DNA of 41,004 nucleotides, taken from contig WAPX01000021.1 of assembly GCA_015520485.1 (NCBI GenBank), positions 1 through 41,004 of the forward strand, written 5' to 3'. Shown here piece by piece: positions 1-41,004 of the stretch. The translations under genes were made by a program, and so were the position numbers. This stretch comes from Archaeoglobaceae archaeon. Lineage in GTDB: Archaea; Halobacteriota; Archaeoglobi; Archaeoglobales; Archaeoglobaceae. Below the pieces are notes generated by a model. That model was given only the letters and a program-made list of their open reading frames with translations. It ran no database searches and was not told where the DNA came from. Position 1 is the stretch's first letter. Every line of letters begins with the position of its first letter.

Positions 1-450
1 GAAGAAGGTGTGGTGGAAGGCATAGTTCCGTTTCTCGGTGTTCTGAAAGCCATTCTGTTTGAACCGAACACCTCTCCACCATGCGGCGCTGGAAAAACGG
101 CTTTTGCAATAACCACTGACGGTAAAATAACGGCATGTCCAGTATGTGCGGATTTTGAGTGGAATGTGGTTGGAAGTCTGGAGGAAGGGATAAAAAAAGT
201 AGTTGATATAAAAAATCCCTGTAAAGAATGCGAGTACTCCACAATCTGCGGAGGAAGGTGTCTGTTCTTCAACAGAGAGTGGCTTTGGGGGAAGGAGGGA
301 TTTGAAACCGTTTGCAGAGCCTGCAGGCATTTAATAGATGAGATAAAGAGGCGTGTGCCCAAGATAATGGGAGCAGTTGAAACAGGAGCGGTGGAGCTAA
401 GAGAGCTCTACTACCCGCCGTTTAACAACACGACCGAAATAATACCGTAA
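1..450 (+). CDS. SPASM-domain radical SAM protein, C-terminal part (peptide-modifying type)
   Basis: The gene enters from the left edge in frame 1, so the radical SAM core with its CxxxCxxC loop is not in the window. The visible 149 residues form a SPASM auxiliary-cluster domain. PPCGAG is followed by a CPVC pair, then CKECEYSTICGGRC and a final CRAC, giving the usual cysteine ladder for extra 4Fe-4S clusters. Such domains occur in enzymes that modify peptides or enzyme maturases. The layout resembles the archaeal AF1577-type 'putative peptide-modifying' family, but that assignment is from memory of the family and the substrate is unknown. The gene ends with TAA at 448-450. The small membrane protein gene to its right is convergent. 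The in-frame GTG at 10 is not a credible start, because the reading frame is open to the left edge. Confidence 0.75.
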   Translation, partial: EEGVVEGIVPFLGVLKAILFEPNTSPPCGAGKTAFAITTDGKITACPVCADFEWNVVGSLEEGIKKVVDIKNPCKECEYSTICGGRCLFFNREWLWGKEGFETVCRACRHLIDEIKRRVPKIMGAVETGAVELRELYYPPFNNTTEIIP

Positions 451-494
451 ATATTTTACAGCTTTCAGTAACAATTTAAAAAATTAAAAATTAT

Positions 495-896
495 TTAGGG
501 TGGCAAAATTTTTCTATATTTCTGAAAAACAGAGAGTCCGGGTACTGCAAGTGGTATTAAGGCTATTTCAATTCTAAGGTTGTTCAGTGCAGACCACCTA
601 CTGCCAGTTATAAAAGCATCCAGTCCGTCTGCGAAAAACACCAAGGTGTAGAGCACTCCAAACACTGCAAGCATTAGAGACCCGAAAGCAAAGAAAGCTT
701 CACACTCTTCATGCATAACTCCTCTAAGGAAAACAGCGGAAATTACTATTAAAATCACTCCACCGAAAACATCGGCTGGAAAAAGCAGAATTGACTTTCC
801 TGTCAATCCCTCCAAGAATTCAACAAAGCCCGCTGTCAGTGTTACTGCAAACAGAACCATGGAATACGCTTTTATAAACTTTCGAGTGTCTTTCAT
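495..896 (-). CDS. Small membrane protein at the end of the feo operon
   Basis: The 133-residue protein has four hydrophobic stretches (about residues 10-30, 36-57, 64-88 and 105-122), so it is probably a four-helix inner membrane protein. I do not recognise its family. The ATG at 896 is preceded by GAGGTGA at 4-5 bases distance, and this ribosome binding site overlaps the stop codon of the FeoB membrane gene, so the two are translationally coupled. A link to ferrous iron uptake is inferred from this position alone. It carries one EEC cluster near residue 65 but no clear metal motif. Confidence 0.7.
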   Translation of the reverse strand: MKDTRKFIKAYSMVLFAVTLTAGFVEFLEGLTGKSILLFPADVFGGVILIVISAVFLRGVMHEECEAFFAFGSLMLAVFGVLYTLVFFADGLDAFITGSRWSALNNLRIEIALIPLAVPGLSVFQKYRKILPP

Positions 897-905
897 GAAC
901 TCACC

Positions 906-2174
906 TCAAATCAGTGAAAAGACATTGTAAACGACTAAAGCCACAACATAAGCTAAAACAAGCTCGTAAGCAACAACAAAAGCCGTCCATTTCCAGCTCC
1001 CGAGTTCGGACCTTAAAACACCGAGTGTAGCTAAACAGGGCACGTATATCAGGGTTATAGTCATCATAGCCAGTGCTGAAGCTGGTGTAAAGTGTTTTGG
1101 AATTACATTTGCCACGCTCTTCTCTCCAACCCCGTAAACCATCCCTAAGGTACCAATTACTATTTCTTTTGCCATGACTCCTCCAACTAATGCTACCCCG
1201 GCAGTCCAGTCCAGACCCATGGGCTTTATCAGTGGCGCAACAGCATGACCTATCAGGGATGCGTAGGATTTTCCGACTATTTCTCCACCATTTGTTGCAC
1301 TCCATGGATGTGTTGTCAGGAACCACATTATCAGGGCTCCAGCAAAAAGAACTGTTGACGCTTTCTTCAGGAATATCAAAACTTTGTTCCAAGCATTCAC
1401 GAGGACAACCTTTGGTGCAGGCACAGTGTAAGGCGGCAGCTCCATTAGAAGTGGAGATGCTTTCCCCCTGAAAACGAATTTTCTGAGCAGTGTTGCCATT
1501 ACCGCAGCCAGTGCGATTCCCAGAAGGTACATAAAGGTTATAACAGCTCCTGCAATTTTTTCAAAGAAAACCCCTGCAAAAAGCATGTAAACAGGTAACC
1601 TTGCACTGCATGACATTAGAGGATTGACCATTATCGTTATTTTCCTGTCTACCTCTTCCTCTATCGTCCTGGTAGCCATTATAGCCGGAACATTGCAACC
1701 AAAGCCCAGGAGCATGGGTATGAAAGACTTGCCCTGAAGGCCTATTTTGGTCATAATTCTGTCCATTACAAATGCTGCTCTCGGCAAGTATCCACTGTCT
1801 TCAAGTATGGCTAAGGCTACGAAAACAAACGCTATTGGTGGGAGAAATACTAAGATAAATCCCCAACCACCAAATATTCCGTCTCCTACAAGAGATGCAA
1901 GCTGCTGATTGCCTATACTTGCTTTTGCCCATTCTGCACAGGCTGAGAAGAAGACATTTATCGCATCGCTGAAGGGTACTGAGACGGAATATGAAAACTG
2001 AAAAACTGCCCACATCAAAGCCAGAAATATTGGTACGCCTACGTATTTATCAGTTACAACAATATCCATTAAATCAGAGAAAGTTTTTGGTTTTTCAATC
2101 CTTTCAACACACTTGTCAACTATTTCCCCAATTTTCTCGTATCTTGCTAAGGCTAACTCACTGACGAGATCCAT
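906..2174 (-). CDS. feoB: Ferrous iron transporter FeoB, membrane (permease) half
   Basis: This 422-residue polypeptide is the transmembrane part of FeoB, the GTP-dependent Fe(II) importer of the cytoplasmic membrane. It begins with the helix ELALARYEKIGEIV that normally links the G domain to the membrane domain. It then holds two Gate domains with the conserved LLGFGCNVPA motif and a second YVPCLATLG cysteine motif, and several hydrophobic helices. In most organisms this is fused to the GTPase; here it sits in another frame and overlaps the G-domain gene by 22 bases. The ATG at 2174 has a full GAGGTGAT ribosome binding site (complement at 2181-2188) six bases upstream, so independent translation is likely. 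A frameshift relic or sequence error is the alternative. Confidence 0.9.
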   Translation of the reverse strand: MDLVSELALARYEKIGEIVDKCVERIEKPKTFSDLMDIVVTDKYVGVPIFLALMWAVFQFSYSVSVPFSDAINVFFSACAEWAKASIGNQQLASLVGDGIFGGWGFILVFLPPIAFVFVALAILEDSGYLPRAAFVMDRIMTKIGLQGKSFIPMLLGFGCNVPAIMATRTIEEEVDRKITIMVNPLMSCSARLPVYMLFAGVFFEKIAGAVITFMYLLGIALAAVMATLLRKFVFRGKASPLLMELPPYTVPAPKVVLVNAWNKVLIFLKKASTVLFAGALIMWFLTTHPWSATNGGEIVGKSYASLIGHAVAPLIKPMGLDWTAGVALVGGVMAKEIVIGTLGMVYGVGEKSVANVIPKHFTPASALAMMTITLIYVPCLATLGVLRSELGSWKWTAFVVAYELVLAYVVALVVYNVFSLI

Positions 2175-2845
2175 TTTCTTATCACCTCTTCCTCAATCCC
2201 TGCTTTATCAAGAATGTCTTTATCTAATTCGAGAAGTTTTATAGCAACAAATCTCGGTGGGTAGTCTGTAAGAACAGAGTTTTCGATGACTTTTAATTCC
2301 AGACATTTTATATAATTTTCAATTTCACTACTGTACTTAACCACAGGCGTTTTTGGATTTTTCGAAGCTCGAACTATGGCGTCTTTAAGTTCATCTATTC
2401 CTTCATTTCTTACAGCAACCATTGGTATGACTGGAATACCGAGATTTGAGGAGAGCTTTTTTACATCTATCCTGTAACCCATGGATTTTGCCAGATCCAT
2501 TTTGTTAAGAGCGAGCACCATGTTTGCTTCTGCCTCTATTAACTGAAGAGTTAGGTACAGATTTCTCTCAAGATTTGAAGCATCAACTATATTCACGACG
2601 ACATCTGGTCTTTCGTTCAGTATGTACTCTCTTGCAATCTTTTCGTCTATTGACGTTGCTGAAAGTGAGTATATCCCCGGAAGGTCGACTACCAGCATCT
2701 TTGTGCTTTTATGCTCACACAAACCCTCCTTTTTCTCCACAGTAACTCCCGGCCAGTTACCAACTTTCTGCTTTGCCCCGGTTAAAGCGTTAAAAATTAC
2801 AGATTTACCCACATTCGGGTTTCCGGCTAATGCGACTTTTATCAT
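2153..2845 (-). CDS. feoB: Ferrous iron transporter FeoB, GTPase half
   Basis: This is the N-terminal cytoplasmic GTPase of the ferrous iron importer. It shows G1 GNPNVGKS (residues 8-15), the G2 region WPGVTVEKKEG, G3 DLPG and G4 NKMD. The helical GDI-like region follows, with PPRFVAIKLLE typical of FeoB. It stops after IRKWISSVS at the point where a normal FeoB continues into the membrane part. The chosen ATG at 2845 gives MIKVALAG, the usual family start. A GTG at 2857 lies within the AGGTG ribosome binding site and is less likely. It follows feoA in the same operon. Function presumably requires association with the separate membrane polypeptide. Confidence 0.88.
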   Translation of the reverse strand: MIKVALAGNPNVGKSVIFNALTGAKQKVGNWPGVTVEKKEGLCEHKSTKMLVVDLPGIYSLSATSIDEKIAREYILNERPDVVVNIVDASNLERNLYLTLQLIEAEANMVLALNKMDLAKSMGYRIDVKKLSSNLGIPVIPMVAVRNEGIDELKDAIVRASKNPKTPVVKYSSEIENYIKCLELKVIENSVLTDYPPRFVAIKLLELDKDILDKAGIEEEVIRKWISSVS

Positions 2846-2859
2846 GTTTCTGCACACCT

Positions 2860-3081
2860 TTACGCTTTTACCTTCACCACTACTTTTTCAGCCTCAGCCC
2901 TCCTTATCGAGAGCTTGTACCCCCTAATCTCGACCTCCATTGGATCTTTTAGAGGTGCGTTTCTAACAACCCTGACTTCTGCACCTCTCGTTAAACCCAT
3001 ACTCAAAAGTTTACTTTTTAGAGAACCTTCTATATCCAAAACTATAGCTTTCGTTCCCGGCCTGAGTTCGTGCAACCTCAT
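2860..3081 (-). CDS. feoA: FeoA-like SH3-domain protein
   Basis: The 73-residue protein matches FeoA, the small SH3-like cytoplasmic partner of FeoB. Visible signatures are LRPGTKAIVLDIEG near the N terminus, KLLSMGLTRGAEVRVVRNAPLKDPMEVEIRG in the middle (the classic L-x-x-M-G-hydrophobic-x-x-G pattern) and a final hydrophobic strand. It is the first gene of the operon and ends just before the FeoB GTPase gene. The ATG at 3081 has no strong ribosome binding site, which suggests a short or absent leader. A palindrome sits just upstream. Confidence 0.9.
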   Translation of the reverse strand: MRLHELRPGTKAIVLDIEGSLKSKLLSMGLTRGAEVRVVRNAPLKDPMEVEIRGYKLSIRRAEAEKVVVKVKA

Positions 3082-3089
3082 AGTTTTAG

Positions 3090-3113
3090 AATTTAATTTA
3101 GCTAAATAAATTT
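3090..3113. promoter_or_regulatory. Candidate metal-regulator operator/promoter upstream of feoA
   Basis: An imperfect 24-base palindrome is centred on the GC at 3101-3102. The core ATTTAGCTAAAT is perfect and the outer positions mostly pair. It overlaps A/T-rich sequence that could be the TATA element for the minus-strand feo operon. Iron-dependent DtxR-family repressors of archaea bind this general kind of TTAG-CTAA palindrome, so iron control is a reasonable inference. No regulator gene of that family is in the window. Confidence 0.45.
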
Positions 3114-3260
3114 TTAACCCTAATAAATTTAGATTTAAGCTCCAGCACTCTAAAGCATTTAGCTGTGCGAGTAAATTACCTAATAAGATTGAAAAATCGA
3201 AATAATTAAATGTGTCTTCTTTCCAAGCGTTAAGCCAGCCACAGTTCTGGAGGTGGAGGA

Positions 3261-3599
3261 ATGAGAGAGCTATTTATAGCAGCTTTGGCTTTTTCCCTGT
3301 TCATAGTCTGCCCAAGAATGGCAGGAATGACTAACGTAATTGCAAGTTCGACAAACGTTAATATAATAGAGGTTGCCGTTGCTGGCAGTTTACTGGCAAT
3401 TCCTTTTGTTGTTGCAATGGTACTGATTTACAGCAGATACGGGCTGTTTGCAGCTTTGATTTTTGCGGTGGTAACAGATTTGCTCTCCGCACTTGTAATC
3501 AGAGAAATAAGTTTTAAGGCTGGTATCGAAACACTGATAATTGCACTCTTCGTCATGCTTGGAGTTAAAGTTGCATCTTACGTATCTCAGTTAATCTAA
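3261..3599 (+). CDS. Small membrane protein divergent from feo
   Basis: The 112-residue hydrophobic protein has an N-terminal segment that resembles a signal or first helix (residues 4-17), a strong helix at about 40-60, and two more around 62-80 and 86-108. I do not recognise a family. The ATG follows a very strong GGAGGTGGAGGA ribosome binding site, so it is surely translated. It shares a 180-base intergenic region with the divergent feoA operon, so co-regulation with iron uptake is possible but unproven. Confidence 0.65.
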   Translation: MRELFIAALAFSLFIVCPRMAGMTNVIASSTNVNIIEVAVAGSLLAIPFVVAMVLIYSRYGLFAALIFAVVTDLLSALVIREISFKAGIETLIIALFVMLGVKVASYVSQLI

Positions 3600-3677
3600 A
3601 TTTGTATTATTCTAATTTCAAAAATTGAATTTAATTTATATTGCAATAATCGCAATAACTGCAAATAACTAAAAAAC

Positions 3678-3941
3678 TCAGGAAACGTAACTTTCGTCAT
3701 CATCCATGCAGTAGCACATGTCCTGAAGCATTTTCGTGGCAAGTCCTTTCAGAACATCGTCGTTCTCCACAAGCTCCCTGATGAGCGTGAGAGATGCCGC
3801 TTCTCTTATCTCATAACTCTTGATCTCTCCAAGCATCTTTACGAGTTTGTTTGCGAGTTTGAAGATTTCAGCAAGCACCTCATCCTCTTCGATTTCTTCT
3901 TCATCCTCTGCGAGCTCCAGTATTATATCTTCTGCATCCAT
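3678..3941 (-). CDS. Acidic small helical protein, unknown function
   Basis: This 87-residue protein is very acidic, with the run EDEEEIEEDE near residues 12-21. It is predicted to be helical throughout and ends in DMCYCMDDDESYVS with a CYC pair. I do not recognise it. The ATG at 3941 lies six bases after a perfect GGAGGTGA ribosome binding site, which supports translation. It is the last gene on the minus strand of the oxygen-defence cluster (rubrerythrin, superoxide reductase, FprA) but is about 90 bases beyond fprA. A role in redox stress is only suggested by location. Confidence 0.65.
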   Translation of the reverse strand: MDAEDIILELAEDEEEIEEDEVLAEIFKLANKLVKMLGEIKSYEIREAASLTLIRELVENDDVLKGLATKMLQDMCYCMDDDESYVS

Positions 3942-4029
3942 ACGATCTCACCTCCGGGATCAACTTTAAATAATTTTTTCCTTAAACAGAACAATAAAGC
4001 ACTATCGGCCGAATTCGGTAAAGATGCGT

Positions 4030-5202
4030 TTACTTGGCGACGATTTCTCCTATTTTCTCCCCGAGCTCTCTTGCAACTTCGAGCTCTTCTTCACTCGGTC
4101 TGAACTTTACTTTCAGCCCTTCGATAATTCCAAACTCCAAATCTTTCAGGAGCTCTATTATCTCTTCATAAGCTCCGATCCCCCAGCCGTAGCTCGAAAA
4201 TACGGCGGCAATCTTGTTTTTTGGCTTTAGACCTTTCATGTAAGCGAGAAATCCAGCTATTGGCGGGAACACAGAACCGTGCATTGTTGGAGAGCCTATG
4301 CACACAGCCTTTGCGTCGAGAATTTCAGTCATAATATCTGCCCAGGAATCTTTTCTGACATGGAACACTCTTACCTTAACCCCTTTTGAAGCAATCCCTT
4401 CGGCTATCGCCATTGCTATTTTTTCTGTCGAGTGCCACATTGTATCGTAGACGATCACAGCTTTACTCTCGCTCTCAAAGTTCGCCCATTTAACGTACTC
4501 TCTGATTATTCTATCCGGATTTCTCCAGACGACTCCGTGGGATGGAGCAATAATTTCAGGATTTATTTTCAGTTCCTCGAGCTTTTTAATAGTTCTGAGG
4601 ACATTTCTCCCGAAGGGCATGAGTATGTTGGCGTAGTAAATTTTGGCCCATCTTATCGCTTCACCCACTCCAAGCTCGTCGTCAAACCTCTCCGAAGAGG
4701 CTATGTGCTGACCAAATCCATCCATCGAGAATAGTACTTTTCTCTCTTCCAGCCATGTCATCATGCTGTCCGGCCAGTGAAGCATTGGCGTTTCGATAAA
4801 CGTCAGAGTTTTTTCTCCGAGTTTTATCCTGTCCCCGGTTTTTACTACCCTGAAGTTCCAGTCTTCGCCGTCGTAGTACTTTTCAAGCCCTTCTTTCCCC
4901 CTCCTGGTGCATACAACTTCAGGATTTGCCCTCCTGAGCAGTTCAGGCAGGCTACCTGAGTGGTCTGGCTCCACGTGGTTGACCACTAAGTAATCTATGT
5001 CGTCCAGTTTAACGTAACTGTTTATTTTCCTTATCTGCTCCCGGGCAAATTCGTGTTTTACACCGTCTATGAGTGCGTTTTTTTCGTCAGTGACAAGATA
5101 AGAGTTGTAAGTTAACCCCCTGCAAGTTTCGAAACCGTGAAAATCTCTCCCGCTCCAGTCTATTGCTCCAACCCAGTAAACGTCTCTGCAAACCTCCACC
5201 AT
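4030..5202 (-). CDS. fprA: A-type flavoprotein FprA / F420H2 oxidase
   Basis: The 390-residue protein has the two-domain structure of flavodiiron proteins, which reduce O2 to water (or NO) in the cytoplasm of anaerobes. The N-terminal metallo-beta-lactamase-like domain carries the diiron ligand motif HVEPDH (about residues 80-85), then LHWPDSM and a later SHG. The C-terminal flavodoxin domain starts near residue 247 with VIVYDTMWHSTEKIA, the FMN phosphate loop, and has GSPTMHGSVFP. In F420-using archaea this family accepts electrons from F420H2, which fits the cofG/cofH genes nearby. It lies between the superoxide reductase gene and the acidic small protein, all on the minus strand. The ATG at 5202 has only a weak ribosome binding site. 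Confidence 0.9.
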   Translation of the reverse strand: MVEVCRDVYWVGAIDWSGRDFHGFETCRGLTYNSYLVTDEKNALIDGVKHEFAREQIRKINSYVKLDDIDYLVVNHVEPDHSGSLPELLRRANPEVVCTRRGKEGLEKYYDGEDWNFRVVKTGDRIKLGEKTLTFIETPMLHWPDSMMTWLEERKVLFSMDGFGQHIASSERFDDELGVGEAIRWAKIYYANILMPFGRNVLRTIKKLEELKINPEIIAPSHGVVWRNPDRIIREYVKWANFESESKAVIVYDTMWHSTEKIAMAIAEGIASKGVKVRVFHVRKDSWADIMTEILDAKAVCIGSPTMHGSVFPPIAGFLAYMKGLKPKNKIAAVFSSYGWGIGAYEEIIELLKDLEFGIIEGLKVKFRPSEEELEVARELGEKIGEIVAK

Positions 5203-5271
5203 TTAACCACCAAAAAACGGATTAAAACAAAAAGACTATAAATAGATTGCCCAGCAATCACGTTTTACAAT

Positions 5272-5607
5272 CTACTCAACCTTTACCTCTTTCTCCGAGC
5301 TCCAGAGGCCGTGTTTGTTGCAGTAAGCTAAAGCTACGAGTTTACCACTTTTTGCAAGCTTTACCTTTAAGCTCACATCCGGACTCACGAACTCTGAAAA
5401 GGCAGACCTCGAAAGCATAATCGGGTTGAAGTCTCTGCCCTCCTCCTCGAAGTAAATTTCGATCCACCTTATGGAGTGTTCGGGCCTGTTCGGGTGTCCG
5501 TCGACGTAAACTCTCATTTCGAAACTTTCTTCAGCTTTAACGCTGTCGGGGCACTCTATCTTTGGTTTGTGGTTCGATGCTTTTTCACCCTCCGTGTATA
5601 CTATCAC
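5272..5607 (-). CDS. Superoxide reductase (neelaredoxin type) with altered active-site loop
   Basis: This 111-residue single-iron-centre protein belongs to the neelaredoxin/desulfoferrodoxin family, which reduces superoxide to peroxide. The iron ligands are visible: His in SNHKP, two His in HPNRPEHSIRWIE, and the Cys and His of AYCNKHGLW. In most family members the first His lies in EKHxP; here the same place reads SNHKP, so both the Glu and the catalytic Lys are replaced. There is no N-terminal desulforedoxin domain. The GTG at 5607 is chosen because GGAGGTG ends six bases before it; an in-frame GTG at 5616 lies inside that ribosome binding site. It is followed by fprA and preceded by rubrerythrin. 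Confidence 0.87.
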   Translation of the reverse strand: MIVYTEGEKASNHKPKIECPDSVKAEESFEMRVYVDGHPNRPEHSIRWIEIYFEEEGRDFNPIMLSRSAFSEFVSPDVSLKVKLAKSGKLVALAYCNKHGLWSSEKEVKVE

Positions 5608-5674
5608 AGCAAACACCTCCTTTTAGTTTTACTAAATTAATTTTACCAGTTAATAATTTTTGTTAAATAAAAAA

Positions 5675-6247
5675 TTACAGGCTCAGCATGTCGATCGCAA
5701 CGTAGTATCCTCTGTCATGCCCGCAGCTCGGACACTCGCTGGGCGGCTCTTTGCCGTAGTGTATGTACCCGCACTCCAGACAGACCCAGGCAACTTCCTC
5801 GTCCCTTTTGAACATCGTACCATTCTCAATAGCCTCGAGTATCGCTCTGTACCTTTTCTCGTGGTGAACCTCTGCTTGCGCTATCGCTCTCAGTCTTGCA
5901 GCCACATCCTCAAGTCCTTCCTCTTCAGCAACTCTCGCAAATTCAGGGTACATCTCCGTGTTCTCGTAGTGCTCGCCGTCCACGGCACTCTTCAGGTTAT
6001 CCACCGTGCTACCGAGAACGAGTGGAGCTTCACTCTCAACGCTAACCGCATTCACGTCTCCTTTCAGCTCCTGAATCAGCTCAAAAAGGGTTTCAGCGTG
6101 TTCTTTCTCGTTTTCAGCCGTTTCTAGAAATACCTTGGAAACGAAAACGTATCCCTCTTTTTTCGCAATTTTGGCGTAGAAAGCGTACCTGTTCCTTGCC
6201 ATGCTCTCTCCAATAAACGCTTTAACGAGATTTTCCAGCGTTTTCAC
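5675..6247 (-). CDS. rbr: Rubrerythrin
   Basis: The 190-residue protein is a classical rubrerythrin, a peroxide reductase of anaerobes. The N-terminal four-helix diiron domain has GESMARNRY, ENEKEHAE and a later QAEVHHEKRY, supplying the Glu and His ligands. The C-terminal rubredoxin-like domain has WVCLECGYIHYG and PPSECPSCGH for one Fe(Cys)4. The GTG at 6247 is preferred because GAGGTG ends six bases upstream and it yields the usual MKTLENLV start; the GTG at 6256 overlaps that site. It heads the minus-strand redox cluster with superoxide reductase and FprA. Confidence 0.93.
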   Translation of the reverse strand: MKTLENLVKAFIGESMARNRYAFYAKIAKKEGYVFVSKVFLETAENEKEHAETLFELIQELKGDVNAVSVESEAPLVLGSTVDNLKSAVDGEHYENTEMYPEFARVAEEEGLEDVAARLRAIAQAEVHHEKRYRAILEAIENGTMFKRDEEVAWVCLECGYIHYGKEPPSECPSCGHDRGYYVAIDMLSL

Positions 6248-6277
6248 GTTCAACACCTCACAGACTAAAACGTGAGA

Positions 6278-6326
6278 GTTTTCCTGCAGGGCAGCTAATT
6301 ACGTCTGCACACGAACGCAGGAAAAC
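6278..6326 (-). promoter_or_regulatory. Long inverted repeat in the rubrerythrin leader
   Basis: GTTTTCCTGC at 6278-6287 and GCAGGAAAAC at 6317-6326 are perfect 10-base inverted arms with a 29-base loop. A TATA-like GTTTATAAG lies upstream on the minus strand around 6358-6367, so transcription should start near 6335. That would put the repeat in the 5' leader of the rubrerythrin mRNA, about 30 bases before the start codon. It could be an RNA hairpin or a repressor operator. Confidence 0.45.
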
Positions 6327-6442
6327 CACCACTTTAACACATTTAAACATCGACCACTCTTATAAACTTAGCGTAAACCTCATCATGTTTTTCGTTTTGT
6401 TTCCCAGCACGCCAGTTTTTAGCATAAATTTAGAAAAATTGC

Positions 6443-7099
6443 TTACAGTTTTTTGTAGCAGAGCCACCAGTCAAGGCACTCAATTTCTCCGGCCTTTGCT
6501 TTCTCAAGTCTCTCCTTTGCAGTTTTCTCGTCAGTTGCTGGAGGTATTATGACCTTATCACCAATTATCTCGTTGTTCGGCCAGTTTGCTGGCAATGCCA
6601 CGCTATTTTCATCACTGATCTGCAGACCCCTGACCATTCTGAGAATTTCGTCCATGTTCCTGCCGAGTTCCTGCGGGTAGTACAGCATGGCTCTGATTAC
6701 ACCCTTTGGATCGATTATGAAAACGGCTCTTACTGTATTCGTACCCTTGCCCGGATGAATCATTCCGTACATTTCTGCTATCTTGCCTCTATCATCCGCT
6801 ATTATCGGGAACGGAATCTCTACACCCAGTTTCTCCTTAATCCATTCAGTCCACTTGATGTGGCTGAAAACCTGATCTATGCTCAGACCCACAAGCTCAC
6901 AGTTCAGCTTTTTGAACTCATCGTACCTCTTTGCGAATGCAACAAACTCAGTCGTGCAGACCGGCGTAAAGTCTGCGGGATGACTGAACAGCACAACCCA
7001 TTTGCCCTCAAAATCCTTTGGAAAATCTATCACACCCTTGGTCGTCAGAGCTCTGAACTCTAACGCCTTTTCTCCAAGCAACGGCATATTCGTGCACAT
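6443..7099 (-). CDS. Peroxiredoxin (Prx6/archaeal type)
   Basis: The 218-residue thiol peroxidase resembles the archaeal 1-Cys-like peroxiredoxins. The peroxidatic cysteine is in [11 protein letters not shown] (near residue 50). Two further cysteines at the C terminus ([15 protein letters not shown]) match the positions of resolving cysteines in the Aeropyrum-type enzyme. It reduces hydrogen and alkyl peroxides in the cytoplasm, complementing rubrerythrin. Two starts are possible: ATG at 7099 ([11 protein letters not shown]) or ATG at 7087 (MPLLGEK). There is no ribosome binding site, and a TATA-like run at about 7117-7128 suggests a leaderless message from 7099. It is divergent from an Lrp-type regulator. 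Confidence 0.92.
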
Positions 7100-7132
7100 G
7101 TTTTGAACTTATCGCTAATAAAATAAAAAAGT

Positions 7133-7153
7133 TTCGTTCGTATTTCGAACAAA
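7133..7153. promoter_or_regulatory. Palindrome between peroxiredoxin and lrp genes
   Basis: GTTCG (7136-7140) and CGAAC (7146-7150) form an inverted repeat with a five-base spacer, extended by TT at 7133-7134 and AA at 7152-7153. It lies just upstream of the TATA element AATATATATAA (7154-7165) of the lrp gene and close to the peroxiredoxin promoter. A protein of the Lrp family bound here could control both genes; this is inference. Confidence 0.4.
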
Positions 7154-7187
7154 GAATATATATAATGTTACGAAAATCGTTTCTGTA

Positions 7188-7604
7188 ATGGATAGTAAGG
7201 ACAAAACAATACTGAAAATGCTCATGGAAAACGCCCGAATCCCGAAAACACACATTGCAAAGATGTTGGGTGTGACAGAAACCGCTGTGAGGAAAAGAAT
7301 ATCAAAACTGGAAAAAGAAAAGATAGTTCTTGGATACAAGGCAATTATAAATTACAAAACTGCAGGTTTGTCAGCGTCCCTTACGGGTGTGGATGTGGAA
7401 CCTGAAAGGCTATGGAGCGTAATCTCCAGACTCAAGGAAATGGAGGAAGTGAAGTCAATAATGCTGACTACAGGAGACCACATGATTATGCTTGAAATCG
7501 TTGCAGAATCGGTTGAAGAACTATCGGAGATACACAGGAAAATAGAGGAGCTTGAAGGAGTTAAAAGGATTTGCCCCGCCATCGTGCTCGATGTCATGAA
7601 GTGA
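7188..7604 (+). CDS. Lrp/AsnC family transcriptional regulator
   Basis: The 138-residue protein has an N-terminal helix-turn-helix (KDKTILKMLMENARIPKTHIAKMLGVTETAVRKRI, residues about 4-38 in sequence order) and a C-terminal RAM-type ligand and oligomerisation domain. The latter includes a VKSIMLTTGDHMIMLEIVAES strand pair, as in other Lrp/AsnC proteins. It is probably a DNA-binding regulator responding to an amino acid or a redox signal. A TATA element about 25 bases before the ATG and no ribosome binding site suggest a leaderless mRNA. Its divergent neighbour is peroxiredoxin, which is the most obvious target. Confidence 0.88.
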   Translation: MDSKDKTILKMLMENARIPKTHIAKMLGVTETAVRKRISKLEKEKIVLGYKAIINYKTAGLSASLTGVDVEPERLWSVISRLKEMEEVKSIMLTTGDHMIMLEIVAESVEELSEIHRKIEELEGVKRICPAIVLDVMK

Positions 7605-7707
7605 TTTTGTTCAACGCATCAATTCAGAGCGATAAAGGTTTGGCAGTTACACAATCTTTGACGAAAAGTCAGAAGTTAACCCAAAAAATTAAAAATTAAA
7701 GTAAATT

Positions 7708-8220
7708 CTACTCTTTGTTTCTGGAGTAATTTTTGATTAAATCGACAAAAAACTTTGCCATATTTCTGTATTCGTCTGGATTTATATACCCGTATATGGA
7801 GTACATTGCAATACCGTCAAGCAGAGCCATCAGCAGAAGAGGCATTTTTTCGTCGTGTACGCCTTCCTTTCTAAGCAGCGCGCCAACTTTCTCCTCAGCC
7901 TTCCTCACTATTTTCTCTATAAATTCGGGGTCTGTCTGATATATACCGTCAAGGAGGTAGAAAAACATCTTCGGCACTCTTCTGTCTTTGCTTATAATAT
8001 CAAACTTTGCTTTTATTGCTTCTTCAAGCGTGTCGCACCGCCACGGTGCGTATTTTTTTATGGCAAAAAGCAACAGTTCTTTTTCGAGCCCCTTCTTGCT
8101 GCCGAAGTAGTAGAATACTGTGCTCTTTGATATTCCCGCTCTCTCAGAAACTTCGTGAACGGTAGCGTTCGGTTTCTCGAGATAAACCTCCAGAGCTGCT
8201 TCGAGGATCTTGTCCTTCAT
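7708..8220 (-). CDS. TetR/AcrR family transcriptional regulator
   Basis: The 170-residue protein has the TetR DNA-binding domain at its N terminus: KDKILEAALEVYLEK, then VHEVSERAGISKSTVFYYFGSKKGLEKELL, with the typical YYF-x-SK-x-x-L recognition helix. The rest is helical, as expected for a ligand-binding dimerisation domain. The ATG at 8220 is preferred; the reading frame extends to a TTG at 8241 but without any start signal. It is divergent from a DUF432-like gene. An inverted repeat between the two is a good operator candidate. Confidence 0.87.
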   Translation of the reverse strand: MKDKILEAALEVYLEKPNATVHEVSERAGISKSTVFYYFGSKKGLEKELLLFAIKKYAPWRCDTLEEAIKAKFDIISKDRRVPKMFFYLLDGIYQTDPEFIEKIVRKAEEKVGALLRKEGVHDEKMPLLLMALLDGIAMYSIYGYINPDEYRNMAKFFVDLIKNYSRNKE

Positions 8221-8253
8221 ACTTGCTGACCCAATGGTCAAGGGAATAAAAGT

Positions 8254-8278
8254 TTTATCCTCGCTTCATGCGGATAAA
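8254..8278. promoter_or_regulatory. Candidate TetR operator
   Basis: TTTATCC (8254-8260) and GGATAAA (8272-8278) are perfect seven-base inverted arms separated by 11 bases, with partial further pairing inside (CGC and GCG). The repeat is 34 bases upstream of the tetR start and about 100 bases upstream of the divergent gene. This is the usual place and size for an autoregulatory TetR-family site. Binding is inferred. Confidence 0.45.
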
Positions 8279-8379
8279 GGAAAGTAAACAAAAATAAATA
8301 TAAAACGTAAACAAGTAAAGTCCAAATCGGTTAAATAAAAAAATAAACGATCAAAACAGATAGGCAAACCAGTGGTACC

Positions 8380-9093
8380 ATGACGCAGGAAAAAAGAACG
8401 GAGGGTGTTTACGGGAGAAAAAAGTTTGGAACAGAGGTCAGGCATGAAAAATTCTATCTGAAACTCGACAGGAGCTATCTGAGAGAGCTTAAGGAATCGG
8501 GAGAGAGAGTTGAGAAAATAGTGGCTGGAGGAAACGAGTTCATAGTCAATCCCGTGGAGCCCGTGAATTTACCAGCAGGAATAACGAGGTTTCTGCTAAT
8601 TGAGTTTTCGAGGCCTGTAAACATAGAACCGGGGGAGAGCGTTGGAGTATACCTGAAATTTCCTGTGGAAATAGGCGTCTTTATTGAAGGCAGAAAATTA
8701 AGTGTTATAGATGTGTTCACACTCACCAGACCGAAGTACACTCTTTACGGAACTCCAAGCAGGGGTATAGTGTGCAGGTACTGCCTCAGCGAAGTTTACA
8801 GCACACCTCCGGAAGTTGACGGATTGACTGAGGGAATTCTTGAGCTGAGGATAAAAAACGATTTTGACGACTGGGTTGAGGTGAAAAAAGCAGTTTTCGA
8901 CGGCTACGGTATGAAGATATACTACTCAGCCTTTCCGTCTATGATCGCAAGAATGAAAGTTGAGAGCAAAACTCTGGCTGAAACTACGTTTTTAAATACG
9001 CCGTTAAAAGATGGAATGAGCAAAGCCATTGAACTGTACGTGGCAAGGAGGCTAATAGAAAGGAAAAAGTTTGTAATGGAGTGGGGTTTCTGA
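8380..9093 (+). CDS. DUF432-like conserved archaeal protein
   Basis: The 237-residue protein resembles the archaeal DUF432 family, with VYGRKKFG near the start, a central all-beta region (IEFSRPVNIEPGESVGVYLKFPVEIGVFI) and the RPKYTLYGTPSRGIVCRYC stretch. The function of the family is not known. There are no signal peptide or membrane segments, so it is likely cytoplasmic. CRYC around residue 128 could bind a metal, but there is only one such pair. It is divergent from tetR and probably under its control. The family assignment rests on general pattern and is not certain. Confidence 0.72.
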   Translation: MTQEKRTEGVYGRKKFGTEVRHEKFYLKLDRSYLRELKESGERVEKIVAGGNEFIVNPVEPVNLPAGITRFLLIEFSRPVNIEPGESVGVYLKFPVEIGVFIEGRKLSVIDVFTLTRPKYTLYGTPSRGIVCRYCLSEVYSTPPEVDGLTEGILELRIKNDFDDWVEVKKAVFDGYGMKIYYSAFPSMIARMKVESKTLAETTFLNTPLKDGMSKAIELYVARRLIERKKFVMEWGF

Positions 9094-9141
9094 TCACTGA
9101 TCGGCAAACGGTGTAACAGGGCACGAAAAATTATTAAACGA

Positions 9142-9786
9142 TTAAACGAGGTTCAGAATTGCAGCCTCCACATCTCCGCAGCAGTATCTCTTTATTTCTT
9201 CAGAATTTAGTTCCCCCTTTGGAACGCTGTCTACTACGGAAACGAACATGCCCTTGCTCACGAATTCCCCGAACTTTCTCGGTGGCAGGTAAGCGACGAC
9301 AGCTTTTTTACCGGGAGCGAATTTCTGATTGTTAGTTACAACTTCAAGCCTGAAGCCACAGTCAACCGTGCAGAACCACAGCTTCCCTTTTTCAATTTCG
9401 TTTCTCTTGACTATCTCTCCCGCAAAAAACCTTACCGCAAGGCAGGGTGAATTAATTTCTCCTCTGTCCATCAGCTCCGGTAACTTTTCCAGGTATTCAA
9501 GCCAGTAATCGGCCTGAATGGCGTTGAAGTCTTTTTCTGCAGACTTTATCAGCTCTCTCAGTGACGTAGCTTCTTTTACGATGTTTTTGAACTCTTCAAG
9601 CTGTTTCATTTCCTCAGGAGACGTGTACGAATACTTCACAGTCTGCAGCAGGCTCTCCATAACCCTGATTCTGTTGAAAACGTTTTTTCTCTTCTGGATT
9701 TTTACGTTCTGTATCAGCTTTTCGAGCTCTTTTAAACCCCTCTCAACAAGCTTTATCCTGAGGTCGTTAGCTGTGTCCATGAGCAT
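9142..9786 (-). CDS. tRNA-binding (EMAP/Trbp111-like) domain protein
   Basis: The 214-residue protein has an N-terminal helical region with MDTANDLRIKLVERGL and a C-terminal OB-fold. The latter contains PCLAVRFFAGEIV, then VVTNNQKFAPGKKAVVAYLPPRKFGEFVSKGMFVS, the signature of archaeal tRNA-binding domains related to the anticodon/EMAP module of tRNA synthetases. The usual HPNAD loop of that fold is not preserved (it reads KRNEIEKGKL), so RNA affinity may differ. Start is ATG at 9786 or 9780 (MDTAND); neither has a ribosome binding site. It lies downstream of cofH on the same strand, but 226 bases separate them. Confidence 0.75.
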   Translation of the reverse strand: MLMDTANDLRIKLVERGLKELEKLIQNVKIQKRKNVFNRIRVMESLLQTVKYSYTSPEEMKQLEEFKNIVKEATSLRELIKSAEKDFNAIQADYWLEYLEKLPELMDRGEINSPCLAVRFFAGEIVKRNEIEKGKLWFCTVDCGFRLEVVTNNQKFAPGKKAVVAYLPPRKFGEFVSKGMFVSVVDSVPKGELNSEEIKRYCCGDVEAAILNLV

Positions 9787-9818
9787 TGTTTGAGCTAACG
9801 TTTAAGTTTCTTCTGCTT

Positions 9819-9855
9819 TCACCTTTTGAGTTTTTTACCGGAGAGTAAAAGGTGA
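9819..9855. repeat. Inverted repeat upstream of the tRNA-binding protein gene
   Basis: TCACCTTTT (9819-9827) and AAAAGGTGA (9847-9855) are perfect nine-base arms with a 19-base loop, 33 bases upstream of the tRNA-binding protein gene. A second short palindrome, CAAGTTT-CGA-AAACTTG, lies at 9905-9921. The gap from 9787 to 10012 otherwise holds only A/T-rich sequence. Either repeat could be an operator, or a 3' hairpin of the cofGH message. Confidence 0.35.
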
Positions 9856-10012
9856 TGAGGTAAAAAGGTAGATATGGTAATGCTGTTAACTCTCAGCTTA
9901 ATATCAAGTTTCGAAAACTTGCAATTAAATGTATTTATAATTTTAATTTTTATTTATTTATGCGAAAGTATTCTGTTCTAATTTAGTACTATAATTATAC
10001 TACTACAAAAAA

Positions 10013-11125
10013 TTAACTGAAAACTCTCAGAATATTGTAAAGAGTGTCTCTCTCAGCTGGAGTCCTGTTGCACCTTTTTATAAGCTCCACGAATTCCTCA
10101 ACTTTGAGAAATTCCCCCGAATCAGATCCAGCAGCTCTGGATATGTTCTCTTCCATTAACGTGCCTCCAAGGTCGTTGGCTCCGGCAAACAGAGCTGCCT
10201 GAGCAAGCTTCACCCCGAACTTAACCCACGACGCCTGAATGTTGTTTATCGCTCTGTCCAGAACTATTCTCGAAACAGCGATCACGAGCAAATCCTCAAA
10301 TCCGGAACAGCCCTTAACGCGCTTTCCAAGCTCGTTGTTTCTCCAGAGAAACGTGAGCGGTATGAATTCGGTAAAGCCAGATGTCTCAACCTGAAGTTTT
10401 CTGAGCAACAGCATGTGCTTTATCCTCTCCTTCCACCCCTCCACATGGCCGTACATCATCGTGGCAGTCGTGGGTATTCCCAGCTCGTGAGCTGTTTTAA
10501 CGACTTCAAACCACCTGACAACGCTCAGCTTTCCGGGGCATATCTCTTTCCTTACGCAGTCGTCAAATATTTCAGCCGCTGTGCCGGGCATCGAGTTCAG
10601 TCCGGCTTTTTTAAACTCCTTCAGCGCATCCTCCACGCCGCAACCGCTGTTCCTCGAAGCGTGTAAAACCTCCATCGGGGAGAAAGCGTGAATGTGTACA
10701 TCTTTAGAAATCTTCCTCACAGCTTTGAGAAGAGAAACGTAAAAATCGACATCAGCTCCTGGCATCAATCCCCCCTGCAGACAGACTTCAGTGCATCCGT
10801 ATTCAATCGCTTCTCTTACCTTTCTCTCGACTTCTTCCGTACTCAGAACGTATCCCCTGCTGTTTCTGAAGGAGCAGAATTTGCACCTGTTTACGCAGAA
10901 GTCCGTGAAGTTCACGTTTCTGTTAACGACAAAGGTTACAACGTCTCCACACCTTTCAGCTCTCAGACTGTTTGCAAGCTCGAGGATTTGATAGGGGCTT
11001 CTCGCTGCTGTACTTTTCAAAATTTTACCTGCAAGTTCCTCAAATTTTTCTGAGTTTATCAGATCAAAAACCGTGGCATCACAGCAATCCAGAGTTTCGA
11101 GCAGATCTCCGAGCTCATCAGGCAT
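10013..11125 (-). CDS. cofH: FO synthase subunit CofH (radical SAM)
   Basis: The 370-residue enzyme is one of the two radical SAM halves of FO synthase, which builds the deazaflavin chromophore of coenzyme F420. CofH joins a tyrosine-derived fragment to 5-amino-6-ribitylamino-uracil. The cluster motif is FCVNRCKFCSF (about residues 76-86) after the typical VVNRNVNFTDF strand. TEVCLQGGLMPGADVDFYVSLLKAV and HAFSPMEV follow the CofH/MqnC pattern. The ATG lies inside the 3' end of cofG (8-base overlap), so the two are translated together. Confidence 0.93.
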   Translation of the reverse strand: MPDELGDLLETLDCCDATVFDLINSEKFEELAGKILKSTAARSPYQILELANSLRAERCGDVVTFVVNRNVNFTDFCVNRCKFCSFRNSRGYVLSTEEVERKVREAIEYGCTEVCLQGGLMPGADVDFYVSLLKAVRKISKDVHIHAFSPMEVLHASRNSGCGVEDALKEFKKAGLNSMPGTAAEIFDDCVRKEICPGKLSVVRWFEVVKTAHELGIPTTATMMYGHVEGWKERIKHMLLLRKLQVETSGFTEFIPLTFLWRNNELGKRVKGCSGFEDLLVIAVSRIVLDRAINNIQASWVKFGVKLAQAALFAGANDLGGTLMEENISRAAGSDSGEFLKVEEFVELIKRCNRTPAERDTLYNILRVFS

Positions 11126-12107
11126 TTCCAGTAACCTCCAGAAAAGACTCCACGAGTTTTGCTATGAGGCTGCCGTACATTTTTCTCCTGACGAACTCGT
11201 CGTAAACCGGCAGTCTCTCTCTCATCCTCACTCCCGCCTTTCCGAGCTCTTTTCTCAAAAACGATAGAGACGGCCAGGGATTCATCGGATTTATGTGGTC
11301 GGGAGTTACGGGAGAAATTCCTCCGAGGTCGTTCGCCCCCGCTTTAATCAGGACTGCGAGTTCGTCAATTGAAAAGAGGTTTGGTGGAACCTGAACGTGT
11401 TCGAAGCGTTTTCTTGCCTCCTTCACCACTTTTTTAACCTCTCCCAGCTCCACAGCTCTTTTGGCTGTGCTCCTGCAATCTCGCCCCCCACCGGATTTAC
11501 TGTTTCCAATCAGGGGCTGTACTATCACTTCCTGAATGTGCCCGTAGTTGCTGTTTATTTCTGCGAGGATTTCGAGAGAGTACATTCTGTCGTATTCGCT
11601 TTCACCAATTCCGAGAAGGAGACCTGTTGTAAAGGGTATTTCGAGTTTTCCTGCCCGCTCTATCGTTTTTATTCTGACCTCCGGATCTTTCCCTGGGCTC
11701 TTTCTGTGGCACTCGAGTTCAACGGCCTGTTCGAGCATCAAACCCATGCTACCGTTTAGCGGTTTGAGCTTTTTCATTTCGCTTTTGAGTAAAACACCAG
11801 CGTTGGTGTGGGGAATTAAACCGCAGTCTATACACGTTCTGCAGGCCTCGCATACGTATTCGAGAAAACTCGAATATCCAGCAGTTCTGAGAGCTCTTCT
11901 GAATTCAGGATACACGTCCGGTCTCTCCCCAAACGTTAGAAGAGCTTCCTTGCAATCCGCAGTTCTCGCCCTGTTTGCAAGACTTCTAACCTCTTTCAAA
12001 GACATAAACGAGAAGTCGCCCTTTCTGAAGTTGCAGTATGTGCACTCGTTCCTGCAGGTTCTGGTTAGAGGAAAAAACGCGTTTTTTGAGAACGTTACCG
12101 TCAACAT
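11118..12107 (-). CDS. cofG: FO synthase subunit CofG (radical SAM)
   Basis: The 329-residue partner of CofH carries out the second radical step, closing the deazaflavin ring of FO. The cluster motif is LTRTCRNECTYCNFRK (about residues 14-29). Later GERPDVYPEFRRAL, LPHTNAGVL-like and LIKAGANDLGGISPVTPDHINPM segments are typical of CofG. I chose ATG at 12107 (MLTVTFSK); a GTG at 12113 is also in frame. There is no ribosome binding site, so the message may be leaderless. It is the first gene of the cofG-cofH operon that supplies F420 for Mer and FprA. Confidence 0.92.
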   Translation of the reverse strand: MLTVTFSKNAFFPLTRTCRNECTYCNFRKGDFSFMSLKEVRSLANRARTADCKEALLTFGERPDVYPEFRRALRTAGYSSFLEYVCEACRTCIDCGLIPHTNAGVLLKSEMKKLKPLNGSMGLMLEQAVELECHRKSPGKDPEVRIKTIERAGKLEIPFTTGLLLGIGESEYDRMYSLEILAEINSNYGHIQEVIVQPLIGNSKSGGGRDCRSTAKRAVELGEVKKVVKEARKRFEHVQVPPNLFSIDELAVLIKAGANDLGGISPVTPDHINPMNPWPSLSFLRKELGKAGVRMRERLPVYDEFVRRKMYGSLIAKLVESFLEVTGNA

Positions 12108-12172
12108 GACCACGGTATAGCACAGCTGGGGTGTATAAAACTTTGCTGTTTAGTTGTTTTTACTGGCAGTAA

Positions 12173-12585
12173 TTAATTTTTGATAAAATTCACTATCTTC
12201 GCTTGGAGGCTATGAGGGTGTCGAGATAACCACCTCCAGTTGTCGTAGAAAGCCATAAAATTCTACAGCCAGCTGCATTCAAAAGAACTTTTAAGGAAAT
12301 CTATTCCAGAACCTCTTCGTTTTATTTAAGCTTAAAGAAGAATGCCCTCAACAGCATTTCTATCACCAAACGTCTCATGTCTGTACTTCAATCCTAATCT
12401 TTGTAAAGCCTCCGTACAGAATCCCCTGTCAACAACTACTTCTGGCTTGTTTTCGTGCTTAAGACTTCTCTCAAAACGTAGGCTTCAAAGCTTCCTCTTC
12501 CTTCAGAAGTCCATGTTAGGCATTCCTTCGAACCAACATCTGATTCTAACAGATTCGCGACTTATTTCTTCAAATACTTTTGTAG
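12173..12585 (-). pseudogene. Decayed IS6-like DDE transposase (copy 1)
   Basis: The 540-base gap between cofG and lhr holds, on the minus strand, pieces of a transposase in several frames. VFEEISRESVR is near 12540-12577, then SEGRGSFEAYVLREVL, then in another frame KHENKPEVVVDRGF followed by ALQRLGLKYRHETFGDRNAVE and a stop. After a deletion come VEFYGF and NWRWLSRHPHSLQAKIVNFI. The VDRG Asp and RNAVE Glu are two of the three DDE residues; the DET segment is lost. At least two frameshifts and two deletions are visible, so it is dead. The IS6-like assignment is from motif memory. Confidence 0.75.
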
Positions 12586-12662
12586 GGTTTGTTACGGTTA
12601 AATATCGCTCTTCAGTTATAACAAAAAAACTTCAAAGATCCAGAAATGGAGAAAGGTTTAAC

Positions 12663-15257
12663 TTAAATACTCTCAGAACCTTCGGAAAACTTCAAAACTC
12701 TCTCGTGCAACTCCATCAGAACCTTCTTTTTGTCCTCCATCAGAACTGCCTCTTCATCCCCCATCAGGTATATGTTAAACGAGAACGGACTCGGGCCGGG
12801 AACTCTTTTGAGCACAACTCTCCTTTCTCCCCTCTCCACAGTGCTGAGAAAGTCCATGGCTTCATCTATGTGCATCGCATCTTCCATTATCTCCCTGTAC
12901 GTTTCCCTCAGCACCGGAAAGTCCGGCAACTCTTTTTTGATTAATTTCAGCAGTATTTCAGCGTTAAGCTGCTGTCTCCATACGCTTTTCTCCCTGCCCA
13001 TGTATTTTTTGAGTATCATGAAACTCCTCACAGCCACGTGCCTGAATCTCCTCTTCAGTATCTCAGTTTTCTCCAGTGCTCTTTCAAGGTCGCTTCTAAA
13101 GTCTTTCAGCCTGAAAAGCCCTTTAATTTCTCCTTCTTCCAGAGGAGAGTCGAGCTTCAGCATGAAACCGTTGTCGTTTAAAGCCATTTTCACGTTTTTA
13201 CCGCATATCTTCCCCGCTCTGTACGCAAACACCCTTGCGAGGGCGTTGTTTGCTCTTCTTCCAACGAGGGTGTGAAATATCAGAGTAAAGCCGTCGTCTT
13301 CAAAAACCTCTACGAGAACGGTATCCCTCGTTGGAATTGCAGAAAAACTCTTCTGCTCCATGAAGTAGTTCACTATCGCTTCCGCAGCTCTGATGTCTAT
13401 GCCGTACAGTCTGGCTATGCGTTTAACGATGTCCTCTCTCCCCCCATCCAGCATGGAGGCTACAAAACTCCTGAATTCCTGCACTTTCTGGGCTAAATCG
13501 TAGCTCAGGGGTAGCTGTTCCGAAAACCAGCTCGGTACGGTTGGTTTCTCTCCTTCGACCTCCTCCACCACGAGCTGCATGCCCTTGGAGTGCAGGAACC
13601 TGAATGTTTTTCCAGCAAGAACGAACACGTCCCCCCTCACAAGCCTTCCAGCAAAATCCTCCTCTACCTTGCCCACAAACTTGCCATTCTTTGTTACGAC
13701 TCTGACTGCCACTTCATCGGGAATCGTTCCCACGTTCATGTAGTATATCGGTCTCACGAGCTTTCCCCTTCTCCCGAACTCTCCTGCCTCTTCGTCCAGC
13801 CATATCTTTCCGTAAACGCTTTTCTCTTCGAGTATCGTGTACTTTCCAGCTAAGTACCTAAGAACGCTCAGAAACTCTTCTTTACTCAGATTTCTGTACG
13901 GATAGGCTGACCTCACGACCTTTAAAGCTTCGTCTATCTTCCACTTTCTCTCTATTGCCATTCCGACGACGTGCTGGCAGAGGACGTCCAGCGGTTTTTG
14001 AGGTATCCTTATCCTGTCCAGTCTCCTATCCATTGCCTCCTTGGCGAGAACCGAACATTCAACCAGGTCGTCCTGATCAACAACGACTATTCTGCCTCTG
14101 CTGACCTCGTGTATTCTGTGTCCGCTCCTTCCCACTCTCTGCAGAGCTCTGTTTATACTTTTTGGGGAACCTATAAGAATTACGAGGTCTATGTAGCCGA
14201 TGTCTATTCCGAGTTCCAGACTCGTGGAGCTGACGACGCACTTCAGTTTCCCTGCCTTCAGCTCCTCCTCAACCTCAAGTCTCACGTCTCTTGAAAGAGA
14301 AGAGTGATGTGCTTTTATCGCATCCTTCCATTCAGGTAACCTATTCTTGAGCTGGAAAACGACTCTCTCGGTGGCACTCCTCGTATTGGTGAATATGAGG
14401 GTCGTTTTCGAACTTCTAACGAGGTTTGCAACAGTATCGTAGAGCCTTTCACTCACCTCCTCAGCAGAGGACGTGAAGAAATCGGTTACCGGAGCTAGAA
14501 CTCTGATGTCAACGGGCTTTGCAAAGGTCACGTCAAAAGCAACGCACTCTCTTGCCTTTCCGTTCTCGTATCCAGCCAGAAATCTGGCAACTTCATCGAG
14601 TGGAGCTATTGTTGCTGATAAACCTATCCTGAGCATCTTCCCCTCCTGAATGTTCTCGAGCCTCGCCATTGAGAGAGTCAGGTGGGAACCTCTTTTGTTC
14701 TCTGCGAGAGCGTGAACTTCGTCGACTATCAGGTACATGACTCTCCTGAGCTTCTCCGCGAACTTCGGGCTTGAAAGCACGATTGCAAGAGTTTCCGGAG
14801 TTGTTATGAGAATGTGAGGAGGTTTTCTGAGCTGTCTGCTCCTCTCCCTGACATCGGTATCCCCCGTTCTGACTCCAACTCTTATCTGCTGGAGTTTTAT
14901 CCCCCCTCTTTTTGCGAGCTCGTATATCTCAGCCAGGGGCTTTTCGAGGTTTCTCCTTATGTCGTTGTTCAGTGCTCTGAGCGGGGAGACGTAAACGACG
15001 TATACTCTGTCTTCCAGCTCTCCTCTTTCAGCATATTCTATCAGCCTGCTTATTGCCATTAGAAAAGCCGCAAGAGTCTTCCCACTGCCAGTTGGGGATG
15101 AAACGAGAACGTTTTTTCCCTCGTTAATCGCTTTCAGAGCGAGCTTCTGGGGTGGGCTGAACTCTCTGTACTTCGAAAAAAACCACCTCAACACCAGCGG
15201 GTGAAGATCTATTTCACCTTTAACTTCGCCTTTAAGGTCAGCGTTCATGGCGTTCAT
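12663..15257 (-). CDS. lhr: Lhr-type superfamily 2 DNA/RNA helicase
   Basis: The 864-residue protein is an archaeal Lhr helicase, a 3'-5' ATP-dependent translocase implicated in DNA repair. Motif Q and Walker A lie near the start (FSPPQKLALKAI, SSPTGSGKT at about 54-62). Then come TPETLAI, the DEVHA Walker B, SAT (GLSATIAPL), SSTSLELGIDIG, and motif VI QRVGRSGHR. A long C-terminal region with winged-helix and Lhr-specific parts follows, and the length matches Lhr-Core. The start is MNAMNADLKG at 15257 or ATG at 15248. It ends near the decayed transposase and is preceded by the PEBP lipoprotein gene, 18 bases away. Confidence 0.92.
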   Translation of the reverse strand: MNAMNADLKGEVKGEIDLHPLVLRWFFSKYREFSPPQKLALKAINEGKNVLVSSPTGSGKTLAAFLMAISRLIEYAERGELEDRVYVVYVSPLRALNNDIRRNLEKPLAEIYELAKRGGIKLQQIRVGVRTGDTDVRERSRQLRKPPHILITTPETLAIVLSSPKFAEKLRRVMYLIVDEVHALAENKRGSHLTLSMARLENIQEGKMLRIGLSATIAPLDEVARFLAGYENGKARECVAFDVTFAKPVDIRVLAPVTDFFTSSAEEVSERLYDTVANLVRSSKTTLIFTNTRSATERVVFQLKNRLPEWKDAIKAHHSSLSRDVRLEVEEELKAGKLKCVVSSTSLELGIDIGYIDLVILIGSPKSINRALQRVGRSGHRIHEVSRGRIVVVDQDDLVECSVLAKEAMDRRLDRIRIPQKPLDVLCQHVVGMAIERKWKIDEALKVVRSAYPYRNLSKEEFLSVLRYLAGKYTILEEKSVYGKIWLDEEAGEFGRRGKLVRPIYYMNVGTIPDEVAVRVVTKNGKFVGKVEEDFAGRLVRGDVFVLAGKTFRFLHSKGMQLVVEEVEGEKPTVPSWFSEQLPLSYDLAQKVQEFRSFVASMLDGGREDIVKRIARLYGIDIRAAEAIVNYFMEQKSFSAIPTRDTVLVEVFEDDGFTLIFHTLVGRRANNALARVFAYRAGKICGKNVKMALNDNGFMLKLDSPLEEGEIKGLFRLKDFRSDLERALEKTEILKRRFRHVAVRSFMILKKYMGREKSVWRQQLNAEILLKLIKKELPDFPVLRETYREIMEDAMHIDEAMDFLSTVERGERRVVLKRVPGPSPFSFNIYLMGDEEAVLMEDKKKVLMELHERVLKFSEGSESI

Positions 15258-15275
15258 GGTGTTTCCATCAACTTT

Positions 15276-15818
15276 TTACGGATACCTCGCAGTGTACGAT
15301 CCAATCTGAATTACGTGCCCGTTCATGGCTCTGTAGAGAGTATTTGCCGTGCTTCCCGGCTTTAAATTCAGCCAGCAGTTAAGACCATAAACTTTAATCA
15401 CGTATCTGTGCACGCCAAACGGCGGGCATGGCCCCCCGTACCCGATTTTTCCAAAGTCGTTTCTTCCCTGAACCATTTTTACCGGTTTTTCCACCACCGG
15501 CTTGCGGGGTATGCCAGGGGGTATGTAGCTGACGTTTGCCGGAATGTTCCACGCCACCCAGTGAACGAATACACCTTTGGGTGCGTCGAGGTCAATCATT
15601 ACTAAAGCTAAGCTTTTAACCTTGCTGCTTACACCTTCAATCTTAACGGGAGGAGATTCGTCTTTGCCCTTGCAAGTGTACTTATCGGAAAAGATCTTGA
15701 ACGGAAGGCTAACGTTGAGCTTTCCGGCTTTATTAACGTTAAAGCTGTAGTTCGATGCGCAGCCGCACAGCAGGCACAGAGCGCACAACACGATTAAAGC
15801 GTTAATGCCCTTTTTCAT
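15276..15818 (-). CDS. YbhB/YbcL-type PEBP family lipoprotein
   Basis: The 180-residue protein belongs to the phosphatidylethanolamine-binding (Raf kinase inhibitor-like) family. DESPPVKIEGV, then VMIDLDAPKGVFVHWVAWNIP, and later GYGGPCPPFGVHRYVIKVYGL are the conserved ligand-pocket motifs. The N terminus is a signal sequence with positive residues, a hydrophobic stretch and a lipobox-like LLCGCAS, so it is probably anchored outside the cell membrane. Its ligand is unknown. The start is ATG at 15818 (MKKGINALIV); GTG at 15827 is also in frame. It may share a transcript with lhr. Confidence 0.87.
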   Translation of the reverse strand: MKKGINALIVLCALCLLCGCASNYSFNVNKAGKLNVSLPFKIFSDKYTCKGKDESPPVKIEGVSSKVKSLALVMIDLDAPKGVFVHWVAWNIPANVSYIPPGIPRKPVVEKPVKMVQGRNDFGKIGYGGPCPPFGVHRYVIKVYGLNCWLNLKPGSTANTLYRAMNGHVIQIGSYTARYP

Positions 15819-15998
15819 ACTCTTCACTCAGAGCGATAACTGAAAAACTTGTTGTTAGAAAGTTCGACCCGACGTTGTAAGCCGGCATCTAAATAGTTTA
15901 GTCAATGGATAAAGTATTAAGATGGCAACTTAAATTTTTAGTATCGAAGTTTGAAAAATTCGAAAACGTTTTAATCTGTTAAAAGTGTAAAATTGCCA

Positions 15999-16826
15999 AT
16001 GAGAAACGAGATGATGGCAGTTCTGAGGGCCATATCTGATAGCGGAAAGTTTGAGATTCTGAAACACTTGACAGATAAGCCCAAAACACATAACGAACTG
16101 TGCACAATATCTGGTCTCTCCCCATCCACGATTTCCCGCTACCTCAAGGTTCTGTGCAGATACGGTATAGTCGAGAAAAAAAACAACCACTACTGCTTAA
16201 CAGGAATAGGCTATTACCTCGCAGACTACCTGAGCAGTCTCGAGGTGATTTTTGAAATCTGCGAATTTTTGAAGATTTCACCCCGGTTTGTTAAATCTCT
16301 TCCAGTTGAGCTGAAATCCGGGCTCACAACTCTTAAAACGGCAGAGAGATTTGATAGACCGTATGAGATAATAGCTCCCGCCATAAGAGACATTGAAAGT
16401 ATGAGTAATTACGCTCTCTTTGCTGACAGTATCGTTGATGATGGTTTGATCAGGGCAGTCTGGATTAAATGCCTGCAGGGAGTTAGAATCAGGGCAATAA
16501 TACCACCAGCCATTTTCGAGAGAAAAGCTATGGCTGGAGCGAGAGCTGTGGAAATACTGGAAAACGAAGGTTACAGTGCCGAAAAAGTAATCTCCGCTTT
16601 GAAAAAGAGTGTCGAAGTCAGGACTATGGAGATATCGATGCAGCTTGCAGTTATAGACGGTAAGGTCGTTTACTTTCAGGCCATGCCCGACAACACATTT
16701 GAGTCTCCTGCGTACCTTAGCAGAGACAGAAAATGCATATGCTGGGCTGAGTGCCTTTTTGACTACTGCTGGAGCTTGGCCAGACCAGCTGATTACATTT
16801 CCAGACTCGAAAGCTTTATCTCATGA
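15999..16826 (+). CDS. FilR1-like winged-helix transcriptional regulator
   Basis: The 275-residue protein has an ArsR-like winged helix at its N terminus (KFEILKHLTDKPKTHNELC, then GLSPSTISRYLKVLCRYGIVEKK). A long C-terminal domain resembles the FilR1 middle domain of archaeal regulators: YEIIAPAIRDIESM, then GVRIRAIIPPAIF and VRTMEISMQLAVIDGKVVYF. Such proteins control metabolic genes in methanogens and relatives; the effector is unknown. The start is ATG at 15999; a TTG six bases earlier is less likely. It is divergent from the PEBP gene. No obvious target lies downstream on the same strand. Confidence 0.8.
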   Translation: MRNEMMAVLRAISDSGKFEILKHLTDKPKTHNELCTISGLSPSTISRYLKVLCRYGIVEKKNNHYCLTGIGYYLADYLSSLEVIFEICEFLKISPRFVKSLPVELKSGLTTLKTAERFDRPYEIIAPAIRDIESMSNYALFADSIVDDGLIRAVWIKCLQGVRIRAIIPPAIFERKAMAGARAVEILENEGYSAEKVISALKKSVEVRTMEISMQLAVIDGKVVYFQAMPDNTFESPAYLSRDRKCICWAECLFDYCWSLARPADYISRLESFIS

Positions 16827-17042
16827 TTTAGTTTGAATTTTTTATTGGGAAATATTTTTTGGAAAAATTCTGATAGTTTGTTGCTCTCTATTAGCAAATG
16901 TAAAAGATGTCTGAGAGTGTCTTATTATAATGCACACACAGCAAATAAAAGTTATTTTTAACTTAAATAGAATTAATAAAAATATTTAACAAAAATACAG
17001 CCTTCAAATTTTGCAGGGGGAAAATTAAATATCCGGTCTATT

Positions 17043-17053
17043 CTGCTAAGCAG
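17043..17053. promoter_or_regulatory. Short palindrome before the hisG start
   Basis: CTGCT-A-AGCAG lies directly before the ATG of hisG at 17055, and a TATA-like AATTAAATATCC is about 25 bases upstream. It could be an operator at the start of a leaderless message. The rest of the 228-base gap (16827-17042) is A/T-rich, with nothing else I can name. Confidence 0.25.
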
Positions 17054-17054
17054 C

Positions 17055-17960
17055 ATGATAAAGGTTTACTTCCCTGATGGTCATCTGGAAAAGCCGGTGT
17101 GGGATTCCCTGATAGAAGCTGGTTACAAGCTGCACAAAAGTAAGAGAGGTTACATGATCAGCGTCGACCACCCGGATATAATTTTCAAACAGGTAAGGCC
17201 GCAGATAATGCCGTTCTACGTGATGATGGGTAGAGGAGATGCCGGATTTACGGGAGAGGACATACTCGAGAATTCGAAGCTCAGGTACGGGCTGGACAAC
17301 GTCGTTGTCGTTGAGAGGTTGCCTTTAAGGCCGACGAAACTAGTGGTGGCGATAAGCGAGGAGGTTTATCCAGACGTCAGGAGCATAGAGGACTTCAAAC
17401 AGGTGGTTGGAAACAGAGAGGTCATGTTTGCTTCAGAATTCCCGGAGCTCGCCAGAACCTACGCAAAGAAAGTCGGCATCAATGCAATAGTGTTCGACCC
17501 CATAGGCAAAACTGAGGCTGCACTGCTACCACCTGAACCGGAAGCAGACCTGATATTAGAGGTTACAGAGTTTGGAACGACTCTCAGAGAGAACGGCTGC
17601 AGGATAATAGATGTCTTCAAAGACCCAGTTTACTCGGTGTTCATAGCGAACAGGAAGTCGTACGAGGATGCAGAGAAGAGAAACCTGATGACGAACCTGA
17701 TAACTGACGTTAAGGAGGTGCTTTCCTCGAGGAACCTCGTGAGCCTGCTTTTCAACGTGCCAGACGAGGAGGACATTCCGGCGATAAAGGAATTTCTCGT
17801 AAAGGAGGGATTCAATCCAACGATTTCAACTCTTGCTGGTGGGGGGGTGGCGATGCACATAATTTTAGACAGGGCAAGGGTGAAGTTCCTGAAACCCAGA
17901 CTGAGAGAGCTCGGAGCGAGGAGAATAGCAACCTCACCGGTAATAACGTTTGGAGATTGA
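17055..17960 (+). CDS. hisG: ATP phosphoribosyltransferase (long form, HisG)
   Basis: The 301-residue protein matches HisG, the first enzyme of histidine synthesis, which joins ATP and PRPP. The N-terminal region IKVYFPDGHLEKPVWDSLIEAGYKL corresponds to the usual 'P-N-K-G-R-L' start. VMMGRGDAGFTGEDILEN and the PRPP-binding DLILEVTEFGTTLRENGCRIID follow. The C-terminal ACT-like regulatory domain (LLFNVPDEEDIPAIKEFLVKEGFNPTISTL) makes it the long, HisZ-independent form, so feedback by histidine is expected. DGHL in place of NKGRL is unusual but acceptable. No other his genes are near. Confidence 0.85.
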   Translation: MIKVYFPDGHLEKPVWDSLIEAGYKLHKSKRGYMISVDHPDIIFKQVRPQIMPFYVMMGRGDAGFTGEDILENSKLRYGLDNVVVVERLPLRPTKLVVAISEEVYPDVRSIEDFKQVVGNREVMFASEFPELARTYAKKVGINAIVFDPIGKTEAALLPPEPEADLILEVTEFGTTLRENGCRIIDVFKDPVYSVFIANRKSYEDAEKRNLMTNLITDVKEVLSSRNLVSLLFNVPDEEDIPAIKEFLVKEGFNPTISTLAGGGVAMHIILDRARVKFLKPRLRELGARRIATSPVITFGD

Positions 17961-18014
17961 TTTTTTAACATATTATTTTTGTTTGGATTTGAAAATACCA
18001 GCAAATACCAGCAA

Positions 18015-18446
18015 TTATATATCCACCACAACAAAAGCCCTTATACCGTCCTGAAACTCAACTCTGAACTTGTGCAGCGTTATCGCTTTCGGCTCGACCT
18101 TGACGGCTTCGCTTTTAAGTTTTCCACCTTCCAGTTTTCCAGCGACAGTTAACTTTTCGTCTCTTCTCTCAGCCTTTACCTCCGCATCGAGGGGTGCGAA
18201 GTGCTCGGCGTCGAAGAGGTACAGCAGCTCGTTCAGCCAGTCGTAAAGAGCGTATTCAAACAGCTCCCTTTCACTTTCTCCGCTCTCTTCCAGCTCGATT
18301 TCTCTCTCAGCAGTAGAGCTGATTTTATCTGAAAAGATAAAAGCATCCCTAAACGCCAGAGTTGCATTCCTGAGAAGTTCCTCTATATTTTTTCCGTATA
18401 TTTCGAAAGCAATATCTGCCGTGTGCTCGACAAACCTGTACTTCAT
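18015..18446 (-). CDS. Archease (RtcB activator)
   Basis: The 143-residue protein is archease, the small chaperone that activates the tRNA ligase RtcB by helping its guanylylation. Visible signatures are FVEHTADIAFEIYG at the start, a central region with WLNELLYLFDAEHFAP, and the C-terminal KAITLHKFRVEF. The last contains the Asp/His-type calcium and metal site region of the family. It lies convergent to hisG and divergent from mer, about 145 bases away. The tRNA splicing endonuclease endA is 4 kb to the right, so two tRNA-splicing proteins are encoded in this stretch. Confidence 0.93.
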   Translation of the reverse strand: MKYRFVEHTADIAFEIYGKNIEELLRNATLAFRDAFIFSDKISSTAEREIELEESGESERELFEYALYDWLNELLYLFDAEHFAPLDAEVKAERRDEKLTVAGKLEGGKLKSEAVKVEPKAITLHKFRVEFQDGIRAFVVVDI

Positions 18447-18591
18447 GAGCTAAGTATCGCTTCAGATTTTTTATTCCCTTTGCTGTGTTTTTGTGTGGCT
18501 ATATAAATGCGATGACGTTTTTGCAGTGATGCTGAGTAATGTAACTATTAAAAATGGAAAAAAACTTATTTGTGCGATGCCATGCACGTCC

Positions 18592-19575
18592 ATGAAATTT
18601 GGAGTGGAGTTCGTTCCGAACCTCAAACCCTACGAAATAGAATACCTGTCTTTGGTTGCTGAGGAGAACGGGTTCGACAGCATCTGGATAACCGATCACT
18701 ACAACAACAGAAATGCGTACTCCATTCTCACACTGCTCGCACTGAGAACGAGAAACGTCAGCCTTGGAGTTGGAGTTTCAAACCCATTTACGATTCACCC
18801 TGCACTAATAGCCTCTGCAATGGCGACGATAAACGAGCTGAGTGGGGGAAGGTCAATTCTCGGAATTGCCGCTGGAGACAGGATGACGCTTGAAAGGCTC
18901 GGCATAACGTGGGAAAAACCTCTGACGAGAGTTAGAGAGGCAGTCGAACTTATAAGAGGGCTCATGTCGGGAAAAAGAGTCAGCTACTCCGGAAAAATTT
19001 TCAGCGTCAGCAACGCGGGAATTGATTATAGAGTTAATCCCTATCCAGTTTACATCGGTGCTCAGGGTCCAAAAATGCTCAAACTTGCCTCAGAGATAGG
19101 GGATGGTGTTCTCATAAACGCATCCCACCCGAAGGACTTTGAAGAGGCTTTCAGGTGCTTTGGTGGCGTGAGAGAGGGATTTGATGTTGTTGCGTACACG
19201 TCCATGAGCGTCGATAGGGTCGGGGACAGAGCGAGAGAGGAAGCGAAAATAGTCGTTGCCTTCATAGTTGCCGGATCTCCGGAAGCAGTCCTCGAAAGAC
19301 ACGGAATTTCAGGAGCTGACGAGGTCAGAGAAGCTCTGAACAGGGCTTTTGCCGGAGGCTGCTGGGCTGACGTTAAAAAGGCTGTCAGCGACGACATGAT
19401 CGAGGCTTTCTCGATCAGCGGTACGCCCGAGGAGGTGGTTTCGAGAATTGAGGAACTGAAAAAAGCAGGAGTGACGCATGTGGTTGCTGGAAGCCCCATA
19501 GGTGCTGATAAAGCTAAGGCGATAAAACTTATAGGTAAAAAAGTCATTCCCGCCTTCTCCGGGCAAAAAACTTAA
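18592..19575 (+). CDS. mer: F420-dependent methylene-tetrahydromethanopterin reductase (Mer)
   Basis: The 327-residue enzyme reduces methylene- to methyl-tetrahydromethanopterin with F420H2, or the reverse in Archaeoglobus-type lactate oxidation. It is a bacterial-luciferase-fold protein: MKFGVEFVPNLKPYEIEYLSL, IWITDHYNNRNAYSIL, LGVGVSNPFTIHPALIA, SGGRSILGIAAGDRMTLERLG and YPVYIGAQGPKMLKLASEIGDGVLIN are typical of Mer. I chose ATG at 18592 because the family begins there; the frame is open further left but without homology. No ribosome binding site is visible. The next gene starts within 15 bases, so mer heads an operon with the AAA+/VWA pair. Confidence 0.92.
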   Translation: MKFGVEFVPNLKPYEIEYLSLVAEENGFDSIWITDHYNNRNAYSILTLLALRTRNVSLGVGVSNPFTIHPALIASAMATINELSGGRSILGIAAGDRMTLERLGITWEKPLTRVREAVELIRGLMSGKRVSYSGKIFSVSNAGIDYRVNPYPVYIGAQGPKMLKLASEIGDGVLINASHPKDFEEAFRCFGGVREGFDVVAYTSMSVDRVGDRAREEAKIVVAFIVAGSPEAVLERHGISGADEVREALNRAFAGGCWADVKKAVSDDMIEAFSISGTPEEVVSRIEELKKAGVTHVVAGSPIGADKAKAIKLIGKKVIPAFSGQKT

Positions 19576-19589
19576 TTTATGTGAGTAAA

Positions 19590-20945
19590 ATGACAACTTA
19601 CATCCTGAACGGAAAAGAGGTCGACATCTGGAGCGAGGAATTAAGCAGGTACCACTCGAGGAGCATAGTAGATTACGTCAGAGAAAACCTGCTCGAACTT
19701 GAAGAGAGAGGTGTTGACCCTTTTTCTGAAATAGTTGGGAAGGAAAGGGAAAAAGAGCTGCTGAAAAACGCACTGCTGAGCGGATCGAGTATACTCTTCA
19801 GAGGCAGGAAGGGGTACGGAAAAACGACTTTCGCCAAAACGATAGCCAGACTTCTTCCAGAGAGAATACTGGCTGTAAAAGGCTGCAAGATAAACGACGA
19901 CCCGGTAAATCCCGTGTGCTTCTCCTGCAAAAAGAAGCTCGAAGACGGCGTAATCGAGCTTGAGTGGGTGAAGCCGAGGTTCGTCAGAATATGCGGAGAT
20001 CCGATGATGACGACGAGACAGCTAATCGGCGGTATAAGTCTGCAAAAGCTCAGAGAGGGCTACGACCTCGACAGTCCGGAGGTGTTTACGCCTGGAAGAA
20101 TTTTAAAGGCGAACAGGGGGATTGCTTACGTTGATGAGCTCGGAGCAGTACCCTCTGCTCTCCAGACACTGCTCCACGAACTGCTCGAGGAGAAACAAGT
20201 TACAACTCCTGAAGGAGACATAGTCCCGATGAAGATTGACGTTATCTTCGTAGCCTCCACGAATCCCGCAAATTACAGAGGAGTTTCCGATATAAAGGAG
20301 CCGTTGCTCGACAGAATGGAAGAGATAGAAATAGGCCCTCCAAAAAGCGTGGAGGAGGAAGTCGAAATAGCAATCAAAAATTCGAATTCATGGCTCAGAG
20401 AGGCAGTGGTAATGCCGGAGTGGCACGCGAGAACTCTTGCGAGGGTCGCAATGCTGGCGAGAAGCGGGGAAACGAGACTTCCGGACAGAGTGGAAGTTGA
20501 GCCCTCCTGTCGAGCAACAATAAAGGTGTTTGACCACGTCATGGCTTCTGCCGTGAGGAGAAGACACAGAGCTGTCATGATTTCGGACTACGGAGTTAGT
20601 GGTGTTTACGACTTCAGCAACGTGGCTCTGGGGCTTAAGGGCAGAATGAAGCTTGAACTGCACAGCAATCTGGATGAGGCCGTGAACGCTCTCGTTAACG
20701 ATGCTCTCGAAATAACCTGTTCTGAAGTTTTCTCGAAGATGCAGACAGAGGTGTCGAAGCTCGCATCAGAGCTCGGGAGGAGAGGTGAGATAAACGCTTA
20801 CGACTACAGAGAGTTTGACGAGATACTTCCCGTCAGCGAGGAGGAGAAAGCCTCGGCTCTCGAATTCATGCTGGAAACGTTGGTCAGATGCGTTGGTATG
20901 GCTGAGAGAGTGGAAGACGGAGTTTACGTGTTTTCTGAACTATGA
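19590..20945 (+). CDS. MoxR/magnesium-chelatase-like AAA+ ATPase
   Basis: The 451-residue ATPase resembles the ChlI/BchI and MoxR group. It has Walker A GRKGYGKTT (about 76-84), a ChlI-like insertion with KGCKIN and PVCFSCKKK, Walker B GIAYVDELG, and sensor 1 VASTNPANYRG. The region around DPMMTTRQLIGGI matches the chelatase ATPase fold. The CxxC plus two further Cys could bind zinc or iron-sulfur. Such ATPases act with a VWA partner to insert metals or remodel enzymes, and the VWA gene follows with a 4-base ATGA overlap. The start is ATG at 19590 (GTGA just upstream) or GTG at 19581. Confidence 0.82.
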   Translation: MTTYILNGKEVDIWSEELSRYHSRSIVDYVRENLLELEERGVDPFSEIVGKEREKELLKNALLSGSSILFRGRKGYGKTTFAKTIARLLPERILAVKGCKINDDPVNPVCFSCKKKLEDGVIELEWVKPRFVRICGDPMMTTRQLIGGISLQKLREGYDLDSPEVFTPGRILKANRGIAYVDELGAVPSALQTLLHELLEEKQVTTPEGDIVPMKIDVIFVASTNPANYRGVSDIKEPLLDRMEEIEIGPPKSVEEEVEIAIKNSNSWLREAVVMPEWHARTLARVAMLARSGETRLPDRVEVEPSCRATIKVFDHVMASAVRRRHRAVMISDYGVSGVYDFSNVALGLKGRMKLELHSNLDEAVNALVNDALEITCSEVFSKMQTEVSKLASELGRRGEINAYDYREFDEILPVSEEEKASALEFMLETLVRCVGMAERVEDGVYVFSEL

Positions 20946-22090
20946 AAGCCGTGAAAACCTGCAGCGGAGTTCCGGAAAGAGAGAAAAACCTGCAGACTTT
21001 TTTAGAAGATCTCAGCGTAGCTCTTCTCGATCCAGAACTGTACAGGAGTGGAAAAGAAAGGAATGAGAAACAGGCTCGTAAATCAGCTTCAGGAGATTCC
21101 TTTTACAGCGAACACAGCAAATTATTAAGAGATGGAATTCAGGATGTGCCGGATGGAAAGACCGGAGAAACGTGGGCTGAAGTCGTGGAAATGGTGGGCA
21201 CGGGTAAATTAAAGGCCGATAAAATCGACATTGCCAAGTTCGTCGATAAGTTTGAAGAGGAGGTTTTTGAAGAACTGGAAAAACACGGGTTCGTTAAACG
21301 GAAAAACGGAAGGATAGTTTACACCGAGAAAACTGAGAGGTTAATAGCGAGAAAAGCACTCGAACACGCCTTAAAAGAGCTTAAAGGCAGGTCTACTGGC
21401 GAATTTCCCTCTAAAAAACCCGGATTTTTAACACCGTCAAACAACCTGATGGAGTTCGACGAATTCATGCATTGTTTCGACATGATTGACATTCAGGAGA
21501 GCATAGTAAACGAGTTTTTGAGTTCGGGCAGGCTCGACAAACTCGATTTCGAAAAAGCCATTGCGAGAGAGTTCAATTCGAAAGACAGGGTTGTTTTTGT
21601 TTTGCTCCTCGATACGAGTGATTCTATGAGGGGCGAGAAACTCAGAGGTGCTGTTAGAGCAGCTCTCGCCCTGAAACTCGCAGCAGAAAAATACGACAGA
21701 AACCTGAGAATTTACACTTTCAACCACGAAGTAAGAAAAATAAGAGGAGGCGATCTCCTCAACGTCGTGGCAAAAGGCAGAACGAACATAGCCTCAGCTA
21801 TCATGAAAGCCGTTAAAATTGCTGGAAAGGAGGAGGCAACTCCCGTTGTGTTTCTCGTAACGGATGGAGAGCCAACGAGTCCCGATAATCCCGTTGGCAG
21901 GGCGTTAAACGCTGCTAAGAAGCTCGGAGAGTGCAGAGATGCAAGGCTGAGCCTGATAATGCTGAACAGAGATGCAAGGTACGAGGAGTTTTGCCTCGCT
22001 CTGGCGAGAAAGGTTAAAAAATCGACGTTTGTCAGGCTAAATCCCGGAGATTTGAGTGTTTACTTTCTTAGAGAGTTTTTCAGAGCTTAG
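20942..22090 (+). CDS. VWA-domain protein, partner of the AAA+ ATPase
   Basis: The 382-residue protein has a charged N-terminal half (helical, about residues 1-210) and a von Willebrand A domain at the C terminus. The metal-ion adhesion site is visible as LLLDTSDSMRG (DxSxS) and later VTDGEPTSPDNP, with GRTNIASAI in between. It corresponds to the ChlD/CoxE-type partner of MoxR ATPases. The ATG overlaps the stop of the ATPase gene. In such pairs the VWA protein bridges the ATPase ring to a target metalloenzyme; here the target may be a nickel enzyme (inference from the neighbours). The N-terminal half is not one I recognise. Confidence 0.82.
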   Translation: MKAVKTCSGVPEREKNLQTFLEDLSVALLDPELYRSGKERNEKQARKSASGDSFYSEHSKLLRDGIQDVPDGKTGETWAEVVEMVGTGKLKADKIDIAKFVDKFEEEVFEELEKHGFVKRKNGRIVYTEKTERLIARKALEHALKELKGRSTGEFPSKKPGFLTPSNNLMEFDEFMHCFDMIDIQESIVNEFLSSGRLDKLDFEKAIAREFNSKDRVVFVLLLDTSDSMRGEKLRGAVRAALALKLAAEKYDRNLRIYTFNHEVRKIRGGDLLNVVAKGRTNIASAIMKAVKIAGKEEATPVVFLVTDGEPTSPDNPVGRALNAAKKLGECRDARLSLIMLNRDARYEEFCLALARKVKKSTFVRLNPGDLSVYFLREFFRA

Positions 22091-22163
22091 TGGAAGAGTT
22101 TTTGACTTCAATTCAGGAACATCCTGTGCCTGAAAGTTGAAATGCCGGGCCCGGGGAGTCAGG

Positions 22164-23093
22164 ATGAGTATGACGAGAATAGACCTCTCACAGGATTACG
22201 GAGTTAGCCTGTCAAAAAATCTGAGCAGGAGGGGTTTTGGAGTTGAGAGAGGTAACCGAATCCTGCTGCACCCGGTGGAAGTTGCATATCTGGCTACGGC
22301 TGGAAACAGAGTTTACCTGAACGGCAGAGAACTCAGCGTTTTGGAAGTACTCAGGTGGTGTTTTAAGAGGAGAGAGAACGTTCTGCTTTTTTTCGCGTAC
22401 AGGGATTTGAGGAACAGGGGAAAGAGGATCAGGGTGGATGGAAACTTTCTCGCTGGAAAACACGTTTTTCTTCCTGTTTCCGAGAGAGATTTTCTGAACT
22501 TCGAGGATATATGCGGTAAAAACTTTTACCTCGCAGTTGTTGATGAGGAGGGAGATGTTACTTATTACAGACACTTCGAGTGGGATTGCACGGGCAAGCA
22601 GGAAGAGGACATTCCACGGTTTGAGGGAGTTTTCGCAGGAGACAGGGTTGTAACCACGGCAAAACACGTTTTCGAGAAATTTTTCTACGGCAGTTTGAGA
22701 GACGGAGTGATAACCCTCTCACTCGTAGAAGCTTTATACTTGCTTGAAAAAGGAGTTATCGAGCTCGACGTGAGCAGAGAGGAGCTGGTAAAAGTTGCCC
22801 TTGATGTAGAAAAAAATTTTTTGGACAGGTATACTGTTTACAGAGATTTGAAAGAGAGGGGTTTTGTCGTAAAAACGGGCTTCAAGTTTGGAAGCGACTT
22901 CAGGGTTTACGAAAAGGTGGAGAGCACAAGAGATTTGCCCCACTCAAAATACTTAGTTAAGGTGGCAGATGGCATGAGAATTTCCGACATTGCCTCCCAC
23001 GTAAGAGTTGCCGGTGTCGTGAGGAAGAAAATGTTGTTTTGCTTTGATACAGAAAGGCTGAGATACCTGTGTATCGAAAGGGTCAGGATTTAA
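22164..23093 (+). CDS. endA: tRNA intron endonuclease (two-domain Archaeoglobus type)
   Basis: The 309-residue protein is the homodimeric, internally duplicated splicing endonuclease of Archaeoglobus-like archaea. It removes introns from tRNA precursors at bulge-helix-bulge sites. The C-terminal half carries the catalytic triad region: YTVYRDLKERGFVVKTGFKFGSDFRVY with Tyr, HSKYLVKV with His, and a Lys near VVRKKMLFCF. The N-terminal half is a degenerate repeat of the same fold. I chose ATG at 22164 (GGGGAG upstream); TTG at 22137 and ATG at 22170 are alternatives. The coding frame ends inside the next gene. Confidence 0.9.
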   Translation: MSMTRIDLSQDYGVSLSKNLSRRGFGVERGNRILLHPVEVAYLATAGNRVYLNGRELSVLEVLRWCFKRRENVLLFFAYRDLRNRGKRIRVDGNFLAGKHVFLPVSERDFLNFEDICGKNFYLAVVDEEGDVTYYRHFEWDCTGKQEEDIPRFEGVFAGDRVVTTAKHVFEKFFYGSLRDGVITLSLVEALYLLEKGVIELDVSREELVKVALDVEKNFLDRYTVYRDLKERGFVVKTGFKFGSDFRVYEKVESTRDLPHSKYLVKVADGMRISDIASHVRVAGVVRKKMLFCFDTERLRYLCIERVRI

Positions 23094-24022
23094 AGCTGAT
23101 TTCGATACGTTATGTTAATCTACCGGCTGGAGGTGAAAACATAGCTGAAGAAGTGACGGAAAACGTGCTGGATGGTGTGAGAAAAGCAAGTGAGGTCTAC
23201 CGTAAAGATTCGGGTCGCAAAAGCAGTAAAAACAGAAAGCCCTTGAAAATAGCAATATCCGGAAAGGGAGGGGTTGGCAAAACGACCCTCGCTGCGAACT
23301 TAGCTTACCTGCTTGCCAGAGACGGTTACAGCGTCACGGCTATAGACTGCGACTCCTCAATTAACCTGCCGTCTGCACTGGGCATAAGGGAGAAAGTGCC
23401 TCCTCTCTCAACCCTCAGGCAGCTCATAGAGGAGAGAGTGAAGCTACCTTTCGGGGCGTTCAGGTACAATCCAAAAGTTGACGATGTTTTTGAAAAGTAC
23501 TCTGCCGTGAACGAGTCTGGAATCAGGGTTGTCGTGCTCGGCACGATAGAAAAAGGTGGAGAGGGGTGTTTCTGCCCTGAAAACGCTTTTCTGAGGGCAG
23601 TTCTCAGACACGCCATATTCAGCGACGACGTTCTAATACTCGACATGGAGGCGGGAATAGAGCATCTCGGCAGAGGGACTGCAAAGGGCGTGGACGTGTT
23701 ACTGGCTGTAATAGAGCCGGGAAGGAGGTCTGTAGAAACGCTGAGGAGAATTGAAAAACTCGCCAGAGATATAGACATAGAAAGGATAGCCGTGGTCGTG
23801 AACAAGTACGTCGAATGTGAAGGAGCGAGAGCGATACTGGACGAAGTTTCAAAAAACTACGAGCTGCTGGGAATAATACCCTACGACCGGTGTTTTGTAG
23901 AGGCGGATATGGAAGACGTTCCACCCTACAGGGTGTGCGATTTAAAGCCCTTCGAGAAGATAAAGGAGAAACTGTTTGAATACTGTTCAAAGCGCCCGAA
24001 TGCTAAAAAAGATCGGGTATGA
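23069..24022 (+). CDS. CooC/MinD-type nickel-insertion ATPase for CO dehydrogenase
   Basis: The protein is a deviant-Walker P-loop ATPase: KIAISGKGGVGKTTLAANLAYLL, then TAIDCDSSINLPSALG. It holds the motif GGEGCFCPENAFLRAVL, whose CFC pair is the nickel-binding CxC of CooC/AcsF proteins that load Ni into CO dehydrogenase or acetyl-CoA synthase. LDMEAGIEHLGRGTAKGVD is also typical. The start is not settled. The frame is open to GTG at 23069, giving about 58 residues before the P-loop. A strong GGAGGTGA at 23129-23136 is followed only by ATA at 23141 and GTG at 23153, and a TTG at about 23246 would give the usual family start. It overlaps DUF166 by 4 bases. Confidence 0.83.
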   Translation: MYRKGQDLKLISIRYVNLPAGGENIAEEVTENVLDGVRKASEVYRKDSGRKSSKNRKPLKIAISGKGGVGKTTLAANLAYLLARDGYSVTAIDCDSSINLPSALGIREKVPPLSTLRQLIEERVKLPFGAFRYNPKVDDVFEKYSAVNESGIRVVVLGTIEKGGEGCFCPENAFLRAVLRHAIFSDDVLILDMEAGIEHLGRGTAKGVDVLLAVIEPGRRSVETLRRIEKLARDIDIERIAVVVNKYVECEGARAILDEVSKNYELLGIIPYDRCFVEADMEDVPPYRVCDLKPFEKIKEKLFEYCSKRPNAKKDRV

Positions 24023-24684
24023 AATCTGAAAAAGTCGAAAAAACGATCGGCATCGTTGGCAGAGGATCTCACGGCTATCAAACTGCGAAGGAGATGAGCA
24101 GGTACTTCGAAGTCTCATTTGCCAGCTTGCCGGAGGAAATGCCGGAAATGGTGGAAACCTTCGAAGACCTAAAATCCATGCTGAAAGTGGAAAAAGGTAG
24201 CCTGAACAGATTACTAAATTCGGAAGTGCTGATTTGCTACGCCGCACATCCAGACGTGAGTTTAATTCTCGCCGAAGTCAGCAGGTCTGAACTTCTGATA
24301 ATCACCGGGGAGAGAGGGAAAACGGGATCCAAAAAGCAATTGGAGGGGATTTCAAAAGCCAGAGTTCTCATGCCCGAAATATGCTGCACCGTCAGAGAGG
24401 TTGCCGGTTTTGAGTGGTTTTTCAGCAGGTACGGGAAACCAGCTTTCTCTCTCGAAATCGAGAAGGGAAGGATTACGAATGCTGAAGTTAAGAGGTGTGC
24501 TTTCTGCGGAGCGACAAGGTTTGTTGCCGAGAAACTCGTAGGAGCTGGGATTGAGGAAGCTCCAAGACTGGCGGGACTGTACACCCAGCTCTACCCGTGT
24601 CTCGCGACAAGGGGTTTGAGGGGCGGAATCCACTTAGCTGCTGAAATGCATAGAAGGGCTGTTTTGAAGGGTTTGAGGTTATGA
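24019..24684 (+). CDS. DUF166 family protein
   Basis: The 221-residue protein matches the archaeal DUF166 family, sometimes mislabelled as thymidylate synthase-like. It begins IGIVGRGSHGYQTAKEMSRYFEV, a Rossmann-like start, then FASLPEEMPEMVETFEDL. Several cysteine pairs are visible: PEICCTVREV (near 115) and KRCAFCGATRF (near 155). With YPCLATRG near the end, they make it a candidate metal or Fe-S protein, which is inference. It overlaps cooC by four bases and is the last gene of the mer-to-DUF166 run. The function of DUF166 is unknown, so the company of the CooC-type protein is the best clue. Confidence 0.78.
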   Translation: MKSEKVEKTIGIVGRGSHGYQTAKEMSRYFEVSFASLPEEMPEMVETFEDLKSMLKVEKGSLNRLLNSEVLICYAAHPDVSLILAEVSRSELLIITGERGKTGSKKQLEGISKARVLMPEICCTVREVAGFEWFFSRYGKPAFSLEIEKGRITNAEVKRCAFCGATRFVAEKLVGAGIEEAPRLAGLYTQLYPCLATRGLRGGIHLAAEMHRRAVLKGLRL

Positions 24685-24834
24685 AGTGAATTTGAAGTTT
24701 ATATTGAATTGTAACTAAGCATTATAAGTAGTATAGAACTTCCACTTTGTTGATTTCTCAGCTGAATGAATACCGGCTCTTTATACTTTTAATTTGTATA
24801 ATCATATTTTTATATATAATAGCTATACTACATA

Positions 24835-25101
24835 CTAAGTATCTACAATCTCAAAAATTATATCATCCTCACTTCCAACAACCGTCCCGTCTTTGCTTGA
24901 TACTCCGCTAATTACAATTGATTTCTTGGCAATTAGTTCAGCAGATATCAAATCCTTGAGATAAGACCAAAAAGTCTTCCTGCTAGTTCCATATTTTGAA
25001 ACGAAATGTCTAAATAATTCTCCAAATGTCATTTTTCCATCATTTTTCTTGAGCAACTCTAAGATCTCGTCGAGTTTTTGTTTTCTACTTGCTATATACA
25101 T
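24835..25101 (-). CDS. Small winged-helix-like protein
   Basis: The 88-residue protein has a helix-turn-helix-like core (KQKLDEILELLKKNDGKMTFGELFRHFVSKYGTSRKTFWSYLKDLISAELI) followed by a short hydrophobic tail. That is the layout of a small archaeal winged-helix DNA-binding protein, but I do not recognise the family. The surrounding sequence (24685-25190) is much more A/T-rich than the neighbours, and a decayed transposase begins 90 bases away, so transfer with a mobile element is possible. No ribosome binding site is visible. Confidence 0.55.
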   Translation of the reverse strand: MYIASRKQKLDEILELLKKNDGKMTFGELFRHFVSKYGTSRKTFWSYLKDLISAELIAKKSIVISGVSSKDGTVVGSEDDIIFEIVDT

Positions 25102-25193
25102 ATTCGCTGATGGAGCTGTTTTTATTAATATCGTTTTTAAACAAGTAGCATATAAATATATTATGTATATAGATTAAAAATCTACTAAACATT

Positions 25194-25611
25194 ATGGATT
25201 ACATCAAATCTACAAACTTTGGAGAAGCAAAAAAGAGGTAGAATTAAAGACGCTAACAGCTCTATTATACTTCTTCGGTCTTTCTTTCTATCCTTTTTCG
25301 AAGAAATAAAACTATGTTTTGGTGGGATCTACCACAGACTTAAGAAAATTCTTAAAACAACCAAGAAAGAAAAAAGGAAGGTTGATAGTAATAGATGAAA
25401 CAAAGATAAAACTGGAAAAGAAGCACATCTTTAGGAAGATGTTTTTCTCATACCCATGTTCTCTTAAGAGAAGTATTGAAGTACTGCGAAAATAAACCAG
25501 AAATAGTATGGGCTTTAAAAAAGCTGGTTATAGATTTTTATGGCTTTCTATAACTACTGGGGTGTTTATCTTGACAGTCCCACTTCTCCGCTGTTTCGAA
25601 GGAGTTGGTAG
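25194..25611 (+). pseudogene. Decayed IS6-like DDE transposase (copy 2)
   Basis: ATGGATTACATC at 25194 starts MDYIKSTNFGEAKK. After a one-base shift the frame continues EVELKTLTALLYFFGLSF. Then come YHRLKKILKTTKKEKRK and, shifted again, LIVIDETKIKLEKKHIF with the first catalytic Asp. FLREVLKYCENKPEIV is joined by a deletion to WALKKL. The copy ends with FYNYWGVYLDSPTSPLFRRSW and a stop at 25609-25611. It shares ENKPE, FLREVLK and FYGF blocks with the copy at 12.2-12.6 kb, in opposite orientation. It has several frameshifts and lacks the VDRG and RNAVE parts. Confidence 0.75.
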
Positions 25612-25785
25612 TGATTAATGACCCTCTTTACATTTACCTTCTCGAAATCCTTCAAACGCTGTCTGTTGGCTTTACGTAATAGTTGAAGCACAGACGAAAC
25701 TTCTGGTAAAATGCTGTAGAGGTCAAAGAGATGACGTTAAAGGTAGTTCCAGCAATTATACAATGCAATTTCAACCAGACCAAAC

Positions 25786-25813
25786 AGTAAACCTTTTGAA
25801 ATTAAGGTTTACT
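25786..25813. promoter_or_regulatory. BirA-like biotin operator before bioY
   Basis: AGTAAACCTT at 25786-25795 and AAGGTTTACT at 25804-25813 are perfect 10-base inverted arms separated by eight bases. GTAAACC and GGTTTAC are the known half-sites of the biotin repressor BirA, which in bacteria and some archaea controls biotin genes; here the gap between CC and GG is 12 bases. The repeat is 7 bases before the bioY ATG, with a TATA-like TTATAC near 25756, so a bound protein would cover the transcription start. Confidence 0.7.
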
Positions 25814-25820
25814 TACGTGC

Positions 25821-26459
25821 ATGGTTACGAACAGAACACACTCAAATACGCTACGGATTAGCCTTGCCGTACTCCTCGCAGCGGTTACAGCTGTTAGCGC
25901 TCAGCTGAAGTTTAATCTGGGTCCGGTACCCTACACGATGCAGAATTTTGGAATCGTACTTTCCGGACTCGTGCTGGGCAGGTACGGGGCGTTAGCCCAG
26001 CTGATATACCTCGGCATGATCGCCGCAGGCTTGCCCGTTGCAAGCGGATTTAAAGGTGGACTGGGCGTTCTGTTTGGATTTACAGCGGGTTATCTCTGGG
26101 CTTTTCCAGTAGCAGCCTTTCTCGTTGGTATTGCGAGGGAAAAAATATGGAGGCAGAGAAATCGCAGGGAGCTGTTTTTGCTGTGGCTTTCGAGCTGTTT
26201 CGCCGTTCTACCGGTTTACCTGCTGGGATTCTACGTATTCTACAAATTCGCCACGGGTGGTAAGCTTTCCCCTCTGCTCCTGAAGTACTGCAGGGCTGTG
26301 GAGAGCAAACTGGGATTAAAGCTTTCGACTTTTTCGATGATATTTCTGGCTTCAGTCGCAATCTTCATACCTCAGGACTACTTCATGGATCACGTTTTCG
26401 CAGTTCTGGCGTTTGCCTACGTTGACAGGTTGATGAGGGAAAGGGGAATAGAGCTTTGA
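25821..26459 (+). CDS. bioY: BioY-type biotin transporter substrate-binding component
   Basis: The 212-residue membrane protein matches BioY, the biotin-binding S component of an energy-coupling factor transporter. It has LLAAVTAVSAQLKFNLGPVPYTMQNFGIVLSGLVLGR near the N terminus, then a GGLGVLFGFTAGYLWAFPVAAFLVG helix pair and a C-terminal FIPQDYFMDHVFAVLAF helix. The hydrophobic segments suggest six membrane helices. It is somewhat longer than usual because of a charged loop (REKIWRQRNRRE). It is the first gene of a three-gene operon with the ATPase and EcfT, and no ribosome binding site is visible, which suggests a leaderless message. Confidence 0.93.
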   Translation: MVTNRTHSNTLRISLAVLLAAVTAVSAQLKFNLGPVPYTMQNFGIVLSGLVLGRYGALAQLIYLGMIAAGLPVASGFKGGLGVLFGFTAGYLWAFPVAAFLVGIAREKIWRQRNRRELFLLWLSSCFAVLPVYLLGFYVFYKFATGGKLSPLLLKYCRAVESKLGLKLSTFSMIFLASVAIFIPQDYFMDHVFAVLAFAYVDRLMRERGIEL

Positions 26460-26472
26460 GGTTCAAAAACAC

Positions 26473-27711
26473 ATGAGGGGAGCGGAAAAGGTAATAGAGG
26501 TAGATGCAAGTTACACGTATCCCACGGGAAAAAGAGTTGGCCTGTTTTTCGAAGCACTCGAAGGAGAGAAGGTCTTCGTTACGGGGAAGACTGGATGCGG
26601 CAAATCAACGCTGATGAGAGTTTTAAACGGGTTAATTCCAGAGCTTTACGGGGGAAAACTTGAAGGTAAGGTCAGAGTTTACGGTAAAAAAGGTAATAAC
26701 AGGGACGTCTTTCTGGTTACCCAGTACCCCGAAGAGCAGGTAATTTGCGGAAGTGCTGTGGAAGAGGTGGCGTTTCCGCTGATCCAGAGAGGCTGGAACT
26801 ACAGAGACGCTGTAGAGGTGGCTGAAAAAACTCTCGAAGAGTTTGGAATACTCCATTTAGCGGGTAGAGACCCTCACAAACTTTCTGATGGAGAAAAGCA
26901 GGCGGTAATAGTTTGCAGTGCTGTTGCAAGTGGGAGTGCGTGTCTGGCGTTTGATGAGCCCTTTGCACATCTCCACCCGAAGCTGGCAGAAAAGATCGTG
27001 AAGATGATTTTAAAGAGTGACAGAACGGTTATTCTCTCCGAACACCGAACAGAGCTGTCTGATGGCTTCAGAGTGTTCAGCATGAATTCTGGCCACGAAG
27101 CAGATGCTCTCGACAGAATCAGGAGTTTTGATTTGAAATGCGGTGAGTGTCGAGTTGACACCTCAGATTCCGGAAAAACTCTGATAGCTGCCAGAGACGC
27201 AAGGGTTTACAGGGAGAAAAGAGTCGTAATCGATGGTCTGAATTTAAAAGTAAAGGAGGGCGAATCCGTTGCAATCACCGGGGTTAACGGTGCTGGCAAA
27301 ACCACCCTGCTTAGAGCCCTAGCGGGATTTGAAAAGAGCGAAGGAATAGAAGTAAGGGGAAAGGTTGGAATGGCCTTTCAGTATCCCGGATACAGTTTGA
27401 ACTCCAGCACAACCAGAGAAGAGGTATCAAAAGAGCTTTTGTCGGAGTTTTGCCTAGAGGATCTGGCGGAGAGGCACCCCCACTCTTTAAGTGGTGGGGA
27501 AAAGAGGATTCTTTCAGCCCTGAAGGCGTTAGGAGCAAAAATCGTGCTGCTGGATGAGCCTACGGCGGGGCTTGACAGAGAACTGAGAAGGGCGTTCATA
27601 TCTAAGCTTGTGAGCGTTGTTAAGGCCAAAAAGAAAGCAGCAGTTATAGCGACTCACGATCGTGAAGTTGCTGAAATCTGCGGCCGGGAAGTGGAGATCG
27701 AACATGTCTGA
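26473..27711 (+). CDS. ECF transporter ATPase, two fused ABC domains
   Basis: The 412-residue protein is a tandem fusion of two ABC ATPase domains, which in other species are separate EcfA1/EcfA2 or BioM copies. Domain 1 has Walker A GKTGCGKST, signature KLSDGEKQ and Walker B LAFDEP. Domain 2 has GVNGAGKTT, signature SLSGGEK and LLDEPTAGLD. It powers uptake with the BioY and EcfT proteins encoded on either side. The first signature is LSDGE rather than LSGGE, so one site may be weaker. It begins 13 bases after bioY and overlaps ecfT by 8 bases. Confidence 0.9.
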   Translation: MRGAEKVIEVDASYTYPTGKRVGLFFEALEGEKVFVTGKTGCGKSTLMRVLNGLIPELYGGKLEGKVRVYGKKGNNRDVFLVTQYPEEQVICGSAVEEVAFPLIQRGWNYRDAVEVAEKTLEEFGILHLAGRDPHKLSDGEKQAVIVCSAVASGSACLAFDEPFAHLHPKLAEKIVKMILKSDRTVILSEHRTELSDGFRVFSMNSGHEADALDRIRSFDLKCGECRVDTSDSGKTLIAARDARVYREKRVVIDGLNLKVKEGESVAITGVNGAGKTTLLRALAGFEKSEGIEVRGKVGMAFQYPGYSLNSSTTREEVSKELLSEFCLEDLAERHPHSLSGGEKRILSALKALGAKIVLLDEPTAGLDRELRRAFISKLVSVVKAKKKAAVIATHDREVAEICGREVEIEHV

Positions 27712-28324
27712 TGTAGAAGGGAGAACAGCCCTGCTCTCCGCCTTGCTACTTACCGCATCTGTTTACGTTTCTGGATTTTCAGTTTCGGTATCCATAGCTA
27801 CGTTTCTGATAAGTCTGATTTTCTGTCCGGAAATCGTCAGGTCTCTTTTAACCCTGCTCCCAATGCTCGCTTTTTTCACGTTTTCATCTTGCATTCTATC
27901 CGGTTTGAAACAGGCCGTAAACATGGGCTTTGCCATGCTTGCAGTTTTAACTTCGGGTCTGATAGTCGCCAGCGTCCCGGTAAATGAATTTTCTCTCTCC
28001 CTCTGCTACTTCGGTTTTCCAGAGCACTGGGCTTTTCAGATAGGGCTCGCAATCAGGATGCTCGGCGTGCTGAAGGAGGACATGAAGAGGTGTTTGGAAG
28101 CTTCAAGGCTCGAGAGCAGGGGTTTTTTTGCTTACCTGAAGGCTTTGAAGGCTTTTTCTGCCGTGATGGTATTGAGGAGTGTGGCTCTTGCCGAATCTCT
28201 GTACTGCAAGGGTTACACCGGGAAAATTGCTGGAGAGCTTAGAAAGCCGGGTTTAAAGGATTTTCTTTTACTGTTGATTTCTTCGATTGTTTTTGTTTGT
28301 TCGTTCTTTCATTTTTTCTGTTAA
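27704..28324 (+). CDS. EcfT/BioN-type transmembrane component
   Basis: The 206-residue membrane protein is the coupling (T) subunit of the biotin ECF transporter. It has several hydrophobic helices and the cytoplasmic motif EASRLESRGFFAY (about 129-141), which is the Ala-Arg-type coupling helix that contacts the ATPases. I chose ATG at 27704 because the frame upstream of it belongs to the ATPase gene, which ends at 27711. It is the last gene of the operon, and a T-rich stretch follows the stop. Confidence 0.88.
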   Translation: MSDVEGRTALLSALLLTASVYVSGFSVSVSIATFLISLIFCPEIVRSLLTLLPMLAFFTFSSCILSGLKQAVNMGFAMLAVLTSGLIVASVPVNEFSLSLCYFGFPEHWAFQIGLAIRMLGVLKEDMKRCLEASRLESRGFFAYLKALKAFSAVMVLRSVALAESLYCKGYTGKIAGELRKPGLKDFLLLLISSIVFVCSFFHFFC

Positions 28325-28341
28325 ACCATTCTGAATATAAC

Positions 28342-28351
28342 GTGTACACGC
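28342..28351. repeat. GTGTACACGC repeat, left copy
   Basis: The ten bases GTGTACACGC, with the palindromic core GTGTACAC, occur here and again at 29409-29418. The two copies flank the segment of broken genes beside tRNA-Phe. They may be a target duplication, a recombination scar or operators; chance is not excluded. Confidence 0.35.
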
Positions 28352-28376
28352 GGGTTCTGGTAACTGGGCAGGGTAA

Positions 28377-28547
28377 AATATCTGGTCGATACACCATTCC
28401 ATTAATCTGCTGTCGGCACTTGTAGCCCTCAGCGAGATTTTCGTTGCAGCTGACGATTACCTGATTGAAAGAGCAAGAGATGAGGACAGCTACGATGTTG
28501 AGGAAAGAGAGGGTTATAAAAAACTTGAAGAGATTTTGGGGCTGTAA
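28377..28547 (+). pseudogene. Small C-terminal gene remnant
   Basis: The frame is open for 56 codons before TAA at 28545-28547 but has no ATG, GTG or TTG near its start. It reads LSALVALSEIFVAADDYLI then ERARDEDSYDVEEREGYKKL and EEILGL. The sequence is protein-like and charged, so it appears to be the tail of a gene that lost its beginning. I do not recognise the family. An antitoxin-like small protein is possible but not shown. Confidence 0.35.
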
Positions 28548-28581
28548 ACTGCTAAAATTTAAAACTAAAATTCAAGGTTAA

Positions 28582-28655
28582 TCACTCTTGATGTTCGTCT
28601 TTCATCCGTTCTGACTCTTCTATTGCAACTTTCAGGTAATCCAAGGTATTTCCTG
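28582..28655 (-). pseudogene. C-terminal fragment of an unknown gene
   Basis: On the minus strand the sequence reads AGNTLDYLKVAIEESERMKD followed by EHQE and a stop at 28582-28584. It looks like a natural helical protein end. Upstream, the frame runs into the antisense of the transposase remnant, so the true gene is cut at about 28655. Function unknown. Confidence 0.3.
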
Positions 28656-28881
28656 CCGACTTGAAGGGATAACAATTCCATTGCACAACAACTGGATGGA
28701 GAGGCTTATGGGAGAGATGGCGAAGAGGATGAAGAACAAGTGGATGTCCCGGAGTGCCAGAGGGGCAAAGAACCTTCTCAACTTGTTGCTGAAAAGGTAT
28801 GCTGAAAGGGATAGGTATGAGTCGTTTATTGCAAAGCTGGTTGGGAAAGGTTATATTGTGGAGGTGAAATTCCAAATATGA
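28656..28881 (+). pseudogene. C-terminal transposase remnant (second family)
   Basis: The frame reads RLEGITIPLHNNWMERLMGE then MAKRMKNKWMSRSARGAKNLL and a helical end. NN-x-x-ER-x-x-GE followed by a WxxxxxRGxxNLL stretch is the last part of a DDE transposase, around its catalytic Glu. Everything before this is missing. TTG at 28681 is not a real start. It is not the same family as the IS6-like remnants; I cannot name it. Confidence 0.6.
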
Positions 28882-29110
28882 TGAAACAGGGCCAAAAATT
28901 TAAAAAAATCAGATAAGAGCTGTATTCAGATTCAGGAATACTAGGGCTATAAGATAACTCTGCAAGGCTTTCAAAACCATAGCGATGTTTCCAATCGTTG
29001 AATATATCTCTTGCTACTTCTCTCACAACCCCACACTTAATTTTCTCAGCAATAGCATTGACGAGTGCTGTCTTGCCCGAACCAGAGCTACCAGCAAAAC
29101 CGATAAGCAT
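28826..29110 (-). pseudogene. Truncated P-loop ATPase (NadR/Ttd14-like)
   Basis: The start is intact: AGGTGA, then ATG at 29110 and MLIGFAGSSGSGKTALVNAI with a Walker A motif, then CGVVREVARDIFNDWKHRYG and FESLAEL. This is the opening of the archaeal AAA-type NTPases often called NadR/Ttd14-like. After roughly 50 residues the homology stops and the frame runs into antisense of the transposase remnant. The gene has therefore lost most of its length. Its start overlaps the stop of the upstream fragment as TAATG, so both were once an operon. Confidence 0.6.
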
Positions 29111-29339
29111 TATTTCACCTCGATGCGTGGAGCTACGAGGTAATCGTTGTGGAGAGCTCTGACTCGATTGAGGTCTTGCCGTACTGAGCATTGCCGTTCA
29201 CACTCTCCTTTTTGCCCTCTCTCTCCTTCAACACCTCAACAAAAAAGACCAGAGCGAGCACATTTGCAGGCTCTTTCTCCCTCGCAATCTCAGGAAGGCT
29301 ATTGAGCCATTCTCTGAGTTTTTCCTGATTTACCTGCAA
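29110..29339 (-). pseudogene. Frameshifted small gene upstream of the ATPase fragment
   Basis: The frame from TTG at 29339 reads MQVNQEKLREWLNSLPEIAR and later VLALVFFVEVLKEREGK, ending early at 29133. In the next frame the sequence continues with LHNDYLVAPRIEVK and a stop that overlaps the ATPase ATG. A single-base shift near 29155 would restore one protein of about 75 residues that is coupled to the ATPase. I do not recognise the family. Both genes seem to be decaying together. Confidence 0.45.
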
Positions 29340-29408
29340 ACCCCCTGTCTACTACAACCTTCCCAGCCAAACTCAACATGAATTAATTGGAAAGAGAAAG
29401 GCTTATAG

Positions 29409-29418
29409 GTGTACACGC
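29409..29418. repeat. GTGTACACGC repeat, right copy
   Basis: This is the second copy of the ten-base sequence at 28342-28351, in the same orientation, about 40 bases from the 3' end of tRNA-Phe. It marks the right edge of the segment with broken genes. Confidence 0.35.
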
Positions 29419-29459
29419 CACTCTGAAAGTCATGGTAGGGATTAGAACTCGAAAAAGGA

Positions 29460-29533
29460 TGCCCGGAGCCGGATTTGAACCGGCGACCATGCGGTCTTCA
29501 GCCGCACGCTCTCCCGAGCTGAGCTACCCGGGC
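29460..29533 (-). tRNA. tRNA-Phe (GAA)
   Basis: The reverse complement folds as a full 74-base cloverleaf. The acceptor stem is GCCCGGG paired with TCCGGGC (one G-U pair). The D arm is GCTC-AGCTCGGGA-GAGC, the anticodon stem TGCGG/CCGCA has loop CTGAAGA, and the T arm is GCCGG-TTCAAAT-CCGGC. The anticodon GAA reads phenylalanine codons and the discriminator base is A. CCA is not encoded. A TATA-like AAAGATATATTCA lies upstream, and TCCTTTTTC follows the gene and may end transcription. No intron is present. Confidence 0.95.
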
Positions 29534-29626
29534 TTTCAGTAAGGACTTCTCTCGCCTGAATATATCTTTTTTGGTTAAACCTTTCTCAGCGAAAAACTTC
29601 AAAATCGCAGAGCTCACACATGAGCC

Positions 29627-30097
29627 ATGAAGTTTGCAGTTGTGTCAGATACTCACGACAATCTGGAAGCGGTGAGGGAGCTCGTATCCCAGCTTGAAAA
29701 AGAAAAGCCAGACTTCGTCGTGCACGCAGGAGACGTAATAGCTCCCTTCACCCTGAAAGAGTTTATCCCACTTGAAACGAAGCTTTACATAGCCTTTGGT
29801 AACAACGACGGTGAAAGAAAACTTCTCTCAGAAATATCCTCTCAGAACGGCTGGATAACTGGAGACATCGTGGAATTCCCGAAAGGAGTCGTTTATCACG
29901 GAACAGATCCGGAAATTCTGAAGGTACTGAAAAGAACAGACTACGAATTTGTCGTGTTCGGACACACTCACGAACCCTCAATCGAGAGGAATGAGAACAG
30001 AGTCGTTCTGAATCCGGGAGAGATCTGTGGCTACTTAACCGGTAAAAAGAGCTACGCAATTTGTGAGGATGGGGAAGTGAGCATTGTCGAGCTGTAA
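29627..30097 (+). CDS. YfcE/MJ0936-type metallophosphoesterase
   Basis: The 156-residue protein is a small calcineurin-like phosphodiesterase. The metal-binding motifs are in order: SDTHDN (residues 7-12), HAGDVI, GNNDGE and FGHTHEP, then LNPGE. The length matches the archaeal MJ0936 group, which hydrolyses phosphodiesters with Mn or Ni in vitro; the natural substrate is unknown. The start is ATG at 29627, with no strong ribosome binding site. A short gene follows closely on the same strand. Confidence 0.93.
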   Translation: MKFAVVSDTHDNLEAVRELVSQLEKEKPDFVVHAGDVIAPFTLKEFIPLETKLYIAFGNNDGERKLLSEISSQNGWITGDIVEFPKGVVYHGTDPEILKVLKRTDYEFVVFGHTHEPSIERNENRVVLNPGEICGYLTGKKSYAICEDGEVSIVEL

Positions 30098-30116
30098 GGT
30101 GTGGGGAGGTGCATGT

Positions 30117-30353
30117 TTGTTCGACGAGAAGAGTAGAGCTATGCTCATGCTCGTAATGCTGAACGACATATTTGCCGATGCCGCTTCATCTGTAAGGAAT
30201 CTGGGAGACTTCATAACGTCTCATCCGGAGATGGCGGAAGAAATAGAAAAGTACAGGCTAAAGGAACTCCTTAAAAAAGCTGAGGAGTTCGAGGAAATGG
30301 TGATAGAAATCATGGACGAGCTGAAGAAGGTCGTTTATTCGAGCAACAGGTAG
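30117..30353 (+). CDS. Small helical protein, unknown function
   Basis: The 78-residue protein begins MFDEKSRAMLMLVMLNDIF and is helical to the end, with a charged C-terminal half (KELLKKAEEFEEMVIEIMDEL). I do not recognise the family. The TTG at 30117 is chosen because GGAGGT ends six bases before it (30105-30110); a GTG further left lies inside the phosphodiesterase gene and lacks such a site. Its 3' end overlaps the end of the convergent methyltransferase gene by 19 bases. Confidence 0.62.
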   Translation: MFDEKSRAMLMLVMLNDIFADAASSVRNLGDFITSHPEMAEEIEKYRLKELLKKAEEFEEMVIEIMDELKKVVYSSNR

Positions 30354-31012
30354 CTTTCGTTTCTGTCCAGCACTGCAACCTTTTTAACCCTTAACTCTTT
30401 AAAATCGTGCTTCTCCTGAAGCTCTCTGAGCAGTTTCTCTGCTTTTTCGCGATCGTCAACTCTCATGCCCTTTACCACGAAAAGAACTCTTCCCCCTTCT
30501 TTCAGCCTGCACAGCAACCTCGACATCGCTTTAAACGAGTCCTCAGGCTCGAGAGTTAAATCCACGAGCATCACGTCAAATTCCGGAAGCTTTTCCGGGT
30601 CAATCCTGAAGACGTCTTCGAATATTACCTCAGCATTGCTGAACCTTGAAACGATTCCGTTTATCTGCTCTCTGAAAGCCTCGCTTACCTCTATTCCAAC
30701 AACTCTTTCACACCTCTCAGCGCAGTACATCAGAAACCCGCCTGCGCTACTTCCCACATCGAGCACGACATCTTTCTCACTCAGCAACCCGAACATCCCG
30801 TCCAGTTCTTTGAGCTTCCAGTACCCCCTTGGCCTTTCCTCGCACAGAACGTCTATTCTCTCGTCTCCTCTAACGTCTTTTGACGGTTTCCTTACGGTTC
30901 GTCCGTCGACTTTTACGAAACCCCTTTTCACGGCCTCCTTTGCTTTCTGCCTCGTGGTGAAGTAGCCGGCCGAAACAAGGTACTGGTCAAGCCTCATCTC
31001 ATCTGAATTCAT
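30335..31012 (-). CDS. S4-domain FtsJ/TlyA-like methyltransferase
   Basis: The 225-residue protein has an N-terminal S4 RNA-binding domain (MRLDQYLVSAGYFTTRQKA, KRGFVKVDGRTV). A Rossmann methyltransferase domain follows, with the SAM motif VVLDVGSSAGGFLMYCAE (near 85-102), then VVGIEVSE and DVMLVDLTLEP. This is the arrangement of TlyA-like rRNA 2'-O-methyltransferases, though the archaeal target is not known. The start is ATG at 31012 or ATG at 30997. It is divergent from the helicase gene. Confidence 0.85.
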   Translation of the reverse strand: MNSDEMRLDQYLVSAGYFTTRQKAKEAVKRGFVKVDGRTVRKPSKDVRGDERIDVLCEERPRGYWKLKELDGMFGLLSEKDVVLDVGSSAGGFLMYCAERCERVVGIEVSEAFREQINGIVSRFSNAEVIFEDVFRIDPEKLPEFDVMLVDLTLEPEDSFKAMSRLLCRLKEGGRVLFVVKGMRVDDREKAEKLLRELQEKHDFKELRVKKVAVLDRNESYLLLE

Positions 31013-31075
31013 GCTCTCTGGGGAAAACAGTTTTGTTCCACGTCAGCTTTCTGTCTGAGCAGGCACGGTGAAAAA

Positions 31076-32701
31076 ATGAAGGAGAAGAGCATCAAGAAAC
31101 ACGCTGAAATTGAAAATACAATCGAAGAATTGAGAAAGATTTTGCTCACCGAAAAGGAGAGAGCGAGAAAGGACGTGCTCGAAAGGGAGAGATTTCGAGG
31201 AGAAGTACTTGGCAGAAAAGGCGAGATCGTTCTTCTAAAGCTGGAGAAGAGAGTGGAACCGGGCACAACGCTTGGATACGTTGAAGATGACGAGGTTCAA
31301 ACTTTTGGTTACGTTATTGCAGTTTTACCCGGTTTTGCGGTTGTGAAAAGGTTGAGCAAAAAAGAACCGGAGGAATTCGTAGAATCCGAAAACCTGTCTC
31401 TCTTCGACGCTCAAATCGAATTTCTGGACGCTTTTGATCCGGATATTTTGTCTCCACTTCGCATCGATGCTGAAAAATTCAGAAATTCACACATCCTGCC
31501 GGAACTGGACAGGTGGCAGAACCTTGCCTACAGAGCTACGAGGTGTCTGGAAGACGGACAGTTTCTGCTCGTGATAGGGCCTCCGGGAACGGGGAAAACG
31601 ACGTTCATATCCACGGCTTCGAAGCTGCTCGGAAGAGAAGGTAAGGTTCTCGTTACTGCCCACACGAACAGGGCAGTTGACAACATTATAAAAAACATGG
31701 AACCCGGATTCGCTCGAAGAATAGGATACAAAGTCTCACCAGAAGTGAGAAAGCACTCAATAGAACACGCACTGCTGGAACTTACGTGCGAAACGGGAGT
31801 GGACAGGATATTTGAAAAACTGGAAAAATTCAGAGGTATTGAGGGAATTACGAGAAAGCTCCTTGACGAGGCGAGAGTTGTTGGAGCGACGCTCATGAAG
31901 TGTGCTCTTTCGCACAGCTTCCTGCCCGATTTCGACTACGTCTTCGTTGACGAGGCTTCTCAGGCAACGATTTCCGAAGTGCTGGCTGGAATTTTTCTTG
32001 GGAAGAAGATAATTCTCGTTGGAGATCCAAATCAGCTCCCTCCTGTGCTCAGGTGCAGAAATCCGGAGAGGTTCAGCGCTTTCAGCTTCTTTTCCCTATT
32101 TGCGGATAAGGCTGTATGGCTCAGGACTCACTACAGGAGCAACGCCGAAATAATCGGCTTTTCGGCTAAACACGTTTACGGAGGAAAGATAAAACCTCAC
32201 GAATCCTGCAAAGAGATAAAGCTCAGGTTCAGGAGGACTCCAGAAAAGTACGCAGATGTGCTCGATCCAGAGAAACCTCTGGTTTTCCTCGCCGTTAAGG
32301 GCAGGGAAGAAAGGTCAGGCAGCTCCCGGTTAAACGTCAGGGAGGCTGAGGTCTGCTGCGAGCTTTTCGAGGAAATGAAAAGATGCGGCGTTTCTGACAT
32401 TGCAGTAATAACACCGTATTTAGCTCAGAAGGAGCTGATAAGGAGTATGGGTGTGAACGCAAACACCGTTGACGCTTTTCAGGGTAAGGAGAGTGACGTC
32501 GTGATATTTTCTACCGTTTCTACTTCGAATTTGAAGTTTTCCTCCGACACGAAGAGGTTTAACGTGGCGGTTACGAGAGCCAGAAGAAAGCTAATCGTGC
32601 TCGCCAATCCGTTAGCATTTGACTTTCCATCGAACAGAAAAACTCTCCTTTACAGGTACTACATACACGCAAAGGTCAGGAACTCCGTATTTGGGGTTTG
32701 A
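31076..32701 (+). CDS. Superfamily 1 helicase (Upf1/Dna2-like)
   Basis: The 541-residue protein is an SF1B helicase with an N-terminal beta-barrel-like region. It has Walker A GPPGTGKTTF (about 165-174), then AHTNRAVDNI, Walker B FVDEASQ, motif III GDPNQLPPV, motif IV LRTHYRSN, motif V TVDAFQGKESDVV and motif VI VAVTRARRKL. It should be an ATP-driven 5'-3' DNA or RNA helicase. The ATG is preceded by a weak GGTGA at six bases. The coiled-coil-like start (HAEIENTIEELRKIL) is unusual and may mediate interactions. Confidence 0.9.
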   Translation: MKEKSIKKHAEIENTIEELRKILLTEKERARKDVLERERFRGEVLGRKGEIVLLKLEKRVEPGTTLGYVEDDEVQTFGYVIAVLPGFAVVKRLSKKEPEEFVESENLSLFDAQIEFLDAFDPDILSPLRIDAEKFRNSHILPELDRWQNLAYRATRCLEDGQFLLVIGPPGTGKTTFISTASKLLGREGKVLVTAHTNRAVDNIIKNMEPGFARRIGYKVSPEVRKHSIEHALLELTCETGVDRIFEKLEKFRGIEGITRKLLDEARVVGATLMKCALSHSFLPDFDYVFVDEASQATISEVLAGIFLGKKIILVGDPNQLPPVLRCRNPERFSAFSFFSLFADKAVWLRTHYRSNAEIIGFSAKHVYGGKIKPHESCKEIKLRFRRTPEKYADVLDPEKPLVFLAVKGREERSGSSRLNVREAEVCCELFEEMKRCGVSDIAVITPYLAQKELIRSMGVNANTVDAFQGKESDVVIFSTVSTSNLKFSSDTKRFNVAVTRARRKLIVLANPLAFDFPSNRKTLLYRYYIHAKVRNSVFGV

Positions 32702-32746
32702 AGGCGTATATGCGTAAAACGCAGTAAACCGACTAAGTTTAACCTT

Positions 32747-34366
32747 TCAAACCTTCAAAAACGCAGAAACCCTTTCGAAATCATCTCTAAGCTCTGCTTT
32801 TAAAATTTCAAGCGCTCTCTCCCTGCTAACTCTTGCTTCTGCGGCAATCCTTCTTGCGAGCTTTTTGCTTACGCCCGGAATTGTTTCCAGTTCTTTAACA
32901 TTCGCACTTTCGAGGTCGAGCGGTGGAATTGCCGTGATTGACCTCATTCCGTATCCTGTAACCCTGACGTCCAGAAACGTGTTCCTCTCGTACTTTCCCG
33001 GTATTCCAATAACGAGGGGGTAGCTGCCGAACTGTCTTCCAAATGTAATTCCCTTCTCAAAAACCTCGCACCTGACGTCTTTGAGCAGAGTTCCCACGGG
33101 AAGTATTTTTTTGAGCATTTCTCTGTCCACGCTTTCCCTGACTTTTCTCTTAAACTGCAGAAAGTATTTTCTGTGTTTTTTCAGGCGGATCTCAACCTTC
33201 CTCTTTTCGCCGTAGAGAAGTGTGTGTCTAAGCACCTTTACCTGCCTTATGTTTATTCTTCTGAGAAACAGGTTTCTGTTCAGGAGCTCTTTCAGAAATT
33301 CGTAATTGAGCTCAAAGGTTTCCCCGCTCTCACCCCTGAGTCCTGCGACAAAGTTTATGCCGGGAAGAAATTTCGGCATTCCGTTGTATCCCCTTTCAAC
33401 CCCGTACCTGTTGATCAGCTCCACAGCAAAGGCGACATCTTCTACACTGGAGCACAGGTTGTTTTTCCTGATTACACTTTCGTCCGCACTTTCAAGCCCC
33501 ATTGCCGCGACGTTTCCGGGAGTCTGGTATTCAACAATGGTCTTGACAACTTCTCTGCTCTCCTCAGGATACTCAGCTATACTTCTCGGATTGACGTTAT
33601 CGAGGTGAAGCGTTTTTATCTCCGGGCAGTTTTTCCATATAGCTCTGTGAAAGTTCCTCAGCTTTTCGGGTTCCGGTCTGGGAAAGTCCTTTGAAAAATC
33701 AGCTAAGTAGGTGATGAAGTCCGTCTGTCTGCCGAGCCTGAAATGTCTGATTCCATGGCTGTACAGAGTTTTTATTTCTGAAACCACTGCTTTCGGGTCT
33801 CTCTGCCTCAGCCTGTGGAGCTTTTCGATGCAGAAGGAGCACTTTCCCCAGTAACACCCCCTGTACGTCTCTATTTCGCATATGAGGTGAGGGTAGTGAG
33901 GGTGCTCTTTTACAACCTCGCTTCCGAGCAGAGCAAACTTTTCAATGTTGCTCCAGAAGTCCACATCGGCTTTTTTATCTCCGGACAGCTCCAGCAGGTA
34001 TTTCAGAAGTCTGCCCTCGAAGGGAAAGTCCAGAACATTCAGCCTTTCCCTTTCCCTTCTTTCCAGCTCTAAGGCAACTCCCCCAACCACAACCTTTTCT
34101 CCGGGCAGAAGTGTAAGTTCTTCCAGACTCAGCGGTTTTGCAGCTAAATATTTTCCGGGAACTATCGCTCCAGCTACAACTATGCTGAGATCGAAATTCC
34201 TGAGGAGTGCCGGTTTCTCCCTTACCTGATCAGCGGTAATGTAAGCTGAGGGTATTTTGAGGTAGTTTAGCATACCCTTAATGTAGCGGGGATACGGGGA
34301 TACGTAAGGTGGAACTCCGAGACAGGACGGCTCGTCAACGTAACCGTCAACTATCGCTACCTTCAC
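32747..34366 (-). CDS. COG1031-type radical SAM protein with C-terminal helix-hairpin-helix
   Basis: The 539-residue protein matches the archaeal COG1031 family of unknown function. An N-terminal Rossmann-like region (MKVAIVDGYVDEPSC) is followed by the radical SAM core with IETYRGCYWGKCSFCIEKL. The cysteines are spaced CX4CX2C instead of the usual CX3CX2C. HFRLGRQTDF and VAAMGLESADESVI follow. The C terminus has a helix-hairpin-helix (LETIPGVSKKLARRIAAEA), suggesting nucleic acid contact. The start is GTG at 34366. A direct repeat of TCAAATGCAA lies upstream at 34447 and 34462. Confidence 0.85.
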   Translation of the reverse strand: MKVAIVDGYVDEPSCLGVPPYVSPYPRYIKGMLNYLKIPSAYITADQVREKPALLRNFDLSIVVAGAIVPGKYLAAKPLSLEELTLLPGEKVVVGGVALELERRERERLNVLDFPFEGRLLKYLLELSGDKKADVDFWSNIEKFALLGSEVVKEHPHYPHLICEIETYRGCYWGKCSFCIEKLHRLRQRDPKAVVSEIKTLYSHGIRHFRLGRQTDFITYLADFSKDFPRPEPEKLRNFHRAIWKNCPEIKTLHLDNVNPRSIAEYPEESREVVKTIVEYQTPGNVAAMGLESADESVIRKNNLCSSVEDVAFAVELINRYGVERGYNGMPKFLPGINFVAGLRGESGETFELNYEFLKELLNRNLFLRRINIRQVKVLRHTLLYGEKRKVEIRLKKHRKYFLQFKRKVRESVDREMLKKILPVGTLLKDVRCEVFEKGITFGRQFGSYPLVIGIPGKYERNTFLDVRVTGYGMRSITAIPPLDLESANVKELETIPGVSKKLARRIAAEARVSRERALEILKAELRDDFERVSAFLKV

Positions 34367-34523
34367 GGTTTAATTTCCCCTGCGCGTGCTGTTTTTAGTT
34401 TTTGTGCAATTCTGTTCCTGCACCTATGTACGATCAACTTCGCAACTCAAATGCAAACAATTCAAATGCAATAACGAAAGCAGAAAAGCAAAAAGAAAGA
34501 ATAGAATTTAAACTTTGCAAACT

Positions 34524-36785
34524 TTAAAGTTTTCTCAGCTTTTCGAGCATTATCTTCTTCTCAACTCTCGCCACAGTTTCCCTCACTATCTGAACGGCGT
34601 CTATGTTTGCAGAAACGCTGTCTATTCCGAGCTCCACGAGTTTGGCAACGACGTGCGGGTAGCTTCCAGCCTGACCGCAGATTGAGGTTTTCACTCCGTG
34701 TTCCTTGCATATCTTTATAACTCTCTCAATCAGCTTCATGACGGCAGGATGAGTTTCGTCGTATAGGTAGGCAACGTTTTCGTTATTCCTGTCAACTGCA
34801 ATCGTGTACTGGGTTAAGTCGTTCGTACCGAAGCTTATGAAGTCTATCCCCTCTTTTATTATATCCTCTATAATCAGGGCTGCTGCCGGAGTTTCCACCA
34901 TTACTCCAAACTCTATTTTGTCCAGAGGTATGCCCTCCTCCATCGCTATCTTCTTTGCCTCCCTTACCTCTTCCGGCCTTGTTATCAGGGGGAGCATTAT
35001 GCCAATGTTTGTGTAACCCTCATCTATCAGCTTCTTTATAGCCTTCATCTCAGCTCTGAAGTGCTCCTGTTCCTTCAAATCTCTCCTTATACCCCTGAAA
35101 CCCAGCATCGGATTGGCCTCAACCGGCTCGTCCTCTCCGCCCTCCATTGTCCTAAACTCGTCAGTCGGAGCGTCGAGAGTTCTTATCCACACTGTTTTCG
35201 GATAGAAAGCTTTGGCAACCCTGAGCATTCCCCTGTACAGCTCTTCAACGTACTTGTCCACCTCTCCATCGTGAATGTACTTCATCGGGTGTTTTTTCAG
35301 GCCCAAAACCATGTGCTCTATTCTGAAAAGCCCCACTCCATCAGCACCGGTAGCTGCTGCCTTTTCTGCCGCATCGGGTATTGATATGTTTACCTTTACT
35401 TCGGTTGCTGTTACTATCGGGGCAGTTGCAACGACAGCCTTCTCCTCTTCCTTCTTTTCTTTCTTTAACGCTCCCTTGTAAACGACGCCCTTGTCTCCGT
35501 CAACAGTAACAACCATTCCGTCTTTCAGAACCTTCGTGGCGTTTCCAGTTCCAACAACTGCAGGAACTCCGAGCTCTCTCGAAACTATTGCAGCGTGACA
35601 GGTCATGCCACCTTCATCCGTAACTATTGCCGAAGCTCTCCTCATTGCCGGAACCATGTCTGGAGTAGTCATCGTGGTTACGAGTATGTCTCCTTCCTCG
35701 ACCCTTCCGATTTCCTTCTCGCTCAGTATAATCTTAACTCTCCCTACACCAATTCCGGGAGAAGCACCCAGTCCTCTGACGAGAACTTCCGCTTCCTCAA
35801 CTCCCTCAGCCTTCTCCTCTTCCTCCTTCCTGCCCTTTATCGTCGTTATCGGCCTCGACTGAACGATGTAAATCTTGCCTTTTTCCACCGCCCATTCTAT
35901 GTCCTGTGGTTTGCCGTAGTGCTCTTCGATGAGTTCAGCAAGTTCAGCCAGTTTGATTATTTCATCATCGCTCAGAATTCTCGCTTCAGCTTTCTCTGGA
36001 GGCAGGTCTATAACCTTCGTTTCGTCTCCTTCCCTGACTATCGCCTTGTCCTTCTTTGAAACCTGAACTTTCGTTATTTTCCTCGAAACCCTGTCAAATT
36101 CGTAGTGGTCAGGGGAAACCATTCCGCTGACTATCGCCTCTCCAAGCCCCCAGACGGCCTCAATCATTACAACCGGGTCTCCCGTAACCGGGTGGGAGGA
36201 GAACATGACTCCGGATTTTTCGGAATTGACCATTTTCTGCACGACCACAGCAATGCTCACGTCTTCGTGCCTGAACCCCTGCCTGACTCTGTAGTATATC
36301 GCTCTCGGCGTGTAGAGGGAGCTCCAGCATTTCCTCACGTATTCAACCACGTTGTCCTCTCCCTTAATGTTGAGGTATGTCTCCTGCTGACCGGCAAAGC
36401 TCGCATCTGGCAAGTCCTCTGCGGTTGCAGAACTTCTCACCGCAACGTAAACTTCCTCTCCTTCCTCCTCGCACAGCTGCCTGTACGCTTTCTTTATTTC
36501 CTCGACTATGTCTTCGGGAATCGGTGTGGATTCTATCAGCTCTCTGACTTTCTGAGACGCTTTCATCAGCTCGTCCGTATCCTCGACATCCAGACCTTCA
36601 AGAATGGATATTATTTTATCTTTGATTCCTGTCCTCTCGATAAAGTCAATAAAAGTCCTGCCATCAACAATAAAACCGTTGGGCACTGGAATTTCGTTTC
36701 TGTAAAGCTCTCCAAGGTTTGCGCCCTTTCCGCCTACAAGAGGTACGTCATCCTTACACACTTCACTAAGCCATACTACTCCCAT
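34524..36785 (-). CDS. ppsA: Phosphoenolpyruvate synthase
   Basis: The 753-residue enzyme makes PEP from pyruvate and ATP, the entry to gluconeogenesis in archaea. It has the N-terminal ATP-grasp domain (LVGGKGANLGELYR, VAVRSSATAEDLPDASFAGQQET). The phosphohistidine domain contains GGMTCHAAIVSRELGVPAVVG with the catalytic His. The C-terminal PEP-binding barrel has LGFRGIRRDL, FGTNDLTQYT and the conserved Cys in SICGQAGSYP. Length and order are normal for archaeal PpsA. There is no ribosome binding site at ATG 36785. The 200-base gap to the right holds A/T-rich sequence only. Confidence 0.96.
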   Translation of the reverse strand: MGVVWLSEVCKDDVPLVGGKGANLGELYRNEIPVPNGFIVDGRTFIDFIERTGIKDKIISILEGLDVEDTDELMKASQKVRELIESTPIPEDIVEEIKKAYRQLCEEEGEEVYVAVRSSATAEDLPDASFAGQQETYLNIKGEDNVVEYVRKCWSSLYTPRAIYYRVRQGFRHEDVSIAVVVQKMVNSEKSGVMFSSHPVTGDPVVMIEAVWGLGEAIVSGMVSPDHYEFDRVSRKITKVQVSKKDKAIVREGDETKVIDLPPEKAEARILSDDEIIKLAELAELIEEHYGKPQDIEWAVEKGKIYIVQSRPITTIKGRKEEEEKAEGVEEAEVLVRGLGASPGIGVGRVKIILSEKEIGRVEEGDILVTTMTTPDMVPAMRRASAIVTDEGGMTCHAAIVSRELGVPAVVGTGNATKVLKDGMVVTVDGDKGVVYKGALKKEKKEEEKAVVATAPIVTATEVKVNISIPDAAEKAAATGADGVGLFRIEHMVLGLKKHPMKYIHDGEVDKYVEELYRGMLRVAKAFYPKTVWIRTLDAPTDEFRTMEGGEDEPVEANPMLGFRGIRRDLKEQEHFRAEMKAIKKLIDEGYTNIGIMLPLITRPEEVREAKKIAMEEGIPLDKIEFGVMVETPAAALIIEDIIKEGIDFISFGTNDLTQYTIAVDRNNENVAYLYDETHPAVMKLIERVIKICKEHGVKTSICGQAGSYPHVVAKLVELGIDSVSANIDAVQIVRETVARVEKKIMLEKLRKL

Positions 36786-36985
36786 CTAATCACCAGATAA
36801 CTATTAGCTTGCAGTCTTAAAAAGATTTTTCCTTAAATTCATGTTTACTTTCTTTTCAAGCAAGATTGCTCCTCGCATGGATCGTGTAGGTATTTTACAG
36901 GTGCTGAGAATTCGTTTTTACAGGAATTCGGAATGCAACAAATGCACAGAATAAAAATATAAATCACTCAAACTGCTTAAATCAA

Positions 36986-37798
36986 CTACTCAAACTCAAA
37001 TACGCTACCCACACCCGCAAAGGCAAACTTTTCCCCGAGCTCGTTAAAGAGGGTTGCCTCAGCCCTGAAACCCGTACAGTGGCACGGAGCTATGAGCTCA
37101 ATTTTTTTCTCCAGCCACCTCGCCACGTCTCTCACCTTCTCGTCGCTCATGCTGACCAAGTGAGTTCCGCCAATCACGTACTTAACTTCGTCACCGCACA
37201 CCTCCTCAGCGTACTCCAGCGTATTCCTCAAACCTGCGTGACAGCACCCGAGAACGAGAAGAATTCCGCCTTTCGTTTTAACTGCTAAGGACTGATCGTC
37301 TTTTATGCTGTCCTCCTCCCAGACTCCATTTCTCAAAATTTTGCCGATTCCCAGATCTTCATCCTTTCTCGGTATCTCCCCCAGTGCAGTTACGCCTTTA
37401 GAGACTTCCAACGGCTCCCTGATCTCCACGACCTCCCCGAGCTCTTCTATCTCGTTTCTCTGCCAAGGCATGCCTATGGGTGTGCCCCTGTAAACTCTCG
37501 GCAACCAAGCGTCTGGATGCAGGTAAACTTTCTTTTTGCCGTAAATCTCCAGAAAAGCCTGCAGGGCTCCTGTATGATCGTAATGTCCGTGACTCAGAAC
37601 TACGCAGGAAAAGTCCCCGACGCCCATCAGTCTGGAGTTCTGCAGTGCAGCCACATTCTGTCCCGTATCGAACAGAACGTCGTCAACCAGAGCTGAAAAA
37701 CCCCACTCTGCGACGAGTTTTTTTGGCCTGAGGGTTGCTACGGTGTTGTCTGCAAGAATTTTTACCGTGTGCATGGACGGCTTACACTCACAAGACAT
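36986..37798 (-). CDS. COG1237-type metallo-beta-lactamase-fold hydrolase
   Basis: The 270-residue protein belongs to the archaeal metal-dependent hydrolases around MJ0301. HTVKILADNTVA opens the fold, then VLFDTGQN, the zinc motif LSHGHYDHTGAL, LVLGCCHAGL with a further His, and PCHCTGF near the end. MJ0301 relatives have been linked to methanopterin synthesis (the ribofuranosyl-aminobenzene-phosphate synthase activity), which would fit an organism with Mer, but the assignment is tentative. The start is ATG at 37798, or ATG at 37774; the frame extends further left without homology. It is divergent from the MTH1187-like gene. Confidence 0.83.
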   Translation of the reverse strand: MSCECKPSMHTVKILADNTVATLRPKKLVAEWGFSALVDDVLFDTGQNVAALQNSRLMGVGDFSCVVLSHGHYDHTGALQAFLEIYGKKKVYLHPDAWLPRVYRGTPIGMPWQRNEIEELGEVVEIREPLEVSKGVTALGEIPRKDEDLGIGKILRNGVWEEDSIKDDQSLAVKTKGGILLVLGCCHAGLRNTLEYAEEVCGDEVKYVIGGTHLVSMSDEKVRDVARWLEKKIELIAPCHCTGFRAEATLFNELGEKFAFAGVGSVFEFE

Positions 37799-37892
37799 TT
37801 TGTTTTTACCTTTTTCGCCTCCACCTGACAGCATGTGTTTCCTGTGCAGCATTTTTAACACTTTTATTTTCAGCACGCTCAAAGCTGTGCAA

Positions 37893-38189
37893 ATGATAGC
37901 TGAGCTGTCGGTTGTCCCCATTGGCGTCGGCGAATCCCTGAGCAGCTACGTCAGCGAGGTTTTAAAACTGCTGGACGAAAAAGGAGTGAAATACGAGTTG
38001 AATCCGATGGGGACGGTTGTTGAGGTTGACAGTTTTGCTGAGCTTGGAAAACTGCTCGACGAGGTAAAGGAGAGGCTGGAAAGTCTTGGCGTTCCGAGAA
38101 TATACGTTACCCTAAAGGTTGACTGGAGAAAGAAGACAACGAGTATGGAGTACAAGGTGAAGTCTGTGAAGGAGAGGTTGAAGGGTTAG
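37893..38189 (+). CDS. MTH1187/YkoF-like (UPF0045) protein
   Basis: The 98-residue protein matches the MTH1187 family, a small ferredoxin-like fold thought to bind thiamine-like ligands or other small molecules. Signatures are MIAELSVVPIGVGESLSSYV at the N terminus, then ELNPMGTVVEVDS, and a C-terminal RIYVTLKVDWR strand. The start is ATG at 37893, as in the family; the frame extends left but that part overlaps the divergent gene. It may be in one operon with the thioredoxin-like and radical SAM genes that follow. Confidence 0.88.
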   Translation: MIAELSVVPIGVGESLSSYVSEVLKLLDEKGVKYELNPMGTVVEVDSFAELGKLLDEVKERLESLGVPRIYVTLKVDWRKKTTSMEYKVKSVKERLKG

Positions 38190-38220
38190 TGAAGGGTTAA
38201 ATCGCAAGGAGGTGTTGATT

Positions 38221-38484
38221 TTGAAACTGCTGCTGTTCACGATGGAGAAATGCCCGAACTGCCCGCTCGCAAAGAAAGTGGCTAAGGAGGTTGCGGAAGA
38301 GCTGGGTATTGAGCTCGAAGAGGTGGATGTGGAAAAGGACATGCTGAAGGCTCTGCAGTACAGCGTCGCTTCAACTCCTTCGCTGGTTTTAGTGAAAAAC
38401 GGGGATTACGAAGTTTTGTTCAGGAGCGAGGTTCCGGGCAGGGAAGAGCTCGTCAGAGCGATAAAAGCATTAGAGGCTGTGTAG
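38221..38484 (+). CDS. Thioredoxin/glutaredoxin-like protein (CPNC)
   Basis: The 87-residue protein has a thioredoxin fold with the active site EKCPNCPLAKK near residue 10, a cis-proline STPSLVLV and a C-terminal helix. It is likely an intracellular dithiol reductant. The TTG at 38221 is chosen because AGGAGGTG ends six bases before it; a GTG at 38212 and a TTG at 38215 overlap or touch that site. It ends one base before the radical SAM activase gene, so the two are translated together and may work together. Confidence 0.88.
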   Translation: MKLLLFTMEKCPNCPLAKKVAKEVAEELGIELEEVDVEKDMLKALQYSVASTPSLVLVKNGDYEVLFRSEVPGREELVRAIKALEAV

Positions 38485-38485
38485 A

Positions 38486-39208
38486 ATGAGGCTCGGTGGA
38501 CTTCTCGACTTATCCACGATAGACTTTCCCGGCAAACTATGTTCAGTTGTTTTTCTGACAGGTTGTCCTTTTCGCTGTCCTTACTGCCACAACCATGAGC
38601 TCGTAAATTCGAAAGGCGTAGAGGTCTCTCCAGAACGGGTGGCTTCGGAACTTTCGGAGAACTATTTAATTGACGGGGTCTGCATTACGGGGGGAGAGCC
38701 AACAATGCAGAACGATCTGGTTGAGCTTCTAAGGGAGTTGAAGGAACGGAGTCTGAGCGTAAAGCTGGACACTAACGGATACTATCCGGAAAGGCTCGAA
38801 AAGCTGGTTGAACTGGTGGATTACGTTGCGATAGACTTCAAAACTTCCCCTCGAAAATACGGGAGTTTAACGAGTAAAAGAGATGCGTGGGATAAGGTTG
38901 AGGAGTCCTTAAAGCTTTTAAACGAGAGCGGGATTTTATGGGAGATAAGGATGACGGTCGTTCCGTCGCTCGTATGGGAAGACGAGCTGAAAGAAATTGC
39001 CGACACGATAAGAAAAGCCGGGATCGAAGCTGACAGAATAGTTTTGCAACAGTTCAGCAACGAGAACCCTCTGGATCCGTCTCTCAAAAGCGTGAATCCC
39101 CCCACAAAACAGGAGCTTTTCGAGCTCGCAGAGTTCTTTAACGGAGCCGGCGGAGCCGGTGAAGGCAGAACATATGTGAGGTGTTCTGAGGGCGAGTTCA
39201 GGGTTTAA
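38486..39208 (+). CDS. NrdG/PflA-like radical SAM activating protein
   Basis: The 240-residue protein resembles the anaerobic ribonucleotide reductase activase group. LLDLSTIDFPGKLCSVVFLTGCPFRCPYCHN carries the CX3CX2C cluster, followed by GVCITGGEPTMQ and VKLDTNGYYP. It would generate a glycyl radical on a partner or act on another target. No nrdD or pyruvate formate-lyase-type gene is in the window. ATG at 38486 follows the thioredoxin-like gene by one base. Confidence 0.9.
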   Translation: MRLGGLLDLSTIDFPGKLCSVVFLTGCPFRCPYCHNHELVNSKGVEVSPERVASELSENYLIDGVCITGGEPTMQNDLVELLRELKERSLSVKLDTNGYYPERLEKLVELVDYVAIDFKTSPRKYGSLTSKRDAWDKVEESLKLLNESGILWEIRMTVVPSLVWEDELKEIADTIRKAGIEADRIVLQQFSNENPLDPSLKSVNPPTKQELFELAEFFNGAGGAGEGRTYVRCSEGEFRV

Positions 39209-39253
39209 CTGGTTAATTTCAGTTTTACCGCTTAAGATGGCGCTGACAAAACC

Positions 39254-40624
39254 TTAAAACGAACTCAGAATGGAAATAAAAAACCCGCAGCAGTCGTGTA
39301 TGTGTGGCCAGAACCTCGCGACTTCTTTCCACTTTCTGAACTTTATACCGTTGAACTCCCTTATTCCGCACGACTTCCACATGTTCACTCTCCTGTCCCT
39401 GATTCTCTCAATTCTGTTTTCAAAGGGTTTTACATTTCCTTCGTTCTCGTCGAACGTGATGGAGCAGGTGGAGTACAGAACTTTATCCCCTATCCTCATC
39501 GCGTTTTCCAGCATCTTTTTCTGCAGTTTTACCGTGGCTCTGTACTTCTTCTCGTCGAACCTCCACTTCACGCAGGGGTAGTTTCTCAGAGCTCCGGTGG
39601 TTGAACAGGGTGGGTCGAGCAAAACTCTGTCAGCCTTTTTTTCAGGCAGAAACGTGGCTCCATCCCCCAGTCTGCATTCGACAATTTTAACTCCGAGCTG
39701 TTTCATCTTCAAAGCCATTCTTTCGAGTCTGCTCTTCGAGTTGTCCACAGCCACTATTTTTCCCCTGTTCTCCATGAGCATTGCGAGCTGGGAAGCTTTT
39801 ATTCCCGGAGCCGCTGCTAAGTCCACGACGAAATCACCCGATTCTGGAGAAAGAACGTGGGCTGCTATTGCCGATGCAATGTCCTGAACGACGAACTTTC
39901 CCTCGCCGTGCCACTCTAGGGTTGAAGGGTGCTTTTCCCAGTTTTCAACTCTGAAAACGTAAGGCAAAACAGTCTCCTCTACATCACAAAACTGCTCCAG
40001 GTACTTCCTGACGCTTTCAATCGAAGCTTTAAGTTCGTTTACTCTCACGTACGCCGTCGTTTTCATGTTCGCCTTCATTAGCTCGATTGCATCTTTACCG
40101 AGGAGTTTAAAAGCGAGCTTTACGTACCATTCGGGGTGGTGGTACTTCAGAGCAATTCTGCTAACGGGATTTAGCTTTCCAAGCTCCTTCTCTATTTCGA
40201 CTCTTTCGGCTTTCCTCATCACAGCATTTACCAGAGCTGCTGCTCTTGCGTTCAGCCTGTTTTTCGCAATTCTGACCGCTGAGTCCGTGGCGAGGGCTGG
40301 GTGGACACCTTTGTAAACCATCTCGTAAATCCCGACTCTCAGCACGTTTCTCAAAAATGTATTAAGATCCTCCACTTTTTTACCCCTGAGACACAGATTT
40401 ATTATGAAGTCTATCGTGTTTCTCCTCTTCAGAGTTTCCATCACGTAGGCGTGTACGCTGCCTCTGACCTTTACGCTGTATCGGCAGTTCAGCAGTCTTT
40501 TCATTACCTCCTTTGCGGACAGCAGTTCCCTGCCCGCGTCTATCTCCGTCAGTACATCGGCAGCTATTTCCTGCGTGGGAACAGTTTTGCTCTCAAACCC
40601 GCTGAGGCTTTTGTGACATTCCAT
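39254..40624 (-). CDS. NusB-domain plus RsmB-type RNA (cytosine-C5) methyltransferase
   Basis: The 456-residue protein has an N-terminal NusB-like helical RNA-binding domain (AADVLTEID, LNTFLRNVLRVGIYEM, AALVNAVMRK). A Nop2/Sun methyltransferase domain follows. SAM-binding VVDLAAAPGIKASQLAMLM is near residue 260. The two catalytic cysteines are in LLDPPCSTTG and LYSTCSITFDENEG. It should methylate cytosine in rRNA or tRNA; the exact site is unknown. The start is ATG at 40624. The array of CRISPR repeats begins 73 bases to the right. Confidence 0.92.
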   Translation of the reverse strand: MECHKSLSGFESKTVPTQEIAADVLTEIDAGRELLSAKEVMKRLLNCRYSVKVRGSVHAYVMETLKRRNTIDFIINLCLRGKKVEDLNTFLRNVLRVGIYEMVYKGVHPALATDSAVRIAKNRLNARAAALVNAVMRKAERVEIEKELGKLNPVSRIALKYHHPEWYVKLAFKLLGKDAIELMKANMKTTAYVRVNELKASIESVRKYLEQFCDVEETVLPYVFRVENWEKHPSTLEWHGEGKFVVQDIASAIAAHVLSPESGDFVVDLAAAPGIKASQLAMLMENRGKIVAVDNSKSRLERMALKMKQLGVKIVECRLGDGATFLPEKKADRVLLDPPCSTTGALRNYPCVKWRFDEKKYRATVKLQKKMLENAMRIGDKVLYSTCSITFDENEGNVKPFENRIERIRDRRVNMWKSCGIREFNGIKFRKWKEVARFWPHIHDCCGFFISILSSF

Positions 40625-40696
40625 CTGAGCTTCAGTTACGCTTTCGGGTAAAACTCGTTTTGGTTTGACATGTTACGGTAATCGGTGTTGGCGTGT

Positions 40697-41004
40697 CTTT
40701 CAATCCCACTATGGTCTGATTTTATCACGGTAAAACAGTTCAAAGAGAAACACAAAAAAGCATTTACTCTTTCAATCCCACTATGGTCTGATTTTATCAG
40801 GAGCTCGCTCACGGAAAAAAGGCATATCAAAATCTCTTGCTTTCAATCCCACTATGGTCTGATTTTATCTTCCAGACGGGCTGCCAGGCTACAACCTGTA
40901 TATCACTTTCAATCCCACTATGGTCTGATTTTATCACGAGTTTGTGAACTAAGTCGGCACCGAGCTGTGCTTGCTTTCAATCCCACTATGGTCTGATTTT
41001 ATCC
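40697..41004 (-). CRISPR. CRISPR array, leader-distal end
   Basis: Five identical 30-base repeats lie at 40697-40726, 40769-40798, 40840-40869, 40906-40935 and 40974-41003. Each reads CTTTCAATCCCACTATGG followed by TCTGATTTTATC. Spacers are 42, 41, 36 and 38 bases; a fifth starts at 41004. The reverse complement ends in ATTGAAAG, the usual 8-base crRNA tag of Archaeoglobus-type repeats, so transcription should run on the minus strand with the leader beyond the right edge. The left end at 40697 would then be the oldest end. No cas genes are seen in the window. Confidence 0.97.

Follow-up and report, generated by a model that had tools for sequence, protein, structure and literature searches.

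A conserved, probable BirA operator at bioY in an archaeon, with a candidate second target at the PEP carboxylase gene

We analysed a 41,004-nucleotide stretch of DNA from an Archaeoglobaceae archaeon (hereafter the window) and found directly ahead of the biotin transporter gene bioY a palindrome that we read as an operator through which the biotin ligase BirA controls the bioY-ecf operon. The same BirA would act at a second site with the same 12-base spacer (N12) at ppc, the gene for PEP carboxylase, and so switch the route by which the cell makes oxaloacetate. We put the probability of this reading at roughly 85%. The features of the window that bear on it are collected in Table 1.

Table 1. 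Features around the bioY start, in window coordinates.
Feature	Position	Strand	Remarks
Predicted BirA operator, AGTAAACCTT-N8-AAGGTTTACT	25786..25813	.	exact match
Operator core half-sites, GTAAACC and GGTTTAC	25787-25793 and 25806-25812		spacer 12
TATA-like element, TTTTGAAA	25794..25801	+	inside operator spacer, 27 bases before ATG; weak score
bioY, biotin-binding S component of ECF transporter, 212 aa	25821..26459	+	ORF; PF02632 BioY, E 3e-28
Fused ECF ATPase, presumably ecfA-ecfA', a single 412-aa protein with two ABC units	26473..27711	+	
Probable transmembrane component EcfT, at most 220 aa	27662..28324	+	weak TIGR02454 match

The plus strand at 25786-25813 reads exactly AGTAAACCTT-TTGAAATT-AAGGTTTACT, a perfect inverted repeat with 10-base arms around 8 bases, and the bioY ATG at 25821 follows after 7 bases. 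An earlier note on this DNA had described a BirA-like palindrome here; the match is exact and, as a BirA-type site, far above shuffle expectation. With up to three mismatches allowed, the full palindrome pattern matches the window once (shuffle mean 0.01), and the pattern GTNAACC-N10..16-GGTTNAC also matches once (mean 0.017). Bare perfect 10-base arms with gaps of 4–12 bases likewise occur once, against a mean of 0.4 over 60 dinucleotide shuffles. As a bare palindrome the repeat is unremarkable in the window; as a BirA-type motif, chance is excluded. In the whole 1.57-Mb genome this is the sole copy of GTAAACC-N12-GGTTTAC at 0–1 mismatch; when the spacer is allowed to vary, a looser pattern occurs twice, and its reversed control not at all.

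A fused ATPase and a probable EcfT follow bioY in its ecf operon. The fused ATPase matches PF00005 in two stretches, and ECF/cobalt ATPase models are among its best NCBIfam matches, below their cut-offs. The probable EcfT has no match in the Pfam profile search and matches the CbiQ T-component model TIGR02454 at E 2.4e-4, below cut-off; its translation may in fact begin at an ATG further inside the frame. Upstream of bioY, window positions 25178-25760 hold several broken ORF fragments that resemble a decayed insertion sequence. An origin of the operator from a mobile element was considered and dropped, as the site is kept in relatives with unrelated flanks.

The inverted GTNAACC/GGTTNAC half-sites of a BirA operator are present exactly at 25787-25812, and the site lies at a biotin transport operon, as expected of an operator at biotin synthesis or transport genes (bioY-ecf here; bioF/bioB in the related genome G033). 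What departs from the usual form is the spacing. In E. coli, the BirA operator has a spacer of 16 bases, and the window site, at 12, falls outside the range N14–N16. The earlier note had called the spacing shorter than usual, and this is so when 12 is set against the N14/15 given for bacterial operators (PMC545781). Since differences in operator spacing between BirA lineages are already known, as between E. coli and B. subtilis (PMC4016012), a spacer of 12 marks a variant of the BirA operator and not exclusion from that class.

We then compared the site across genomes. Among the five members of the genus that have bioY, the operator and its spacer form a conserved block between diverged flanks. 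Our sample of the order Archaeoglobales comprised 57 genomes, 51 of them with bioY; in these 51 the operator was found at 0 mismatches in 31, at 1 in 12, at 2 in one, and not in seven, so that 43/51 carry it at 0–1 mismatch with spacers N11–N13. By spacer, the order's bioY sites divide into N13 (30), N12 (nine) and N11 (five). Outside the order, the phylum sample held 104 further genomes with bioY, and 50 of their bioY starts were examined: 40 carried the site at 0–1 mismatch with spacers N13–N16 (31 at 0 mismatches, nine at 1), one had 2 mismatches and nine had none. The N12 spacer of the window is, by sequence comparison, the short end of a lineage-specific continuum from N11 to N16. On a BirA tree, in which the spacer was taken from ppc for G043 and from bioF/bioB for G033, the spacer classes need five changes, spacing follows the tree within the order, and the window's genus shares N12 with its sister genus g5 (support 95). 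The short spacing is a lineage trait. This conservation, together with the co-variation with the BirA domain described below, supports the proposal of a BirA operator ahead of an archaeal biotin ECF operon.

G033 is the only one of the 57 genomes with a bioB match over cut-off, and it has no bioY; in the classical arrangement, its divergent bioF-like and bioB genes flank an N13 BirA-type site (L134:1272-1298, G033:C34). Across the 57 genomes the strict variable-spacer pattern matched 71 sites, against 16 for the reversed pattern. Of the 71, 31 lie at bioY, six at ppc, one at bioF/bioB and 33 elsewhere; the 14 of these 33 that were inspected all overlap ORFs of at least 70 aa.

A search of the window's genome for more copies, as the earlier note had proposed, turned up one further intact site. 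It reads GTTAACC-N12-GGTTAAC (G000:C9:3833-3858) and covers the ATG (3850) of ppc, whose product is an archaeal-type, biotin-independent PEP carboxylase (PF14010, E 4.7e-176), and this is the only intact site in the genome besides the bioY operator. It is present without mismatch in 6/6 members of the genus and with one mismatch in the sister-genus genome G020, and in all six genomes of the order in which both sites were read the spacer at ppc equals that at bioY (N12). The site is conserved within the genus, but most other Archaeoglobales ppc genes are without it: of the order's 27 genomes with a PEPC match, 25 had a ppc start to scan (all but G002 and G037), and 18 of these 25 carry no site at 0–1 mismatch. 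Most of the order's genomes that lack the ppc site still keep the BirA domain. In other families of the phylum, 8/20 ppc starts carry a site at 0–1 mismatch, with spacers N14–N15 and 80–115 bases before the conserved MSTQHPD motif, as compared with a control rate of 2/1281 windows; ten further stretches before longer ppc genes gave two 1-mismatch sites. A wider contig scan covered 80 PEPC loci, of which four had 0-mismatch sites, all in genus members already counted. The four genomes of family f23 in which the BirA recognition helix has decayed have no ppc site.

The most serious alternative is that BirA controls bioY, while the ppc sites are non-functional, arising by chance or as a by-product of a protein that starts with Met-Val-Asn. 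In Archaeoglobales the right half-site is partly coding, as its usual reading is ATG GTT AAC, and this, with the 18 of 25 siteless ppc starts in the order, speaks for the alternative. Against it stand the non-coding left half-site, the match of the ppc spacer to the bioY spacer in six genomes of the order, the N14–N15 sites ahead of MSTQHPD in other families, the control rate and the absence of the site in the f23 genomes with decayed helices. We consider this alternative unlikely.

In genus g12 (L155-L158), the ppc genes have only look-alikes that differ from the pattern at two or more positions. About 50–60 bases upstream of ppc, immediately ahead of the TATA-like box, a half-site-like GTNAACC is followed by GGWAAC, possibly a diverged BirA site.

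Returning to the reading of one BirA acting at both sites, the genome encodes a single biotin ligase, a 323-aa protein in which Pfam recognises an N-terminal HTH_11 (E 2e-14), the ligase domain BPL (1.6e-24) and BPL_C (4e-9). The best solved-structure match of this ligase is E. coli BirA (1bia). NCBIfam TIGR00122 (birA_repr_reg) scores 53.1 bits against a cut-off of 70 (E 2.1e-14); this sub-cut-off score counts against the reading, and a diverged member may score in this way. The earlier note had named as grounds for rejection a genome whose only BirA lacks a DNA-binding domain; because the single ligase carries HTH_11, that is not the case here. Self-regulation of birA found no support, in that no operator was seen at the genome's own birA in a scan of 51 BPL loci, which gave three matches at 0–1 mismatch (L084, L091, L179), two of them with N10 spacers. 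In G179 and G084 (L399:563-636, L400:451-525), the stretch from birA to bioY holds two tandem BirA-type sites about 40 bases apart.

The operator and the DNA-binding domain vary together. Among the order's bioY genomes, 42 have both the operator and the domain, five have neither, none is discordant and four are unresolved; the table leaves out G030, where a contig end truncates the BPL, three genomes in which no BPL was found (G035, G049, G051), and G054, which has no bioY. Pfam recognises no HTH in the six short ligases of clade g13 but does so in those of G048, G050, G001 and G042. For the rest of the phylum 20 stretches were taken for BirA, five of them without an adjacent BPL. A recognition-helix core R-x-x-V-W-K, a motif picked after inspection of the ligases, is present in 52/52 readable operator-bearing genomes and in 0/11 operator-less ones. 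The operator-less genomes G112, G164, G175 and G190 (family f23), G104 and G152 keep a winged-helix-like N-terminus from which this core is gone, and G059, with R changed to Q in the recognition helix, has degraded sites only. The operator is absent where the BirA domain has been lost, in few independent losses: with the operator-less genomes confined to perhaps three or four clades, far fewer independent events underlie the 52/11 split. In clade g13 (L017-L023) bioY is apparently of a different kind, with higher Pfam scores and no operator, and the readable ligases lack the DNA-binding domain; since this bioY differs from the others, replacement of bioY is there confounded with loss of the domain. 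In G190 and G175, from the genomes of L421-L426, bioY begins a few bases past the preceding stop codon.

BirA is the likely binder, since the readable ligases of operator-less genomes lack the domain or the helix and those of operator-bearing genomes keep the helix. The earlier note had also allowed for a different regulator, and a true operator read by another protein with the same half-sites, BirA's winged helix being uninvolved, would accord with an N12 spacer shorter than the published N14/15 consensus and with the assignment of BirA as binder from sequence. We set it aside as improbable because the operators vanish with the recognition helix (52/52 vs 0/11, and degraded sites in G059) and because spacing, with N12 inside the N11–N16 continuum, follows the BirA tree within the order and needs only five changes on it. 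That the palindrome is no operator at all, but an RNA hairpin, a repeat arisen by chance or the terminus of a mobile-element remnant, is barely credible: perfect 10-base palindromes are not rare (shuffle mean 0.4 per window) and broken ORF fragments lie upstream, yet the sequence matches a known repressor consensus, is kept across the genus despite unrelated upstream flanks and recurs at a similar position in the order.

How BirA would repress depends on where the operator lies relative to the promoter. With a hand-weighted matrix applied to 27 promoters, the best TATA-like element fell 27–32 bases before the ATG in 26; the exception, G013, has its top score at -43 and its second at -30. At bioY of the window's genus the operator runs from -34/-35 to -9/-10 with the TATA-like element (-27/-28) within the spacer, and three relatives have TTTTTAAW at the same distance from the bioY ATG. 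At bioY of the other genera checked and at ppc of the window's genus, the operator lies downstream of the TATA-like element and spans the start codon, running from about -18 to +8 (extremes, -14 to +12). The suggestion that the operator covers the transcription start therefore has to be divided: it fits the genome's own ppc and the bioY of other genera, and it does not fit bioY in the window's genus, where the operator, to judge by sequence, probably encloses the TATA-like element and not the start site.

The following sequence of events can be proposed, in which we infer BirA binding, its ligand and the direction of regulation, namely repression. When biotin is ample and the carrier protein is charged, BirA loaded with biotinyl-5'-AMP would dimerise, by analogy with characterised BirA, and by the same analogy the dimer would bind both GTAAACC half-sites. 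Over the predicted TATA-like element of bioY-ecf it would block TBP/TFB and turn biotin uptake off; at the ppc start codon it would block the polymerase. One dimer would thus impose two different blocks, as its N12 operators lie around a TATA-like box at bioY and over a start codon at ppc. ppc would then be repressed while the biotin-dependent pyruvate carboxylase (PYC) is active, and released when biotin is short. The window's genome encodes PYC subunit B and one biotin-carrier domain (EAMKM), so the state of BirA could report the extent of PYC biotinylation. For part of the phylum, we incline modestly to the view that BirA reads biotin-carrier charging and selects the enzyme for oxaloacetate, with the window's genus using two N12 placements.

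Taken alone, the bioY site is an ordinary operator of an already predicted kind. Rodionov, Mironov and Gelfand reportedly predicted, in 2002, archaeal BirA operators before biotin genes, bioY included, and the present system resembles that regulon in having a BirA with a DNA-binding domain and operators before biotin genes. It also resembles bacterial BirA systems (E. coli bioO; B. subtilis bioO/yuiG/yhfU) in its GTAAACC/GGTTTAC-type half-sites, of the E. coli-type consensus, in its group II ligase with an N-terminal winged helix and in its biotin transport or synthesis targets. Unlike these, it has a spacer of 12 (11–13 in the order), an archaeal TATA/TFB promoter, an operator that probably encloses a TATA-like element at bioY, and ppc as an extra candidate target. 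BirA regulons that reach into the metabolism adjoining a biotin enzyme have been described by Leyn et al. for the fatty-acid genes fabF, fabH and acpP in Desulfovibrionales (PMC5343134); the archaeal added gene differs from these in being a biotin-independent substitute, PEP carboxylase, for the biotin enzyme. In Corynebacterium glutamicum PEPC supplies oxaloacetate when biotin limits PC, according to the accessible portion of PMC11457263, which places the biotin genes under BioQ and describes no BirA operator at ppc. According to PMC8100219, which reviews the PEP-pyruvate-oxaloacetate node, there is no evidence in bacteria for a circadian-linked, biotinylation-based carboxylase regulation of the kind proposed in mammals. 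We recognised no report of BirA control of ppc among the papers listed in searches on BirA with PEP carboxylase, archaeal BirA, the BirA regulon, or the two carboxylases with biotin and repression. Archaeal BirA regulation has been in print since 2002, and the link to PEP carboxylase is without a recognised earlier report.

If the proposal is right, archaeal central carbon metabolism would be directly coupled to a vitamin sensor, a regulatory link open to testing in cultured species. The N11–N16 spacers, the different placements and the decayed helices offer material for studying repressor geometry and operator co-evolution, and the same natural variation bears on how a dimeric repressor blocks the archaeal transcription machinery.

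We also asked how the ppc operator relates to PYC. PYC is present in 15/17 genomes whose ppc has the operator and in 22/38 whose ppc has none (Fisher 0.025, uncorrected for kinship, from a table of 17 and 38 genes tallied by hand), a weak association. The PYC genes themselves had no operator in the eight PYC loci scanned, nor in longer stretches of three genus members. In four methanogen-type genomes (G179, G084, G124, G132) the operator-led bioY operon continues into a pyruvate-carboxylase subunit gene, so biotin-loaded BirA might there repress both carboxylases, which would weaken an either/or switch. Biotin-carrier domains vary in number: G041 has two in one 187-aa chain (L419:1572-2135, G041:C2), and G042 and G044 have two or more biotin-carrier matches in one open frame.
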